Shown: positions 1 to 64,000 of the stretch, piece by piece
Position numbering within the stretch: the first letter of the stretch is position 1
How the letters are laid out: every line of letters starts with the position of its first letter
Assembly (NCBI RefSeq): GCF_004216895.1
Contig: NZ_SGXE01000003.1
Coordinates: forward strand, 62,001-126,000
Length of the DNA: 64,000 nt
From: Aquimarina brevivitae
GTDB taxonomy: Bacteria > Bacteroidota > Bacteroidia > Flavobacteriales > Flavobacteriaceae
Direction of reading: 5' to 3'
Notes under the pieces: generated by a model
The model's input: the letters and a program-made list of their open reading frames with translations, nothing else
Told to the model about the DNA's origin: nothing
Databases searched by the model: none
Program-made: the position numbers and the translations under genes

Positions 1-80
1 ATCAAAAAACAGGTAGATATACGGTGTAATGTTAAAAGAATATCAGTTATCTTTATAATTACTAACCAAACACTTACACA

Positions 81-1619
81 ATGAAAAACATTTTCTTAAA
101 ACCTTTACTACCTCTATTTTTCGCATTCTTACTAGTCTTAAGCTGTAAACAGGATAAAAAAGATGGTTATGGTGCAACAGATGAAGTGGAAACTTTACTA
201 GCCTTTGCACCAGTACACGATATACTTCCCACGGACGTAAAACCGAGTTGTACTATTGATTCCACCTCTTTTGGTAAATGGTTTACTGCCGGAAAAGTTA
301 CCAAAAACGGAGTTGTAGCTCCGGCCAATAGCGTCACTTTTGGACATCAAAATAATTGTGATTTCTATACTTGGTCTGAACAGATGTTTTTATGGATCAC
401 ATCACCAAAAGAAGACGGAAATTATAAGCAAGGTACTATAATGGAAACACCAATGTTTTATACAGTTTCCACCCTAGTTGATGGTAAACGTACTTTAATA
501 CCTCACGAGGCAGGAAAACCTTTGAGCGCATTGGCTAACGTTCAAAAAACAGATACCATAATTGACACTGAAGAAGGTCAGGCCACTGACGATGTGCTGA
601 TGGCAAAAAATGGTTCGCTGATTTACTATATTTCAATGGTAAACGATGTGTATGCACAATTTTTAACTGGTGCCAAGGATGGGCAATTGAATGGTAATGA
701 ATTCCCAACCTCTAAAAGTGCTATGGATAGTATTGTAAATTATGCATCTAGTCAGGGTGTACAACTCTCTAATCCAGAAACTTTAGCCATGGAGCTAAAA
801 ACCTCCTGGGTAGATGCCAGTACCATTCCTAATGCACAAGACTATATTACTATAGACGCTATTATACCGGTTTATGATAAAGTATCAGATACCTTATGGC
901 GCAAAAAGCCAGATACTACAGCTACTGCGAAGTTAGCGTTGATCGGAATACATATTGTTGGAAGTGCCAATGGGCACCCAGAAATGATTTGGTCTACTTT
1001 TGAACATAAAGACAATACACCTAATCTCTCTTATGAATATATTAATGTTCAGGATTCTGTTAAAACTGTAGCAGCTGATACCGGTAATGACTGGCTCTTG
1101 AACAGTGATAGCTCAAATGGAACCTATAATGTATCTCATATGACCTTCAAGGATGATAATATTATAGCCAAAACGGGACAAACCATTAGCCCAAGTAATA
1201 CCAAAAGGAATTTACCTTGGGGTGTTTTGCCTTCTGGACAACCTAATCCTGAAAACGCAACCGCTGCAGCCTCTAATGCGCAAGTGATTTCCATTAACAA
1301 TAGTGTTTTAGGCCAATTAGCAGATGGGGATATGCGAAAAAACTATATTTTTATTGGTTCAACCTGGACGAATAATGGTTTGGCTCCTACCGGAACGGCT
1401 TACAACGCTGGTAATCCTAAACCTGGAATGTCAATAGGTACCAGTCAATTAGCGAATAGTACAATGGAAACTTATTTTCAGAATGATCCACAAAATAGTA
1501 ATGGCTTTAATTGCTTTACCTGTCATAGCAATCCGGGTAATGGTACAGGCTTAAAACCAGCTGACCTAAGTCATATGTACGAAGCGATTCAAGCGTTGAA
1601 TACAAATAACATGCAATAA
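81..1619 (+). CDS. Lipoprotein with a C-terminal c-type heme motif
   Basis: A 512-residue predicted lipoprotein. It starts with a basic-hydrophobic signal peptide ending in a lipobox (V-L-S-C, Cys22), so it should be attached to a membrane facing the periplasm or the cell surface. Near the C-terminus, residues 478-482 read CFTCH, a CxxCH covalent heme site, followed by a Met (residue 499) that could be the sixth ligand. The roughly 450 residues between contain no domain I recognise. Function is unknown; a small electron-transfer or sensing role is inferred only from the heme motif. It is the only long gene on the plus strand and ends in a strong terminator shared with the convergent small gene. 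Sure of the coding call and lipobox; moderately sure that heme is bound. Confidence 0.8.
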   Translation: MKNIFLKPLLPLFFAFLLVLSCKQDKKDGYGATDEVETLLAFAPVHDILPTDVKPSCTIDSTSFGKWFTAGKVTKNGVVAPANSVTFGHQNNCDFYTWSEQMFLWITSPKEDGNYKQGTIMETPMFYTVSTLVDGKRTLIPHEAGKPLSALANVQKTDTIIDTEEGQATDDVLMAKNGSLIYYISMVNDVYAQFLTGAKDGQLNGNEFPTSKSAMDSIVNYASSQGVQLSNPETLAMELKTSWVDASTIPNAQDYITIDAIIPVYDKVSDTLWRKKPDTTATAKLALIGIHIVGSANGHPEMIWSTFEHKDNTPNLSYEYINVQDSVKTVAADTGNDWLLNSDSSNGTYNVSHMTFKDDNIIAKTGQTISPSNTKRNLPWGVLPSGQPNPENATAAASNAQVISINNSVLGQLADGDMRKNYIFIGSTWTNNGLAPTGTAYNAGNPKPGMSIGTSQLANSTMETYFQNDPQNSNGFNCFTCHSNPGNGTGLKPADLSHMYEAIQALNTNNMQ

Positions 1620-1645
1620 ATTTTTAGTACCCTGCTTAAAATTGA

Positions 1646-1680
1646 AAAAGCCACCTCAGGATGAATGAGGTGGTTTTTTA
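1646..1680. terminator. Intrinsic terminator between convergent genes
   Basis: Stem CCACCTCA (1651-1658) pairs with TGAGGTGG (1666-1673) around a 7-nt loop. T-rich sequence follows on the plus strand and A-rich sequence precedes it, so it can work in both directions. It sits just after the heme lipoprotein gene and overlaps the stop codon of the small convergent gene. Confidence 0.85.
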
Positions 1681-1965
1681 TATTAGTATAAAAGCTAACA
1701 CGGTACAAACTAAAATTAACCAAAGGCCTAGAATGGCTTTATTCACCACGTGAGCATTTCTCCTGGCAAGCAAAGCCAAAACAATAATTAGTTGTACTAA
1801 AGCACATAGTAATAATAAATTAGTTATACCTCTATCGTGGGGATGACTAACATTGAGCATACTCGCAAGGTCCCAAAACGAACTCAAGGCACAACCAATA
1901 AAAATACCTATCGCACAACTAATAATATTGAAAGCTGCGGTTGAGAGATGAGATTTTAAACTCAT
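1678..1965 (-). CDS. Small three-helix membrane protein
   Basis: A 95-residue hydrophobic protein with three predicted membrane helices at about residues 12-32, 48-66 and 76-95, and a short polar loop rich in His and Asp (SHPHDRG) between helices 1 and 2. No family recognised. It stands alone between the convergent heme lipoprotein and acs (71 nt away, same strand), and could be co-transcribed with acs as its last gene. Coding call rests on the clean open frame, the membrane-helix pattern and the shared terminator at its 3' end. Confidence 0.65.
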   Translation of the reverse strand: MSLKSHLSTAAFNIISCAIGIFIGCALSSFWDLASMLNVSHPHDRGITNLLLLCALVQLIIVLALLARRNAHVVNKAILGLWLILVCTVLAFILI

Positions 1966-2036
1966 ATTTTATTTTTCATTTATTCAAAGATGCGGTATGC
2001 AACCATTTAGATTTAATTAAATGTCATTATTAATAC

Positions 2037-3944
2037 TTACAACGCCTCATCTATAATTTGCTGAACAACCTCAGGATTTAAAAGCGTACTGGTATCCCCA
2101 AGGTTTTCCGTTTCTTTAGAAGCTATTTTACGTAAAATTCTTCTCATAATCTTACCACTACGGGTCTTTGGTAATCCTGGAACGAACTGAATTTTATCTA
2201 ATTTTGCAATTGGACCAATACGTTCTGTAATTTGTTGATTGATCTCTTTGCTTAAATTGTTTCGATCTCGATACTCCCCAGTTTCTTTTAAAATCACATA
2301 ACCATATAGTGCATTTCCTTTAACATCATGCGGAAAACCAACGATGGCAGATTCCGCTACTGCTGGATGTTCGTTTATGGCATCTTCAATAGGTGCTGTA
2401 CCTAAATTATGGCCAGATACAATAATTACATCATCTACTCTTCCTGTGATTCTATAATACCCCACCTCATCTCTTAATGCGCCATCTCCGGTGAAATACT
2501 GATTTTTAAACGCTGAAAAATAGGTGTCTCTATATCTTTCGTGATTACCCCAAATGGTTCTTGCCATTGAGGGCCAGGGAAATTTTATACACAATCGCCC
2601 ATCCACTTGATTTCCCATTATCTCTTGCCCTTCTTCATCCATTAAAGCAGGTTGAATACCTGGCATAGGTAGCGTAGCATAGGTTGGTTTTGTAGGGGTA
2701 GCAAAAGGAATTGGAGAAATCAAAATTCCCCCAGTTTCTGTCTGCCACCAAGTATCCACAATCGGACATTTTTTTTGACCAACATGGTCATTATACCAAT
2801 GCCAGGCTTCCTCATTTATGGGTTCACCTACCGTACCCAGCACTTTTAAAGAAGATAAATCGTGATTGGTTACATAATCCAAATTCTCTTTTGCTAAAGC
2901 TCTAATCGCTGTAGGTGCTGTATAAAATTGAGTAACCTTATGCTTTTGAACGATATCCCAAAATCTTCCAAAATCAGGATACGAAGGGATACCCTCAAAC
3001 ATCACTGTAGTAGCACCATTCGCTAGGGGCCCATAAACAATATACGAGTGTCCTGTTATCCAACCAATGTCAGCAGTACACCAATACACATCTTCTTCTT
3101 GATATTGAAAAACATTTTTAAAAGAATACGCCGTATACACCATATATCCCCCTGTGGTATGCATCATACCTTTCGGTTTACCGGTAGAACCAGAAGTATA
3201 TAGTATAAACAGTGGATCCTCTGCATCCATAATTTCCGGGTCGCAATCTAAATAGGCATTATCCAATAATGGTTGCAACCATTGATCTCTATCAGGATGC
3301 ATATTGATTTTTGAATTCACTCTTTTCGCCACTAATACTGTTTGTACCCTTGGACATTGTTCTAAAGCTTCATCAACAATCCCTTTTAAATCAATAGTCT
3401 TAGTTCCTCGATACGACCCATCTGAAGTAATCACCATTTTGGCATCACAATCATTGATTCTGGTTGCCAAAGCAGTAGCAGAAAAACCAGCAAATACCAC
3501 AGAATGAATGGCTCCAATACGTGCACAGGCTAAAACAGCAATAGCCAACTCAGGTATCATTGGCAGATAGATACAAACCCTATCTCCTTTTTCAATGCCT
3601 TGTTCTTTGAGTACATTAGCGAATTTACAAACACGCTCGTGCAATTGCTTATAGGTAATATGCTGTGCTTCTTCACTGGGATCATTGGGTTCAAACAAAA
3701 TAGCGGTTTTATCTCCTCTTACCCTTAAATGACGGTCTATACAATTTTCGGTAATATTCAGTTGAGCCCCCTCAAACCATTTCACTTCTGGTTTAGTGAA
3801 ATCCCATTCCAAAACGGTGTCCCACTTTTTTCTCCATACAAAATGCTCCTCTGCAATTTCACTCCAAAAAAGTTCTGGATTTCGAATTGATTTTCTGTAC
3901 ACCTGAAAATATTCTTCAAGATGTTTGATATGATACGTACTCAT
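2037..3944 (-). CDS. acs: Acetyl-CoA synthetase (AMP-forming)
   Basis: Activates acetate with ATP and CoA to acetyl-CoA, in the cytoplasm. At 635 residues it has the full family length. The adenylate-forming signature YTSGSTGKPKG is present, as are the late motif GHNLGTAPIEDA and the C-terminal PKTRSGKIMRR, whose Lys is the catalytic residue that is reversibly acetylated in other bacteria. The N-terminal ACS domain (about residues 5-60) is intact. Transcribed divergently from the small membrane protein at 4089 across a 144-nt shared regulatory gap. No actP or cation/acetate symporter gene lies nearby in this window. High confidence. Confidence 0.96.
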   Translation of the reverse strand: MSTYHIKHLEEYFQVYRKSIRNPELFWSEIAEEHFVWRKKWDTVLEWDFTKPEVKWFEGAQLNITENCIDRHLRVRGDKTAILFEPNDPSEEAQHITYKQLHERVCKFANVLKEQGIEKGDRVCIYLPMIPELAIAVLACARIGAIHSVVFAGFSATALATRINDCDAKMVITSDGSYRGTKTIDLKGIVDEALEQCPRVQTVLVAKRVNSKINMHPDRDQWLQPLLDNAYLDCDPEIMDAEDPLFILYTSGSTGKPKGMMHTTGGYMVYTAYSFKNVFQYQEEDVYWCTADIGWITGHSYIVYGPLANGATTVMFEGIPSYPDFGRFWDIVQKHKVTQFYTAPTAIRALAKENLDYVTNHDLSSLKVLGTVGEPINEEAWHWYNDHVGQKKCPIVDTWWQTETGGILISPIPFATPTKPTYATLPMPGIQPALMDEEGQEIMGNQVDGRLCIKFPWPSMARTIWGNHERYRDTYFSAFKNQYFTGDGALRDEVGYYRITGRVDDVIIVSGHNLGTAPIEDAINEHPAVAESAIVGFPHDVKGNALYGYVILKETGEYRDRNNLSKEINQQITERIGPIAKLDKIQFVPGLPKTRSGKIMRRILRKIASKETENLGDTSTLLNPEVVQQIIDEAL

Positions 3945-4001
3945 GTGTGAAGTTTAGAAATTAAACAGTGAATTTAAGTTGGTTTAAGCAATAAAAAATT
4001 C

Positions 4002-4031
4002 TTGCTATATCAAATATAAGATTTTACTTTG
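4002..4031 (+). promoter_or_regulatory. Candidate Bacteroidota-type promoter
   Basis: TTG at 4002-4004, a 19-nt spacer, then TTACTTTG at 4024-4031. This matches the Bacteroidota primary sigma consensus (TTG, 19 nt, TAnnTTTG) at all but one position. It lies about 58 nt upstream of the start of the 118-residue membrane protein gene. Spacing is exact, but short motifs like this can occur by chance in AT-rich DNA. Confidence 0.4.
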
Positions 4032-4088
4032 TTCTCGTTATATAGATTGACGAAAGGATTTTACCTCAAATTATAACACACCTATCTC

Positions 4089-4445
4089 ATGAATAGAAGA
4101 CAACTTACCAAGTATGCAATTTACATCGTAGCCGCTTTGTCCGCTGCACTTATTAATGGATTTGTTATTACATATGTTCAACAACATATTGATGAAAATG
4201 GTTATATGCTTGTATTAATTGACATGTTAATTGTTGTATTAATATTTGCACCCATTTTTGCTTTGGTAACGAAATATGCCAAAAAACTATCCAAAGTGTA
4301 TATCAACACCTCTCGAAAAGTATCTGGAAATAAAAAAACAGTACTATTAGCCTTGCTTACAGCTTTGGTCATTCTATTTATTCTCTACGCTAAGTATCGT
4401 CATAACATCAATGTTATTCAGGATATAAAAAACCTAATTGCTTAA
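4089..4445 (+). CDS. Small membrane protein, unknown function
   Basis: A 118-residue protein with three predicted membrane helices (about residues 9-28, 41-63 and 83-103) separated by basic loops (KYAKKLSKVY, SRKVSGNKK), which suggests that these loops face the cytoplasm. No recognised family. A candidate promoter lies at the correct distance upstream. It runs convergently towards argH. Its job cannot be inferred from its neighbours, which are metabolic. Confidence 0.7.
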   Translation: MNRRQLTKYAIYIVAALSAALINGFVITYVQQHIDENGYMLVLIDMLIVVLIFAPIFALVTKYAKKLSKVYINTSRKVSGNKKTVLLALLTALVILFILYAKYRHNINVIQDIKNLIA

Positions 4446-4548
4446 CGGTCCTAAATTGATAAAAAAAGGCCACAGTTGCTATAATTACTAAATAGCTTTT
4501 AAAGGGACTTCTAACGTAGTGCTGTCGAAGCTGAACTCATAGGTAAAT

Positions 4549-5835
4549 TTATAAATCCATGGCCTTAATGAGTTTTGCACGGATTTCGTCAAAACCAGGG
4601 TTATTGATACTACCGATATGCGTATGTTGCGTATTTTTGACCGGTTTGTACCTACCTTGTTGAATTTCTTCACCGATTACTACGTAGGCTTCTCTAAAGG
4701 ACATACCATCTTGCACCAATTGGTTTAAGGCATCTACGCTAAACAAATAATCATATTTAGGATCCTCCAAAATCTGATCATTTACTGTAATGTTTTGTAA
4801 CGCATATTGTGCCATCTCGAGCGAAGCCTTTATATTTTGAATCGCTGGTATGATTCCTTCTTTTAGTAGTTGAAAATCTCGGTGATAGCCACTGGGTAGA
4901 TTATTGGTCAATAATGTAAGTTCATAAGGTAAGGCCTGAATTTTATTACATTTTCCTCGAATAAGCTCAAACACATCAGGATTCTTTTTATGAGGCATAA
5001 TACTAGATCCTGTGGTATAAGCATCTGGAATGCTTATAAAATTGAAGTTTTGGCTCATATACAAACAAACATCCATGGCAAGTTTAGACAACGTACCTGC
5101 TATACTACTTAGGGCAAAAGCCGTCGCTTTTTCACTTTTCCCTCTACTCATTTGTGCGGCAACCACGTTATACTTTAAGGTTTGAAAACCCAATTCTTTT
5201 GTGGTAAATTCTCGATCAATCGGAAAAGAGCTACCATAACCAGCAGCACTACCCAAGGGGTTTTGATCTACCACTTTCAAAGCAGCATTGATAAAATATA
5301 TATCATCAATAAAACTTTCAGCAAAGGCTGAAAACCATAATCCAAAAGAAGAGGGCATGGCAATCTGCAAATGAGTATATCCCGGCAATGCTATCTCCTT
5401 GTGTTTCATAGCTAGCGATAACAATTGGTCACATAACGCCTTCAATAAGGATTTAATCCCCAGTAGTTCATCCTTTAAATACAAATGCATTGCTACCAGT
5501 ACTTGGTCATTTCGGGATCTTGCTGTATGAATTTTTTTACCCGTATCTCCTAATTTTTGAGTCAGTACGAATTCAATTTTAGAATGAATATCTTCAAAAT
5601 CGTCTTCAATTATAAAATTACCCTCCTCTATGGTCTTACTAATTTGGTAAAGTTCTTTTTCGATGCTAACTATTTCTTCTTCCTGTAATAAACCTATCTT
5701 ATGTAACATTTTAGCGTGAGCTAAACTTGCCTTAACATCATACTTAGCGATTACCAGATCTAAATTACGATCATCGCCAACAGTGAATTGGTCTATCTTT
5801 TTATCTGTAGCTAATCCTTTATCCCAAAGCTTCAT
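4549..5835 (-). CDS. argH: Argininosuccinate lyase
   Basis: Splits argininosuccinate into arginine and fumarate, the last step of arginine synthesis. At 428 residues it is slightly shorter than the usual 450-460, which is common for the Bacteroidota form. Family motifs are complete: HTARSRNDQ (residues 103-111), PGYTHLQ (151-157) and the superfamily signature GSSIMPHKKNP (276-286), whose flexible loop Ser is the catalytic acid/base. It is the last gene of the arginine operon and overlaps argE by 4 nt, so the two are translationally coupled. High confidence. Confidence 0.96.
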   Translation of the reverse strand: MKLWDKGLATDKKIDQFTVGDDRNLDLVIAKYDVKASLAHAKMLHKIGLLQEEEIVSIEKELYQISKTIEEGNFIIEDDFEDIHSKIEFVLTQKLGDTGKKIHTARSRNDQVLVAMHLYLKDELLGIKSLLKALCDQLLSLAMKHKEIALPGYTHLQIAMPSSFGLWFSAFAESFIDDIYFINAALKVVDQNPLGSAAGYGSSFPIDREFTTKELGFQTLKYNVVAAQMSRGKSEKATAFALSSIAGTLSKLAMDVCLYMSQNFNFISIPDAYTTGSSIMPHKKNPDVFELIRGKCNKIQALPYELTLLTNNLPSGYHRDFQLLKEGIIPAIQNIKASLEMAQYALQNITVNDQILEDPKYDYLFSVDALNQLVQDGMSFREAYVVIGEEIQQGRYKPVKNTQHTHIGSINNPGFDEIRAKLIKAMDL

Positions 5836-6914
5836 AATACTATTCCTTTTAAAATTTCGATATATAATTCGATACCTTCTTCAATTTCGTGTACATAAAT
5901 AAATTCATCCGCAGAATGCGATCTGGTAGAGTCTCCAGGACCTAATTTTAGGGAAGGACAACTTAAAACCGCCTGATCAGATAATGTAGGGGATCCATAG
6001 GTACTTCTGCCTAACTGGATTCCAGATATTACAATAGGATGATCTATTGGTATAGATGATGATCCTAAATCTAAGGATCTTGGTGCCACGGTAGCTGTTA
6101 CTGGAAGTGTACTTTGTATATGTTGCAGTATTTCTTCATTGCTATATTTGTCATTTACTCTAATGTCTATGACCAAATTGCAAACACCAGGCACAACATT
6201 GTGCTGATTACCCGCTTCTATTTGCGTAACTGTTACTTTAACCGCTCCAAGTGTCTCTGAAATTTTACTAAACTTCAAGTTTTTAAACCAGTCTACAATT
6301 TCAATAGCATTGTAAATGGCGTTGTCATCATTGGGGTGTGCTGCGTGACTTGCAGTTCCCTTAACAGCGACATCTAGCACTAACAAGCCTTTTTCGGCAA
6401 TAGCCAGTTGCATTAAAGTTGGTTCACCCACTATAGCAAAATCTATTGGACCAATTTTAGCTAAAACACTTTTTAAACCCAGGGGTCCACTACTCTCTTC
6501 TTCAGCAGAGGCTACGATAACCATATTGTACGCTAAATCTTCCATCGCGAAATAATAAGTAAAAGTAGCCAGTAAGGATACCAGGCAGCCACCGGCGTCA
6601 TTGCTTCCTAAACCAAACAATTTACCGTCTTCTATAAAAGCTTTAAATGGATCATTAGTATAGTTTCGATTCGGGCGCACCGTATCGTGGTGTGAGTTTA
6701 GTAAAATGGTAGGTTTGGATTTATCATAAAATTTATTGGTAGCCCAGACGTTATTATCATCTCTATAAAATGGTATATCATGACTTTCAAACCAGTTCTC
6801 TATCAGTAGGGCCGTCTGATCCTCTTCCGAAGAAAAAGAAGGAGTGGCAATTAGCTGCTTGAGTAATTCAATAGCTTGATGCTGTAGGGATTGTATTGAT
6901 AATTCTTGTTCCAT
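5832..6914 (-). CDS. argE: M20-family deacylase of arginine synthesis (ArgE-like)
   Basis: A 360-residue M20 metallopeptidase-fold enzyme. The metal-binding HHD (residues 75-77), the bridging Asp in GSNDAGG (Asp106) and the catalytic glutamates EEE (138-140) are all visible, followed by a dimerisation domain. In this pathway it should remove the N-acyl group after carbamylation, giving citrulline for ArgG. Because the operon's transcarbamylase looks N-succinylornithine-specific, the expected substrate is N-succinylcitrulline rather than N-acetylornithine; this is inference from context. DapE (succinyl-diaminopimelate desuccinylase) is the main alternative from sequence alone, but the position between argB and argH argues for arginine. 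Confidence 0.88.
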   Translation of the reverse strand: MEQELSIQSLQHQAIELLKQLIATPSFSSEEDQTALLIENWFESHDIPFYRDDNNVWATNKFYDKSKPTILLNSHHDTVRPNRNYTNDPFKAFIEDGKLFGLGSNDAGGCLVSLLATFTYYFAMEDLAYNMVIVASAEEESSGPLGLKSVLAKIGPIDFAIVGEPTLMQLAIAEKGLLVLDVAVKGTASHAAHPNDDNAIYNAIEIVDWFKNLKFSKISETLGAVKVTVTQIEAGNQHNVVPGVCNLVIDIRVNDKYSNEEILQHIQSTLPVTATVAPRSLDLGSSSIPIDHPIVISGIQLGRSTYGSPTLSDQAVLSCPSLKLGPGDSTRSHSADEFIYVHEIEEGIELYIEILKGIVL

Positions 6915-6930
6915 TGATATTTAAATAGGT

Positions 6931-7722
6931 TTACTGTAAAGTAAGTTTGGTATGCTTACAGTTAGGGTTGCTAATGAATTCCGCATTAGCTATATGTACT
7001 TCTTTTAAATTACGGTGTAAAGCTTCAAAACAGTTTTGAAGTTTTGGTAGCATTCCGTCTCGTATGGTTTCTGCCTTTTTTAAAGCGTTATAGGTTTCGA
7101 GATTGATATGCTCAATAACCGAATCGTTGTCATGTATATCCGTTAACACGCCAGGCAATTCAAAACAGTAAAAAAGGGACGTTTCGAAATAAGGGCTCAT
7201 AGCTACCGCTAATTCTGCAGCAATGGTATCCGCATTGGTGTTTAATAACTGCCCTTTGTTATCGTGAGTTACCGCACAAAATACGGGTACCAGACCAATC
7301 TCTATTAATTTATTGATGCTAGTACCATTCACTGATTTTATATCCCCAGCATATCCATAATCAATAGGTTTTGCTGGTCTTTTATCTGCACTAATAGCAT
7401 TAGCGTCAGCTCCGCTCATACCTATCGCATCGCATCCATACTTTTGCAAGGTTGCAACAATGGATTTATTTACTAATCCTGCATAAATTTGTACTACGAT
7501 ATCTAGTTCTTCAGCTGTGGTTACTCTTCTACCCGCAATCATAGTAGTTTCAATTCCTAATTTGGCTGCCAGTTTGGTTGCTTCTTTACCACCCCCATGG
7601 ATTAGAATTTTGGGTTGCTTCAGCTGCGCAAAATCTGCTAAGAACTGTTGTAATTGTACTTGGTCTTCGATAATATTCCCTCCAATCTTCGCAACTAATA
7701 ATTTTTGTTTTTTTCTCATCAT
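6931..7722 (-). CDS. argB: N-acylglutamate kinase (acetyl- or succinylglutamate kinase)
   Basis: Phosphorylates the gamma-carboxylate of an N-acylglutamate, the second step of arginine synthesis. 263 residues, the usual length for the family without the extra N-terminal helix of arginine-feedback-inhibited forms. Amino-acid kinase motifs are visible: KIGGNII near the N-terminus and IHGGGKEAT around residue 41. The lack of the N-terminal extension suggests it is not the arginine-sensitive hexameric type. Context with the SOTCase-like argF' suggests N-succinylglutamate as substrate. Start could be either of two adjacent Met codons. The 131-nt gap before it holds only a doubtful 32-codon ORF. 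Confidence 0.93.
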   Translation of the reverse strand: MMRKKQKLLVAKIGGNIIEDQVQLQQFLADFAQLKQPKILIHGGGKEATKLAAKLGIETTMIAGRRVTTAEELDIVVQIYAGLVNKSIVATLQKYGCDAIGMSGADANAISADKRPAKPIDYGYAGDIKSVNGTSINKLIEIGLVPVFCAVTHDNKGQLLNTNADTIAAELAVAMSPYFETSLFYCFELPGVLTDIHDNDSVIEHINLETYNALKKAETIRDGMLPKLQNCFEALHRNLKEVHIANAEFISNPNCKHTKLTLQ

Positions 7723-7853
7723 TAAATGTATTTTGCCGACACGCCACTTGTCTCATTCACTAACAATGTCCACTAGACATTTTCTTGACGCTCTGCCTCT
7801 CCAATTTTCGCAGCCCATATTTCTTTTTTTGGTATGAATACCTTGTTTCATAA

Positions 7854-8798
7854 TCACTTCTTGTCTAATAATTTTTTAAGCACCAACTGTGCAGCATAAA
7901 CTCTGTTAAGAGCTTGCTTAATGACTAAGGATTGTTGACTATCCAAAACTGCATCAGCAATAACAACATTTCTTCGCACGGGTAAACAATGCATCAAAAA
8001 TGCTTCATTAGTTATTTTCATTTTTTCTTTTGTTAGGGTCCAGTCAAAGTCTAAACTCGTTTTTCCATAATCCTGATACGCACTCCAATTTTTAACATAC
8101 ACAAAATCCGCCTGATCCAAGGCTTTATCTTGGTCATAGAACACCGGAGTATCCTTTATGATCTGATTGGCTAACTCAAAACCTTTTGGGTGTGTTACCG
8201 CAAAATCAACGTCCAGCTTTTGCATCATTGCTACAAACGAATTCGCTACTGCTTGCGGTAACGCTTTGGGATGAGGCGCCCAGGTTAATACAACTCTTGG
8301 TCGGGTTTCAGTCTTATGTTCAACTATAGTTAGGGCATCGGTTAATGCCTGTAAGGGATGACCAGTAGCACTTTCCATATTGATAACAGGGATAGTTGCA
8401 TATTTCATAAATCCTTGAAGGACTTTTTCTTTATAGTCTTCTTCTCTATCTTTTAACTCCGCAAATGATCGAATGGCAAGGACATCACAGTATTGCGAAA
8501 CTACCTGAGCCGCTTCTTTGATATGTTCTGAGGAACCTTGATCCATAATGATTCCATCTTCGAACTCTAAAGTCCAACCCTCTCCACTAAAATTCATGAT
8601 CATAATCTCCATCCCTAAATTAAGCGCTGCCTTTTGTGTACTTAAACGCGTACGTAATGAAGGATTAAAAAAAAGCATTCCCAAGGTTTTATGCGTTCCC
8701 AGGGTTTTATGCGCCAATGGCGATTTTTTGAGTTGCATAGCTTCAGCTATCCATTGCTCGGAGTTGTCAATATCTTCTACGGAAAAAAAATGCTTCAT
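7854..8798 (-). CDS. argF': N-succinylornithine carbamoyltransferase (SOTCase-type)
   Basis: Transfers a carbamoyl group to an N-acylated ornithine. The carbamoyl-phosphate site appears as FFNPSLRTRLST (residues 43-54), and HCLPVRRN is present near the C-terminus; both are typical of the AOTCase/SOTCase branch rather than ordinary ornithine transcarbamylase. From memory of the Bacteroides fragilis enzyme, the lengths align without gaps here, and residue 90, where that enzyme has Pro and the Xanthomonas acetylornithine enzyme has Glu, is Ser (in DQGSSEH). Replacing Glu by Ser, Pro, Val or Ala at this site is known to switch the Xanthomonas enzyme to succinylornithine. Substrate is thus inferred to be N-succinylornithine. 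Confidence 0.9.
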   Translation of the reverse strand: MKHFFSVEDIDNSEQWIAEAMQLKKSPLAHKTLGTHKTLGMLFFNPSLRTRLSTQKAALNLGMEIMIMNFSGEGWTLEFEDGIIMDQGSSEHIKEAAQVVSQYCDVLAIRSFAELKDREEDYKEKVLQGFMKYATIPVINMESATGHPLQALTDALTIVEHKTETRPRVVLTWAPHPKALPQAVANSFVAMMQKLDVDFAVTHPKGFELANQIIKDTPVFYDQDKALDQADFVYVKNWSAYQDYGKTSLDFDWTLTKEKMKITNEAFLMHCLPVRRNVVIADAVLDSQQSLVIKQALNRVYAAQLVLKKLLDKK

Positions 8799-8848
8799 TA
8801 CAAATGATTTACAATTAATTGTTGAATTAAAAACGCTTAGGTTTAGCT

Positions 8849-9988
8849 CTAAAGAGTTTCCTTAACTAAAATCGTTTCTAAGGCTTCAAAAAAGATGTTC
8901 AACTCTTTTTTTGTGATGGACAATGGGGGGAGAATTCGGATTAAGTTTTTATTAGCTGACCCTCCTGTAAATATATGATGTTCATAAATTAGGGTTTTTC
9001 TAAGTTCCTGAACCTCAAAATCAAACTCCAGACCTAGCATCAAGCCGCGTCCTTTTACTTTTTTTACTCCTGGTATATTTGCAGCTTTTTCCATACAATA
9101 TGCTCCCATTTTTAAAGCATTATGTACCAATTGCTCTTGTTCAATAACATCTAAAACAGCTATTCCTGCAGCACATGCCAGGTGGTTTCCACCAAAAGTT
9201 GTACCCAGTAAACCATATGAGGCCTCCAAATCCGGGGATATCAAAATACCACCTATAGGAAACCCATTACCCATTCCTTTAGCTATGGAAATAATATCTG
9301 GAGTTATTTGGTGATGTTGATGTGCAAAAAACTTGCCTGTTCTTCCATAACCCGATTGTACTTCATCCATAATGAACAATGCTCCGTATGTTTTGCAAAG
9401 CGTTTCTAAACCTTGAAAAAAAGCAGTACTACCTTGATCTAAACCACCAACTCCCTGTATGGGTTCAACAATTATGGCACAGACATCTCCTTTTTGGAGT
9501 TCTACCTCCACAAGGTCTAAATTGTTTAAAGGTAAAAAGGTAACCTTTTGCTGCTGATTTATCGGAGCATTGATATTTCTATTATCGGTTGTAGCCACTG
9601 CTGCTGAAGTTCTACCGTGAAAAGAATTTTTAAAAGAAATCACCCTGGATTTATCGGTTTTAAAAGAGGCGAGCTTAAGTGCATTTTCATTCGCCTCAGC
9701 GCCTGAATTACATAAAAACAGCTGATAATTATCATAACCCGATTGAACTCCCAATTTTATAGCTAGTTCTTTCTGTAGCTTGTTAATAACTGCATTAGAA
9801 TAAAACCCAATAGCGTCTAATTGTTTCTTGATTTTAGCTACATAATGTGGATGTGAGTGCCCTATAGAAATCACAGCGTGACCACCATATAAATCAAGAT
9901 ATTCCTCTCCATTTGCATCCACGACTTTACATCCCTTTGCACTTACCGGTTCTACAGTATATAGCGGATAAACGTCAAATAGTTTCAT
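8849..9988 (-). CDS. argD: Acetyl-/succinylornithine aminotransferase
   Basis: A PLP-dependent class III aminotransferase that makes N-acylornithine from the glutamate semialdehyde intermediate, using glutamate as amino donor. 379 residues. The PLP-binding Lys237 lies in IAKGMGNGFPIGG, the cofactor-contacting Asp208 in MDEVQSGYGRTG, and SGAEANENALKLA (95-107) binds the phosphate. Overlaps proC by 4 nt, indicating tight coupling. Family members often accept both acetyl- and succinylornithine, so the sequence alone does not settle the acyl group. Confidence 0.94.
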   Translation of the reverse strand: MKLFDVYPLYTVEPVSAKGCKVVDANGEEYLDLYGGHAVISIGHSHPHYVAKIKKQLDAIGFYSNAVINKLQKELAIKLGVQSGYDNYQLFLCNSGAEANENALKLASFKTDKSRVISFKNSFHGRTSAAVATTDNRNINAPINQQQKVTFLPLNNLDLVEVELQKGDVCAIIVEPIQGVGGLDQGSTAFFQGLETLCKTYGALFIMDEVQSGYGRTGKFFAHQHHQITPDIISIAKGMGNGFPIGGILISPDLEASYGLLGTTFGGNHLACAAGIAVLDVIEQEQLVHNALKMGAYCMEKAANIPGVKKVKGRGLMLGLEFDFEVQELRKTLIYEHHIFTGGSANKNLIRILPPLSITKKELNIFFEALETILVKETL

Positions 9989-10782
9989 GATTTTATAGTA
10001 TTAATTTTTTCATAAGAGGCCATCACCCCTTTAATTACTGAGGAACTTAAGCCTTGATGTTCCATCTCATTGAGTCCTGCAATGGTACATCCCTGCGGAG
10101 TCGTTACTTTATCGATTTCCATTTCGGGATGTGTACCATTTTCTGAAACTAAAGTAGCCGCTCCAATTGCGGTTTGAACTGCGATCAGTTGTGCCTCTTC
10201 AGGATGGAACCCCATTTGTATTCCACCTTGAATCATAGCCCGAAGAAACCTTAGAAAAAAAGCGATTCCGCTTGCCCCTAGCACAGTAGCTGCTTGGATT
10301 AATCGCTCTTCAATTACCAAGGTTTTTCCAATGGTATCAAAGATTTTGGATATCATAGGTAATGCTGGTGTTGCTGCTGCATTAGCGGCCATACAGGTCA
10401 TGGACAATTGCTTAGCTGCCCCTGTATTTGGCATCACCCGTACTACTTTTTGATTCGGTAACACCGCTTCAATCTCAGCAATAGCCACGCCAGTAACGGT
10501 AGAGATCACTACTTGATCCTCGGTGATTATCCCTTTGAGCTTTTGCAATACCGCATCGATTTGCTTGGGCTGCACACAAACAATAATCCATTTCACGTTT
10601 TTTACGGCAGGCTCGATCTCATCTTCTACAGGTATTTTATAGTGATCTTTTACAAAGGATAAATTGGTTTTGGATTTATCTACCACAGTAATTTGATCCT
10701 TTGAAAACAACTCACTTGCTAACAAACCAGCCAAGATTGATTTTCCTAGGTTACCACATCCTATGAGGGTTATCTTCTCCAT
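9985..10782 (-). CDS. proC: Pyrroline-5-carboxylate reductase
   Basis: Reduces pyrroline-5-carboxylate to proline with NAD(P)H. 265 residues, standard length. The N-terminal Rossmann motif GCGNLGKSIL (residues 8-17) is clear, and the C-terminal helical dimerisation domain carries the family pattern around VTTPQGCTIAGLNEME (residues 226-241). It sits inside the arginine operon, separated from argC by one nucleotide and overlapping argD by 4 nt. This placement links proline and arginine production; the proA/proB genes are not in the window. Confidence 0.94.
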   Translation of the reverse strand: MEKITLIGCGNLGKSILAGLLASELFSKDQITVVDKSKTNLSFVKDHYKIPVEDEIEPAVKNVKWIIVCVQPKQIDAVLQKLKGIITEDQVVISTVTGVAIAEIEAVLPNQKVVRVMPNTGAAKQLSMTCMAANAAATPALPMISKIFDTIGKTLVIEERLIQAATVLGASGIAFFLRFLRAMIQGGIQMGFHPEEAQLIAVQTAIGAATLVSENGTHPEMEIDKVTTPQGCTIAGLNEMEHQGLSSSVIKGVMASYEKINTIKS

Positions 10783-10783
10783 A

Positions 10784-11761
10784 TTAAAATGCGTTTCCTT
10801 TTAATTGTAAACCTGTATACTCTTCGATACCACACATCAAATTCATATTTTGCACTGCCTGTCCGGACGCCCCTTTGATCAGGTTATCAATAATCGATGT
10901 AACCACTAACATATCTTTCTTTTTAGTGATATGAAGAATACATTTGTTCGTATTAATCACCTGTTTTAAATGGATTTCTTGATTTGAAATTAAGGTAAAA
11001 GATGAGTCCTTATAAAATTGCTTATATAAAGCTATTGCTTGTTCATCAGAACCGTCAAACTTGGTATATACTGAAGCATAAATACCCTTACTAAAATTAC
11101 CTCTATTCGGAACAAAGTATATGGAAGGAATGTCTTTTTCTTGTAACTCCTCTAAGCTTTGACCTATTTCATCTAAGTGCTGATGTTCAAATACTTTATA
11201 ACTCGAAAAATTATTATCACGCCAACTAAAATGCGTGGTATCACTTGGTAAAACTCCTGCACCGGTACTCCCTGTAGTGGCATTGATATGAATACTATTT
11301 TGCAACATATTTTCTTTGGCTAACGGTAAAAGCGCTAGCTGAATTGCCGTAGCAAAACACCCAGGATTAGCAATATTTTTAGCTTTGCTAATGCTATTTT
11401 TATGTAGTTCTGGTAGTCCATAAATAAAACTTCGCTCTTTAAACCAAGATTCCTTTTGTAGTCTAAAATCATTACTAAGATCTATAACCTTTGTCCCCGA
11501 ACTAAAGTCGTGGGTATTTAAAAATGTTTTAGACTTGCCATGACCAAGGCAAAGGAATACTACATCCACAGCTGGATTTATACGATCTGTGAACAGCAAT
11601 GTAGTTTCTCCCAAAAGATCTTGATGTTGATGAGTAACCGCTTTGCCAGAATTGGTAGTACTGTAGATGAAATCTATGCTCACCTGAGGGTGATGTACTA
11701 AAATTCTGATTAATTCACCGGCCGTATATCCAGAACCTCCTACTATACCTACTTTAATCAT
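10784..11761 (-). CDS. argC: N-acyl-gamma-glutamyl-phosphate reductase
   Basis: NADPH-dependent reduction of N-acylglutamyl phosphate to the semialdehyde, third step of arginine synthesis. 325 residues. The Rossmann motif GIVGGSGYTAGELIR (5-19) and the active-site signature NPGCFATAIQLAL with Cys135 are present; the conserved His in the GNFSKGIY region is replaced in the alignment by a nearby polar stretch, so I do not assign it. Overlaps argG by 4 nt. Belongs to the bacterial type 1 family; the acyl group is probably succinyl, by context. Confidence 0.94.
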   Translation of the reverse strand: MIKVGIVGGSGYTAGELIRILVHHPQVSIDFIYSTTNSGKAVTHQHQDLLGETTLLFTDRINPAVDVVFLCLGHGKSKTFLNTHDFSSGTKVIDLSNDFRLQKESWFKERSFIYGLPELHKNSISKAKNIANPGCFATAIQLALLPLAKENMLQNSIHINATTGSTGAGVLPSDTTHFSWRDNNFSSYKVFEHQHLDEIGQSLEELQEKDIPSIYFVPNRGNFSKGIYASVYTKFDGSDEQAIALYKQFYKDSSFTLISNQEIHLKQVINTNKCILHITKKKDMLVVTSIIDNLIKGASGQAVQNMNLMCGIEEYTGLQLKGNAF

Positions 11762-12948
11762 ACTTTTTCGGAGTTTATATTATGATAAATTTTATTGGCA
11801 TTACCATAGATTTTGATAAATCCTTTGGCATCTTCTGCTGTCCAGTTATTGTTCATTTCGCCGTATTGACCAAAATCAGATTTCATCAAATCATATGCTG
11901 ATTCAACTCCTTGTAAAATGAAGTGATACGGTTTTAGTTTTACCGTTACTTCTCCTGTTACATTTTTTTGGGTGTCCGTTAAAAATGCTTCTATATTTCG
12001 CATTACGGGATCCAAATAATTGCCTTCATGCAATAGCATACCATACCAATTGGCTAATTGTTCTTTCCAATATTGTTGCCATTTGGTTAGGACATGTTTT
12101 TCCAATAAATGATGTGCTTTAATAATAATTAGTGGTGCTGCAGCTTCAAATCCTACTCTACCTTTGATACCAATAATTGTATCTCCCACATGGATATCTC
12201 TTCCGATAGCAAATGCACTTGCTAGTTTTTCCAGATATTGAATATTCGTAACAGGGTCATTTTTTAGAGCATTTATTCCAATTAATTCGCCTTTTTCAAA
12301 ATGAAGAACAACCTCTTCATCTTCCGATTTTTGAAGTTGACTTGGAAATGCTTCCTCTGGTAATGGGTTTTGAGAAGTAAGGGTCTCCTTGCCACCAACA
12401 CTGGTACCCCAAATCCCCTTATTGATTGAATATTGTGCTTTTTCCCAACTGTAATTCACACCGTATTGTTTTAGATAATCGACTTCTTGTTCTCTGGATA
12501 ATCTTAAATCTCTAATGGGTGTAAGAATTTCAATTTCCGGAGCTAAGGTTTGAAAAATTACATCAAATCGTATTTGATCGTTACCCGCTCCAGTGCTTCC
12601 GTGCGCAATATATTTGGCTCCAATTTCTTTCGCATAATTGATTACTTCAATCGCCTGAAAAATTCTTTCGGCACTTACCGATAACGGGTAAGTATTATTT
12701 TTAAGCACATTTCCAAAAACGAGATACTTGATTGCTTTTTGGTAAAAGGTTTCTAAAATGGTCTTGTTGACATGAGCACTACTCCCTAATTCCAGCGCTC
12801 TTTTCTCAGTGTCTTCAAGTTCTGCCTCAGAAAAACCACCGGTATTCACCAATATTGTATATACTTCTAATTGCCTTTCGTGTTTCAAATATTTTACACA
12901 AAATGAGGTATCTAAACCACCGCTATATGCTAGGACAACTTTATCCAT
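11758..12948 (-). CDS. argG: Argininosuccinate synthase
   Basis: Condenses citrulline and aspartate with ATP to argininosuccinate. 396 residues, full length. The PP-loop ATP-binding motif AYSGGLDTS (residues 7-15) opens the protein and GSTGAGNDQIRFD carries citrulline/aspartate contacts. The start codon lies inside the preceding GNAT gene (19-nt overlap), so translation is probably coupled. Second gene of the operon. High confidence. Confidence 0.96.
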   Translation of the reverse strand: MDKVVLAYSGGLDTSFCVKYLKHERQLEVYTILVNTGGFSEAELEDTEKRALELGSSAHVNKTILETFYQKAIKYLVFGNVLKNNTYPLSVSAERIFQAIEVINYAKEIGAKYIAHGSTGAGNDQIRFDVIFQTLAPEIEILTPIRDLRLSREQEVDYLKQYGVNYSWEKAQYSINKGIWGTSVGGKETLTSQNPLPEEAFPSQLQKSEDEEVVLHFEKGELIGINALKNDPVTNIQYLEKLASAFAIGRDIHVGDTIIGIKGRVGFEAAAPLIIIKAHHLLEKHVLTKWQQYWKEQLANWYGMLLHEGNYLDPVMRNIEAFLTDTQKNVTGEVTVKLKPYHFILQGVESAYDLMKSDFGQYGEMNNNWTAEDAKGFIKIYGNANKIYHNINSEKV

Positions 12949-13577
12949 AATGCTAATTGTTTGTTTGCTAAAAGCATTGACTGCTTTATTTTTTTTAATC
13001 GTTTTAAAACTTTTTCGTCAAACCATTTCTGTTTTTTCTTTACCTGTTTGGCCGGATCATACAGCATACCTGTACACAAGCACATTTTATGCTCTTTTGC
13101 GGTTAAGATTGCATAATTAGGACAGGTTTTACAACCACCCCAAAAATTAGGGTCATCCGTTAGCTCAGAAAATGTTACCGGTTTATATCCTAATTCTGAA
13201 TTGATCTTCATCACGGCCAATCCTGTGGTAATACCAAATATTTTGGAAGTCGGATACTTCTTTAAAGAATAATTGAAGGTAAACTCTTTGATTTGTTTTG
13301 CTAACCCCATATTTCTAAAATCGGGATGAACTATCAAACCGGAGTGTGCAACAAACTTATCGTGACCCCATACCTCGATGTAACAAAATCCGGCAAATCT
13401 ATTGCCTTGAACGGCGATTACGGCATTTCGGTTTTGCATTTTGGTTTTAATATATTCGGGAGTTCTTTTGGCTATACCCGTTCCGCGGACTCTCGCTGAT
13501 TCATCAATGACCTCGCAAATTTCCTCTGCAAATTCAAAGTGGCTATCGTCTGCTATGAAAATTTCAACTTTACTCAT
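12930..13577 (-). CDS. GNAT acyltransferase heading the arginine operon; candidate N-acylglutamate synthase
   Basis: A 215-residue GNAT-fold protein. The acyl-CoA pyrophosphate loop is RNMGLAKQI (residues 88-96), preceded by the beta-4 strand GLIVHPDF. An extra C-terminal region carries Cys149, Cys152, Cys166 and Cys168 (CKTC and CLC), a spacing that fits a bound metal, followed by a basic tail. It is the first gene of the arginine operon and overlaps argG. No other argA or argJ gene is in the operon, so it is the natural candidate for the first step: making N-acetyl- or, given the SOTCase-like argF', N-succinylglutamate. That role is inference; the fold and location are seen directly. Confidence 0.75.
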   Translation of the reverse strand: MSKVEIFIADDSHFEFAEEICEVIDESARVRGTGIAKRTPEYIKTKMQNRNAVIAVQGNRFAGFCYIEVWGHDKFVAHSGLIVHPDFRNMGLAKQIKEFTFNYSLKKYPTSKIFGITTGLAVMKINSELGYKPVTFSELTDDPNFWGGCKTCPNYAILTAKEHKMCLCTGMLYDPAKQVKKKQKWFDEKVLKRLKKIKQSMLLANKQLALWIKLS

Positions 13578-13633
13578 ATCTATATGATGCCTTATTAAAA
13601 AATAAAATGGATGTTAGTCCTGAACCCTAACAG

Positions 13634-13736
13634 AACAAAATAAATAGTGATATGCTACCTCTCTTTAGGTATCACATCTTGTAACTCTTAAATAAACTTA
13701 GGTTTTTCACTCGGGGAAGCAGGACGCACCTACTTC
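13634..13736 (-). promoter_or_regulatory. Possible attenuator structures of the arginine operon
   Basis: Two hairpins lie between the candidate arg leader ORF and the first arg gene. The first (13716-13736) pairs GAAGTAGG with CCTGCTTC on the minus strand, one G-U pair included. The second pairs GTGA/TCAC and TACCT/AGGTA (13647-13675, with a 5-nt bulge) and is followed by a U-rich tail (13634-13646), so it resembles a terminator. The segment TAGGT in the first hairpin can also pair with ACCTA at the foot of the second. Pairing is shorter than in the ilv leader, so attenuation here is only a possibility. Confidence 0.4.
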
Positions 13737-13745
13737 AATAAAAAG

Positions 13746-13853
13746 TTAGACCCCCAAGGGGCGACGAAAACAACGAGCAGGAGTATTTTCAATACAAAAA
13801 ACATTCAAGAACTGAATGTTATTACTTACATAAGATAAATTTGCTGTTTCCAT
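13746..13853 (-). CDS. Candidate arginine leader peptide
   Basis: A 35-codon ORF starting with ATG about 275 nt upstream of the first arginine gene, not overlapping any other gene. Near its end, residues 27-31 read R-C-F-R-R, encoded CGT-TGT-TTT-CGT-CGC, followed by PLGV and a stop. Clustered Arg codons just before possible RNA hairpins are what an arginine-sensing leader would show. Only three Arg codons are present and the downstream pairing is modest, so this may be a chance ORF. Confidence 0.4.
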   Translation of the reverse strand: METANLSYVSNNIQFLNVFCIENTPARCFRRPLGV

Positions 13854-14030
13854 AATAGTGTAACTCTAAATCGTCGGCCGTAGCCCCTTTCGTTAACTAA
13901 CACTGCAATATTACGGAAAAATTAATAACTACAACGCATAGATCATCAAAACTTATTGATTTTTATATAATTATCAGATGAGCCTCTATTTATTGAATAT
14001 ACTATAGGAAAGAAGAATAAAAAAACATAA

Positions 14031-14060
14031 AAAAAGGCAATTTATCAAAATCGCCTTTAA
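14031..14060 (-). terminator. Intrinsic terminator after the beta-barrel protein gene
   Basis: On the minus strand AAAGGCGATTT pairs with AAATTGCCTTT around a 4-nt loop (one G-U pair), followed by a run of T. It lies about 25 nt after the stop codon of the outer-membrane protein gene. Confidence 0.8.
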
Positions 14061-14082
14061 AGAATGTAAAACTAAATTATTA

Positions 14083-14634
14083 TTAATTACCACCAATTGT
14101 AAATAATAATCCAATGTTAAAGGAGATATCACTTACAGATGCTTCGCCAGTTTTACCAGCATTTAAATAAGCTGCATTCATATTCAATACACCATATTTA
14201 AATCCTAGAGCAGGACGAAATGCAAAATTAGAAGTACTTGCCGTAACATTACCAGAAGCACCTTCTACCTCTATAGCACCGATGGAGGCAAGACCTAATC
14301 CTAATCCCGCATAAGGTCGAAATCCTTGTTCTTTAAAGAAATACCTACCATTTGCCAAATAAGATGCAATCACAACATTACCAATAGAACCAGTCATACC
14401 GTCCTCAGAAATATCAGCTCCCACTAACACATCGGCGGAATATAGAAAAGTTACATCAATCTGTTCATTTACTCCATAGCCTAGCTCCAAGTAAGCAGAT
14501 ATACCACCATCGGTAAAATCCGCAATATCTCCGGCAGGCACTGCATATCCTGCTCCAAATCCTATTTTAAATTGAGCGTTAGCTGTTGTAATGCCTAACA
14601 GGGCAATTGCAAATACAAGTACTGTTTTTTTCAT
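14083..14634 (-). CDS. Outer-membrane beta-barrel protein
   Basis: A 183-residue exported protein. Signal peptide of about 20 residues ending in ATANA-like ANAQF, then alternating hydrophobic/polar strands with many Gly and aromatic residues (KIGFGAGYAVPAG, YLELGYG, PYAGLGLGLASIG, RPALGFKYGV) ending in a terminal strand, the pattern of an 8-stranded OmpX/OmpA-type barrel. Specific role unknown. It is monocistronic: a terminator follows it, and the ilvA 3' end lies 137 nt upstream on the same strand. Confidence 0.82.
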   Translation of the reverse strand: MKKTVLVFAIALLGITTANAQFKIGFGAGYAVPAGDIADFTDGGISAYLELGYGVNEQIDVTFLYSADVLVGADISEDGMTGSIGNVVIASYLANGRYFFKEQGFRPYAGLGLGLASIGAIEVEGASGNVTASTSNFAFRPALGFKYGVLNMNAAYLNAGKTGEASVSDISFNIGLLFTIGGN

Positions 14635-14717
14635 AATAGATTTAAGGTTTATCGTTTAAGGACAACAATATACGATTAAAAACAATACATTAACATTAAG
14701 TTAACAAAATAATTTAT

Positions 14718-14732
14718 CTTAGCCTGGCTAAG
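14718..14732 (-). terminator. Weak terminator-like hairpin after ilvA
   Basis: CTTAGC pairs with GCTAAG around a 3-nt loop, followed on the minus strand by ATAAATTATTTTG. It is in the right place to end the ilv operon, about 40 nt past the ilvA stop, but the T tract is interrupted. Confidence 0.45.
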
Positions 14733-14771
14733 CTGTAACTGAAAAGCAATTGGTATGGAATTGTTTGCTAA

Positions 14772-16037
14772 TTAGATCAAAAATTGAAATAAATCCGGTT
14801 TGTCATTTAGGTAGTCTCCAAAAAAATTGTAGGCCTTCATTCTTTCAATAAGCGGTTTAAGGTCCTTTTGATCCTTAAGCTCGATGCCGACCACGGCCGG
14901 TCCATTTTCTCTACTGGATTTTTTGGAGTACTCAAAATGGGTGATATCATCATCAGGACCCAATACTTGACCCACGAATTGTTTTAGAGCACCGGCACGT
15001 TGTGGAAATCGCACAATAAAGTAATGTTTGAGATCAGCGTAAAGGAGAGCTCTTTCTTTGATTTCTGCAGTTCGGGTAATATCATTATTACTCCCACTTA
15101 CAATGCATACTACATTTTTGCCTTTGATTTGTTCTTTATAGAATTCTAGGGCTGCTAATGTTAATGCACCTGCGGGTTCAACAACAATAGCATCTCTATT
15201 GTAAAGGTCCAAAATCGTTTGACAAACCCAACCCTCGGGAATTGTAAATACATCTGTCAAATGATTTTTACATATTTCAAAATTAAGATCGCCAACTTTT
15301 TGAACTGCCGCGCCGTCGATAAACTTATCGATGTTAAAGATTTCTGTGTTTTTATTATTTTGAATAGAAGTTAACATCGAAGGTGCACCTTCTGGCTCCA
15401 CTCCAATAATTTTAGTGTTAGGTGAAAGTGCTTTGAGTGCTCCGCACAACCCAGAGGCTAATCCTCCACCACCAATGGCTACAAACACATAATCTATAGG
15501 CACATCGACTTGTTTAAAAATTTCGAGGCCAATGGTCCCCTGGCCTTCTATGGTTTTGGGATCGTCAAAGGGGTGTACAAATGTTTTATGCTCGGCAGCA
15601 CATACTTTCATTGCAGCCTTGTAGGAGTCATCAAAGGTATCCCCTTGTAAGATAATGTCAACAAAGTCGCCACCAAACATCTTGGTCTGATCAACTTTTT
15701 GCCTAGGAGTCACCGAAGGCATATAAATGGTTCCTTTGATCTTTAATTGGCTACACGCAAATGCTACTCCCTGAGCGTGATTACCGGCACTGGCGCAAAC
15801 CACCCCATTCTTAAGTTGTTCCGGAGATAAGGACGCTATTTTGTTATAAGCTCCTCTTATTTTGTATGAGCGGACACGTTGTAGATCCTCTCGCTTCAGT
15901 AAAACATTTGCCTCATATTTTTTAGAATACCGAATACTTTCCATCAATGGCGTTACCATCGCTACTTTTTTTATCGTAGTAGCTGCGTTTTGTATGGCTT
16001 CTAAGGAAGGGAAATATGTGGTGACCGTCGTACTCAT
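14772..16037 (-). CDS. ilvA: Threonine dehydratase (biosynthetic)
   Basis: PLP enzyme that deaminates threonine to 2-oxobutanoate, the committed step to isoleucine. 421 residues. The PLP lysine is Lys59 in SYKIRGAYNK, and the phosphate-binding Gly loop GGGGLASG lies around residue 193. A C-terminal regulatory segment (about 330-421) resembles a single ACT-like domain, shorter than the two-domain E. coli form and usual in this phylum, so feedback by isoleucine is plausible. Last gene of the ilv operon, separated from ilvC by 163 nt holding a large inverted repeat. Confidence 0.93.
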   Translation of the reverse strand: MSTTVTTYFPSLEAIQNAATTIKKVAMVTPLMESIRYSKKYEANVLLKREDLQRVRSYKIRGAYNKIASLSPEQLKNGVVCASAGNHAQGVAFACSQLKIKGTIYMPSVTPRQKVDQTKMFGGDFVDIILQGDTFDDSYKAAMKVCAAEHKTFVHPFDDPKTIEGQGTIGLEIFKQVDVPIDYVFVAIGGGGLASGLCGALKALSPNTKIIGVEPEGAPSMLTSIQNNKNTEIFNIDKFIDGAAVQKVGDLNFEICKNHLTDVFTIPEGWVCQTILDLYNRDAIVVEPAGALTLAALEFYKEQIKGKNVVCIVSGSNNDITRTAEIKERALLYADLKHYFIVRFPQRAGALKQFVGQVLGPDDDITHFEYSKKSSRENGPAVVGIELKDQKDLKPLIERMKAYNFFGDYLNDKPDLFQFLI

Positions 16038-16069
16038 AAATTCATTCTAATTCTGTGTATTGCATTTGT

Positions 16070-16124
16070 AGGAACGCTGCTTTTGTGGGTTGCTTGTCTG
16101 TTGGCTCCCCACAAAAGCGTTCCT
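16070..16124. repeat. Long intergenic inverted repeat between ilvC and ilvA
   Basis: The right arm CCCACAAAAGCGTTCCT (16108-16124) is the exact reverse complement of the left arm (16070-16089) except for a 3-nt bulge (TGC) in the left arm. The loop is 18 nt. No T tract follows on either strand, so it is not a standard terminator. It could be an intergenic palindromic repeat family member, an mRNA-stabilising hairpin inside the ilvC-ilvA transcript, or a processing site. Confidence 0.85.
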
Positions 16125-16200
16125 AAAACAGGTTAACTCATCAAAATCCACACAATACACATTCAAAAAATTTCGATGACCTGCTATACATTCATTAACT

Positions 16201-17736
16201 TTAAGAAACTGCCTGTGCTACTATTGGTTTCATCGCTTTCATAGAAGCTCTTAATTTGGCACCAACCTTTTCAACCGGATGATTTCGTAACTGTGAATTC
16301 ACCGTGATTAATTCTTCGTTTGATACCGATTGGTTGGTTACAGAATGAAAAGCTTTTCCAATTACATCAACATCTACTTTTTTCATAAAATCACTCAATA
16401 AAGGCTTACAGGCGTGATCAAATAAGTAGCATCCATACTCTGCGGTATCTGATATAACTCTATTCATTTCATATAACTTTTTGCGTGCAATGGTATTCGC
16501 AATTAATGGAGTTTCGTGTAAAGACTCGTAGTACGCCGACTCTTCAATAATTCCGGATTCCGTCATAGACTCAAAAGCAAGCTCTACACCCGCTCTCACC
16601 ATAGCAATCATTAGCACTCCCTTATCATAAAATTCTTGTTCTGTAATATTTTCTTTACTTGGAGGTGTTTTTTCAAATGCCGTTTCTGCAGTTGCAGCTC
16701 TCCATTTAAGAAGATTTTCATCGTCTGCCGCCCAATCTTCCATCATGGTTTTAGAAAAATGACCTGTCATGATATCGTCCATATGTTTTCTAAATAGTGG
16801 TCGCATGATGTCTTTTAATTCTTCAGAAAGATAATATGCCTTTATCTTTGAAACGTTAGGAAGGCGATCCATCATATTGGTGATCCCTCCATATTTCATA
16901 CCTTCAGTAATGGTTTCCCACCCAAATTGAATAAGTTTGGAGGCATAAGCTGGATCAATACCCTTTTTGACCATTTTATCAAAACACAAAATCGAACCTG
17001 TTTGCAGCAAACCACAAAGTATGGTTTGTTCTCCCATAAGGTCTGACTTTACTTCAGCTACAAAAGAAGACTCCAGTACCCCGGCACGATCACCACCTGT
17101 TGCTACCGCATATGCTTTGGCTTGTTCAAAACCAATGCCTTGCGGATCATTCTCTGGATGGACAGCGATCAACGTAGGGACTCCGAACCCGCGCTTATAC
17201 TCCTCTCGCACCTCTGAACCAGGACATTTTGGCGCCACCATAATCACGGTTAAATCTTTGCGAATTTGCATGCCTTCTTCCACAATATTAAAACCATGCG
17301 AATAGGACAGTGTCGCTCCTTTTTTCATTAACGGCATAACCGTTTCCACAACCTGAGTATGCTGTTTATCTGGTGTTAAATTAATCACCACATCTGCTGT
17401 AGGAATCAACTCTTCATAGGTACCTACTGTAAAATTATTATCAGTTGCGTTTTTAAAGGATTGTCGTTGTTCTTTTATAGCAGCCGCTCGTAAAGCATAA
17501 CCTATTTGTAAGCCAGAGTCTCTCATATTTAATCCTTGGTTTAATCCCTGGGCTCCACATCCTACTATTACAATTTTTTTCCCTTTGAGAGCGCTTACGC
17601 CTTCCGAGAACTCTGAAGCCTCCATAAATCGACATTTACCCAATTGGGTCAACTTTTCACGCAAGGATAAGGTGTTAAAATAGTTCGTTCGTTTTTGGTT
17701 TTCAGTTTTTTTTGCCGTTGGTGCTGTAGTTATCAT
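16201..17736 (-). CDS. ilvC: Ketol-acid reductoisomerase, class II
   Basis: NADPH- and Mg-dependent isomerisation/reduction of acetolactate or acetohydroxybutyrate, second common step to valine and isoleucine. 511 residues with the duplicated C-terminal knotted domain, i.e. the long class II form like that of E. coli. NADPH loop [17 protein letters not shown] (59-75). Compared with the E. coli enzyme it has a short polar N-terminal extension of about 17 residues before [12 protein letters not shown]; a later start is possible but no good alternative Met lies there. High confidence in function. Confidence 0.95.
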
Positions 17737-17794
17737 TGCATTTATTTTTTTTAAATATTGTACACTTTTATTTTTTACACTTCTTTATACTTCT

Positions 17795-18328
17795 TTATAC
17801 TGTTTGCGAAGCGAATTTTTCTAAGATGGAAGATATATGCATCTTATCTTTTGTTACTGCAATTCTTCCTGATCGGGTAAACTGCATTAGCCCGTAAGGT
17901 TCTAATTTAGAATATAGGGCATCGACCTCTCTTCGTCTTCCGGTTTTTTCAATGACAAAAAACTCTGGAGTAACTGTAACAATATTGGCATTGCTGTTTT
18001 TTATGACATTTTGTATCTGTCGTTCTTCAAAAAGTAATTTAGAAGCTACTTTGAATAAGGCTGTTTCCTGATAGATAATCTCCTCTTCTTTATGATAAAA
18101 AGCCTTAATTACTTCAATCTGTTTTTCAATTTGACCGACAATCTTTTTGACCTGTTCCTCGGTTACTTTAATGGCTATGGTAAACCGAAAAACATCTTTA
18201 ATTTCAGATTGAGAAGCGGTCATACTGTCTAAATTAATATGCCGTTTTAAAAAAATAGCGGATATTCGATTCAGTAATCCAATATTGTTTTCTGTATATA
18301 CTGATATGGTGAAATTTTCTTTGTCCAT
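17795..18328 (-). CDS. ilvN: Acetolactate synthase small (regulatory) subunit
   Basis: A 177-residue regulatory subunit that activates the catalytic subunit and confers valine feedback inhibition. The N-terminal ACT domain (about 5-80) begins FTISVYTENNIGLLNRIS, with the effector-site Asn/Gly; the C-terminal part (about 85-165) has the family's second domain. Lies 26 nt downstream of ilvB in the operon, as expected for partners of a complex. The name ilvH would be equally valid. Confidence 0.93.
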   Translation of the reverse strand: MDKENFTISVYTENNIGLLNRISAIFLKRHINLDSMTASQSEIKDVFRFTIAIKVTEEQVKKIVGQIEKQIEVIKAFYHKEEEIIYQETALFKVASKLLFEERQIQNVIKNSNANIVTVTPEFFVIEKTGRRREVDALYSKLEPYGLMQFTRSGRIAVTKDKMHISSILEKFASQTV

Positions 18329-18354
18329 TATAATTGGTATATCATTCTTTAATA

Positions 18355-20088
18355 TTATTCTAGTCGGATATCGGATACGGAGCTGCCTGTCGGTATCATC
18401 GGAAAAACATTATTTTCTTTCTCTACACAAACTTCCAGGAAATAAGGTCCTTGATGTTGTATCATTTCTTGTATTGCCTCTTGCAAATTGTTTCGCGCAG
18501 TTACCTTTTGTGCTTTGATATGATATCCTTCTGCAATTTTTACAAAATCAGGATTGATCATTTCTGTAGAAGCATAGCGCTTATCAAAAAATAATTGTTG
18601 CCATTGGCGAACCATTCCTAGAAAATCATTGTTTAGTACCACTATTTTTACAGGTACTTGAGTTTGAAAAATCGTACCCAACTCTTGTATAGTCATTTGG
18701 TAACCGCCGTCACCTATAATAGCCACGACCTCTCTATCTGGTGCGCCCATTTTTGCTCCGATAGCGGCTGGTAAAGCAAAGCCCATTGTACCTAATCCAC
18801 CGGAGGTTACGTTGCTCCTGGATTTTTTAAACTCAGCATAACGACACGCTATCATTTGATGTTGTCCCACATCCGACACGATGATGGCATCACCAGCAGT
18901 TTCTTGATTGATTCCCTTTAGTACTTCGCCCATCGTTAACCCATCTTTTTCAGGATATAGTTCTTCTTTGATTACCTTATCAAATTCGATTTTATCGTGG
19001 GCTCTAAATTCTTCAGTCCAAGACTGGTGTTCATTGGGTTTGACTAATGGTAAAATCTCTTTCAGCGTATGCTTAACATTACCCATCACCGCAATATCCA
19101 CAGGAACATTTTTATTTACTTCAGAAGGATCAATTTCAAAATGAATAATTTTTGCTTGTTTGGCATAGGTATCCAGCTTTCCGGTAACCCGATCATCAAA
19201 TCGCATTCCGATGGCTAACAGCACATCACATTCATTTGTCAATTTATTGGGTCCATAGTTTCCGTGCATCCCCACCATACCAACATTAAGTGGATGCGAT
19301 GTTGGCAATGCCGATAATCCTAAAATAGTCCAGGCCGCAGGAATACCCGTTTTTTCTACAAAATCTTTAAGTTCCTCTTCGGCTTCCCCTAGAATAACGC
19401 CTTGACCAAATACGATCATTGGTTTTTTAGCTTCATTGATGATTGCAGCTGCATTTTGTAAACTATCTGGAGTCGTTTCAGGAATAGGAATATAACTTCG
19501 TATCCCTTTGCACTTTTCATACACAAAATCAAATTCGCCAAATTGCGCATCTTTGGTAATATCCACCAATACCGGTCCTGGACGACCTGATCTGGCAATG
19601 TAAAAGGCCTTTGCGATAACCTCTGGAATTTTTTCAGCTTTAGTAACCTGACAATTCCACTTGGTTACCGGAGTAGAAATACCGATAATATCAGTTTCTT
19701 GAAATGCATCCGAACCTAGTAAGTGTGAACCTACCTGACCCGTTATACACACCATGGGTGTAGAATCGATCTGCGCATCGGCAATACCCGTAACAAAATT
19801 AGTTGCTCCCGGTCCGGATGTAGCTATAGCCACCCCGACTTTACCACTAGCTCTGGCATATCCCTGTGCAGCGTGAGTCGCTCCTTGTTCGTGACGAGTT
19901 AATACGTGATGAATTTTATCCTGAAACTTATACAACTCATCATACACCGGCATAATCGCACCACCAGGATATCCATAAATCAAATCGACCCCTTCTGCTA
20001 GCAAACAACGAATTACTGCCTCTGCACCTGTAATACGTTCTGTTGTTACTTTTTCCTTTTGTCGTATGGTTTGCGTGTGTGTTTCCAT
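18355..20088 (-). CDS. ilvB: Acetolactate synthase large (catalytic) subunit
   Basis: ThDP-dependent enzyme condensing two pyruvates, or pyruvate with 2-oxobutanoate. 577 residues. The catalytic Glu67 is in HEQGATHAAQGYARASG, the FAD-binding middle domain is present, and the ThDP-Mg motif starts GDGGYQM and ends at VVLNND. Forms a complex with the downstream ilvN product. The 80-nt gap to ilvD contains no terminator. High confidence. Confidence 0.96.
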   Translation of the reverse strand: METHTQTIRQKEKVTTERITGAEAVIRCLLAEGVDLIYGYPGGAIMPVYDELYKFQDKIHHVLTRHEQGATHAAQGYARASGKVGVAIATSGPGATNFVTGIADAQIDSTPMVCITGQVGSHLLGSDAFQETDIIGISTPVTKWNCQVTKAEKIPEVIAKAFYIARSGRPGPVLVDITKDAQFGEFDFVYEKCKGIRSYIPIPETTPDSLQNAAAIINEAKKPMIVFGQGVILGEAEEELKDFVEKTGIPAAWTILGLSALPTSHPLNVGMVGMHGNYGPNKLTNECDVLLAIGMRFDDRVTGKLDTYAKQAKIIHFEIDPSEVNKNVPVDIAVMGNVKHTLKEILPLVKPNEHQSWTEEFRAHDKIEFDKVIKEELYPEKDGLTMGEVLKGINQETAGDAIIVSDVGQHQMIACRYAEFKKSRSNVTSGGLGTMGFALPAAIGAKMGAPDREVVAIIGDGGYQMTIQELGTIFQTQVPVKIVVLNNDFLGMVRQWQQLFFDKRYASTEMINPDFVKIAEGYHIKAQKVTARNNLQEAIQEMIQHQGPYFLEVCVEKENNVFPMIPTGSSVSDIRLE

Positions 20089-20168
20089 AAAATAATCACT
20101 TCAAGATTAAAGAATCATAGGTTTTGCCTACGCTTCATATTTGGTTCTTTTTATTACCTTTTCTATTG

Positions 20169-21845
20169 TTAAAATTCATCAGTTACACAACCTCTTGATG
20201 CTGATGATACTGTATGAGCATATTTGTACAATACACCTCTATTAAATTTTAAAGGAGGTTGTTTCCACTTTTCTTTTCTTTTTTGCAGTTCCTGATCACT
20301 TACATCAACTGTTATGGTATTTGTTTCCGCATCAATGGTGATCTGATCACCATCTTGTATCAATGCTATGGTTCCTCCTTCTTGCGCCTCGGGTGTGATA
20401 TGTCCTACTACAAATCCGTGTGTACCTCCGGAGAATCTACCATCGGTAATTAAAGCAACATCTTTACCTAAACCTGCACCCATAATAGCGGCTGTCGGTT
20501 TTAACATCTCTGGCATTCCAGGTCCTCCTTTAGGCCCTTCGTAGCGAATTACTACCACATCACCTTTAGCTACTAATCCTTTGCTGATCCCTTCATTGGC
20601 TTTATACTCCCCTTCAAATACTTTGGCAGTACCCGTAAAACGCAATCCTTCTTTACCAGTAATCTTAGCAACACAACCTTCTGCTGCCAGATTGCCAAAT
20701 AAGATTCGTAAATGACCCGAAGGTTTTATTGGATTTTCTAAGGGTTTGATTACTTCTTGTCCTTCGGTTAAATCAGGTACGTCGAGCAGATTCTCTGCTA
20801 AAGTTTTACCGGTAACGGTTAAACAGTCTCCGTGAAGCAACCCTTTTTTAAGCAAGTATTTGAGCACTGCGGGTATTCCACCTATATTATGCACATCCTC
20901 CATCAAATATTTACCACTTGGTTTTAAGTCTGCCAAAAATGGTGTTTCATCACTGATTCGCTGAAAATCCGCCAATGTAAATTCTACATCTGCGGCTCTG
21001 GCAATGGCTAAAAAATGAAGTACTGCATTTGTGGAGCCCCCAAGAATGGTTATCAATCGAATTGCATTTTCTAAGGACTTCTTGGTTACAATATCTTTGG
21101 GTTTAATATCTTTTTCTAACAACAACCGCATAGCACTACCAGCAGCAATACTCTCTGCTTCTTTTTCATTGCTTATCGCGGGATTTGATGAATTGTAAGG
21201 TAGCGACATACCTAAAGCTTCAATAGCAGAAGCCATGGTATTGGCGGTATACATTCCTCCGCAGGCGCCAGCACCTGGACACGCCTTTTCTATTACATTT
21301 TTATATTCATTTTGGGTAATCGTTCCGGCTACTTTTTCTCCCCAGGCTTCAAATGCTGAAACCACATCTAATTTTTTTCCTTCGTGGCATCCTGAAGCAA
21401 TAGTACCTCCGTAAACTAAAATAGAAGGTCTGTTCAATCGTAGCATAGCCATCAGCGCACCTGGCATATTTTTATCGCAACCTACCACGGTTACCATTCC
21501 GTCATAAGACATGGCTTGCACTACGGTTTCCATGGAGTCTGCAATTACATCTCTAGACGGAAGCGAGTATCGCATACCCGGTGTCCCCATGGATATACCA
21601 TCACTCACCCCGATAGTATTAAAAATGAGTCCTACCACATCTTCATTTTCAGTTCCTTTTTTAACCAATTTTGCCAGATCATTAAGATGCATATTGCAAG
21701 GGTTACCTTCGTAGCCTGTACTTGCAATACCTACAAATGGCTTTTTAAAATCTTCGTCGGTAAGCCCTATGGCGTGTAACATGGCTTGTGCAGCCGGTTG
21801 TGTTTCGTCTTGCGTTATTTGTTTACTAAACTTATTTAATTCCAT
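20169..21845 (-). CDS. ilvD: Dihydroxy-acid dehydratase, probably [2Fe-2S] type
   Basis: Dehydrates dihydroxy-isovalerate and -methylvalerate to the 2-oxo acids. 558 residues, the short form of the IlvD/Edd family. Three cysteines are in place to bind the cluster: Cys50 in GNPCN, Cys123 in GCDKNMPG and Cys195 in [14 protein letters not shown]. The Cys50 motif is typical of the oxygen-tolerant [2Fe-2S] group rather than the E. coli [4Fe-4S] form. First structural gene of the ilv operon, directly controlled by the attenuation leader upstream. Confidence 0.95.
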
Positions 21846-22071
21846 TTTTTGTACACTATGTGTTTTATCATTGATTTATGTTACATAAGCCTCAATTGAC
21901 TTACTATACTTTAAATCATAGTTTAAAATTATTCTCTTCTATATAGTTTATGCTTAATTATTAAGTTGACTTACAATATCCAGCTCACCACACTCTGTCA
22001 TTAACACCTGAAAACCAAATCTTTACACTTATTAATTTTACAACATTTAATAATCAGAAAAGGCTCTAATA
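21846..22071 (-). other. Leader segment between second ilv attenuator and ilvD
   Basis: About 225 nt with no supported gene. It contains a direct repeat, GTAAGTCAA, on the minus strand near 21966 and 21906, and a 15-codon ORF at 21954-22001 with no branched-chain bias that I do not call. A second promoter could lie here but no convincing motif was found. Confidence 0.5.
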
Positions 22072-22107
22072 ACAAAGCTCCCACTTTAGAAAAAGAGGGA
22101 GCTTTGT
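22072..22107 (-). terminator. ilv attenuator 2: terminator hairpin
   Basis: ACAAAGCTCCC pairs perfectly with GGGAGCTTTGT (11 bp, 14-nt loop). If only the GCTCCC/GGGAGC part is counted as stem, it is followed on the minus strand by TTTGTTATT, an imperfect U tract. The 5' arm can instead pair with the stop-codon region of leader peptide 2, so the hairpin is conditional. Confidence 0.7.
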
Positions 22108-22131
22108 ATACTAGTAGTCAATAAGCAACCC

Positions 22132-22203
22132 TCACGGTGAATTTATCACCACGATAATAATACTAATGACAATGCTACTTAGCTGCTTTCTGTTTTGCTT
22201 CAT
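22132..22203 (-). CDS. ilv leader peptide 2
   Basis: A 23-codon ORF that begins four nucleotides past the T tract of the first attenuator terminator. Residues 11-20 read IVISIIIVVI: nine of ten are Ile or Val, ending N-S-P-stop. Its early part (R-K-Q-L-S-S) resembles that of leader 1 (R-K-Q-L-N-S), suggesting that the two units arose by duplication. Expected to sense charged tRNA-Ile and tRNA-Val by ribosome stalling; it has only one Leu codon. Confidence 0.85.
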   Translation of the reverse strand: MKQNRKQLSSIVISIIIVVINSP

Positions 22204-22206
22204 ACG

Positions 22207-22243
22207 AAATAAAAAATCCCTTTACTGAATTAGTAAAGGGATT
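22207..22243 (-). terminator. ilv attenuator 1: terminator hairpin
   Basis: On the minus strand AATCCCTTTACT pairs perfectly with AGTAAAGGGATT (12 bp, 5-nt loop), followed by TTTTTTATTT. This is a textbook intrinsic terminator. It lies 31 nt after the stop codon of leader peptide 1, inside the transcribed leader. Confidence 0.92.
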
Positions 22244-22274
22244 GAATTGTAATATTAATGAGTACTAATGCCCT

Positions 22275-22340
22275 TTACCACTGTGAATGAATCACAATAA
22301 TTCGAATGACATTATTACTATTTAATTGTTTTCTTCTCAT
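22275..22340 (-). CDS. ilv leader peptide 1
   Basis: A 21-codon ORF upstream of the first attenuator terminator. Residues 11-18 read VIRIIVIH, with six Ile/Val codons in seven positions, and it ends Q-W-stop. The stop codon overlaps the antiterminator segment TAAAGGG. Too short for standard gene finders; supported by codon composition, position and RNA pairing rather than by length. Confidence 0.88.
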   Translation of the reverse strand: MRRKQLNSNNVIRIIVIHSQW

Positions 22341-22401
22341 TTATAGTAACGAATTACGGAATAAAAAATAAAAGAACCAATATTTTGAGCACTATTTTGT
22401 A

Positions 22402-23058
22402 TTACTCGACTTTAAATAAGTTATGCTTCATACAATAGATAACCATTCCCACTCTGGTTTTAACCTGTAATTTTTTAAAAACGGTTTCTCTATAGTTTTC
22501 TACGGTTTTAGGACTCAAATGCATTTCATCTGCTATACTTTTATACGTAAGTTCAGAACAGGCATGTTTCAAAAACTCCCACTCACGATCCGTTAATTTT
22601 TCTTCGAGCTTTATGGTATTATCTTCTATTTTTTGATCCGAATGTTTGAGAGCGCTTTCGATTTTACTGGAATAATAAAAGCCTTGTTCGATCACCATTT
22701 TCATAGCAAACTCAAAATTATCAGGATGAATATCCTTTAATAGATATCCTCGGGCTCCTGCACGCAACATTTTAATGATTGTTTCTTCATCATCTTCCAT
22801 GGTCAGCGCCAATACTTTTTGCTCTGGCTGATGTTCCTTTAACCATTGCATCGTTTGTATTCCATCCATTACCGGCATTTTTACATCAAGCAACACTACG
22901 TCAGGTTTTTTTCTCTTATGGAGATAGTATCGAGTAAGTTCTTTACCATTTTTGAGTATTTCTAATACTTCATACCCATCTAATTTTGATATTAAACTCT
23001 CTAATGATTGTGCAAATAGCAGGTGATCGTCAACTATAACTACCGTTTTATTTTTCAT
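22402..23058 (-). CDS. NarL/LuxR-type response regulator
   Basis: A 218-residue two-domain regulator. The receiver domain (about 1-125) has the acidic pair Asp10-Asp11, phospho-acceptor Asp58 in VVLLDVKMP and the conserved Lys near residue 108. The C-terminal LuxR helix-turn-helix (about 150-212) reads LTDREWEFLKHAC... YKSIADEMHLSPKTVENY. It should be phosphorylated by the histidine kinase encoded 5 nt upstream and then bind DNA. Targets are unknown. It is the last gene of a four-gene operon, and the ilv leader begins about 60 nt beyond it. Confidence 0.92.
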   Translation of the reverse strand: MKNKTVVIVDDHLLFAQSLESLISKLDGYEVLEILKNGKELTRYYLHKRKKPDVVLLDVKMPVMDGIQTMQWLKEHQPEQKVLALTMEDDEETIIKMLRAGARGYLLKDIHPDNFEFAMKMVIEQGFYYSSKIESALKHSDQKIEDNTIKLEEKLTDREWEFLKHACSELTYKSIADEMHLSPKTVENYRETVFKKLQVKTRVGMVIYCMKHNLFKVE

Positions 23059-23063
23059 AAAAT

Positions 23064-23870
23064 TTAAACTTCGTTATTAAAAGGATACTTTAGTGAAAGT
23101 TCTACTCCCTGATCAGGAGCTGTCTTATATGTTAATGTTGCATTTATAAGAGCTGCTCTACTTCTCATATTGAGCAGACCCGAATTAGCCTGTACATTAT
23201 CCATTTCAAAACCAACACCATCATCCTTTATGGTTATGGTAAAGGAATCTATAGTATACTCTAAATGTACAAAAAGATTTTCAGCCTCAGCGTGTTTTAT
23301 CGTATTGGAAAAGAACTCCTGTACAATACGATATAAAATTATTTCATCCTTGGCATTAACGGTTTTAGTATCTCCAGTAACTGTGAAATGTGTATTGAGA
23401 AAATTCAACTTTTCAAAACGAGCCAATTCTGTTTGTATGGATTTTTCGATACCTATATTTTGAATAACTTCGTGATTTAAGGTTTTAGAGAGACTTCGAA
23501 TCTCCTGAAGGCTATCACCAACCAGCGTACGCACATCCTTTAAAGCTTCTGTTCCTTCTTCGCCAAGCGAATTGCCTAAGATATTGATTTGCATCACTGC
23601 TGTAGATAGGAGCTGTCCGATATTGTCGTGTAACTCCCAACTTACATTTTTTAGCGTTTGCTCCTTGATCTCCAATTTAGAATTTTGCAGTTCCTCTTCA
23701 AATTGTTGTTCTGCTTTAATTTTGTCTACCAGTAATTTGTTTTTACGACGTTGGAAAGCGATAAAAAACACAATACCAAAAATCACAAAAAAGAATATGA
23801 TTACTACGAAGTAAATGATGAGTAAGATTTCTTCTTTTTCGAGCATATGATGAATCCAATTATATAGCAA
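23064..23870 (-). CDS. Sensor histidine kinase (NarX/DesK-type)
   Basis: A 268-residue membrane kinase. One N-terminal helix (about residues 15-39), a coiled-coil linker (45-75), then the HisKA_3 dimerisation motif WELHDNIGQLLS with His81, and a HATPase domain with DDGVGFEMDN near the C-terminus. It has no large sensor domain of its own, so it may take its signal from the 7-TM protein encoded directly upstream. The called start overlaps that gene by 67 nt; a start at Met9 shortens the overlap to 43 nt. Pairs with the response regulator downstream. Confidence 0.9.
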   Translation of the reverse strand: MLYNWIHHMLEKEEILLIIYFVVIIFFFVIFGIVFFIAFQRRKNKLLVDKIKAEQQFEEELQNSKLEIKEQTLKNVSWELHDNIGQLLSTAVMQINILGNSLGEEGTEALKDVRTLVGDSLQEIRSLSKTLNHEVIQNIGIEKSIQTELARFEKLNFLNTHFTVTGDTKTVNAKDEIILYRIVQEFFSNTIKHAEAENLFVHLEYTIDSFTITIKDDGVGFEMDNVQANSGLLNMRSRAALINATLTYKTAPDQGVELSLKYPFNNEV

Positions 23871-24508
23871 GTATACATAAAAATATTGGCTGCTGTCAAT
23901 ATAAATCTATAAACCTGAATAAACTCAGGACTTCTTTTCTCATAATATTGACCGTATATAAAAATAGGATTCACTACCACATGGAAGACCAATGCACCAA
24001 TGGAAATATAAAACGGCAAAAATTTATAGAAGTTTAAAATGGTTTCACTTTGTAAAATTTGTAAGTAAAATAAGATGATTAGGCTTACCAGCAAGAATGT
24101 ACCAATAATAAGTCCAAATAAGGATGGTGAATCAAAAAAACTACCTGAAAAGACTAAATAAATGATCGCAGATAAGACAAATCCTATCGTTAGGCTTTTA
24201 CTGATTCTTTTTATGGTCAAAGATTCAATATAATGCGTAAAAAAAGAAAGATAAAACGAGAAACTTATCAGATCAAATAAATTATAAGCCCATTGATTTT
24301 CTGCTAAAAAAGATTCTCTTAGAAATGCTAATGTTTTATAGTTACCTATTAAAGTCGGCAACCATCCGAAAGTAGTGTCAAAAATAGCAATAAACCATAA
24401 AAAGTAAACAAAATATCGAGAAAAGCGATCTTCTCGATATTTTTGTATATACATAGTTCCAACAACTGCCGCTACTATCTCCAATAAGTTAATAATTAAT
24501 AAAAACAT
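23804..24508 (-). CDS. Seven-helix membrane protein linked to a two-component system
   Basis: A 234-residue protein with about seven predicted membrane helices and short polar loops, ending in a basic tail (SKKKKSYSSF). No recognised family. Its coding sequence overlaps the kinase gene, and the kinase has only one membrane helix, so a role as sensory or scaffold partner of that kinase is a reasonable inference. Genes of this shape beside HisKA_3 kinases are familiar in this phylum, but I cannot name the signal. Confidence 0.75.
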   Translation of the reverse strand: MFLLIINLLEIVAAVVGTMYIQKYREDRFSRYFVYFLWFIAIFDTTFGWLPTLIGNYKTLAFLRESFLAENQWAYNLFDLISFSFYLSFFTHYIESLTIKRISKSLTIGFVLSAIIYLVFSGSFFDSPSLFGLIIGTFLLVSLIILFYLQILQSETILNFYKFLPFYISIGALVFHVVVNPIFIYGQYYEKRSPEFIQVYRFILTAANIFMYTCYIIGFIICSKKKKSYSSFTS

Positions 24509-24510
24509 TA

Positions 24511-24915
24511 TTAATAATCATTCGGCGGATGACCTGTTCCTCCACGATTAAATGGTTCGATGCTATAATTCACAGGTTCGTCTGTCCCGCCATCTTTCCC
24601 GGCTGCTCCAGGGCGTGATCCTGTGGGCGCCAAAAATAAAGTACTCAATCCTTTCTTATTATCACATTTTGAAGGGCAATAGGCTCCTAAATGAAAACGG
24701 ATACCTGGATTTTCGATTCCTTGTTTTTTGGACTCTTGCTTTACATATGCTAGGTATTCTTCTAGCTCCTCTACACTCCACCAAAAGTCGCGGGCATCTT
24801 CAAAACCCATCTTCTTTTTTAATCCCTGGGATCTGGTATCACACCAATTTTTCTGAAGTTCTTTTGCTTCATCTTTGGAGATGCATTTTTTGGGTTTGGG
24901 TATTTCGTTAGGCAT
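24511..24915 (-). CDS. Conserved-looking soluble protein, unknown function
   Basis: A 134-residue protein with no signal peptide or membrane helix. N-terminal half is helical and charged, with Cys11 and Cys25; the middle (RFHLGAYCPSKC) has two more Cys, and the tail is rich in Gly, Pro and Asn. Four Cys might bind a metal or form disulfides, but there is no clear motif. It lies 2 nt upstream of the 7-TM gene and is the first gene of the two-component operon, so a link to signalling is possible but unproven. Confidence 0.65.
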   Translation of the reverse strand: MPNEIPKPKKCISKDEAKELQKNWCDTRSQGLKKKMGFEDARDFWWSVEELEEYLAYVKQESKKQGIENPGIRFHLGAYCPSKCDNKKGLSTLFLAPTGSRPGAAGKDGGTDEPVNYSIEPFNRGGTGHPPNDY

Positions 24916-25054
24916 AGTTTATAGTTTTATAAGTTAATTGAGCTAAGATATCTAAAAAACTTTAACATTTACAAATGGTGCCCTTCTGCTTGTCTAGCTA
25001 AATCAAGCCCAAAAAGATCGTTAATTATTTTAATATAAATGGATTACCGCGGAA

Positions 25055-25071
25055 TAGGGTTATTGACCCTA
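25055..25071. promoter_or_regulatory. Palindrome upstream of the two-component operon
   Basis: TAGGGT and ACCCTA flank a 5-nt spacer (TATTG), a perfect 17-nt inverted repeat about 140 nt upstream of the 134-residue protein gene. It could be an operator for that operon or part of the 3' end structure of pxpC. No T tract follows. Confidence 0.35.
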
Positions 25072-25074
25072 CTA

Positions 25075-25098
25075 TTAAAAAAAGGGGGAATTCCCCCC
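25075..25098 (-). terminator. Intrinsic terminator after pxpC
   Basis: GGGGG-AATT-CCCCC is a perfect GC-rich palindrome followed on the minus strand by eight T. It ends the Nramp-pxpABC operon about 55 nt past the pxpC stop codon. Confidence 0.85.
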
Positions 25099-25151
25099 TC
25101 AGCCTATCTGGGATTTTCCCCTTTCATCTTATTACTTTAAATTGTATTGAT

Positions 25152-26009
25152 TTAAAATTGTTGTAATTCAAACTCTAATTGTGTACCAGAAGGCGTTTGA
25201 GCAATCGTATTAATTGCTTTTTCTGAAAGTTGTAAAACTCTCGGATATCCACCAGTGGTTTGGGCATCCCTCATCAGTACCACTAAAGTACCATCTGGTG
25301 TTAATTGGACCGTTCCTGGTAACACGGGTGAGGTAATTATACCGGAAAGATCATTATCTAATTTTTCTTGTAGTTGAATCCCCATTCTACTTCGGGTTTG
25401 TCCTATTGTGAATTTAGAAGTCATTAACTTTTGTTGTTGGCTTTTGGATAATTGATCAAATTCTGGTCCTGGAAACACATGAATAACCCCATCTTGTTCC
25501 TCATCCAATTGGGGAATCACTCTTGTGGCTGTGGAAGTCAAATCCTTTAGAGTTTTAAAAGGCAGTATCGTATTTTTTTGACAAGAAGGTATTTCGGTTA
25601 TACCGTTATAAAACGATTTGCTATTTAGTACGTCAGGAGATTGAAATCCATTTAGTATTCCTACATATCCATACACTAAATTCCTACACGGTTTAAACGA
25701 CAACACATCCCCTTTTTGAACTTCCATTACCGCACTATACTTAATCACTTTGTTATTTAGCATTGGAAATAAGGAAGCGCCTGTTAAACTTATTTTAGCC
25801 GTATCGTTGAATTGTAAAACTGGTGGCAATAACGTCCATTCTAAAACTGCATCGTTCTTTAGATTATCTAAAAGCGTATTGGATAATTGCATAGCATATT
25901 GATCCATGGCACCACTAACCGGAACTCCATATTCTGAATAACCAAATCTACCTAGATCTTGTATGGATGTAAATAATCCCGGTTTAAGAATTGTTATCGT
26001 GCTCCTCAT
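25152..26009 (-). CDS. pxpC: 5-oxoprolinase subunit C (KipA/AHS2 family)
   Basis: A 285-residue KipA-type protein, one of three subunits that hydrolyse 5-oxoproline (pyroglutamate) to glutamate with ATP. The family N-terminus is clear (TILKPGLFTSIQDLGRFGYSEYGVPVSGAMD, residues 5-35), as is FTIGQTRSRMGIQL in the second half. Overlaps pxpB by 4 nt, and all three subunits plus a transporter form one operon, supporting the 5-oxoprolinase assignment over the older label of allophanate hydrolase subunit 2. Confidence 0.93.
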   Translation of the reverse strand: MRSTITILKPGLFTSIQDLGRFGYSEYGVPVSGAMDQYAMQLSNTLLDNLKNDAVLEWTLLPPVLQFNDTAKISLTGASLFPMLNNKVIKYSAVMEVQKGDVLSFKPCRNLVYGYVGILNGFQSPDVLNSKSFYNGITEIPSCQKNTILPFKTLKDLTSTATRVIPQLDEEQDGVIHVFPGPEFDQLSKSQQQKLMTSKFTIGQTRSRMGIQLQEKLDNDLSGIITSPVLPGTVQLTPDGTLVVLMRDAQTTGGYPRVLQLSEKAINTIAQTPSGTQLEFELQQF

Positions 26010-26731
26010 AACTTAACCGACTTTAAATCGTATGTTCCTTTTTTAATCTTAGTGAAAATATCGCCATACTGTTCTAAACTAATCGCGACATATTTAATTT
26101 GATCACCAGGTTGAATAAAACATGGTGGTCGTCTGTCTTTATCAAACAATTCAACAGGAGTTTTACCAACAACATGCCAGCCACCTGGGCTATTACTTGG
26201 GTATATTCCTGTCTGCTGTCCACCAATAGCTACAGAGCCTTTTTCTACTTTCAAATTAGGAGTTTGCTTTCGTGGAAAATGCAACTTGGGGTCCAAACCT
26301 CCGAGATATAAAAAACCGGGTAAAAAACCAATGAAGTAAACCTGATAGGTAGGAGCTGTATGCAAAGCAACAAATTCATCTACAGACAACTTTTTTTGAT
26401 TACAAAACGACAACAAATCTGGTGAAAGCTCATCCTCATAACAAACTGGAATCTCCCAAAGGTGATTTTGAAGATTTTCAGCTACACCACAAGTCTCATA
26501 TATCGATCTTAAAGCTGAAATCTCACTATAGACATCCTTTATCGTTGAAGTATAAAAAATTAACAACGAGTTATATGTTGAAGTTATTTGAACAATTACT
26601 TTATCCTTTTTTATTTTTATGCTATTTTTAAACAAAAGTACATCCTCGAGGATATTTTTATCAATTCGAGAAGGCCATGCTACTAAAATTGCTCTTTCTG
26701 AATACTGTTTATATTTTAATTCGTAAGTCAT
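26006..26731 (-). CDS. pxpB: 5-oxoprolinase subunit B (KipI/AHS1 family)
   Basis: A 241-residue cyclophilin-like KipI-type protein. The signature GFLPGFLYLGGLD and the adjoining GSVAIGGQQTGIYPSNSPGG (around residues 150-190) are typical of the family. Works with PxpC and PxpA in cleavage of 5-oxoproline, a by-product of glutamine and glutathione chemistry. In Bacillus the homologue KipI also inhibits a sporulation kinase, which is not expected here. Confidence 0.93.
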   Translation of the reverse strand: MTYELKYKQYSERAILVAWPSRIDKNILEDVLLFKNSIKIKKDKVIVQITSTYNSLLIFYTSTIKDVYSEISALRSIYETCGVAENLQNHLWEIPVCYEDELSPDLLSFCNQKKLSVDEFVALHTAPTYQVYFIGFLPGFLYLGGLDPKLHFPRKQTPNLKVEKGSVAIGGQQTGIYPSNSPGGWHVVGKTPVELFDKDRRPPCFIQPGDQIKYVAISLEQYGDIFTKIKKGTYDLKSVKL

Positions 26732-26753
26732 TTTTTTTGCAAACTATCCAGTG

Positions 26754-27467
26754 TTACTTATTCAAATTCTGTTGAAGATATTTTAGAATCTCAACACTAT
26801 TTTGGTGGTCCCCATGAACACATAAAGTGTCAAATGAAATTGATTTTTCAGAACCCGTAATTGTCCTGACCACACCCCTATTTATCATGTTATTGACGTG
26901 AATTAAAACTTCATTAGGATCAGTTAGAATTGCACCTGGTTTTGACCTGGACACCAATGTCAAATCCTCCTCATATGCCCTATCTAAAAAAGCCTCATAC
27001 TTCACCTTCAAAACACCCTTTGCAAGGGTATCTAATATTCCATTTTTTTGCGTTACTATATATAAACTTTTATCGACATTTTGAACAGCTTCAAGAATTG
27101 CATTCGCAATTGAAGTTTCTTTTACTGCCTGATTGTATAATGCGCCGTGAGGTTTTACATGTATCATTTTTACACCTTGCTCTTCCGCTTTTTTAGCAAT
27201 CAATTGTATCTGATCTGTTAAAGATTGTACAAGCTCTTTATAAGATAAGTTCAACTTAATTCTTCCAAAATTTTCTTTATCTGCATATCCAGGATGGGCA
27301 CCAACCTGTACCTTATTTCGTTTTGCTAAGGCAATGGTTTTTTCAACTTCCTCTTCGCTTCCTGCATGTGCTCCACAAGCAATATTGCACCAAGAAATCA
27401 ATGGCATAATATCCTTATCATTTACAGATCCTTCTCCCACGTCTGCATTAATAATTATCATTTTCAT
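26754..27467 (-). CDS. pxpA: 5-oxoprolinase subunit A (LamB/YcsF family)
   Basis: A 237-residue LamB/YcsF-type protein. It opens with IINADVGEG, then CNIACGAHAGSEEEV and VQVGAHPGYADKENFGR, the conserved polysaccharide-deacetylase-like active-site region. Expected to phosphorylate or open the 5-oxoproline ring together with PxpBC. Lies 22 nt upstream of pxpB and 31 nt downstream of the transporter gene. Confidence 0.93.
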   Translation of the reverse strand: MKMIIINADVGEGSVNDKDIMPLISWCNIACGAHAGSEEEVEKTIALAKRNKVQVGAHPGYADKENFGRIKLNLSYKELVQSLTDQIQLIAKKAEEQGVKMIHVKPHGALYNQAVKETSIANAILEAVQNVDKSLYIVTQKNGILDTLAKGVLKVKYEAFLDRAYEEDLTLVSRSKPGAILTDPNEVLIHVNNMINRGVVRTITGSEKSISFDTLCVHGDHQNSVEILKYLQQNLNK

Positions 27468-27498
27468 TCCTGCATTTTTATCATAAAATTCCTACACG

Positions 27499-28713
27499 CT
27501 AAAAAAATACTAGCCCTATACTTCTTGCGCCTAAAAAAAGTGTTATACACACCACCAAAATTGCCAATACATTTTGAGCAAGTGTGTTGGTATAGTTACC
27601 CAAAATTTCTTTCTGATTCATTAACCAAACTAGTAAGATGGCTACAAACGGCAATACAATTCCGTTAGCTACTTGTGCAAACTGAATGATCAATATGGGT
27701 TTTATTCCAAGTGACGAAAACAACACTCCCGAGAGTAATACTAATATCCAAATCCATCTAAACCGCCATGCTTTAAGATTTGGGCTCCAACCTAAACATC
27801 CGCTAACGACATAGGCCGTAGCCAAGGGTGCTGTAATTGCAGAGGTAATTCCTGCAGCAAATAATCCTAAAGCAATAATGTATTTGGCATTGGTACCAAA
27901 TAAGGGTTCTAAACTCCTAGCCAGATCAGTAGCATTACTGACTTCTTGACCTTCTAAAGCTGCGCCACAAATAATTATCGCTAAAGAAACCAATCCCCCC
28001 AATACTATTGCTATTATGGTATCTCTTCGTACAAAGTGTATATCTGTAGTGTTTTTCCATTTTTCCTTAATCACTGCGGCATGTAAAAACAAATTATAGG
28101 GCACCACAGTGGTACCAATTAAAGCAACGATGGCTAAAATTTGTGATTCATTGAAGTGAGGCACGAAGCCGCTAAAAATTGCCGCTAAATCAGGCTTGAG
28201 TAATATAACAGTGCCTAAAAAACAAAGACTCATACCGATTACCAAAGTAATAAGTCCTTTTTCAATGATTTTATAATTGCCACTAATCAAAATTCCAAAA
28301 GCAAAAAGACCAATAAGCGGACTTAAATAGTTTAACTCCAAATTCCAAAAAGTAATCGTAGTATCAGGTATCACTATTTCTAACCCTAGTACTCCACCAC
28401 TGATATTGCCCGCTTCATAAGCTGCATTACCTATAAAAATTGCCATAAAAACGAGGGATATTATAGACCAGCGTAGCACTTTATTCGTAAAAAGTGTGCC
28501 AATAACTTCACCTAATCCTTTTTGGGTAACCAGTCCTAACCGTGCTGACATTTCTTGGAGCACCAAACAAAAGGCTACAGATAAGAGCATAGCCCATAGT
28601 AAGGAATATCCAAATTTAACTCCTGCCAAAATACAAACAGTTACAGTGCCTGGTCCAATAAAAGCAGCGGTAACCAATATTCCTGGTCCAAAATTAGACA
28701 ACCATTTTTTCAT
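27499..28713 (-). CDS. Nramp-fold transporter lacking the metal signature
   Basis: A 404-residue, about 11-helix membrane protein of the Nramp family. In true metal transporters helix 1 carries DPGN and helix 6 carries MPH. Here helix 1 reads GPGT (residues 20-23) and helix 6 reads VPY (204-206), so the Asp, Asn and Met that hold the metal ion are missing. It heads the pxpABC operon, as the homologue YcsG does in Bacillus. I infer uptake of 5-oxoproline or another organic substrate instead of Mn2+ or Fe2+, though proton-coupled transport of another ion cannot be excluded. Confidence 0.85.
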   Translation of the reverse strand: MKKWLSNFGPGILVTAAFIGPGTVTVCILAGVKFGYSLLWAMLLSVAFCLVLQEMSARLGLVTQKGLGEVIGTLFTNKVLRWSIISLVFMAIFIGNAAYEAGNISGGVLGLEIVIPDTTITFWNLELNYLSPLIGLFAFGILISGNYKIIEKGLITLVIGMSLCFLGTVILLKPDLAAIFSGFVPHFNESQILAIVALIGTTVVPYNLFLHAAVIKEKWKNTTDIHFVRRDTIIAIVLGGLVSLAIIICGAALEGQEVSNATDLARSLEPLFGTNAKYIIALGLFAAGITSAITAPLATAYVVSGCLGWSPNLKAWRFRWIWILVLLSGVLFSSLGIKPILIIQFAQVANGIVLPFVAILLVWLMNQKEILGNYTNTLAQNVLAILVVCITLFLGARSIGLVFF

Positions 28714-28721
28714 TTACATTG

Positions 28722-28743
28722 AGGTAAATAGATTAGTTTACCT
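28722..28743. promoter_or_regulatory. Operator 1 upstream of the Nramp-pxp operon
   Basis: AGGTAAA and TTTACCT, 7-nt perfect arms with an 8-nt spacer. It ends 9 nt... upstream of the start codon side of the transporter gene and resembles the second palindrome 8 nt further upstream (both contain GTAAA, A-T-A-G and TTTAC). Probably a binding site for a dimeric repressor; the regulator is not encoded next to it. Confidence 0.55.
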
Positions 28744-28751
28744 TAAAATTA

Positions 28752-28772
28752 TGTAAACGAAATAGGTTTACA
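28752..28772. promoter_or_regulatory. Operator 2 upstream of the Nramp-pxp operon
   Basis: TGTAAAC and GTTTACA, 7-nt perfect arms with a 7-nt spacer. It shares the core pattern GTAAAnnnnnTAGnTTTAC with operator 1, which makes chance less likely than for a lone palindrome. Two sites one helical register apart would allow cooperative binding. Confidence 0.55.
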
Positions 28773-28813
28773 GGAATAATGTTAATAACAAGTACAAAAA
28801 GTTTATAACCCGT

Positions 28814-30160
28814 TTAAATGGTTATCATTTTACCTTCTTTTAAGTACTCTTTTTTGATACCTGTTAAAATACTATTTAGATGGATTTGTTCGTGTTCTTC
28901 CGCCATTGTTCTTAGGCAAGCAAACTGAATTACATTGATGATGTTTGCACCGGTTAGTGCATATTTCTTTGCTAAGTCTTCGAGATTGACCTCTTCTTGC
29001 AGTTCGACACCAGCCGGTAAATTCTTTTGCCACAACAATACCCGTTCTGCGTACGATGGATTTTCAAACTCAACAATGGTTTGAAATCTACGAGTAAACG
29101 CAGTATCAATATTGTTTTTAAAATTCGAAGCTAAAATTACTAAACCTGGATGCGACTCGATACGTTGGAGCAGATAGGAAACCTCTTGGTTGGCATATTT
29201 GTCGTGTGCATCTCTGACATTGGTTCTTTTACCAAAAATAGCGTCAGCTTCATCAAAAAACAAAATCCAGGATTTGTTTTTGGCTTTATCAAAAAGTCTG
29301 GATAAATTCTTCTCCGTTTCTCCGATATATTTTGATACAATCATGGAAAGGTCAATTCGATACACATCTTCACCAGTATACTTGCCTAAAAGTGTAGCAG
29401 TAAGTGTTTTTCCGGTACCCGGAGGTCCTGAGAAAAGAATTCGATATCCTGGTTTTATGCGAGATTTCATTTTCCAGTCGTTAAGTACTTTGTCATTGTA
29501 TTTCAACCAAGCTTCAATTTCTTTGATATGTGTTAAGGTTTTTTGCTGCAACACTAAATCATCCCAAGTCAATTGCGTTTCGATCCGTTCGGCAGGAAAT
29601 TGCTTACTCAAAACCGGACGTAGAATCTTACCAGACAGAAACAGCTCTACAAACTCTTGTTCTAATACCAATTTACCACTCATTATTGGTTCGCCAAAAG
29701 GTACGGTATCCAAACTCACCACAGCTAATTTACCCAAAGTACTCTCTGGTTCAAAAAGTGTCGCTGTTTTGATTCTTTCCTTTAAGTTTTTACCCGCTAA
29801 AATAAATTGTACGGTCTCCCCCGTAGGAATTATCCCTCTATGATTTTTTCCTTTTACGCCACCAAACTCTGGTAACTCTCCACCTGAAGGAAAAAATGAG
29901 GTGATGATATCAATAAAGAAATAAGGAGCAATATGAGGAACTAGAGCGATTAGCAGAATAATAACCTCATCTTTGCTCAAATTATGCTTCTTTGCAAACT
30001 TTGCAAAAGAAGAATTATCGTCTATAATGGAATCAAAAAGCGGTTGTTCCACTTCTTCATTGGTATATTCTTTTTTGAGTCTATATTCAATAACCTCTCG
30101 TAAGTAAGATATTTTACTATCGAAATGAATTTGAGTTGCCTCTGTCGCTTTTTCCATCAT
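28814..30160 (-). CDS. eCIS AAA+ ATPase (Afp15/Pvc15-type)
   Basis: A 448-residue AAA+ protein. An N-terminal helical region (1-200) with no clear domain precedes one ATPase domain with Walker A GPPGTGKT (245-252), Walker B ILFFDEAD (299-306) and a sensor/arginine-finger region around RRFQTIVEF. This build matches the ATPase found at the end of extracellular contractile injection system loci, where it is thought to act in cargo loading or assembly. It is the last gene of the eCIS operon, 3 nt after the CHAP peptidase gene. Confidence 0.88.
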   Translation of the reverse strand: MMEKATEATQIHFDSKISYLREVIEYRLKKEYTNEEVEQPLFDSIIDDNSSFAKFAKKHNLSKDEVIILLIALVPHIAPYFFIDIITSFFPSGGELPEFGGVKGKNHRGIIPTGETVQFILAGKNLKERIKTATLFEPESTLGKLAVVSLDTVPFGEPIMSGKLVLEQEFVELFLSGKILRPVLSKQFPAERIETQLTWDDLVLQQKTLTHIKEIEAWLKYNDKVLNDWKMKSRIKPGYRILFSGPPGTGKTLTATLLGKYTGEDVYRIDLSMIVSKYIGETEKNLSRLFDKAKNKSWILFFDEADAIFGKRTNVRDAHDKYANQEVSYLLQRIESHPGLVILASNFKNNIDTAFTRRFQTIVEFENPSYAERVLLWQKNLPAGVELQEEVNLEDLAKKYALTGANIINVIQFACLRTMAEEHEQIHLNSILTGIKKEYLKEGKMITI

Positions 30161-30163
30161 TAT

Positions 30164-30982
30164 TTATATTAAAGGTGCTATTGAAAATACATCAATTTTT
30201 GATCGCATCAGATTCCTGGTTCTTTTCATTACTGCAATACCGTTTCTGGAACCTTGAAAATTAGTGTTCCCTTCGATGGTTTCGATTACTTCTCCGAATA
30301 CTTGGGTTATGATCCCAGTGTGGGTCCAATCAAACTTTGACTTTTGGGTTAAGAAAATATCTCCTGGCTGCACCAAGGATAAGTCTTGCCTTATCTGCTG
30401 ATGACGGGATAGGATTCCTTTTTGTAACCCTGTTGTTCCTACTGTATCACAACTGTAAGTTAAAGGCATTAGATCTTTGAAATTTTTACCGATTGAGCTA
30501 GCTGCCTGATCAACTACGGCTTGTACAAAGCCCATACACCAAAACCAGGGGTTACCATCATTACCATCCATATAACTGCGCACCCAGGGACCGGAATTAG
30601 ATTGTCCTTTAATATCCAGTTCAAACGGATGATTGTTAACATGGTTCTCAGCAGCTTCAACTACTAAAGATCGTAAGTCGTTACTTTGTAATGGAGTTTC
30701 AAAAGCATTTTTGAGATTAACCGAAAGAGTATCAAATACAACTTGATCAACTATACCGTTTTGCTGCAGCCCTTGTATTTTTTGGAAATTTTGTACTGCT
30801 CGTTCCGTTGCTGGGCCAAAATCTCCATCAATACCCGTAGCCGTAGCACTGTTTGGATTCCAGATATTGAACAAACATAGCCAGGACTGAATCTTCATTA
30901 CATCCTTTCTATTATTATCTGCACCGTTTCTTTGTTGCGTATTTTTTAACAGGAGCTCTTTTTTATACCAGTCTTTTTTCAT
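30164..30982 (-). CDS. Peptidoglycan-binding and CHAP-type cysteine peptidase
   Basis: 272 residues. An N-terminal peptidoglycan-binding domain (about 22-90: DGDFGPATERAVQNFQK, then VVFDTL) is followed by a CHAP/NlpC-like domain (about 105-270) with the presumed nucleophile Cys149 in FWCMGFVQ, His221 in DWTHTGIIT and a third polar residue in IEGNTN (237-242). It has no signal peptide. In an eCIS locus it could cut the producer's wall to release particles, or be a cargo that attacks the target's wall. Both are inference; the domain call is solid. Confidence 0.82.
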   Translation of the reverse strand: MKKDWYKKELLLKNTQQRNGADNNRKDVMKIQSWLCLFNIWNPNSATATGIDGDFGPATERAVQNFQKIQGLQQNGIVDQVVFDTLSVNLKNAFETPLQSNDLRSLVVEAAENHVNNHPFELDIKGQSNSGPWVRSYMDGNDGNPWFWCMGFVQAVVDQAASSIGKNFKDLMPLTYSCDTVGTTGLQKGILSRHQQIRQDLSLVQPGDIFLTQKSKFDWTHTGIITQVFGEVIETIEGNTNFQGSRNGIAVMKRTRNLMRSKIDVFSIAPLI

Positions 30983-31068
30983 TTTATTTATTTAAAATTT
31001 AAAATACATCATCTCCGCAGCTAAAAAAAGAGTTAAAAACCCCATTTTTGAGTTAATTCTTTCTATTG

Positions 31069-31674
31069 CTATCTTTTATCATATTGGTACCTCAACGCTC
31101 TGTTAGCAATATGGTTATTTATTTGTTTAATATTGTGTAAACATTCTTCGGCTTCACTTCCACTTACTATTTGTTCAGAGGCCAAGAAAGATTGAAGAAG
31201 TTGTTCTATTAACAACTTCCATTCGGCAATAAAATGTTCTCTATTGATTTTAATCACTGATAAACTGTTCAACGCATTTTGATGGCCTCCATCAACTCTG
31301 ATGAAACTGGATTTTATAGATAACATACTATCCTTAGTTGAAAAAGACCAGAGAGCTTCAAAAGTTTTGGATTTAAGCTCACTATGCCATTGCTCTGTAT
31401 TATTTACTATTATTTGGTTCAAAATTTCAATAATATTAGCGACCAAGTCAGGTAGATCTTCAGTATATGACCACCTAAAGGGGATTCCATTCCAAAGCAC
31501 CACACAATACTCTTTAGTATTTTTAAAAATGGAGCTGTACATTGTCTTGATATCAGGAAATGTCTTTTCTAATTTTTCAACCCCTTCTACATATCCAGGT
31601 TGTAGTATAAAGGTGGTTAGATCCTTACCAACAATAGTATAATCATATATTTCTTTTGTATTATGCGTTGACAT
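31069..31674 (-). CDS. Unknown protein, paralogue of the adjacent upstream gene
   Basis: A 201-residue soluble protein with no recognised domain. It is clearly related to the 182-residue product encoded just upstream: YCVVLWNGIPFRWSYTEDL here matches SCFLFWDGIPIRFRYREDF there, and both have a Trp-rich middle and a C-terminal FIAEWKLLIEQLL-type helix. The two genes overlap by 14 nt. Tandem paralogues downstream of a toxin are often immunity proteins; the role here is not proven. Confidence 0.7.
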   Translation of the reverse strand: MSTHNTKEIYDYTIVGKDLTTFILQPGYVEGVEKLEKTFPDIKTMYSSIFKNTKEYCVVLWNGIPFRWSYTEDLPDLVANIIEILNQIIVNNTEQWHSELKSKTFEALWSFSTKDSMLSIKSSFIRVDGGHQNALNSLSVIKINREHFIAEWKLLIEQLLQSFLASEQIVSGSEAEECLHNIKQINNHIANRALRYQYDKR

Positions 31675-32209
31675 ATAGCTTTCCGTATCCTTTAATTGAA
31701 TTTTCTACTTGTTTGAGTAGTTCTAATTTTCTGTTTTCGGTATCTTGTTTTATCGTAACTTCTCCTTGCTGCAGTACTTCTATAAATTGTTTTAATAGTG
31801 TATTCCATTCAAACAAAAAGGATTGCTTAGAAATAGTAATAGAATTTTTAGTGTTTAGTACTTCTACATACTTCGAATATAGTTCTTCATGGGCTTCAAA
31901 CAACGCATCTATCTCTAATCGATCATCCTTCCAAAATAATTTCAACGTAATCTTCATTACTTGATTTGTCAAAGTAGCTTTGGTTTTTCCTTCCTTTTCC
32001 TTTTCTAACATCCAACACATCGCTAAAATTTCATTGAAACAATGATAAAAGTCCTCCCTGTACCGAAAACGGATAGGAATGCCATCCCAAAACAGAAAAC
32101 AGCTTTCTTCATTGGTATGAAACAGTTTTAAAAAGGCATCGTTTACCTTTTCAATTTCTATTTGTCCATGGTCAATTATTTTAGGATGCCCTAGCTGTAG
32201 TTGAATCAT
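31661..32209 (-). CDS. Unknown protein, paralogue of the adjacent downstream gene
   Basis: 182 residues, soluble, no recognised domain. Shares with its neighbour the motif FWDGIPIRFRYRED, a Trp/Phe-rich strand (LKLFWKDDRLEI) and a helix around FLFEWNTLLKQF. It starts next to the stop codon of the TPR-like gene upstream (no gap), so it is translated as part of the cargo block. Candidate immunity or chaperone protein, by position only. Confidence 0.7.
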   Translation of the reverse strand: MIQLQLGHPKIIDHGQIEIEKVNDAFLKLFHTNEESCFLFWDGIPIRFRYREDFYHCFNEILAMCWMLEKEKEGKTKATLTNQVMKITLKLFWKDDRLEIDALFEAHEELYSKYVEVLNTKNSITISKQSFLFEWNTLLKQFIEVLQQGEVTIKQDTENRKLELLKQVENSIKGYGKLYVNA

Positions 32210-32638
32210 TCAGGATAAATTAAATTTTGATTTCAAATATTTAAAATACTTGTTGTCTTCGCTTTTAAAAATGTCTTCACCTTCAATCATATAAGCTCTT
32301 AACAAATAATCTTCTGTTTTAACTGAGTTATCTGTTTCATAATAACACTGGCCCAATCTTAAATTTATAAATGGATTTTCAACTCCACCAGGGCAATTGT
32401 ATGCATCTAATAAATTAGTTAAAGCATTTTGATAATCCTGTAACATAAAAAAAGAGTCTCCAATGGCTGTGTATATCCAAGTGCTTGTTTCCCATCTAGT
32501 TTTAGGAATTGGAACTAAGTTTAATGCTTCTGAATAAAGTTCTATGGCCTTAAGATAATATTGATCCTCAAAATAGGATTCAGCTTTACCTGTTAGTTCT
32601 ATTATACTGGCATATAATTCGTCTTCTAATACTTCCAT
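32210..32638 (-). CDS. TPR-like small protein 2 of a tandem pair
   Basis: A 142-residue helical protein with TPR-like helical hairpins (AIELYSEALNLVPIPKTRW, YQNALTNLLDAYNCPG). Related to the next gene upstream: both have a P-x-P-K-x-[RK]-W element after the first hairpin and a second repeat with the pattern LxLxQCYYxxxN. Overlaps that gene by one nucleotide. TPR proteins in this position may bind the toxin as chaperone or immunity protein. Confidence 0.72.
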   Translation of the reverse strand: MEVLEDELYASIIELTGKAESYFEDQYYLKAIELYSEALNLVPIPKTRWETSTWIYTAIGDSFFMLQDYQNALTNLLDAYNCPGGVENPFINLRLGQCYYETDNSVKTEDYLLRAYMIEGEDIFKSEDNKYFKYLKSKFNLS

Positions 32639-33057
32639 TATTTTCCTTTAAAAAATTTAAAATAGTCAAGATTTTTTTCGCCTTTCCAAACTCTACCATC
32701 AGATTTTTGATCCGCTACTTTAAATTTTTCTTTTGCCTCTTCTTTATTATTTTTTTGATATAGAACTTTTGCTAGCATAAACTCACTTTCGCCATAATCT
32801 CTACCCGGATCACATTGGTTAAAAATTTTAGCCCAATCTAAAGCATTATCAAATTGATTTTGGTTAAAGTACACGTGTGTTAAATATTTTGATATTAAAA
32901 AACTATCACTCCATTTATATTTAGGTTCTGGAAGTAATTCCCACGCTTCTTTTAAGGTTGATATTGCATTTTGAATATTATTTGGATCGAATCCACTCAT
33001 TGCTTTATCAATAAGTCCATCCACTTTATCCTTCAATTCACTTTCTAATTGTGCCAT
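32638..33057 (-). CDS. TPR-like small protein 1, directly after the nuclease toxin
   Basis: 139 residues, all-helical, TPR-like (AISTLKEAWELLPEPKYKW, FDNALDWAKIFNQCDPG, EAKEKFKVADQ). It is the first gene after the 1530-residue DUF4157-nuclease protein, 31 nt downstream, the place where polymorphic toxin systems usually keep the immunity gene. Function as immunity protein is inferred from that position and from its duplication (paralogue immediately downstream). Confidence 0.72.
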   Translation of the reverse strand: MAQLESELKDKVDGLIDKAMSGFDPNNIQNAISTLKEAWELLPEPKYKWSDSFLISKYLTHVYFNQNQFDNALDWAKIFNQCDPGRDYGESEFMLAKVLYQKNNKEEAKEKFKVADQKSDGRVWKGEKNLDYFKFFKGK

Positions 33058-33088
33058 TTTTAGTTTTTAATTTAAATATAATTCTTTT

Positions 33089-36000
33089 TTATTCTATTGG
33101 TGGCAAATATCTACTTGTTGTGCTACCACCCATATGCCTATTGTAGCCATAATGTTGTAATTCATAATTGTTAGAATCTCTCATCCACTCTAAAATTCTG
33201 GGATGTCTCGGTCCTAATTCTCTACCTGGTGGAATTCCATTTAATGGGTCACCATCATTCCAGAAATCAACTGCATCAATTGGGTGATGTCCCATATCTG
33301 CATCATCAATGTCAAACCAACCATCTTCAATTGTACCATCCGCCCTTCTAATAGGTCCATAAACCTCCTCTTTCCCCGTCAAAGGATTATCTCGAAGCCT
33401 ACCTTGTGCTCTCATCCTATCCTTCACTTCGGTTCCTATGGAAGAAGATTTTTGAGGAGTACTTCCCATATACTCACTTCTTCTACTAGTAGAAGCATTT
33501 GGATCACGGAATCTTCCAGATTCAGGATTTAATTCTAGGTTAGGATTATTAACATCTTCTAAAACCGAATCGATATTTCTGCTTCCACTTGGGTTAGCAT
33601 CATTATAGGCTCTTAACTGTTGTGCTTGCGTGGCGTTTATATCGCCATTATCCAATCTCCTTTGTATCTCTGCTTCAAAGTCTCTCTGTCTTGGTGTATG
33701 ATTAGGATTGGTTTGTGGTGTCTGCGTTTGTGGAGTTTCCGTTTCTAGAACCTCATCTGTATTTTGTGTTCTACCTTCAGATTCTGCAATATCTCGTTCG
33801 GCATCTCTACGAGCAGCCTCAATATTTTCTGGAGTATCATCTAATGCTCCTTGTTCTCTAAGAATTCGATCGTTATCATCAATCATGGCCCTTACATCAT
33901 CTGGTAGCTCCGAATCTGCGATACCGCATTCTTGAGCGGAGAAGCGACACCAACCGTTACCATCTCGTCGACGTCTGTAGGTATGTCCATTAGACTCAAT
34001 TTCAATATCATGAGTTGCATGATAAGGAGAATCAGGATCAATGCCTCTCGGCTGATTGTTGGCTGTTTCTTCTAAATCGATTCTTCTTTGCTCTGGCGTC
34101 ATCTCATCCAGATTTCTTGTCCTATTGTCCGCCAAGATATCTTGTCTACGCGAATTAGGCATGTCCACATCTAAGTCAGGACCTCCACCTCTAAAAAAGC
34201 GTTGAATTTTTTGCTTAAATGAAACCAAGCCCTGACGCCCTGCTCCAAATAATCTGCGTGCTCCACGTGCCGCTCTTCCTGGTAAACTTGCTGCTGCGGA
34301 CAAGCCTTCTCTGGCACCATTAATAGTTTGTCTTGCAAAGGCACCAGGTGACCTGGGTACATTAGCCATAAAATCACCACTACTTAAACTAGGCCCCATT
34401 TTCACCGCTCCTACTCCTTCAACTACGGCCATAGCTCCTTGGAATCCGTCAGTGGCATTTTGCTTCATCTGCTCGGTGTTACCAAACAATTCTCTTGCTG
34501 TTGTAGCTGTGCCTGCGTCGTGAAGATTTTTAATATAAGCCAGACTATTAAAATATACAGAAAGGGACCCTGATATGATAGCTCCCCAACCGGCATAAGT
34601 CATCACCGTACCCATCCAACCTATTACAGGAGCCGTTATCGGAGAAAGCGTACCCCAAGATATAATGGTTAACGCTACCATTAGCGCGGTGATCATACCT
34701 GCAATACCCAAAATTGAAGAAAATATCATAGCCAGTCCGGTGGAGATATCCGCTGCTACCTGTAATAAATTACCTAAAGGATCCTGTTGCCAAGCTTCTG
34801 CGTTGAATATATTAGCAACTCCGGTGAATGTCTTTTCAAAACCTCCAACTACTCCTTCTAGTGCCATTGCCGGATTGACCATTCCTATTAACATATCCCT
34901 ACCCATTTGTAATACGTTAATATTCTTAATGTCATCCGTTATGGATTCTCCAACCAAGCGCTCTGCCAATTGTTGTTGTTGTTCCTGTGATAGGAAATTC
35001 ATATTTTGATCAGCAATATCCAATACACCACTAACCCTTGCATTTCGCTGTTGGTCTACTTGCTGTATTTGTGGTGCTCTCGGATCTGATGGGTCTGGTC
35101 CAACGCCTAAAGCATCAGCTGCCATAGTTCCATAATCGCCTGCAACCGCTTCCATACCTCCACGAACAACTGCGCTTTGAGCTCCGGAAATAGCTTGATT
35201 AACTGCTCCGAGATCTACCCGAGTTCTAGCACCTTCTGTCGCGTCAGTTCCATTATCCGGTGCAGAAGTAATCATGCGATCTAAGGTAGCCATTAAACCA
35301 GTCTTTTCTTCCTCCGACATCTGAGAGATCTGTTGCTCTTGTTCTTCATCGGACATACCTGCTAAATCATAAAGCTGTTGTTCCTCTGGTGTTACATCGG
35401 GTTCCTGCTGAGCTTGCTCTTCTTGTATTCTTTTCTCTGCATCTTCTTTACTCTCAATAGAAGCCATACTGGATAAATACTCGTCTTGTAGTGCATTGAG
35501 CTCTTGCTCCATTACTATTGACGCAGCGATTAATTCTTCCCCTGATTGAGCGGTCCGACGAGAATGCTGCCTAATTAATTCAGGTCCTGGACCAGCATTC
35601 TCAATACTGATATTACTTGCTTCATTAGCAGCGTTCATCTCAGTTACCCTGCCGTCAATCTGAGTAATGGTATTGTCTGTTTCCTGGATAGAACCTTCAG
35701 ATTGTTGATTGTCTTGAGCAGCTACTTCCGCATCTTGTCCATACTGTCTTGCGCGTTCACCAGTTTGTGTAATCGCCTGGTCCATAGATTGCGCTCCTTG
35801 CGCTGTTTGGTCCATCTCTCCACTTTGCTGTTCGGCATCTGCTCTGGCATCAGGATCATCTGGTATTTCACTTTTGCTTTGGCTAGCCTTGGAATCCGCA
35901 TCACTAGCCAAGGCAGATGAGTCTTCTTTTCCACTATCCGCCTCTTGAGCTAAACCAGGCGCTTCAGCAGCTACAAACTGTTGTCTTTGTTTACTTTCGT

Positions 36001-37681
36001 CTAAGGCTTGTTTTGATTTTTCTGAGATTTCTTTACGTTCTGTATTCTGCTCTTCGGTTTTTTTGGTTCCTTCTTTTGCAAGTGCCAGATCCTCTCTCTG
36101 CTTTTCTAAAACTGCATCTAATCCGTGAGAATGAATTTCTTTTTCAGCAGCATGCCTTTTCATTTCGTAGCCTTTTTCTCGAAGCATCTCCCCGATATAA
36201 CCAAGACCTCTTACTTGAGTATCTATAGTTCCTTGTCGTGGTAACGCCTCCCCTGCACTATCTACAGGAGCTTCCATGTTAGGCTGCTGAAAAGGTTGTG
36301 GCTCTGCAGGTATTTCTACAGCTAATGCAGCCTGTTCTGCTTGTTGTGCCCGTTGTGCAGAGGATTCTGCTTGTGACATATTAGATTCAGGTGCAGGTTC
36401 TACTTCAGCTGTATCTCCTTCACCAGGCTGGGCTTCTTCAGAAAGTTGCTGATCCATTTGTTCTTTTTGTTCAGCTATTTTGGCTTGTGCTTCTCCGCCT
36501 CTGTCTACAGGAGGAGTAGTTACACCCTCAGACTGAACCTCTCCTTTTTCCTGGTGTACCTCTCCTCTTGGTGGGTCTTTCTTTTCGTTTTTTTCTTCGT
36601 CGCTTAAATCATCTTGATTTTTTACGTTATCGTCATTATTTATTTTACTGTTCGACTTTCCTTCTACTTCCTGTCCGTCATTAGGTTTTTCTGGTTTACC
36701 CTCAGGGCTTGCTTTTTTTTCTGTAGGTGTAAAGCGTTGTATAGAAGTGCCAGATGCTCCTTGTTGAACCGTATGTGTCAATTCATGAGCTAGTAAATGT
36801 TTCCCGGTACTACTATCTGGATTATACTTACCTTCATTAAAATAGATATCATTACCGTGGGTAAATGCGTGTGACCCTAAGTCTTTATTCATTTGAACAG
36901 CAGTAGCATCGGTATGAACCTTTACCTTACTAAAATCAGTGCCAAAGCCAGCGTTCATTTCATTTTTAGTAGTACTTGATAGAGATTGACCTCCACCTTT
37001 TGAAGAACTTAATGTATTCTCTATACTGCCGGTATTACTAGCTGATGAATTATCTTCTTTTTTGGTTTGCACAGCAGGAGACTCCTTCTCCTCTTTTTTT
37101 TCTTTTTTAACCGTTGGTAGCTGAATAGTATTAGTTAGTGGTTCTCCTTCCTTGGAAGTCTCTTCTTTTCCTCCTTCTGTTGTTTCATTTTCCAAGGATT
37201 GTTCAGGAAGTGCTTCTTCCTCCTTCTTATCTGATGTTTCCTCAGGAACTTGTGGAAGTTCTATTTTTCCTTTTCTTTGTATAGTTTGAACTTCCTTTTT
37301 TTGAACGTGCTCTTCTTTTTCACATTCTGCACATTTTTCCTGTATCTGCTCTTCTTCAGAGCTTTTTTGAACCAAAGGAGATATCGATTCAACTAAAGGT
37401 TTTTGTTGAATGTCGACTTGTTTACCTGCCCCTTCTTCTACTTCATCAGTGTTTTTTCTTTGAATTGTAGGATTAGGTGAAATGAAGGATGTACTTGTTG
37501 GTTCATTTGTTTTTGCGACTACCTGATCCGCAACTCGGTCCGCTTCTTGTTCGTATTTGTCATTTGATTTTCCAATGGAAAGCTTAGGCTGTACAAAGGC
37601 TTCTTCTGAATTAGAAGTCATAAATGCAGATGTTCTACTTTGAGAACCAGAAGATTTATTTGAATTAGAAGCCTTAAACAT
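33089..37681 (-). CDS. DUF4157 eCIS cargo with C-terminal GH-E-like nuclease
   Basis: 1530 residues, the largest gene here. N-terminal motif with QPKL and DKYE-EAD (residues 31-48), shared with the second cargo protein; a charged linker; the DUF4157 eCIS core domain (about 225-312) with the metallopeptidase-like HELTH at 299-303; a long Gln/Glu-rich helical region; a hydrophobic stretch (about 970-1085) that could insert in membranes; and a C-terminal domain with DMGHHPIDAVDFW (1462-1474) and NNYELQHYGYNRH (1503-1515). That last pair of motifs matches the GH-E group of HNH/Endonuclease VII-fold toxins (Gly-His and Glu). No signal peptide. Likely a DNA- or RNA-cleaving toxin loaded into the injection system. 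Confidence 0.85.
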   Translation of the reverse strand: MFKASNSNKSSGSQSRTSAFMTSNSEEAFVQPKLSIGKSNDKYEQEADRVADQVVAKTNEPTSTSFISPNPTIQRKNTDEVEEGAGKQVDIQQKPLVESISPLVQKSSEEEQIQEKCAECEKEEHVQKKEVQTIQRKGKIELPQVPEETSDKKEEEALPEQSLENETTEGGKEETSKEGEPLTNTIQLPTVKKEKKEEKESPAVQTKKEDNSSASNTGSIENTLSSSKGGGQSLSSTTKNEMNAGFGTDFSKVKVHTDATAVQMNKDLGSHAFTHGNDIYFNEGKYNPDSSTGKHLLAHELTHTVQQGASGTSIQRFTPTEKKASPEGKPEKPNDGQEVEGKSNSKINNDDNVKNQDDLSDEEKNEKKDPPRGEVHQEKGEVQSEGVTTPPVDRGGEAQAKIAEQKEQMDQQLSEEAQPGEGDTAEVEPAPESNMSQAESSAQRAQQAEQAALAVEIPAEPQPFQQPNMEAPVDSAGEALPRQGTIDTQVRGLGYIGEMLREKGYEMKRHAAEKEIHSHGLDAVLEKQREDLALAKEGTKKTEEQNTERKEISEKSKQALDESKQRQQFVAAEAPGLAQEADSGKEDSSALASDADSKASQSKSEIPDDPDARADAEQQSGEMDQTAQGAQSMDQAITQTGERARQYGQDAEVAAQDNQQSEGSIQETDNTITQIDGRVTEMNAANEASNISIENAGPGPELIRQHSRRTAQSGEELIAASIVMEQELNALQDEYLSSMASIESKEDAEKRIQEEQAQQEPDVTPEEQQLYDLAGMSDEEQEQQISQMSEEEKTGLMATLDRMITSAPDNGTDATEGARTRVDLGAVNQAISGAQSAVVRGGMEAVAGDYGTMAADALGVGPDPSDPRAPQIQQVDQQRNARVSGVLDIADQNMNFLSQEQQQQLAERLVGESITDDIKNINVLQMGRDMLIGMVNPAMALEGVVGGFEKTFTGVANIFNAEAWQQDPLGNLLQVAADISTGLAMIFSSILGIAGMITALMVALTIISWGTLSPITAPVIGWMGTVMTYAGWGAIISGSLSVYFNSLAYIKNLHDAGTATTARELFGNTEQMKQNATDGFQGAMAVVEGVGAVKMGPSLSSGDFMANVPRSPGAFARQTINGAREGLSAAASLPGRAARGARRLFGAGRQGLVSFKQKIQRFFRGGGPDLDVDMPNSRRQDILADNRTRNLDEMTPEQRRIDLEETANNQPRGIDPDSPYHATHDIEIESNGHTYRRRRDGNGWCRFSAQECGIADSELPDDVRAMIDDNDRILREQGALDDTPENIEAARRDAERDIAESEGRTQNTDEVLETETPQTQTPQTNPNHTPRQRDFEAEIQRRLDNGDINATQAQQLRAYNDANPSGSRNIDSVLEDVNNPNLELNPESGRFRDPNASTSRRSEYMGSTPQKSSSIGTEVKDRMRAQGRLRDNPLTGKEEVYGPIRRADGTIEDGWFDIDDADMGHHPIDAVDFWNDGDPLNGIPPGRELGPRHPRILEWMRDSNNYELQHYGYNRHMGGSTTSRYLPPIE

Positions 37682-37693
37682 TATCTACCTTTA

Positions 37694-38038
37694 TTAATTA
37701 ACTACGGTTATTTTATTTGTATCTATTATTTGGTTATTGATTTTCAAAGCAAGTTGATAATTGCCGGTAGATGAAAATATAGCTTCTCCTAATGGCCATA
37801 CAACTTTTTCTGATTTTCCAGATTTTATTTTGATACTTAAATACGTACCATTCTGAACTGTAAGATCCCAGGCAAAACTTCTCTTATTATTTACATATAG
37901 TTGAAGTTTTGAAATATCAAAAGTTAACGTTTCGTTTGTATTATTAGTCATTATTATCCCTATTCTGAACGTATTTAATTCTGATTTAGAAATTTTATCG
38001 CGGTTATTTATCAATTCTATTTTTATCCCATTATCCAT
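37694..38038 (-). CDS. Small Ig-like protein between the two cargo genes
   Basis: 114 residues, predicted all-beta. Alternating strands such as FRIGIIMTNNTNETLTFDI, YLSIKIKSGKSEKVVWPLG and GNYQLALKIN look like a single immunoglobulin-type sandwich. No signal peptide. It lies 12 nt upstream of the nuclease cargo gene and one nucleotide downstream of the other cargo gene, so it is probably a partner of one of them, for example a loading adaptor. That is a guess from position. Confidence 0.62.
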   Translation of the reverse strand: MDNGIKIELINNRDKISKSELNTFRIGIIMTNNTNETLTFDISKLQLYVNNKRSFAWDLTVQNGTYLSIKIKSGKSEKVVWPLGEAIFSSTGNYQLALKINNQIIDTNKITVVN

Positions 38039-38039
38039 A

Positions 38040-39953
38040 TCAAAACACGAAATTACTTACGGTTCTTAGTACGAAGGCTCCGTTTTTTGTTATGATGGTC
38101 GTGCCATTGGGTAACATGGTAAATGCTTGTACCGTATTTGTAAACACTCTACCTCGAGCATCTGGCTCACCGTCTATTTTATATTTATTTGGTATTACCC
38201 ACTCAAATGTTCCGAAACTAAAGGGTGGGTTAGCACCTGTTTGCTCTGCGTGATCAAAAAGCCCAGCGTTATTATCATTAAAACCTAAATAATTAGGATT
38301 AGGGTTATGAAACAAGGTAGCAGCACCAAACTGACTGTAATAACCTGAAATGTTAGTTGCTGGGCCAGGTTCTTCAAACCACATCGTTCTCCCCAAATTT
38401 ACATTCATAGGTTGTACAGAAACATTAAGAATCATACATGCTCCTGCAGATCCCGCTGGTATTGCGTGCCTATTGCCAACCACCATATTTAAACCATTAG
38501 GGGGGACTACAGTAAAAGGAATTACTTTTGTACCTCCCGGAGTTGTAATTGTTACTGTTGGGCTTGATGCAATAGGAGGTGCTTCCCATACCACATTAGC
38601 TCCATTATTCCCTCCTATTATATGTCCATCAGAAACTGACCAAGTGCCGGCTGTACTAGCAGTTAATCTCACTCGTTCTCCTACACCTACTGTTTTCCTT
38701 GTATCGCTTGTACCATCAGGAGCAGACTTAATTGTTTGCGTTGTTACCGTTGGCGGAGTTGTTGGCGGGGGATTTACCGGAACCGCGGGTGGTAAAGAAG
38801 GTGCGCCGCCTGAGAACAAACTGTCCAAGGCGGACATTGTGCTTGGTCCTAATACACCATCAACTCCTAATGATGAAGCCCGTTGAAAATCACGTAGTGC
38901 ATTACGGGTTTCACTTCCAAACTTTCCATCTACACCAAATCTAGGAAGTGGAAAGCCTGCATCAACTAATGCTTGTTGCATCAGGGAAACTGCCGCACCA
39001 TTATCCCCTTTTTTTAATGTTTTTTCATTATCCAGACATGCCTCTAAATCAAGATTACCAGAAAATCGTGCCGCCGTTAAGTCATTACCGTCGCCAATGG
39101 TAAACTGTAATTGACTTGGCACCATACCCTCTTGTTGAATAGTGTGTGTAAGCTCATGCGCCAAAAGATGTTTTCCTTCACTGGAATTAGCATCAAATTT
39201 ATTTTTATTAAAGTAAATATCTGTGCCATTTGTAAATGCTTGGGCCCCCATCTGCTTCGTCATATCTTGAGCTTCAGACCCGGTATGTATATGAACATCA
39301 CTAAAATCCGCACCAAATCCGGTTTCCATTTCTTTTTTTGTACTATCTGGTAACCTACTTCCTTTTCCTTTACTATTTCCTAATTGTGATTCTACACGCT
39401 GTGATGGATTCGTTGGTGAATTGGCTTTTGCCTGAACTGTTTCCTCTTCTTCTGCTTTTTGCTGTATGGATTCTTCCTCTTCTTTGGTTTGCGCCACCTC
39501 TTCTTCTTCCTGCTTCTGGACGGGTTCTTCTTCCACTTTGGTTTGAGCCATTTCCTCTTCTTCTGCTTTCTGAACAGGTTCCTCGTCTTTCTTAGTTTGG
39601 GCAACCTCCTCTTCCTCTTGTTTTTGAATTGGTTCCTCTTCTTCCTTGGTTTGCGCTAACTCTTCTTCCTCTTGCTTTTGAACGTTGCCTTCTTGCTCTT
39701 TGAACATACTAGTCTGCACCAAAGGAGTTACGGAAGCTGCTAATGGTTTGGCTTGCACTTCTTCTTCATTAGCATCTTTTTTTTGTAACGCTCCATCTGA
39801 TGTTTTGGAGGTTTGATTGACTACAGCATCAGCCATTTTATCTGCTTCCACTTCATATTTATCACCAGGCTGACCTACCTTCAATTTTGGTTGTATGAAA
39901 GGTCTTTCCTGTCTGGATTCTTTTCCTTGTCGTTTTCTTCTAAAATGTCTCAT
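38040..39953 (-). CDS. DUF4157 eCIS cargo with peptidoglycan-binding domain and unknown C-terminal domain
   Basis: 637 residues. In order: basic N-terminus and the shared motif QPKL / DKYEVEAD (21-38); an acidic tandem repeat (about 93-172) of Gln-Lys-Glu-rich units; DUF4157 domain with HELTH at 266-270; a peptidoglycan-binding domain (about 312-380, FGVDGKFGSETRNALRDFQ); a Pro-rich linker (385-402); an Ig-like strand region (about 403-485); and a C-terminal domain of about 150 residues that I do not recognise. Likely a second injected effector, whose activity would lie in that last domain. Confidence 0.78.
   Translation of the reverse strand: MRHFRRKRQGKESRQERPFIQPKLKVGQPGDKYEVEADKMADAVVNQTSKTSDGALQKKDANEEEVQAKPLAASVTPLVQTSMFKEQEGNVQKQEEEELAQTKEEEEPIQKQEEEEVAQTKKDEEPVQKAEEEEMAQTKVEEEPVQKQEEEEVAQTKEEEESIQQKAEEEETVQAKANSPTNPSQRVESQLGNSKGKGSRLPDSTKKEMETGFGADFSDVHIHTGSEAQDMTKQMGAQAFTNGTDIYFNKNKFDANSSEGKHLLAHELTHTIQQEGMVPSQLQFTIGDGNDLTAARFSGNLDLEACLDNEKTLKKGDNGAAVSLMQQALVDAGFPLPRFGVDGKFGSETRNALRDFQRASSLGVDGVLGPSTMSALDSLFSGGAPSLPPAVPVNPPPTTPPTVTTQTIKSAPDGTSDTRKTVGVGERVRLTASTAGTWSVSDGHIIGGNNGANVVWEAPPIASSPTVTITTPGGTKVIPFTVVPPNGLNMVVGNRHAIPAGSAGACMILNVSVQPMNVNLGRTMWFEEPGPATNISGYYSQFGAATLFHNPNPNYLGFNDNNAGLFDHAEQTGANPPFSFGTFEWVIPNKYKIDGEPDARGRVFTNTVQAFTMLPNGTTIITKNGAFVLRTVSNFVF
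39438..39677 (-). repeat. Glu-rich tandem repeat inside the second DUF4157 cargo gene
   Basis: Encodes residues 93-172, about four degenerate units of around 20 residues, with the pattern QK-x-EEEE-x-AQTK-x-EEEP. On the DNA level it is a CTTCTT-rich plus-strand stretch, prone to slippage. A flexible acidic spacer between the loading motif and the core domain. Confidence 0.8.
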
Positions 39954-39974
39954 GCTAACCGATATTTAGTACTT

Positions 39975-40844
39975 CTAGGCAACATTGCCATTTACCTGTT
40001 GCTTTGGAATTACTTTATGTTTTTCTAAAGCAATTTTGACCTGAGCATACCAATAGGGAAAAATTCTATATAAACGATGCTCTATTTCCTGTTCAATCTT
40101 GTGGTGATATTTCTTTAAGCCAAATAGATGGCTATAGCCTATATCTTTTGCGTTAGTAGCATGTTGGTTTACGTTATACCCCCTTAAAACCACATTGGGT
40201 TTTACTCGATAATGGTCTAAGAGACAAGCCAAATTATATTGCTCTATGACAATACAAGGTTCATATCCTTTAATTTTGAAAGGAGTAAAATCAGTCCTGT
40301 TTTCAAGATACTGACGTTCAACTTGATAATAGGCATTTACAAATTTGTTTCGTAATGAAAGCTCATTGAACCCAAGAACTCCACAACTATATGAGTGCCC
40401 CAAGTCGGGATTCCAATATGGCATATGACTACAAAGTGGATTAAAAAAATCTAATTGAGGCTTATAATGTATAGTATACCCTCCTTCTCTTCGCTCTAGC
40501 AGCACTTTATTAAAATTAAAATCAATCTTTTTCTTGATAAACACATCATTATCCAGATGCACAAAAGGTACATTTTGTCTTTCTATTGCGTGAATTTTAG
40601 CTCTTACCCATACTTCTTTATCAGGCTCAATATTCATTTTCGTCACTCTACAAGGGAGCATATATAAAAACTTATAGGCTGTTTTATCTACAAAAAGCTC
40701 AATATCCTTATACCATAGATGTGCATACAACACACTCAGAGCGGTCATATATATTGTTTCCTTAAGCTTATTTCCCATATACCAACGGTTGTTGACCAAA
40801 GGATATGCATCTAAACTGAATATGATTTTTGGTTCGTTGTGCAT
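39975..40844 (-). CDS. Glycosyltransferase-like protein (GT-A features)
   Basis: 289 residues, no signal peptide or membrane helix. N-terminal half looks like a GT-A fold: KIIFSLDAYPLV, an early NNRWYMGN element, and HLDNDVF with an Asp98-Asn-Asp100 D-x-D motif that would hold a metal and a nucleotide sugar. Many Tyr, His and Trp residues. Located 10 nt from the nucleotidyltransferase-fold gene, inside the eCIS operon. It could modify cargo or particle, or be a cargo itself. The fold call is from motif and strand pattern only. Confidence 0.6.
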   Translation of the reverse strand: MHNEPKIIFSLDAYPLVNNRWYMGNKLKETIYMTALSVLYAHLWYKDIELFVDKTAYKFLYMLPCRVTKMNIEPDKEVWVRAKIHAIERQNVPFVHLDNDVFIKKKIDFNFNKVLLERREGGYTIHYKPQLDFFNPLCSHMPYWNPDLGHSYSCGVLGFNELSLRNKFVNAYYQVERQYLENRTDFTPFKIKGYEPCIVIEQYNLACLLDHYRVKPNVVLRGYNVNQHATNAKDIGYSHLFGLKKYHHKIEQEIEHRLYRIFPYWYAQVKIALEKHKVIPKQQVNGNVA

Positions 40845-40853
40845 GCTTGAGTT

Positions 40854-41414
40854 TTATAATGAGTTTTTCTCCTTTAGAAATTCGATATTGTTATACAAAG
40901 AAGCTTTTCTACTGTGCTTGTATAATCGCTTCCACTCATACTTTTCTCCCATATTTTTAGAGGTTAGTAAAGGAATTTGATTGTTGTGAAATTTCTTCAT
41001 TTCCTCAAATGAGGCGTGATATACTATTGTACCTAATAAAGGAGATTTTGTTAACCGAATAGGACCAAAATTCCTTTTGAAATAGTCTATATGAACCCTT
41101 CGTTCATTGACAAAATATTCAGATACAAAGACCTCTTTTACTTTATCATTTTGATAAAAACTACATCTAAATTTTTGTAAGTCGCTCTGGTCTTTGATTG
41201 GTTCTAAATCTTCTTCGTTTTCAAAAATGATATCCAAATCGTTAACTGGCATTTGATAATATTGTCTCAAATTAAGGTAATCCGCTACTCCTCCAACAAA
41301 AGCAATTTTAGATATATCAAGTGTATTAAGCACAAAGTTTATAGTCTCCTTTTGCTCTTGATAAATATATTGGTGATCTAATTCTAGAATTTTATCTATA
41401 GGTTCTTTAATCAT
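40854..41414 (-). CDS. Nucleotidyltransferase-fold protein
   Basis: 186 residues. The nucleotidyltransferase signature is visible: Gly41-Gly42 followed by Asp59-Leu-Asp61 (in VNDLDIIF) and a third acidic residue, Asp110, in VHIDYF. The nearest relatives in shape are AbiEii-type or minimal nucleotidyltransferases that add a nucleotide to RNA or protein. It sits between the tape measure gene and the glycosyltransferase-like gene in the eCIS operon. Substrate unknown; effector or particle-modifying enzyme are both possible. Confidence 0.68.
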   Translation of the reverse strand: MIKEPIDKILELDHQYIYQEQKETINFVLNTLDISKIAFVGGVADYLNLRQYYQMPVNDLDIIFENEEDLEPIKDQSDLQKFRCSFYQNDKVKEVFVSEYFVNERRVHIDYFKRNFGPIRLTKSPLLGTIVYHASFEEMKKFHNNQIPLLTSKNMGEKYEWKRLYKHSRKASLYNNIEFLKEKNSL

Positions 41415-41425
41415 AATGTTTTTGT

Positions 41426-43078
41426 TTACCAGTCAACAAATAGCAATTTATCCTTCCATTTCAGTTTAATAATCGATATGTTCCAAGATATTTTGTCTAG
41501 TAAAATATCTTGGGTCTTTCGTTCTATAATTATCTGTGGGCGATCTTGATCTACTTTTAATTTACCAGGACGTTGTAGAAACTCATTTTGAAGTAATTCT
41601 ATAGAAGAATTTTTAAGTACGGACCAATGCGATAGTAATGATTTGAGCATATCCTCTACCTGGTATTTAACCTTATCTTCAAGGACAACAAACCGATTTA
41701 TGGGTTGGTTAATAGGAAGGTTACAAAGAAATTTTTCAAAAACCATTAAGTTTTCAGGTTGCTGCTGCTTTCCCGTTGCCACATAATGTAATAGATGCAC
41801 TGCTTTTTCTTTATCAATTATCTCATTTTGATCATTGATTAGATTACAGTTGAGTAATAATTGAGCAAGAAAGGGATGAGTGAGTATCAGCCCGGCATTG
41901 TCTATATAGTGTTCCTGATCAATCAAAGAAAATTTAAAGTCTTCAGATGAAGTCCTGAACGTATCCACAACTTTATTCTGTGGAGCGCTGTTAACTTTCA
42001 AATCCCTATTGATCACAGTATTCTTATCTTCAGTAGGTTTTGAGCTTTGATCATCCTGGCTACTTTTTGATTTGAGCTGATCGGACTTATTGATGTTCAT
42101 TTTCTGATTAACCTCCGTTTGGTCTGTATCTTTAAGGTTTTCTTCATTTGTATCATTTGGAAATGATTGGGAAAGCGGATTATTTGTCCTAGCCAAATTT
42201 TCAAAATCGTTCACTACAGATTCTAAAGAAAATAGTAGCTCTAATTCGGTCTGCTGTTGAAGTTTTGCTACTATAAATTGTTCCAAGAGCTCTTTAGATG
42301 GGTTACTACCAGTTATCTTTGGTAACTCATATATAAAATCTAACAATAAACTGCTAAAGGCTTTTGGGCTTGATGTTGGAAAAAATATTTTAAATGGTAA
42401 TCGCCAAAAATTAGTTCTATTAGGGTTTTTAAAACTTGCAATTGCCTTTGTTAGTTTCTTAACTAAAATTAATTTATCTTCTTTAGAAGCGCATTCTATA
42501 ATATTTTTATGGTGTAAGATTTCAAAAACACTACTGATGAAGGCATCGTCAAATTGTTTAATCAAACGAATTACGGCCTGCTCTTCTTGTAAAACACTAC
42601 TTAGTTTATCTAATCCTTCGCCAACAGATAGGTGATCTATGACATCCTTTTCAAAAAGAATAGCATCTTTATTTGATATATCCCACCATGCCGTAGTACC
42701 ATTTTGCAAAAAATAGATCCATTTATCTAAAATTCGATCTTGTAACTTGTTAATCTTAATCGAATTATCTTGAACACCCGATAAAGCACTTTCTTTTAAT
42801 TCATCAACTTTTGCTACAACCTTATTTAGAATCAAGGGCTTTAATTCTTTCAGGTCTTCTTTATTCCCCAAAGGAATATCAATAGTCAAGTTGTCTATTT
42901 GAATGATCCGACCAGCTTCTCCCTCGGTAAGTTCATCAAAATACTGCTGCAGTTCAGGAAGCAAAGTAAACTTGATAAAATTACTTAGGTTATCTTTTAG
43001 GTAATATGCCTTATCCTTTGAAGAGGTATTGACCTCTACAAAAACTTTATTAATGATATGTGTGCTAGAACTGTTCAC
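41426..43078 (-). CDS. eCIS tape measure protein (Afp14-like)
   Basis: 550 residues. The N-terminus (HIINKVFVEVNTSSKDKAYYLKDNLSNFI, then LPELQQYFDELTE and IDNLTIDI) matches the contractile injection system tape measure family, which sets tube length and is built into the particle's core. Overlaps the fibre-like gene by 14 nt. The middle has a polar low-complexity stretch (around residues 300-370) between helical segments. Assigned from N-terminal pattern and gene order. Confidence 0.85.
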   Translation of the reverse strand: MNSSSTHIINKVFVEVNTSSKDKAYYLKDNLSNFIKFTLLPELQQYFDELTEGEAGRIIQIDNLTIDIPLGNKEDLKELKPLILNKVVAKVDELKESALSGVQDNSIKINKLQDRILDKWIYFLQNGTTAWWDISNKDAILFEKDVIDHLSVGEGLDKLSSVLQEEQAVIRLIKQFDDAFISSVFEILHHKNIIECASKEDKLILVKKLTKAIASFKNPNRTNFWRLPFKIFFPTSSPKAFSSLLLDFIYELPKITGSNPSKELLEQFIVAKLQQQTELELLFSLESVVNDFENLARTNNPLSQSFPNDTNEENLKDTDQTEVNQKMNINKSDQLKSKSSQDDQSSKPTEDKNTVINRDLKVNSAPQNKVVDTFRTSSEDFKFSLIDQEHYIDNAGLILTHPFLAQLLLNCNLINDQNEIIDKEKAVHLLHYVATGKQQQPENLMVFEKFLCNLPINQPINRFVVLEDKVKYQVEDMLKSLLSHWSVLKNSSIELLQNEFLQRPGKLKVDQDRPQIIIERKTQDILLDKISWNISIIKLKWKDKLLFVDW

Positions 43079-46000
43079 CCTGGCGTAATATTTCTAGATG
43101 TAAATTGATTAAATCGATAATAGAAGTAGAGTCAGTAAACACATCTGTTATTTCTACATAAAAACCTTTTAAAGAACCATCAGTGTCTATATTAAATTGT
43201 AGCTCTAAGAATTGAGTATAGACTTGGTTAAAGTCATTCCCGATTTGTATAATTGGGTCAATAAACTCTTGTATCACACTTACATCCTGACATCTCAATA
43301 TATTGTAGAATGCATTGCTAAATCTTTCTGTTAGCGTTCTCACCACATTTTGTTCTTGTTCTGTTCTTGAACTATTTAATGCATCAGTCAAATTGAAAAG
43401 AGATTCTCTTGTAAAGATTTCCACTAATAGATCATTACTATCGCCATTTGTAAAACCCTCTATATTATTATTGATCTCCGTTATTATTAAATCAAGCCTA
43501 TTAATTGCATTTTGGGTAAAATCATTATAATCAACATCCAAGGCTCTTAAACCCATAATTTCTGCCCTAGTATTTGCAATAAAATCTGTAACGATATCGA
43601 TACAGGCATTACTAGTATTTGGAATTGGTATGGTAACGGGTTCGGTCTGATTTTGACCACATAATCGGCTTACTGCCTGTAAAGAAACAGTTACCGATGA
43701 GCCATCGAATTGATCAAGTGGTCTTCTTACCTGTGATCTGGTATCTCTCTCGATAACCTCTCCATTAAGGTTCCATATATAACTATTTGCATTACTGGAG
43801 GTATTGGACAACACTAGGTTACCTTCTTCTAAAGCGTGTGTAAAAGAAGCAATAGGTTCTTCTTGTATCGTAATGGAAATACCAGAAGCCTCACCGTTTA
43901 CAAGTATCGGAACAATACTAACACTATCTGGTACTTGAGTTGCCAAAAATGCAAAACCGTTATCCATAGTCACGACTCCATCTCCGGTGATGGTTACGAT
44001 AGCATCACGTGGCTCTATTATAAATGGATGTGGTGTAGTATCGCCTCTACAGATGGTTGTCCGATCGATACTCACTTGAGGATCCTCGGGTATTACTAAT
44101 GTAATGCGTTCTCTGGTTTCATTACTACAAGTTGCTGTGCCGGTTTGTAAAACGACATCAAAATTATAGGTGCCAGGTCCGCTTAAATTATAGGTGTGCT
44201 GAACTGATGTTTGCGGTGTATCTATTACGCCAGAATTATCTCCAAAATTCCACGAAAATATAGTTCCATCTACTGCATTAGTACTTACTACATTAAATGT
44301 AACCGTAACCTGATTATTAGTGGGTTCAGAAATTGTATCCACTTCAATGGAAATATCTGTTTTTTGCAAGACTCTTATCGCACAGTCCGTATCAAAATTA
44401 TTAACGGTAAACCTAATTGTTTCTCCAATAAGTTCGTCGCTCACTAATCTTGGATCAAAAACATATTCACCATAGATATTTTTTGTTACTCCTCCATTTA
44501 GGCCCATAGACACTTGTGCTTCTACAAATCCACCCATTGGTGTTACATGAAAAGGAACGGGCTCTGTACTTTCATCAAAACATATTTCATCTAGCGGTAG
44601 CGATAAGGTGATAAAGTTGTCATCACAACACAGGTAAGGTAAAGTAAAGTCTGCCACAACAGGGTTTAGAACAGCAAAATCATCAGCTACTTCATCTTCA
44701 AAATCGCCAGCTAAAGATGGAAAGTTTGGATATGGATATGGATATCCATAACCATAAGGATAAGGATAGGATTTATACTCTCCTTCAACATAGATCATTA
44801 TAAAAGTTCCACCAGGAGGAACACCGGCTTTGTGTTCATATCCGTGATTTTTATTAAGATAAAAGTCGGTATAATTCGTTATAAAATCACCAACTTCCGA
44901 AGCTTTAATTTTTAAGACCACAACATTAAAACTTAAACCGTGTTTTCTTCTGGTTTGCTGAATAATACTTAATGCTTCCTTATAATTTCTTCCTTGATGT
45001 CCTTCAATTCGATAAAAATCGTGATCTCTACAGATTTCTAAAGGTTTCTTACTATTAAGCAAATCATCGTGATAGCTTACATTATCCCTATACCTACCCA
45101 GTGCAGTTTTTTCGTAATCCCAAAGTTGAATTAAGTGATCACCCAGATTCGTATAAAAGGGAATCGCTTTTTTACTTAAACTCCCTAGTTCGTTGGAAGG
45201 GGTAACCTTAATGTAATTATAGTTTATATTATAGTTGGCTAGCAATTGTGCTGCTCTCTTAATCAAACTAAAACATTGTTGTTTGGTATCATTAATAGTA
45301 AAACAAATTTCAATCTCATTTCCTTGCGGATCAACTACAGTTTCATCTAATGTAAAATCATCCGCTATAACATCCACAGGGTCTTCAGTTAGGCAATCGC
45401 TACAGGTACTTACATTTTGCCCACTCAACAAAGGAGATTTGTAAAAACCATGTCTATATTGATAACAAGGACCATCCTTATCTAATTCTCCAAGCATCAA
45501 GTGCTTGGGAAAGGAATTGATATCCGGACAACACAGCGAATCTTGGATACCAAATAATAGATCTTTTAGTTCATTATAGGTATCAATAACATCTTTTAAC
45601 AGGTCATAACGATACTGAAAATCAGGTGGAACTTCATCATCAGTAAAGGAGAAGAGATCATCGATATTATCCTCTATCGATTGTAAAAGAATCGGCATTT
45701 GTAAGGCAGTGAGTAAGGTCTGAAAACCAAATTTTATTCTGCTTACTACATTATTGCGTAACATGCGTTCGGTGAAGCGTTGCTTCATTACCAGGTAATT
45801 TTCAAAATCCTCAGGTTGCAGTACTACACGATTGGCTTTTACATCTGGTAATTGATGAAATAAATTGGCGTAATTTACCGTACTAATGGTGGCATCGTGT
45901 TCGCTAATTTGTTCTGCTATAGCTCTACTTACCAATAGTACTTTATAATTGCCAATAATCTCTATACCTTGATTATCGCAGGAAAGGCTTACACATAGGT

Positions 46001-46517
46001 CTTTTTCTTTTTCGTAGCATTCTAGATATAAAAGAACCACGGCATCCTTTAAAACCTGCCCTGTATTCGATTGTAAATCAGCTAATGGAAAAGTATCATC
46101 ATTATCATTTTCTTGATCCGTTGCTGTTAACAACTCATAAATGGTCAGCTGTGTATCCCCATCATAGAAAAAAGGCTTGTAATCCGCTTTTTCATTGTCA
46201 TAAATTTTATAATGGGTATACTCTTTTTGAGTTATTCCTATGGTTTTATTTTGTAAAACTGGATCGGTTTCAAAGAGATGAAATAAATCACCATCCGTTG
46301 TTACCCCAGCCCCTTGCGTTATGGTTATTGTATTATTAATTTCATCGCAGGATGGCTTAAATCCACAAACGATTCCTACGCCAGAAAGGCAAATCCTACT
46401 GAGTCTATCCTGATCATCAAAAAAATCGACTATTTCGTTAAGATGTCCTTCTGTTAATACCTGGTTTTTGGTAAACCTTCTGTATTGAGTTGTTATTGCT
46501 GAAAGTTTAGTTGACAT
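43065..46517 (-). CDS. eCIS fibre-like protein with PKD domain (Afp13 position)
   Basis: 1150 residues. N-terminal region with LTEGHLNEIVDFFDDQDRLSR, a motif I associate with baseplate-linked proteins of Bacteroidota eCIS; a Tyr-Pro-Gly tract YPYPYGYGYPYPYPNFP (583-599); a PKD domain (about 722-805, FSWNFGDNSG and HTYNLSG); and further Ig-like strands with NSNANSYIWNLNG, a helical C-terminus. Cys pairs are frequent (CC, CSDC). Its place between the baseplate and tape-measure genes is that of a tail fibre, so it probably binds target cells. Role inferred from position and domains. Confidence 0.68.
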   Translation of the reverse strand: MSTKLSAITTQYRRFTKNQVLTEGHLNEIVDFFDDQDRLSRICLSGVGIVCGFKPSCDEINNTITITQGAGVTTDGDLFHLFETDPVLQNKTIGITQKEYTHYKIYDNEKADYKPFFYDGDTQLTIYELLTATDQENDNDDTFPLADLQSNTGQVLKDAVVLLYLECYEKEKDLCVSLSCDNQGIEIIGNYKVLLVSRAIAEQISEHDATISTVNYANLFHQLPDVKANRVVLQPEDFENYLVMKQRFTERMLRNNVVSRIKFGFQTLLTALQMPILLQSIEDNIDDLFSFTDDEVPPDFQYRYDLLKDVIDTYNELKDLLFGIQDSLCCPDINSFPKHLMLGELDKDGPCYQYRHGFYKSPLLSGQNVSTCSDCLTEDPVDVIADDFTLDETVVDPQGNEIEICFTINDTKQQCFSLIKRAAQLLANYNINYNYIKVTPSNELGSLSKKAIPFYTNLGDHLIQLWDYEKTALGRYRDNVSYHDDLLNSKKPLEICRDHDFYRIEGHQGRNYKEALSIIQQTRRKHGLSFNVVVLKIKASEVGDFITNYTDFYLNKNHGYEHKAGVPPGGTFIMIYVEGEYKSYPYPYGYGYPYPYPNFPSLAGDFEDEVADDFAVLNPVVADFTLPYLCCDDNFITLSLPLDEICFDESTEPVPFHVTPMGGFVEAQVSMGLNGGVTKNIYGEYVFDPRLVSDELIGETIRFTVNNFDTDCAIRVLQKTDISIEVDTISEPTNNQVTVTFNVVSTNAVDGTIFSWNFGDNSGVIDTPQTSVQHTYNLSGPGTYNFDVVLQTGTATCSNETRERITLVIPEDPQVSIDRTTICRGDTTPHPFIIEPRDAIVTITGDGVVTMDNGFAFLATQVPDSVSIVPILVNGEASGISITIQEEPIASFTHALEEGNLVLSNTSSNANSYIWNLNGEVIERDTRSQVRRPLDQFDGSSVTVSLQAVSRLCGQNQTEPVTIPIPNTSNACIDIVTDFIANTRAEIMGLRALDVDYNDFTQNAINRLDLIITEINNNIEGFTNGDSNDLLVEIFTRESLFNLTDALNSSRTEQEQNVVRTLTERFSNAFYNILRCQDVSVIQEFIDPIIQIGNDFNQVYTQFLELQFNIDTDGSLKGFYVEITDVFTDSTSIIDLINLHLEILRQGEQF

Positions 46518-46529
46518 TATTGATTGATT

Positions 46530-49232
46530 TTAAAGTGATCCTAAATTTGTTTTTCCTAAAATGATTCTTCCATAGAGTTCTTCATTCTCATCGTCACAAT
46601 CAAATAATCTTCCTGTTGGATATACATTATTAAGATCTGAAATTGCTTTGATGAGGTTTAGTAACTCTGGTTCGGGTTGTTCCTGGTCTAGATTTGTTTT
46701 TTCTAATAGATAATTTTTGTAGGCTTTTTCAAATTGAAATAGTTCATTGTCATCCTTGTTTTCTAAGTCGTTTTCCCTGTAGCCTACCCAGCAAATCTTC
46801 GCAAGTACATGTGCTGGTAGTTCCTCCTTAATAATTCGTTCCATATAATTTCTAAAATCGGTATTAGAAAACCGAAGCGTGTATCCAGGGATTACAATAC
46901 TAATGCGATAAGAGTATGGATCAATGGGTTCGCAATTGGTACACCCATCCGTACAGATGGGCATAAATGTATCTGCATTAACATCCGTTTGATTGATATC
47001 AGGTCTTAGTAAAATATGCTCTACTATAAAAATGCCCTCTTCGGTAAAGTCTTCTTTGAAAAACTTGATAATGTCTAGTATTGCTTGCTTTACCTCCTGT
47101 TGTGTATCATAATAGAGAAATTGTTTGGCAATAATTCGATCAGGATCACTGGTACTCGTTACCATTGGATTAATAATATCAAAAGAATACTTGCCACTAT
47201 CAGAAATATGTACTTGAATATTATCAATCACTGCATGATCCGTTATCGGTTCTTCAAAAGTTTTGTTGACGTTGAACTCGCTTGTTTGAATGATTTGTAA
47301 TACAGAGAAATACAATTCTCTATTGGCGGCAGCCAGATCATAATAAGCTTCAGTTGCTGATAAAATGATGTTATTATTTACATCCCGTATGCGCCACCTA
47401 TATACTTTTTCATTATCACTATTTATTAGGCTGTAAATTTGAACAAAGGAATCCGAAAGGCTTCTTCTGTCATAATTTTTTATACCCAGTAAGCGTGCTA
47501 TTCTTTTTTGAACTCCAGATACGTTGTCAGTATTCCATAAACCAGCAAAGGGTTGTTTATAATAATTAAATGCCTTTCCCCTATTTTTACTTACAATTCT
47601 ATAATCTTTTAAAAACGCCTCTTTATTTCGAAGAACCACCTCATCAGTAGTATCTGCATATATAGCTTTCATAATAAATGTGTATTCAGAAAAACGCTCT
47701 GCAAACCGTGCTAACAGGTGATCTAATATTTTATTTCTACGTTCAATATTATTGTCTAATTCCTGAAATAGTTGATGGGTTAAGAACTCATCATCATCCA
47801 TTGGGTAATCGTTAATCAAGTCTTCAATACCTTTTAGATCTTTAACTGCCTGAGTAAAGAATGTATTAGTATGGGTACCACTAACCGATAATAATTCTTT
47901 TACTTCTCCTAAATGTTTAAAGTAACTCGCTAAGATTTGATCAAAGAATAACAAATAAGCTTTAAGTTGTTTAGCCTTTGCTTTTCTGGCTGTTGTAGCT
48001 CTTGCAGGAAGTCCTATTTGACTTATCCCATAGGTATCCGGAAAATCATTTTGAATAGTGGTATAGGAGTTTGTCTTTAGATATTTACCTTTTGGAATTT
48101 CAAGTTCCTTATCAATTGCTGCCAACTCTTTTTCTTCTTGATCTTCTTCTTCAAGTTCATCTAAATATTCTTGAACTCTTGCCATATTTACATTCAGCGG
48201 CAATAACCCTTTATTATAGTTGAAAACACTTTTATCGCATAGTTCTGGTTTTTCAAAGGCGTCTAAACATATAATCCATTCGTTACCATTTTCGATCTCA
48301 TCTCCGCAATATCCCAATGAAATATCTTTGATATTCTTAACTCCTGGAATATCCATAATCTTACTCATAATATCCGAAAGACGAACTTCGCTTCTTAAGT
48401 CTGCTTCTATCAGTTCTTCTTGGTCAATAAAGCCGTGTTCTAAGACAGGACCATCAAAAATCTGAAGGGTATTATACCCTTTATCCATCATTTGTTTTAG
48501 TGAATAGAAGTTGACAGTTGTGGAGAAATAGGCCTCAATAGCTCTGAGCAATAATGCGTGCACTAGTTCTTCATCTGCAGTATTATCGACTTCAATGTCT
48601 GCACATACCTTAATAGGAACTTTGCCTATTGGTTTAATCGTTACTAAATCTTCACAAAGATTTCTATTGGCATTATAGCGTTTTCTGATGTTTTTGTTTA
48701 CCTCGTTTGTTGGGACAGCACTATTATCATCATAGTCTACATAAAGATCATATAATCCTTTTAACTCAAACTCTTTCCTTATGCTTGTCGATAAATCGTT
48801 AAAATCATTTGGATTGTAGGACAGTAAATCATCTTTGCAATTTGCATAAACTTTCTTTTTATGTTTAGCCAACCAGCAATTCTTAACTCCATCTATATCA
48901 ATAAAAAGCTTACGATAATCTAGCGCGGTTATCGGACTTGTTGGTAAAACATCAGATGCTTTATAAAATTGTTTATCAATTGCTTTTTCTGACTTATCCG
49001 AGGCTAATAAGTTTTCAATAGGGAGATTGATTCGCATTCCAAGATCTGTTATCGCATAGGATAACATTTCCAATATTGTTATTCCTGGATCGTGTGTATT
49101 ATAATCAGTCCATAATCTACTACCTAACTCCTCGATGTATTCAATTCCTTTTTCTTTGAGATAAAAGAAATCCAAATCATCCTCTGAGGCTACTTTTTTA
49201 GGTATGCTTATATGTTTTTTTAGTACTGGCAT
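46530..49232 (-). CDS. eCIS baseplate wedge protein (Afp12-like)
   Basis: 900 residues. The N-terminus (LDFFYLKEKGIEYIEELGSRLWTDYNTHDPGITILEMLSYAITDLGMRI) is characteristic of the large baseplate wedge protein in AFP-type particles. The body is mixed alpha/beta with helical bundles, ending LGKTNLGSL. Overlaps the other wedge gene by 13 nt, as expected for subunits made in equal amounts. Assigned to Afp12 rather than Afp11 because it lies second in the pair. Confidence 0.85.
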   Translation of the reverse strand: MPVLKKHISIPKKVASEDDLDFFYLKEKGIEYIEELGSRLWTDYNTHDPGITILEMLSYAITDLGMRINLPIENLLASDKSEKAIDKQFYKASDVLPTSPITALDYRKLFIDIDGVKNCWLAKHKKKVYANCKDDLLSYNPNDFNDLSTSIRKEFELKGLYDLYVDYDDNSAVPTNEVNKNIRKRYNANRNLCEDLVTIKPIGKVPIKVCADIEVDNTADEELVHALLLRAIEAYFSTTVNFYSLKQMMDKGYNTLQIFDGPVLEHGFIDQEELIEADLRSEVRLSDIMSKIMDIPGVKNIKDISLGYCGDEIENGNEWIICLDAFEKPELCDKSVFNYNKGLLPLNVNMARVQEYLDELEEEDQEEKELAAIDKELEIPKGKYLKTNSYTTIQNDFPDTYGISQIGLPARATTARKAKAKQLKAYLLFFDQILASYFKHLGEVKELLSVSGTHTNTFFTQAVKDLKGIEDLINDYPMDDDEFLTHQLFQELDNNIERRNKILDHLLARFAERFSEYTFIMKAIYADTTDEVVLRNKEAFLKDYRIVSKNRGKAFNYYKQPFAGLWNTDNVSGVQKRIARLLGIKNYDRRSLSDSFVQIYSLINSDNEKVYRWRIRDVNNNIILSATEAYYDLAAANRELYFSVLQIIQTSEFNVNKTFEEPITDHAVIDNIQVHISDSGKYSFDIINPMVTSTSDPDRIIAKQFLYYDTQQEVKQAILDIIKFFKEDFTEEGIFIVEHILLRPDINQTDVNADTFMPICTDGCTNCEPIDPYSYRISIVIPGYTLRFSNTDFRNYMERIIKEELPAHVLAKICWVGYRENDLENKDDNELFQFEKAYKNYLLEKTNLDQEQPEPELLNLIKAISDLNNVYPTGRLFDCDDENEELYGRIILGKTNLGSL

Positions 49233-52200
49233 GTTTCTGCTTCTTCAATAGTTTGATTAACACAAGTTTTAACAGTGGTGCTTACAATATGTTTTTTTGC
49301 TGACACCAAAATATGCTTAGGGCTAGCTGGGGCAATGATCTGTTTAAAATCAAGTTTTTTGATGTAATTGGAATTATTAGGATCTTCAGGTGTCTCAAGC
49401 TCTTCAGGGTGTTTGGCCATTTCGAGTTCTACTAAATAGTCTACATATGCTAATTTTTCGACATAATCAATTAGCATACTTCTGTTCAACTCCACTCCAA
49501 AAACAATTTCTTGCGTGGTATCAAAAGCCCAGGGAGATAAAAATTTAATCAAGTCCTCATCCAATTGTTTCTTGTAAAAATTTTCATCCAATTCTTGGTA
49601 AAATTTGACACTGACTTTAATAATTACCTGTTCGTATAATGGATTAATCACTCTAGCTTCCACTTGCATGGAATTCAATTGGTTAATATAATTTTGAATT
49701 TTATTTAATGTGGCTGTGCTAAGTCTAGGTTCATAGATGTCAAAAACATTTTTATCAATGATATCTGGTATAACCACTACAGTTACATCTCCCGGTGAGA
49801 TAAATGAAGTGTTTGATGTGTGATTTAAACACTTGACTCGAAATACCTGATTGAATTGTTGCATGATCAAATGTTCGTAATCCCATAAAGTTACCGCCCT
49901 ATTTTTATGTCGTAATCGTTCACTAATTCTTCGATAATAATTGTCGTCTGACTCTTCGGGTTTTCCATCAAAAGAATTAAAGGGTTGTTCTACCTTTTTT
50001 ATTTGAGGTAACCGTTCCACTAATTTAGCAATAGTACCTACCGGCAAACCATTATTAAGATGTCCTAATTCATTGTTCTTATTTACAAATTGTGATAATA
50101 CCGCTTGCGCTTTAATGTCTATTACCTTACAAACTGCATCATACGATTTATGCATTTTTGCTTTTAACCATATCAAGCCTTCTGGCAATCTGGTATTAGT
50201 TTTAGTAGCTTGTTTTGGAATACTGAATTTTACAATTCCAGAAGTCAAAAAGTTGTCGATATTATTTTTTAACACGTAAGTTTCAAGATTTTTCCAATGG
50301 TTATTACATAAGATGTACCATTCAATTTTTTGATTCCCCTTAAAGGAATCTGCGGCTGGGTTTTCACTTCCCTCGAGAATTTGGAAAAGTAAAGCTACCT
50401 GTTGAGACACTTCAGCATCCTTTAGCCCTATAAAAAGTTCTCCTCCGTGACAATAATCGGGTACTGCATAGGCTGATGTGGATGCCTGGGGATGAAACAC
50501 TTGTTTTTCTTTAGCTACAACTTTTAAGTAGGTGTGTTCCTCATATTGTCCAAAGGGACCTTCGTGAAATAGTTTTATTCTACTGTCCTCGTAATTTTGT
50601 TTATCGCTCGCTATTAGATTAACCGTTTCGCTAGCTGTGTAATCTAAAGTTATGGCATCGGCAAATGGTGTATAAGGATCATTAGGAATTAAAGTCTCCT
50701 CTAATTCACTGGACAAGGCTAAAGCATAAATTCTTGGAAATAAAGCGTGCAAAAAAGATTGTCGCAACATAAGTTTTAAGGGGCCACTCTTTTCAATTTC
50801 AAAGGTTTGATCAAATACGCTAAAATTTGTTTCGTATACATTATTGTTATCAACGAATAATGTCACTGGGTCTACTTGATTTTGCCAATCTTCCTTGTAC
50901 AGTACGGCTAAATCAGCTTCAAAATAAGCGTCTGAAGTGACGATCAATTCATCATCATTATTATTTAAAACTATTTGTTTATTATTTAAGGCTCCATCAT
51001 TGGTTTGAAGATTCTTTGGTGCTTCCGGTTGATTTGCCGTGAGCTCTTGAATATCAATGATCTCAAACATTCCTTCATTAAAAATTGTTCTGCTCGTGGT
51101 ACCTAGATACTCTTGTTTATAAGCTTTATAATGTTCTTTGAAAGAATCTGGTGTATTTTTCCAAGAAATAGACACCTCTATGGATTGCCATTTTTTTTGA
51201 AAAGCTTCAGGATAATTGATAATAAAAGAAGATCCTTTAACAGGCTGTGTCGTAAATGGATAAAATGGTTTCTTTGTATTAAGCACCCCAGTATCACTAT
51301 CTAGTTGTAATGAAGTTACCTCTTTGACATCTAGGTTGATCTGCACCGTGCTTACTTGTTTTTTCACCAACTTTCGAAATAAATCGTGCCCAATTTGGTT
51401 TTCCGTCTTTATCAAAAAACGAATCACAGGTAAGGTGGTATCAAATCTTTCCTGATGAATTTCTTGATCGTAATTTACCACCGCAGGTGCATCCTTGGGA
51501 ATTTGAAACACCAAGTGTAATTGATTGGATGAAATCCTCGAAGAAATATTGCTAATAGATCCGTTATTCTTAAATGGCAAATTTTGCCGTAATTTTAGAT
51601 CACTAAACCATCCATCACCTGTACTATATTGGATCCTAAAATTATCTATTAACTGATTACTAGAAATGCTTTTGTTGGGCAAGCCCAAATTCTCCGCAAA
51701 GTGAATAATCACTTGGACGTTTCGCTCTCCTTCGTTAAGATTAAATAAAGGCGAAGCTATTGCAAAACCGAGTTTAGCATCCTGTAATTCTGTATACTTT
51801 TCTTCAGTAGAATTATAGCCAAATGGTAACCAATAACTAGCGTCATCCGGAAGTGCTTCTCCCTGCCCGTCTAATGAATTGGCAATATCACTATACTTAA
51901 TTTCACCTGTATAAATATCGTTATAAAGGCTTTTCAATTGAGACACCTGGGTTTTATTAGCAATCAGCTCTTCTAAAGTTTCGTAGATTCTTTTATTACC
52001 ATTAGCATCCTTACCTCCTTCTAATTGTGTGCCCTTTTCAATTTTTTCTTCAAAAGTTCGTTTTGCTAATTCAAAAATAACGTGTGCTTTATCTGGCTCT
52101 GCAGGTAGTTTATGTATTTGTAAAATTTCTTTGTAGTAAAAGTCGAGGTGTCGTTTGGTTATTTTATTAAATCGTTCTTTACTAAACTCCAATAACTTTA

Positions 52201-52564
52201 AAAAACAAATCAAAAGTGTCATATGTGGAGTAACGCTTTGATCTATCGTTAGAACCGCTAATGTGTTTTCAATGTTTTGTTTGATTAATTTATAAGCGCG
52301 TTTTTTTCGCTTAGGGATTGCGGATTCGCTAATCTCAAATTGATTAAAAAAATGCTGCCAATTCCCTGCAGAATTACTATGATCTGTTACTTCAAAAAAG
52401 TTTACTTTTTTAGCAAAGTTATAGGTAAAAAGAACCCAGTCTGCTACATCCAAGTCTTGAAGCTCTAGCTTGTCTGGATTTAATTTATCATTGTAACGTT
52501 CCTTTTGATCGGTACCGTTTCTTTTAAAAATTATATTGTCTGTATGTTTAGCGTCGTTACACAT
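49220..52564 (-). CDS. eCIS baseplate wedge protein, J-like (Afp11-like)
   Basis: 1114 residues. The C-terminal third carries the baseplate J-like pattern: FNSFDGKPEESDDNYYRRISERLRHKNRA, WDYEHLI, GDVTVVVIPDI and VFGVELNRSMLIDYV. Forms the wedge of the baseplate with the 900-residue partner. Upstream is the gp25-like gene, the normal order in contractile systems. Strong assignment by motif and context. Confidence 0.88.
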   Translation of the reverse strand: MCNDAKHTDNIIFKRNGTDQKERYNDKLNPDKLELQDLDVADWVLFTYNFAKKVNFFEVTDHSNSAGNWQHFFNQFEISESAIPKRKKRAYKLIKQNIENTLAVLTIDQSVTPHMTLLICFLKLLEFSKERFNKITKRHLDFYYKEILQIHKLPAEPDKAHVIFELAKRTFEEKIEKGTQLEGGKDANGNKRIYETLEELIANKTQVSQLKSLYNDIYTGEIKYSDIANSLDGQGEALPDDASYWLPFGYNSTEEKYTELQDAKLGFAIASPLFNLNEGERNVQVIIHFAENLGLPNKSISSNQLIDNFRIQYSTGDGWFSDLKLRQNLPFKNNGSISNISSRISSNQLHLVFQIPKDAPAVVNYDQEIHQERFDTTLPVIRFLIKTENQIGHDLFRKLVKKQVSTVQINLDVKEVTSLQLDSDTGVLNTKKPFYPFTTQPVKGSSFIINYPEAFQKKWQSIEVSISWKNTPDSFKEHYKAYKQEYLGTTSRTIFNEGMFEIIDIQELTANQPEAPKNLQTNDGALNNKQIVLNNNDDELIVTSDAYFEADLAVLYKEDWQNQVDPVTLFVDNNNVYETNFSVFDQTFEIEKSGPLKLMLRQSFLHALFPRIYALALSSELEETLIPNDPYTPFADAITLDYTASETVNLIASDKQNYEDSRIKLFHEGPFGQYEEHTYLKVVAKEKQVFHPQASTSAYAVPDYCHGGELFIGLKDAEVSQQVALLFQILEGSENPAADSFKGNQKIEWYILCNNHWKNLETYVLKNNIDNFLTSGIVKFSIPKQATKTNTRLPEGLIWLKAKMHKSYDAVCKVIDIKAQAVLSQFVNKNNELGHLNNGLPVGTIAKLVERLPQIKKVEQPFNSFDGKPEESDDNYYRRISERLRHKNRAVTLWDYEHLIMQQFNQVFRVKCLNHTSNTSFISPGDVTVVVIPDIIDKNVFDIYEPRLSTATLNKIQNYINQLNSMQVEARVINPLYEQVIIKVSVKFYQELDENFYKKQLDEDLIKFLSPWAFDTTQEIVFGVELNRSMLIDYVEKLAYVDYLVELEMAKHPEELETPEDPNNSNYIKKLDFKQIIAPASPKHILVSAKKHIVSTTVKTCVNQTIEEAETCQY

Positions 52565-52578
52565 AAATCATTATTAGA

Positions 52579-52992
52579 TCATTGAATATTTGTACCCTCT
52601 TCCTTATAAAAAGGAAACACTACATTTCTTCTTGAATTTGTGGTTCTAATGATATATTCTATCTTGATTAAAAGTTTACCCTCCAACTCATCACTCTCTG
52701 AGATATCTATTTTTGTAACCTCTATCCTTGCTTCGTGATATAAAATAGCAGTACGTATTAATTCTGAAACAAAGGTTTTTAAGGTTAAATCCAGAGGTTT
52801 AAACAGGAGCTCGTCTAAATTACACCCATAACCGGGAACCATTATACGTTCACCTAACTTGGTGGTTAACAGTATTTCTAAACTTTTTACAATATCTTCT
52901 TCGTCCGAAGTCATCACTAGTTTGTTACCCGTCTTGGTAAACTCTGGCGGAAAACTCCAACCTGTCCCTAAAAAAGAATCTTTTGTATCCAT
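52579..52992 (-). CDS. eCIS gp25-like baseplate protein (Afp9-like)
   Basis: 137 residues from the start at 52992. A longer reading would begin inside the PAAR gene and add a Cys/Arg-rich tail that looks non-coding, so I choose the Met in IMDTKDSF. GPW/gp25 family pattern: GTGWSFPPEF, then DIVKSLEILLTTKLGERIMVPGYGCNLDELLF, which is the EPR-like core of the family. Small hub-wedge joining protein. Starts 2 nt after the PAAR gene's stop codon. Confidence 0.9.
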   Translation of the reverse strand: MDTKDSFLGTGWSFPPEFTKTGNKLVMTSDEEDIVKSLEILLTTKLGERIMVPGYGCNLDELLFKPLDLTLKTFVSELIRTAILYHEARIEVTKIDISESDELEGKLLIKIEYIIRTTNSRRNVVFPFYKEEGTNIQ

Positions 52993-52994
52993 AA

Positions 52995-53285
52995 TTAACC
53001 TCCTATTAGAACTGTCGCACATCCCAAAACTATAGTGCCTCCGTGAGCAGTGCTGTCTCCCATTCGGGCAGCAGGCATACCTCCTATAAACACTGTTCCT
53101 GACCCCATTACAATAGTATCTGGTGGACCTGTACAAGTTGCCATATCACCCACTCTTGCAGCAGGTAGACCACCAATCAGTACGGTAGGTTCTCCTGCCG
53201 GTAAAATCGGACCGCCAACGTGTGGTACGACCCCAGTCACCAATGGACAAACGTGCATATCTGTTATTCTCGCTGCTAATGACAT
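52995..53285 (-). CDS. eCIS PAAR spike-tip protein
   Basis: 96 residues made of PAAR-type repeats: VLIGGLPAARVGDMATC and VFIGGMPAARMGDSTA, with His and Cys residues (DMHVCP, CTG, HGG) placed to hold the metal at the tip. It caps the VgrG-like spike and sharpens the particle. Nothing is fused to it, so it is a plain tip and not a toxin carrier. Corresponds to Afp10. Confidence 0.93.
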   Translation of the reverse strand: MSLAARITDMHVCPLVTGVVPHVGGPILPAGEPTVLIGGLPAARVGDMATCTGPPDTIVMGSGTVFIGGMPAARMGDSTAHGGTIVLGCATVLIGG

Positions 53286-53313
53286 AAATGGTTTATTCTT
53301 TTATTATTTATTA

Positions 53314-55059
53314 TTAATTGATTTGTACTAAAGATCCCTTTAGCACAGCAATTGCACTTGTGGAAACTTCAGCTCCTGCAGCACCCTCAGCCTTAAATTC
53401 TGCGTTGGCAGTAATATTTACATTTGTACCTTCAATATTAACATCACCCGTCGCTTTCAAATTGATATCTGCAGCGCTTTCTACCGATACCCCATCACTG
53501 TTTAGAGTTATGATATTACCGTTTTCATCTTCTATTACTATTGACCCCTGATCTTCATCCAATACAACCTTATTACCGTTGGGAGTTTCAATAGTTATTG
53601 AATTTTTATCATCGTTAAAAAGCAATTTCATCTCGCTTCTTGTTACAAACCCTTTTTCGTGATTATCATCGCTAGCCACAATAGGAGCAGTTTTAGCACT
53701 ACTATGTAACATCCCTAAAACCACAGCATCATTAGGGTCATCATTTATAAAACCTACGATTACCTCATCAGAAATTTCAGGTCTAAAAATCGCTCCTCGG
53801 TTGTCTCCTGCATCAAGAGAGGCTACTCTACACCAAATCCCTTGTTCTTCGTTATTAATAATAGGAAGCTGAACCATGATTCTTTCTTCTCCATTAGGGT
53901 CATCTTCTAATTGACTAACAATCCCTACTTGTAATCCACATATCCCTGATAGCAAACCTGAAGCTGGTAGTGGATTGATGTCATAAGTTTCTGAAAACCA
54001 TTTTGGATCAATGCCAAATTGTGCATCTGTTGTCCAATTACCTTCTTGTATCTGGTGACTCACTCCTGTAATATAAGTCGCTCCATTAAACCGATCTCCT
54101 ACACCTTCAAGATTTAATAAAACCCCAGGTTTCACTGAAGGTATTCCCTGAAATTTTACCCTACCTCTAATTTTAGAAAGCTGTTGAAACAAGAGTTTTG
54201 CATCGCTCCAATCTTGTAATTCTGTAGATGTCAAGGCACCTCCGTGTCGCAATTCTAAGTTTTCAAGGCCTACCACCGCAGCCAAGTCTGAAGGGGACAA
54301 ATTGCCGTTAAGTGTCACTGACGGATCTGCACCTTCTGCTTCTAGTACCTCCTGATCTGCTGAGCTCCATCCATAAGAGGTTACTTTATCAATTTGATTT
54401 CTGGCATCAATTTCTGCATCCAAATCTAAAATGGTAGCACCAAATGTTACGGTCTCCACAGCTTCTGTGCTAAAGTCTGGTTTAGCTATAGTGATCTTGC
54501 CATCATCTGCAAAACAAAGCTTTCCATTTGCTTGTGCACGAGTTACCAAGAAGTCCCAGTCCGAAATGTGATATTGCACTAGCTCTTTGTGTTCATTATT
54601 AGTAGCTTCTACCTCTTTATCCAAACCATAGCTGTCTAATATCTCTTCCATCATATCACTATCTTTGACTTCATAGTAATACTTACTCTTACGACCTATA
54701 GTAAGTTTTACACATTTATCTTTACATTCTAATATGAGATAAGAGCCATTTTTTCGAATTTTAATATTGTGCTTTATGACAATTCCTTTAAATACAGTTT
54801 CTTCATCGGAGTGATAACCCGCAGTTATTTCTATTTCAGCTCCAGGAACAAAAATTGATTCATTACTTAGCTGAAAATCTCTGTCTGCTGGCGTTCCATC
54901 AACCATAATCAATTTAGCAGTGGGTATTCTGTTAACCTCTTTTTCTATCGCTATCGATTTAACCTGGTACTTTTTAGATAATTCACTTCCATCTACCAGT
55001 ACCTTAAAGGTTACCAAATCTGCACTCTTTGAGGTTTGTATTACGCTTCCTTCGGCCAT
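53314..55059 (-). CDS. eCIS VgrG-like spike/hub protein (Afp8-like)
   Basis: 581 residues. The N-terminal phage-D-like part (about 15-340: KEVNRIPTAKLIMVDG, ISDWDFLVTRAQANGK) is followed by the OB-fold (VRVASLDAGDNRGAIFRPEISDEVIVGF) and a C-terminal beta-helix of repeating short strands (NGNKVVLDEDQGSIVIEDENGNIITL, then DINLKATGDVNIEGTNVNI). This is the VgrG/gp5 fusion seen in contractile systems. It carries the PAAR protein encoded just downstream and attaches to the LysM protein encoded upstream. Confidence 0.92.
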   Translation of the reverse strand: MAEGSVIQTSKSADLVTFKVLVDGSELSKKYQVKSIAIEKEVNRIPTAKLIMVDGTPADRDFQLSNESIFVPGAEIEITAGYHSDEETVFKGIVIKHNIKIRKNGSYLILECKDKCVKLTIGRKSKYYYEVKDSDMMEEILDSYGLDKEVEATNNEHKELVQYHISDWDFLVTRAQANGKLCFADDGKITIAKPDFSTEAVETVTFGATILDLDAEIDARNQIDKVTSYGWSSADQEVLEAEGADPSVTLNGNLSPSDLAAVVGLENLELRHGGALTSTELQDWSDAKLLFQQLSKIRGRVKFQGIPSVKPGVLLNLEGVGDRFNGATYITGVSHQIQEGNWTTDAQFGIDPKWFSETYDINPLPASGLLSGICGLQVGIVSQLEDDPNGEERIMVQLPIINNEEQGIWCRVASLDAGDNRGAIFRPEISDEVIVGFINDDPNDAVVLGMLHSSAKTAPIVASDDNHEKGFVTRSEMKLLFNDDKNSITIETPNGNKVVLDEDQGSIVIEDENGNIITLNSDGVSVESAADINLKATGDVNIEGTNVNITANAEFKAEGAAGAEVSTSAIAVLKGSLVQIN

Positions 55060-55061
55060 AA

Positions 55062-55787
55062 CTAAGAGATTTTTTCAATTGGCGGAAAGAAAATTTCCGA
55101 TCCTACTTCAAGGTTGCGAAATGATGTTAAGTCATTAACTTTAGCTACTTCAAGGTAGTATTTGGAGTCGCCATACACTCTATGAGTCATAAGCGGAAGT
55201 GTATCTCCTTCTTTAACCGTTCTAAGATGAGTCAAATCTGGTGACTGATTATTTTCTTTAGCTACTCTTAAGTCATCTTCTACGAAGCCCTGGAATTTTG
55301 CCTTAGCAACCGCTCTAATAGGTGTGCCATCAGGTTTAAAAAGTTTAAACTCAATGCTCATCTCTTTAAGACTTCCTTTGAATAAAAGGGTGCCCCAAGA
55401 GATTACTAAATAGTTTGGTTTATGCTCCTCGCCGTTATAATCCAGTATAACTTTCTTGAACTTTTCAATATCATCGATGATACCTTCGCCCTCATCTTTG
55501 AAGACTTTATCATCCGAACTACTGTTAGGGTCTGTGCCATAATGAACAATAACACCTGATCGATCAAATAAAAACTCTAGTTCGAGGTCCTCGGGTAGCT
55601 TTTTATTGAATTTAGGAGCTAAATCGCTTGTACCCGAAGCCTGATCCTCATTTTGCTCAATTTTATAATTAAACTTATATTTTTCAGGATTAACAAGTGT
55701 TGTAAATTCACCATCCCCTACCTTATCATTAAATTGAGGATCGCTATACGCTACAACTTTAAGTTTTTTTAATTCTCCGTTACTCAT
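55062..55787 (-). CDS. eCIS LysM-domain hub adaptor (Afp7-like)
   Basis: 241 residues. An N-terminal phage-tail-type domain is followed by a C-terminal LysM module (about 187-238: VKEGDTLPLMTHRVYGDSKYYLEVAKVNDL...LEVGSEIFFPP). In contractile particles this protein (gp53-like/Afp7) joins the tube-hub to the baseplate. Only 2 nt separate it from the VgrG-like gene. Confidence 0.9.
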   Translation of the reverse strand: MSNGELKKLKVVAYSDPQFNDKVGDGEFTTLVNPEKYKFNYKIEQNEDQASGTSDLAPKFNKKLPEDLELEFLFDRSGVIVHYGTDPNSSSDDKVFKDEGEGIIDDIEKFKKVILDYNGEEHKPNYLVISWGTLLFKGSLKEMSIEFKLFKPDGTPIRAVAKAKFQGFVEDDLRVAKENNQSPDLTHLRTVKEGDTLPLMTHRVYGDSKYYLEVAKVNDLTSFRNLEVGSEIFFPPIEKIS

Positions 55788-55791
55788 CTAA

Positions 55792-55953
55792 TTAGCGTTC
55801 TGTTTGTTTTGCAATTATTTCCATAATCTGTTCTACACATTCTGCGATTATCGCATCTTTATTAGCTCCAGGTTTTGCAGCAGCTCCTGATTTTTCCTGA
55901 TCGTTATCTACATTGATTCTGATATGCAGTTCTTTAATTTCTATGGCTCCCAT
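55792..55953 (-). CDS. DUF5908 family small eCIS protein
   Basis: 53 residues, shorter than common ORF cutoffs. Begins M-G-A-I-E-I-K-E-L-H-I-R-I-N-V, the pattern of the DUF5908 family (a conserved start of the type PIEIKELHIKVNV), then an acidic/Ala linker and a helix IIAECVEQIMEIIAKQ. It sits between a tube gene (3 nt) and the LysM gene (4 nt) with no room for anything else, the usual place of these tiny genes in Bacteroidota eCIS clusters. Exact role unknown; a small structural or assembly part. Confidence 0.85.
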   Translation of the reverse strand: MGAIEIKELHIRINVDNDQEKSGAAAKPGANKDAIIAECVEQIMEIIAKQTER

Positions 55954-55956
55954 GTA

Positions 55957-56400
55957 TTATGAAATTGTATTGTAATAGTTATATACCAGCTCTATAGTTT
56001 CGATCACCACTTTGCTTTCTTCAGCGCTAAAATCTGCTACAGACCACTTTACTGGATAAGCATGAACCACATTCCAAGACAATAATGGTTCATGCTTTTC
56101 GTCCAATAATTTCACCATCAAATCAATAGGTTTAAAGTTGAAATTCTCCACTGCATCCTTGCACCAATCGATAACTTTAGAATCCACCAACAATCCTCTT
56201 TTTAGCACTAGATTAGGGAACTTTGTCCTTACTGGAATTTTATGCTTAAACCGGTTCTCACCACCTTCAGCAATCTCTTCTGTTTCAATATCAACAGAAA
56301 GCCCCGAAACAGATTGAAACTGATGATCTGACTCACTAGGAGAAAGTCCCGTAAATTCAACACTAAAATGAAAACCTACCGGAGGATAGTATGCTGCCAT
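55957..56400 (-). CDS. eCIS inner tube protein 2 (Afp5/gp19-like)
   Basis: 147 residues of the T4 gp19 tube family: YYPPVGFHFSVEFTG, then FQSVSGLSVDIETEEIAEGGENRFKHKIP, then LLDEKHEPLLSWNVVHAYPVKW. Paralogue of the tube protein encoded directly upstream (LDEKHEP shared), overlapping it by 1 nt. Having two tube genes fits a distinct baseplate-proximal tube subunit, as in AFP. Confidence 0.93.
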   Translation of the reverse strand: MAAYYPPVGFHFSVEFTGLSPSESDHQFQSVSGLSVDIETEEIAEGGENRFKHKIPVRTKFPNLVLKRGLLVDSKVIDWCKDAVENFNFKPIDLMVKLLDEKHEPLLSWNVVHAYPVKWSVADFSAEESKVVIETIELVYNYYNTIS

Positions 56401-56846
56401 TAGGATGCTATTTTAAGGCTATTGATTGCAAACTCTGCTGATTCAATTGCGATCTCATTGCCATCAGCCTTGAGATCCGTAGAGCTTATTTTAAGCAACC
56501 AAGCATCCTCGGCTTCCCAAGTAACCACAGGTTCGTGTTTTTCGTCTAATAAACTAATGGTAAGTGTACTTCTGTATTTTTCTTCGCCTTCTTGAAAGAA
56601 TACGTTCTTTTTCCACATTTCAAAAAACTGTCCTTTTGTAGAAACAAAAGTTCCTCTTTTGATGGAAACGTTAGCAAATTTGGTCATTCCAGGTTGCTTT
56701 TTCTTGAAATAGTCGTTGTCAGCACCGCCACGGTATTCGATAACTTCAGTTTCAAAATCTAATCCTGAAACTTCTGTACAGTTTAGTTCTGTATCTCCAC
56801 CTATGGTAACCTTAAAATGAAACTTTGGTAATGGATATTCTGCCAT
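56400..56846 (-). CDS. eCIS inner tube protein 1 (Afp1-like)
   Basis: 148 residues of the gp19/Hcp-like tube family: YPLPKFHFKVTIGG, NCTEVSGLDFETEVIEYRGGADNDYFKKKQPG and LDEKHEPVVTWEAEDAWLLKI. Most likely the major tube protein because it is closest to the sheath gene. A 99-nt gap separates it from the sheath gene, which may hold an internal promoter or processing site. No strong hairpin is visible there. Confidence 0.92.
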   Translation of the reverse strand: MAEYPLPKFHFKVTIGGDTELNCTEVSGLDFETEVIEYRGGADNDYFKKKQPGMTKFANVSIKRGTFVSTKGQFFEMWKKNVFFQEGEEKYRSTLTISLLDEKHEPVVTWEAEDAWLLKISSTDLKADGNEIAIESAEFAINSLKIAS

Positions 56847-56945
56847 GATTTCTGTGTTTTTATAAATCCCAATACGCTACCTTGTTTATTGGCTCGTAAA
56901 AGATATTTGTTAATGTTATTTGTTTATTTAGTATTTAAAAAGTGA

Positions 56946-58877
56946 TTAAGCCTCTTGCATTTTATGAGAGAACTTAAGAATGATAAATTCTGCAGGTCTT
57001 ACAACAGCCATCCCTATTTCAATGATCATATTACCATCTAGAATATCATTAGCAGTCATCGTTTCTCCTAGTCCTACATTAACATAGAATGCCTTATCAG
57101 GAGTAGGCCCGGCAAGTGCCCCAGCCCGCCACTGAAGGGTTAGAAAGTTATTGATCATTGCTTTTACACGTACCCATGTATTTTTATCGTTAGGTTCAAA
57201 GACGAATTGCTCGGTAGCCTTTTTAATTGACTCTTCTGCCATATTAAAAAAGCGTCGCACTGGTACGTATCTCCATTCTTTATCGTTACCTGCTAAGGTT
57301 CTGGCGCCCCAGACTAATGTTCCTTTTCCGGTGAAAGTTCGTATAGCATTTATAGATTTACCTGTAGTATGTACATTGAGATCCATCTGCTCTTCGTGTG
57401 AAACCTGAACTGAGGGTTTGATAACATAATTTAAACCAACATTAGCAGGCGCTTTCCATACCCCGCGATCGTTATCTACTCGAGCATACACTCCTGCCAT
57501 TGTTGCACTAGGCGGTAGTTTTATCGGAATTAAACCTATTTCTGCTTTAACTCTATTGTATAATATATTATCAGAAGTAGCCAGCGTATTTAATTTTACA
57601 GTAGTAGATGAACTACCTGACGATGGTAAAGCGTTAATTAAGAGATCTAATTCATCTGTGGCAATAACTGCATCAATTCTGGCTTTTAAAGCATCACCAG
57701 GCGCATCTGTAGAATGAATACCCAGTGCATCATAAAGCCCTGGTTGATTTATTGAAATTTCATTTTCAATTTTGGACTGGGTGTCGTCGGCATTTAATCG
57801 ATCTATGCTTTTATTTAAATCTAGTACCGTTTGCTCTAAATTATCTGTTATCCAGGTATCTAATGCATTGGCTTCCGTATCCGCACTTCCATCGGCACGA
57901 GCAATATCTAGAGCAGAGTTTAAGTTATTAGATAGCCCGTTGATATAACTTATAATTTGATTTATTTTACTTTTCAAATCAGGAATTAAAGCAACTGCTT
58001 CGGGATCACCAGCCGCATTAGTTACATCCGTTTCTAGGTTGTTTAGATCTGTGATTAAGGTGTCTAAAGTCGAAGTATCAATATCATCCGCAATATTTTG
58101 AACAGACTGACGTACGTCAACAGGTGCTGAAACACTTTGCGTAACATCTATTTGACTTTCATCATAGGCATAATCTAAGATAGTATGGATGTACGGGAAA
58201 TATACTGCTCCGTATTTTAAATAATCCTTTTCAAGGTTAATGCCGTTTCGAACCGCAGCATCCGGATTAACATCAGTGTTACTATCGTTAGTATACTCTT
58301 CATCAGAATACGTATCGATAATAGTAAACCTGTCCTGAAGTTCGTTACATTGCGTTAAAGCATTATTATATAAACTATAGAAATCCGTATCACTGTTCAA
58401 AGAAGTTGCATCCGGAAAAACTAGCAAGGTGGGTTCATCTACTTTTCTGATTTTTGTTAATCCATCATTTAGCTTAGCAAACTCAACTAAAGTTGCTGGT
58501 GTTGCCAAATTGCTATCATACTGATCGACAGAAACAACATAACAAGGCCCTCCTCCATTTGCAAAATACATTTGAAGGGAATAAAACATAAGAAAAGGTG
58601 ACTTGTTCGCCTCTGCTGGTGGTGTTGCCGATATCACGCCATCCAATACATTTACTGTAATGTCAGATTCGGGTTTTGCTCCGCCAAAAAATGTTTCATA
58701 CTCTAACATAGAAGTTATTCTTGTAGGAATATTTGCTAAATCTCCTTCAGCCTTTTTTGTTGCTTTTTCGGTATATCCTATAAAAGCTGGAATTGCAGTC
58801 TCTACTTGGGCTATGGAAGGAGGAAACTTAACGATCTCCTCAATATAAACCCCTGGTGTTTTGTACGTAGTAGCCAT
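56946..58877 (-). CDS. eCIS sheath protein
   Basis: 643 residues. Core motifs: YKTPGVYIEEIVKFPPSIAQVETAIPAFIGYT (5-36) at the N-terminus and AIRTFTGKGTLVWGARTLAG (511-530), EWRYVPVRRFFNMAEESI, LQWRAGALAG at the C-terminus. About 200 residues (roughly 245-445) between the core halves form an insertion rich in helices and coiled coil, which should lie on the outside of the sheath. Only one sheath gene is present, against three in AFP. Contraction drives the tube into the target. Confidence 0.94.
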   Translation of the reverse strand: MATTYKTPGVYIEEIVKFPPSIAQVETAIPAFIGYTEKATKKAEGDLANIPTRITSMLEYETFFGGAKPESDITVNVLDGVISATPPAEANKSPFLMFYSLQMYFANGGGPCYVVSVDQYDSNLATPATLVEFAKLNDGLTKIRKVDEPTLLVFPDATSLNSDTDFYSLYNNALTQCNELQDRFTIIDTYSDEEYTNDSNTDVNPDAAVRNGINLEKDYLKYGAVYFPYIHTILDYAYDESQIDVTQSVSAPVDVRQSVQNIADDIDTSTLDTLITDLNNLETDVTNAAGDPEAVALIPDLKSKINQIISYINGLSNNLNSALDIARADGSADTEANALDTWITDNLEQTVLDLNKSIDRLNADDTQSKIENEISINQPGLYDALGIHSTDAPGDALKARIDAVIATDELDLLINALPSSGSSSTTVKLNTLATSDNILYNRVKAEIGLIPIKLPPSATMAGVYARVDNDRGVWKAPANVGLNYVIKPSVQVSHEEQMDLNVHTTGKSINAIRTFTGKGTLVWGARTLAGNDKEWRYVPVRRFFNMAEESIKKATEQFVFEPNDKNTWVRVKAMINNFLTLQWRAGALAGPTPDKAFYVNVGLGETMTANDILDGNMIIEIGMAVVRPAEFIILKFSHKMQEA

Positions 58878-58892
58878 AATTAAAAATTGTTT

Positions 58893-59903
58893 TTAAATAA
58901 AAATTTCAGAATATGTTGTTGTTATATTTGTGTTTTCATCAGTTACACTTTTTATGATATCTGCCGTTGGATTTGGAAATTTATACTTTTCAATATCCGA
59001 GGGTAATGGGGGTGTGATATCCGTATCAGGATCAATCTCTATAAAACCTTTTAAGGTCAGTGGCTTCAATGAGCTAGTCTCCAATTCTTCCGCCGCAGCT
59101 TTATTGATAAATTTCCAGATGGTTTTTTGATTGTCAAAATGTAATTTAAAGGATGGTACAGGATCAATAACCAGGCTTTTAATATCCTGAGGGTCTGTAT
59201 CATCTACTGTGATAAGATCTATAGCATTATCACCTATCATTTTTAAGGATAGTACTCCTAATAACCCTTTACTTTTTGCTCCCTCAATAGACTGGTTTAT
59301 TATCAACTGCCCCGCTGGCGTTGTTATATCTGATGGACCTAATTCTAACATCAATTGTACTTCGGATCCTGTAGTGGTATTTTGATTGTTTATTTGGATA
59401 TCATACCACACTTGTCTCGTTACTGCTTCAGTGAGCAAAAAATCTTCACTAATTAAATCAGTATCGGTAAATGCTGGTATATATGCGTATGGATTACTTT
59501 CAGCGGCTGGTTTAGCATTGGTAAAATAGAAGAATCTATTCTCTCTACTTTTTAAAAAAGTGTAGTTGTCAAATAAATAATCCTTTTTATAGATATAAAA
59601 GTTAAGTTGTAAGTCTTCGGGAAGTCGTATTACAGTTTTATAATCATCGCCCTGTTCTTCTACTTTGGCCAATACTAAAATGCGATCATTTTGCTGTCTA
59701 TAAACTAAGCCATGATTTCGCAATGATTCTTTACAAGCTGGGGTTGGAAGTATATTTAAAAACTCTTGGTAATTATAGGTAGCAAGTAGTTTTTTTTGCT
59801 CATCACCTGGCATACTACTAAACATTTCCTCTCCATTATTAAGAAAATAAGAGTGCAATACGTGCACATTAAATAAAGTTTTATATAGTATTTTAAAAGC
59901 CAT
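58893..59903 (-). CDS. Conserved-position eCIS protein of unknown function
   Basis: 336 residues, between the tail-cap and sheath genes. It begins FKILYKTLFNVHVLHSYFLNNGEEMFSSM and is mixed alpha/beta, with beta-rich segments in the C-terminal half (SFKLHFDNQKTIWKFINK). No domain recognised and no signal peptide. It overlaps the cap gene by 1 nt, so it should be made with the structural proteins; a role at the particle's distal end (cap) or in assembly is inferred from position only. Confidence 0.7.
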   Translation of the reverse strand: MAFKILYKTLFNVHVLHSYFLNNGEEMFSSMPGDEQKKLLATYNYQEFLNILPTPACKESLRNHGLVYRQQNDRILVLAKVEEQGDDYKTVIRLPEDLQLNFYIYKKDYLFDNYTFLKSRENRFFYFTNAKPAAESNPYAYIPAFTDTDLISEDFLLTEAVTRQVWYDIQINNQNTTTGSEVQLMLELGPSDITTPAGQLIINQSIEGAKSKGLLGVLSLKMIGDNAIDLITVDDTDPQDIKSLVIDPVPSFKLHFDNQKTIWKFINKAAAEELETSSLKPLTLKGFIEIDPDTDITPPLPSDIEKYKFPNPTADIIKSVTDENTNITTTYSEIFI

Positions 59904-60490
59904 TATTTTCGATTTATACTACCATTAATTTCTGTAATCAAGCTACCTTCAGATTGTGTAACATCTCTTTCAATTTGTAATACGCTCACTTTATAAATAA
60001 CTGAGGGATATTGCTTGCCACCAAGAGTACCCCAGATGAAATTCATTTCTTCAAAAGAGGGGGTAAAAAGTTCTACCGTAAATTTGAAATCGCTTACTTG
60101 ATCCATTCCTTCAAGATCTCTATCAAAATTGGTGTTAGCCTGGGTAAATATTCTTTTGGATTGAAAAAATTCAATCACTTTGGAGATATGTTTTAAGGAT
60201 TCGGTGTAGGTGTCTTTATTTGCAGCAAACATGATAAAAAGGTTAAGGTTCACTTTATGATTTTTATACACAACCTTAGTACCTTCTATGTGGTGATTTG
60301 AAATATTTTTTAATGTTGGCTCTTCTTGTATATGTAAAAGCGTAAGTAATACATTGTTTGTATCGCCTTGATTGCCCTGTTCGGACTCAATAAATGCTAT
60401 GTTGTCTAATGAAATTGGTTTTTCATCAATTTCAGCATCAAAAAATGTATTTAACTCTTCGGTTACTATTTGCAATACTTCAAAAATCAT
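59903..60490 (-). CDS. eCIS tail-cap protein (Pvc16/DUF4255 family)
   Basis: 195 residues of the DUF4255/Pvc16 family: IFEVLQIVTEELNTFF, then NVLLTLLHIQEEPTLKN, VNLNLFIMFAAN and a C-terminal LGGKQYPSVIYKVSVLQIE. This protein closes the distal end of tube and sheath (Afp16 function). First gene of the eCIS operon; the regulatory region lies directly upstream. Good family match. Confidence 0.9.
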   Translation of the reverse strand: MIFEVLQIVTEELNTFFDAEIDEKPISLDNIAFIESEQGNQGDTNNVLLTLLHIQEEPTLKNISNHHIEGTKVVYKNHKVNLNLFIMFAANKDTYTESLKHISKVIEFFQSKRIFTQANTNFDRDLEGMDQVSDFKFTVELFTPSFEEMNFIWGTLGGKQYPSVIYKVSVLQIERDVTQSEGSLITEINGSINRK

Positions 60491-60721
60491 GTAGCCCTAC
60501 TTTTTAAGAATCATTATATTTTCCAAGAATTTGCCTTACGCTAATTCGCGGGTACTAATTACTTTACCGTATTCCGAAACAGATTTGGGGTGGTTGTTAC
60601 TGTTTGTTTAATTTACACAGGGGGATTGTGCAAACTTGGTTGATATAAAACTATAATGAAACGTTAAAAATAAGCCTAGTTAAACCCCCTAATCTTAATA
60701 GGTAAAAGACTTTATTTCTAT

Positions 60722-60735
60722 GGGTTAAATAACCC
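60722..60735. promoter_or_regulatory. Palindrome 1 upstream of the eCIS operon
   Basis: GGGTTA and TAACCC flank a 2-nt spacer; perfect inverted repeat 232 nt upstream of the first eCIS gene. Paired with a second palindrome 7 nt away, it may be an operator or the binding site of an activator of the operon. Confidence 0.45.
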
Positions 60736-60742
60736 TTGGCAA

Positions 60743-60759
60743 TTACTGTTTTACAGTAA
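60743..60759. promoter_or_regulatory. Palindrome 2 upstream of the eCIS operon
   Basis: TTACTGT and ACAGTAA flank TTT, a perfect 17-nt palindrome. No T tract follows, so it is not a terminator. The rest of the 478-nt gap between the eCIS operon and comM (60491-60968) shows no gene; a 5-oxo... consensus promoter was not found with confidence, but the operon's promoter must lie in it. Confidence 0.5.
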
Positions 60760-60903
60760 ACCAAAAAGCTACAAAGCATAACCGTTTGATTAACTGAATT
60801 TTAAACCGAAATTAATATTTAGGAATACGGCTAAAACGAACTTTAGCATTACTTGTTTTAAATAATAATAGAGCATTAGTAGTGACCTAAACTGTTGGAG
60901 CTA

Positions 60904-60937
60904 TAAAAAAATATCCCTAAGGGTTCCTAGGAATATT
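60904..60937 (-). terminator. Intrinsic terminator after the ComM-type gene
   Basis: AATATTCCTA pairs with TAGGGATATT (one G-U pair, 8-nt loop), followed by a run of seven T on the minus strand. Located about 30 nt past the stop codon, it insulates the eCIS promoter from upstream transcription. Confidence 0.85.
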
Positions 60938-60968
60938 TATATTGTAAATAAAAAAATTAGCTCTTTGC

Positions 60969-62507
60969 TTATCCTAACCAACCATCTCTATCCAAACTTC
61001 GATATTGGATCGCTTCTGAGATATGACTCGGTTGAATTGCATCGGAAGTATCAAGATCTGCAATTGTTCGAGCTACTTTAAGAATCCTATCATAGGCTCT
61101 TGCGGATAGATTTAAGCGCTCCATCGCTGTTTTTAATAAGTCTTTGGAAGTTTGGTCCAAAACACAAAACTCACGAATTTGTTTTACGCTCATCTGGGCA
61201 TTATAATGTATATTAGGATGTGATTCAAAACGCTTGGTTTGAATATCTCTTGCTGCTGTTACTCGCTTCCTAATCTCCACACTAGGTTCCCCTCTTCGTT
61301 CTTCACTAAGTTTATCAAAAGGTACTGGGGTAACTTCAATATGGATATCGATTCTATCCAATAAGGGTCCCGAAATTTTACTTAAATAGCGCTGCATCTC
61401 AGCAGGTGAAGATGTAACTGGTGCATCAGGATCATTAAAATAGCCCCCCGGACTAGGGTTCATACTAGCTACTAGCATAAAACTTGACGGGTAAGTTACC
61501 GTAAACCTCGCTCTAGAAATAGTTACTTCTCTATCTTCAAGAGGTTGTCGCATTACCTCTAAAACACTTCTTTTAAATTCTGGTAGTTCGTCTAAAAACA
61601 AAACCCCATTGTGTGATAAAGAAATTTCACCGGGTTGTGGGTAGGCACCTCCTCCAACTAATGCTACATCTGAAATGGTATGGTGTGGACTTCGAAATGG
61701 ACGCTGAGCCATTAAGCCAGCATTTTCTTTGATGCGACCTGCCACACTATGAATCTTGGTAGTTTCTAAAGCTTCATGCAAAGACATCGGAGGAAGAATA
61801 CTAGGTAATCGCTTGCTGAGCATGGTTTTTCCGCTTCCTGGAGGACCAACAAGAATGATATTATGACCACCAGCAGCGGCAATTTCCATACAACGTTTAA
61901 TACTTTCTTGCCCTTTTACATCCGCAAAATCAAATTCAGGATTATTGAGTTCTTTATAGAATTCTTCTCTCGTGTCTACTGTAGTTCTTTCCAAACCCTC
62001 TTTACCTTCAAAAAAATCGATAACTTGTTTAATGTTTTCAGCACCATAAACTTCTAGATTATCCACTATTGCGGCTTCTTTCGCATTTTGTTCAGGCAAA
62101 ATAAATCCTTTAAATCCTTCTTCTCGTGCTTTAATGGCTATGGGTAATGCTCCTTTAATAGGCTGTAGACCTCCATCCAATGATAATTCTCCCATAATCA
62201 AATAATCACTTACCTTTTCAGGTTTAATTTGATTACTCGCGGACAGGATACCTATGGCTAGGGTTAAATCATAAGCAGAACCTTCTTTTCTAAGGTCTGC
62301 AGGAGCCATATTTATAGTTATCTTTTTACCCGGAAGTTTGTATCCATTATTTTGTAATGCCGCAGCTATCCTGTAACTACTTTCTTTAATGGCATTATCA
62401 GGTAGTCCTACTAAGTGATAGCCTATTCCTTTATCAATATTAACCTCTACAGTTATGGTCGTTGCTTCAACCCCAAAGACAGCGCTTCCAAAAACTTTTA
62501 TAAGCAT
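60969..62507 (-). CDS. comM: ComM/YifB-type Mg-chelatase-like AAA+ protein
   Basis: 512 residues, full length. N-terminal ChlI-like domain with a Lon-type fold (about 1-165), then the AAA+ core with Walker A GPPGSGKT (221-228) and Walker [10 protein letters not shown] (around 300), and a C-terminal magnesium-chelatase-type domain ([21 protein letters not shown]). In Vibrio and Haemophilus ComM is a hexameric helicase promoting branch migration in natural transformation; that role in this organism is inference. Monocistronic between two terminators. Confidence 0.92.
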
Positions 62508-62553
62508 GAGTTAGATTTTCCATAAAAGTAAAAAAAATGTTAACTATCGGCTA

Positions 62554-62588
62554 GAAAAAAATAATCCCAGATCTGTAAAACACTGGGA
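62554..62588 (-). terminator. Intrinsic terminator after aspartate kinase
   Basis: TCCCAG pairs with CTGGGA (12-nt loop), followed on the minus strand by TTATTTTTTT. It is preceded by a larger hairpin at 62601-62664 in the same 3' region. Confidence 0.75.
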
Positions 62589-62600
62589 GTACAAAATTAA

Positions 62601-62664
62601 AACAGAAGTTGCACACTATTAGGATAATATACGTATGCCGATAGGTTCGTGTACAACCTCTGTT
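62601..62664 (-). ncRNA. Large structured hairpin in the aspartate kinase 3' region
   Basis: Two 16-nt arms (62601-62616 and 62649-62664) pair with a 32-nt loop. The two positions that do not pair as Watson-Crick on the DNA level become G-U pairs only in RNA read from the minus strand, which points to an RNA element in that orientation. It is followed by TTTTAATTTT. Could be a first terminator or an RNA 3' element; I label it ncRNA only for the structure. Confidence 0.4.
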
Positions 62665-62697
62665 TTTTATGGTCTCATCTAAAATTATAACAAACAA

Positions 62698-64000
62698 CTA
62701 CACTACCGCCTCACGATGAGTTTGAAACAGTTTTTCGTTTAAAAATCGTAAAGAAGAAATCTTATCCTTGGTATCTACCAATAATGATATATTATTATTA
62801 CTACCTCCATAGGAAATCATACGCACAGGTATGTATCTCAATATTTCAAAAAGCTTATGGGTATGCTTATCATTAATTACGGACTCACCCACGATGCAAA
62901 TAATACTATGATTACTTTCTACTGTAACTTCTCCATATTGTTCTATTTCTTCTAAAATTTGATCCAAATTTGCTGTATCGTCAATAGTAATGGAAATGGC
63001 AACCTCTGAGGTGGTAATCATATCGATCGATGTTTGAAACTTATCAAAAACCTCAAAAATTCTTCGAAGATACCCATGAGCCATCAGCATTCTATTGGAC
63101 TTTATTTTTATAGCTGTTATATTGTCCTTAGCAGAAATTGATTTTAGCCCTTTTTTGTAGGTGGTATTACTTATGATTGTTCCAGGCGCATCGGGTTGAA
63201 AAGTATTTTTTAAAGTAACGGGAATATCTAAAGCTACTACCGGAGAAACAGTTTGTGGATGTAATATCTTAGCACCAAAATAGGCTAACTCCGCTGCTTC
63301 GTTATAGGTCAAATGCGAAATTGGATGTGTTTCTTCTACATAACGAGGATCATTGTTGTGTAGTCCATCGATATCCGTCCAAATTTCTACTTCTTCTGCA
63401 TTAATAGCTGCAGCAATAATAGTTGCCGTATAATCACTACCTCCTCTTTTAAGGTGACTAATATTTAGTTCTTGATCCCTACATACGAAACCTTGTGTTA
63501 TATAGAGTTGAGAGGAATTGGTAAGTAGTTTTTGAAGCTGTGTACCGACATTAGATATATCAGGATTTTCAACACAAGAAACGTGCATAAAATCCTTAGC
63601 ATCTAAAAATGTATTCTCAATGCCCAAAGATAACAGGTATTCAGAAAAGATAGTTGTCAATAAAAATTCACCATAAGTTACGATACTGGAGTATGTATGA
63701 CTACCATATGGAGCACTAGCCTTACCATATAGGTCGGTTATGAGCGCTGAGATTTTCTCTTTCAGTTTGTCTTTTAGGTTGCCGTCTACGAATAACTGTT
63801 CGATGACTCCTACATGTTTATCTTCTAAACTATGAAGATTTCTGGCAATGGCTTCGGTATCGTTAAATTTTACATTATCTACTAAACGAACCAATTGATT
63901 TGTAACTCCAGACATCGCGGAGCAAACTACTATCTTTCTTTCCTCATCATTGGTAATTATATCTTTTACCCGAATTAAATTTTCGACAGATCCTACTGAT
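62698..64000 (-). CDS. lysC: Aspartate kinase, 5' end beyond the window
   Basis: Phosphorylates aspartate, first step to lysine, threonine and methionine. The open frame continues to the window edge: residues before the internal Met read SVGSVENLIRVKDII...KIVVCSAMSGVTNQL, the normal kinase N-terminus, so the true start (with KFGGTS) is missing by about a dozen residues. Visible motifs include RGGSDYTATIIAAA and DGLHNNDPR. The C-terminal part (about the last 140 residues) holds two ACT domains for feedback control. No homoserine dehydrogenase domain follows, so it is monofunctional. Confidence 0.92.
   Translation of the reverse strand, partial: SVGSVENLIRVKDIITNDEERKIVVCSAMSGVTNQLVRLVDNVKFNDTEAIARNLHSLEDKHVGVIEQLFVDGNLKDKLKEKISALITDLYGKASAPYGSHTYSSIVTYGEFLLTTIFSEYLLSLGIENTFLDAKDFMHVSCVENPDISNVGTQLQKLLTNSSQLYITQGFVCRDQELNISHLKRGGSDYTATIIAAAINAEEVEIWTDIDGLHNNDPRYVEETHPISHLTYNEAAELAYFGAKILHPQTVSPVVALDIPVTLKNTFQPDAPGTIISNTTYKKGLKSISAKDNITAIKIKSNRMLMAHGYLRRIFEVFDKFQTSIDMITTSEVAISITIDDTANLDQILEEIEQYGEVTVESNHSIICIVGESVINDKHTHKLFEILRYIPVRMISYGGSNNNISLLVDTKDKISSLRFLNEKLFQTHREAVV

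Follow-up and report, generated by a model that had tools for sequence, protein, structure and literature searches.

Two putative Ile/Val leader-peptide attenuators arranged in series upstream of the ilvDBNCA operon of Aquimarina brevivitae

Can a single biosynthetic operon be guarded by two transcription attenuators that respond to the same amino acids? The question is raised by the leader region of an isoleucine-valine operon in Aquimarina brevivitae, which we studied in a window of 64,000 nucleotides (the whole stretch of DNA analyzed; assembly GCF_004216895.1, contig NZ_SGXE01000003.1). An initial annotation had described two ilv attenuators in series here; both are complete in the window, and we judge the serial reading to be the best account of the locus. 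Hence, on the strength of comparative sequence analysis, we propose that ilvDBNCA is very probably controlled by a leader RNA carrying two successive ribosome-mediated transcription attenuators. The observations behind this reading are the parts of the two units, their conservation, their pairing alternatives, and, in most relatives, a promoter box ahead of unit 1. The features are as follows, from upstream to downstream:

22402-23058: response-regulator gene, the upstream neighbor; the leader region starts 61 bases after it
22350..22380, minus strand: putative promoter of the whole leader, with TTG at 22380-22378, 21 nt, and TAATTCG at 22356-22350, a degenerate match to TAnnTTTG
22340-22068, minus strand: two-unit leader region upstream of ilvD-ilvB-ilvN-ilvC-ilvA
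22275..22340, minus strand: leader peptide 1, MRRKQLNSNNVIRIIVIHSQW, 21 codons with 4 Ile and 2 Val; counterpart leader in 27 of 33 loci of the genus
22283..22295, minus strand: core of the P1 hairpin of unit 1, GTGA TTCAT TCAC, with paired changes in relatives and seen in folds
22271..22279, minus strand: antiterminator segment of unit 1, GGTAAAGGG, spanning the stop codon and pairing with the 5' arm of the terminator at -12.5 kcal/mol
22205..22243, minus strand: intrinsic terminator 1 with U tract, a 12-bp stem (22243-22215) followed by U6-A-U3
22132..22203, minus strand: leader peptide 2, MKQNRKQLSSIVISIIIVVINSP, 23 codons with 6 Ile and 3 Val; counterpart leader likewise in 27 of 33 loci
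22136..22150, minus strand: core of the P1 hairpin of unit 2, GGTGA TAAAT TCACC, from sequence and folds, with weaker support from relatives than that of unit 1
22123..22133, minus strand: antiterminator segment of unit 2, GAGGG TT GCTT, overlapping the stop codon TGA (-8.2 kcal/mol)
22068..22107, minus strand: intrinsic terminator 2; its U tract, UUUGUUAUU, is weaker than those of most relatives
20169..21845, minus strand: ilvD, dihydroxy-acid dehydratase, first gene of the operon (NCBIfam TIGR00110, 757.6 bits)
20088-18355, minus strand: ilvB (NCBIfam TIGR00118)
18328-17795, minus strand: ilvN (NCBIfam TIGR00119)
17736-16201, minus strand: ilvC (NCBIfam NF003557)
16037-14772, minus strand: ilvA (NCBIfam NF006390)

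The five genes, of which ilvB to ilvA span 14772..20088, belong to the isoleucine-valine pathway. The units upstream of them stand head to tail; in each, a short ORF rich in Ile/Val codons has an antiterminator segment at its stop codon and is followed by an intrinsic terminator. The letters, counts and coordinates of the initial annotation proved correct throughout, including a 23-codon ORF with IVISIIIVVI (nine of ten residues Ile or Val) in unit 2 and the overlap of its stop codon, TGA, with GAGGG; the one correction is that the ATG of leader 2 lies three bases, not four, past the last T of the preceding tract.

Terminator 2 ends 222 bases before the ilvD start (21845). This interval contains a further conserved stretch (window 22050-21880, minus strand), which in Aquimarina reads TAGTGATTGTAAAT..TAA..TGTAAATCA..TGGATrTTGTAAG..ATTGAATAA. 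A pattern built from its two ends matched in 20 of 30 genomes of the genus, always upstream of ilvD and over 75 or 76 nt except for one nested shorter match; the backward control pattern gave one match. By eye, diverged copies are found in the own genome and at loci L024 and L028, the latter two without attenuators. A search for a consensus RNA structure in the stretch found none. We rejected a third unit between terminator 2 and ilvD: small Ile/Val ORFs occur there in some genomes, but in other genomes the reading frame is interrupted (by eye), and a consensus structure is lacking.

As a ribosome-mediated transcription attenuator, unit 1 combines an ORF with codons for the regulated amino acids, a computationally predicted intrinsic terminator before the first structural gene (stem z-score -3.9 against shuffles), and an alternative antiterminator that, as computed for two of three stall positions, would be freed by a stalled ribosome and blocked by one at the stop codon. 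Its P1 hairpin lies within the final Val/Ile codons and the ones that follow. By computation, unit 2 likewise has a short ORF, an intrinsic terminator (an 11-bp stem at 22107-22072 with an inner 4-bp extension; z-score -5.7 against shuffles) and an alternative antiterminator, with a weak U tract and a pairing that is not specific to its own arm; the tract is an unbroken run of U in most relatives, as judged by eye. At the gathering thresholds of Rfam the window had no match, T-box and riboswitch families included; the sub-threshold matches include Thr_leader (RF00506) over unit 2 (22071-22187, minus strand; 28.6 bits, E 0.0025, below the gathering cut-off of 55).

We then asked of the window RNA which folds a ribosome would leave available, assuming a footprint of 14 nt on either side. 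Before the 3' arm of the terminator is made, unit 1 folds into the antiterminator with a ribosome at the first or the middle Ile/Val codons; at the last Ile codon another fold wins even at this stage and no antiterminator forms. In unit 2 the antiterminator forms at all three stall positions, shortened at the last; the pairing of the terminator arm with the GAGGG segment, anticipated by the initial annotation, here involves AAGC.CCCTC of the terminator. With the ribosome at the stop codon, the constrained folds of neither unit contain an antiterminator. Thus, the folds switch as the model demands at five of the six stall positions tested. Once completed, the leaders adopt the terminator fold in all states, and without a ribosome both also end in the terminator; antitermination must therefore win kinetically. 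Such a kinetic choice between folds is known from established attenuators.

The relatives allow the same alternatives to be followed across the genus. For the 27 loci with two units, we paired the 22 nt around the stop codon with the 5' arm of their own terminator and compared the result with shuffled segments. The means were -10.2 kcal/mol for unit 1 and -10.3 kcal/mol for unit 2, against -3.9 and -4.4 for the shuffled segments; the poorest cases were unit 1 of L029 (-3.2) and unit 2 of L014 (-4.1, where the stem delimited by the script ended early). Unguided, RNAalifold recovered two helices in unit 1, namely the terminator and P1 (consensus GAGGTGA-TTATT-TCACCTT). In the hairpins of this unit, 95% of the cells pair and eight pairs carry changes on both sides; their covariation score was reached by none of 500 shuffles and no slid register came close, although the tool warns that related sequences can beat shuffles without structure. 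In unit 2, 87% of the cells pair, RNAalifold returned the terminator and no P1, and a register slid by one matches the proposed one in double changes (nine pairs against eight). The covariation in relatives that the initial annotation had named as a check is hence seen for the unit 1 hairpins and the unit 2 terminator, and less so for P1 of unit 2. Given the unspecific arm pairing, the equal showing of the slid register and the missing RNAalifold P1, unit 2 is the less well supported of the two. The P1 hairpins may act as pause hairpins that let the ribosome catch up.

How widespread is the arrangement? The IlvD of A. brevivitae is 85-91% identical to those of 26 matches named Aquimarina. In a search of its own and 32 other genomes of the genus, two units precede ilvD at 27 of 33 loci, one unit at a single locus and none at five. 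These counts combine 30 loci (the own genome included; 27 with two units, three with none) with three more scanned by another version of the detector (one single, two with none); the second version alone yields 25 of 33, since it drops both units of L014 and one of L020. Among the 26 loci named Aquimarina, which overlap the genus set, 21 have two units, four have one and one has none. The loci without units and the one with a single unit indicate that the arrangement is dispensable. Over the 27 tandem loci the mean make-up of the leaders is similar (6.0 Ile and 2.3 Val in unit 1; 7.4 Ile and 3.0 Val in unit 2), and the hairpin signatures mostly differ within the genus, with the kind TCCCTTTAC/GTAAAGGGA in unit 1 and the kind TCCCTTCA/TGAAGGGA in unit 2.

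For other biosynthetic genes in a few relatives we looked for any short ORF followed by a terminator, an unfiltered procedure that also yields chance ORFs. Upstream of hisG, a single His leader (HHHH; e.g., MNTFFVHHHHSYSNAQAR) with a terminator was found in seven of seven genomes of the genus (L251-L257, the own genome being L255). Leader-peptide attenuation is thus likely to be common in the genus; with one His unit per hisG locus, the doubling is not general. No such leader was seen by eye at the 17 aspartokinase and 11 leuA-like genes scanned, a few of which are from other families.

Beyond the genus, IlvD was found in 233 of 299 genomes of the family, 231 of them of other genera, and upstream regions were taken for 133 of these 231, from the better-scoring matches listed. 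These regions, like the 33 of Aquimarina, were scanned with a detector slightly different from that used on the window: two units were found in 12, one in 46 and none in 75. The number of tandems is best read as about 12 of 133, since by eye the second match of L116 is spurious and L209, which shows both units, has been added; named examples are Tenacibaculum agarivorans and Bizionia arctica. These tandems are made of two unlike kinds of hairpin: kind A (GCCTTCC/GGAAGGC or like) is upstream in each of the 12, and kind B (GCCTGTATC/GATACAGGC or like) forms the downstream unit. Single and double loci of the other genera together have 35 leaders of type A, 29 of type B and six others. In type B units (e.g., L140, L146 and L163) a small hairpin, AACTCA..TGAGTT and variants, brackets the stop codon directly before the antiterminator segment, with apparent paired changes (by eye).

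The initial annotation had ascribed the two units to duplication, which the data favor as an old event and disfavor as a recent copy. Within a genome, peptides 1 and 2 score no higher against each other (31.2) than between genomes (30.8; window 31.5); a recent duplication in this genome is therefore not favored. Their nucleotide cores are alike in Aquimarina (unit 1 against unit 2, 16.0), as against 1.9 for A versus B in the 12 tandem loci of other genera and -4.5 for shuffled sequences. Both are closest to type A (unit 1 scores 9.4 and unit 2 scores 10.2 against A; 2.4 and 4.4 against B) and can thus be called A-like, consistent with a duplication that predates the genus and with A-B tandems of separate history. 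We do not favor unit 2 as the type B unit of other genera: although the positions agree, its core is nearer to A (10.2 versus 4.4); by peptide score alone the types are not told apart (27.8 for A, 25.8 for B). The R-K-Q-L-x-S that the initial annotation saw in both peptides is indeed present in both. R-K-Q-L is absent from the other 26 Aquimarina pairs, and we had considered it a private, meaningless likeness; this idea was dropped as a like motif, [KR]KQ[LIVF], occurs in eight of 35 type A and none of 29 type B leaders of other genera, which weakly favors descent of both units from type A. The duplicated kind of unit may have possessed the motif ancestrally. An old duplication of a type A unit would fit as the source of the Aquimarina pair; convergence or conversion is a possible origin of the likeness of its units.

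Do the two units share a transcript? In flavobacteria the -7 box of sigma-A promoters is TAnnTTTG, located at -12 to -5, according to the part of PMC9723704 drawn on here. The relaxed form TAnnTTT[GA] is found in the 25 nt ahead of ATG 1 in 24 of the 27 tandem loci, before ATG 2 in four and before ilvD in none, with a background of about 0.05 per window; for the two-box version, with TTG 18-24 nt upstream of the -7 box, the respective numbers are 14, one and zero. The gap from terminator 1 to ATG 2 is 11 to 101 nt (up to 20 in 13 of 27, and 11 here). At single-B loci of other genera, box-like sequence directly precedes B in eight of nine printed cases (by eye); the promoter seems to precede whichever unit comes first. 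The contrast between 24 and four of 27 favors one transcript for both units. In A. brevivitae itself the box is degenerate: it reads TAATTCG where the relatives have TATATTT[GA] at the same place (by eye); the own genome fails to match, which makes its promoter the weakest link in the argument. Among the relatives, about 8 nt often separate the end of the -7 box from ATG 1 (by eye), which predicts a 5' leader of about 4 nt; leader 1 may thus be nearly leaderless there (the corresponding positions in the window are 22356-22340).

Three other explanations have to be weighed against this serial reading. That the units are a matter of chance, i.e., two ordinary terminators past the upstream regulator gene preceded by accidental Ile/Val ORFs, gains some color from the AT-rich genome, in which Ile codons are common, and from the reverse-complement control on the 33 Aquimarina regions, which was not clean (one match in 12, two in two), perhaps because palindromic terminators may also read as terminators backwards. 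Nevertheless, shuffling left none of 33; for the 133 regions of other genera the reverse complement gave two, one or no units in zero, seven and 126 cases, and mononucleotide shuffles in zero, two and 131. On the window itself, searched on both strands over 64 kb for a terminator preceded by a short ORF rich in Ile/Val or Ile/Leu/Val, the detector returned two matches, and both are the units at this locus. The conservation of both units in relatives is strong counter-evidence: both persist in 27 of 33 loci though the 85 nt before unit 1 vary among many, which renders chance negligible as an explanation. A start site of its own for unit 2, which would make the units alternative rather than serial, was one of the refutations that the initial annotation had named. 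A box there is absent from most loci; the matches before ATG 2 in four of 27, including L003 with its gap of 101 nt (by eye), the box-like sequences before B at the single-B loci and the poor box before unit 1 of the window speak for such a start. Yet about 1.3 of 27 matches are expected from background, the full two-box promoter stands there in only one of 27 loci, and a mere 11 nt separate terminator 1 from ATG 2 here; we therefore regard separate promoters as very improbable.

Somewhat more weight, while still being unlikely, attaches to the idea that only one unit regulates in this genome, the other being a remnant in decay that is bypassed or gives weak termination. In its favor, this genome has a degenerate -7 box and a degenerate U tract 2, single units are found at 46 of 133 loci of other genera, and within the genus one locus is single and five have none. 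Against such decay, neither unit has lost its stem, its stop-codon segment or its Ile/Val run; moreover, terminator 2 differs from those of the relatives and yet retains the pairing of arm and stop-codon segment, with an added GCTT/AAGC stretch (by eye). We thus return to two working attenuators in series as the preferred reading, and advance the following plausible mechanism. RNA polymerase would start just upstream of leader 1, in this genome presumably making one transcript, and a ribosome would translate the leader behind it. When charged tRNA-Ile and tRNA-Val are plentiful, a ribosome at the stop codon of leader 1 would cover the antiterminator segment, allowing terminator 1 to form and transcription to end. 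Upon stalling on the Ile/Val codons, the stop-codon segment would pair with the 5' arm of the terminator before the 3' arm is made, and transcription would continue. A second ribosome would then repeat the same test on leader 2, so that transcription would reach the operon only after passing both tests, with a lower leak and a steeper response as the expected gain.

The two decisions need not be independent, given strong cross-pairing between the units. Segment 1 pairs with arm 2 at a mean of -8.3 kcal/mol, its own arm being better in 23 of 27 loci; segment 2 pairs with arm 1 at -10.2, close to its own-arm mean of -10.3, and its own arm is better in 18 of 27. Further, the 3' arm of terminator 1, free when gate 1 is open, carries AAAGGG, a potential partner for the 5' arm of terminator 2. 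With such pairings available, simple multiplication of the two decisions is an assumption. More speculatively, and as a conjecture that we would sooner doubt than endorse, same-signal serial attenuation might be a recurrent, selected design of the Flavobacteriaceae, reached at least twice (by an A-A' duplication in Aquimarina and as A-B elsewhere), with coupled gates, in which the freed 3' arm of gate 1 (GTAAAGGG) attacks terminator 2 and so aids passage through gate 2.

If the serial reading is true, one operon would be guarded by two textbook attenuation switches for the same amino acids, an arrangement that most of a genus retains and that has parallels in other genera. Natural sequences would then let one ask what a second gate buys, be it lower leak, a steeper response or a different weighting of Ile and Val, and why the number of gates varies among relatives from none to two.

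How does this compare with known systems? The leader-peptide attenuators of ilv, leu, thr and his operons, of the E. coli ilvGMEDA type, are known with one attenuator per operon. What they share with the present units is a short ORF enriched for the amino acids under regulation, a decision between antiterminator and terminator, and a place upstream of a biosynthetic operon; the difference is that here two complete units succeed one another, and each comprises a terminator, a small hairpin and, at its stop codon, an antiterminator segment. A survey of attenuators by Vitreschak and colleagues from 2004 reportedly touches on Bacteroidetes and may mention ilv leaders there. Repetition of the same control element in one leader is familiar from tandem riboswitches, T-boxes and PyrR attenuators. 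In those the sensor is the binding of RNA, tRNA or protein, as against a translating ribosome here. Tandem glnA and pan RNAs are described in PMC2864571, in the part of that paper used here, with the glnA tandems linked to more digital regulation.

Closer to Aquimarina, the portions consulted of the literature report structured 5' regions with clues of leader-peptide attenuation before amino-acid operons in Flavobacterium psychrophilum (PMC9723704, the main text of which does not contain the term ilv), as well as long 5' UTRs that contain short ORFs in Bacteroides thetaiotaomicron (PMC7366714), and a table there names Bacteroid-trp (RF01692). These come from the same family or phylum and the same kind of mechanism is proposed for them; those portions describe no tandem. 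The present results would thus add comparative support to leader-peptide attenuation in a phylum where the cited papers, in these portions, offer predictions only. The initial annotation knew of no described tandem ilv attenuator of this kind, in agreement with the literature matches listed (open-licence papers), among which there is none. The described tandem attenuator that we did find in print, going by the part of PMC3641672 drawn on here, is that of Salmonella mgtCBR, whose leader also contains two short ORFs with separate sets of alternative structures. There, mgtM and mgtP sense different signals (ATP and proline) and the hairpins are unlike intrinsic terminators; the A. brevivitae leader falls outside the mgtCBR type, in that both of its peptides are rich in Ile and Val and both of its units possess intrinsic terminators.
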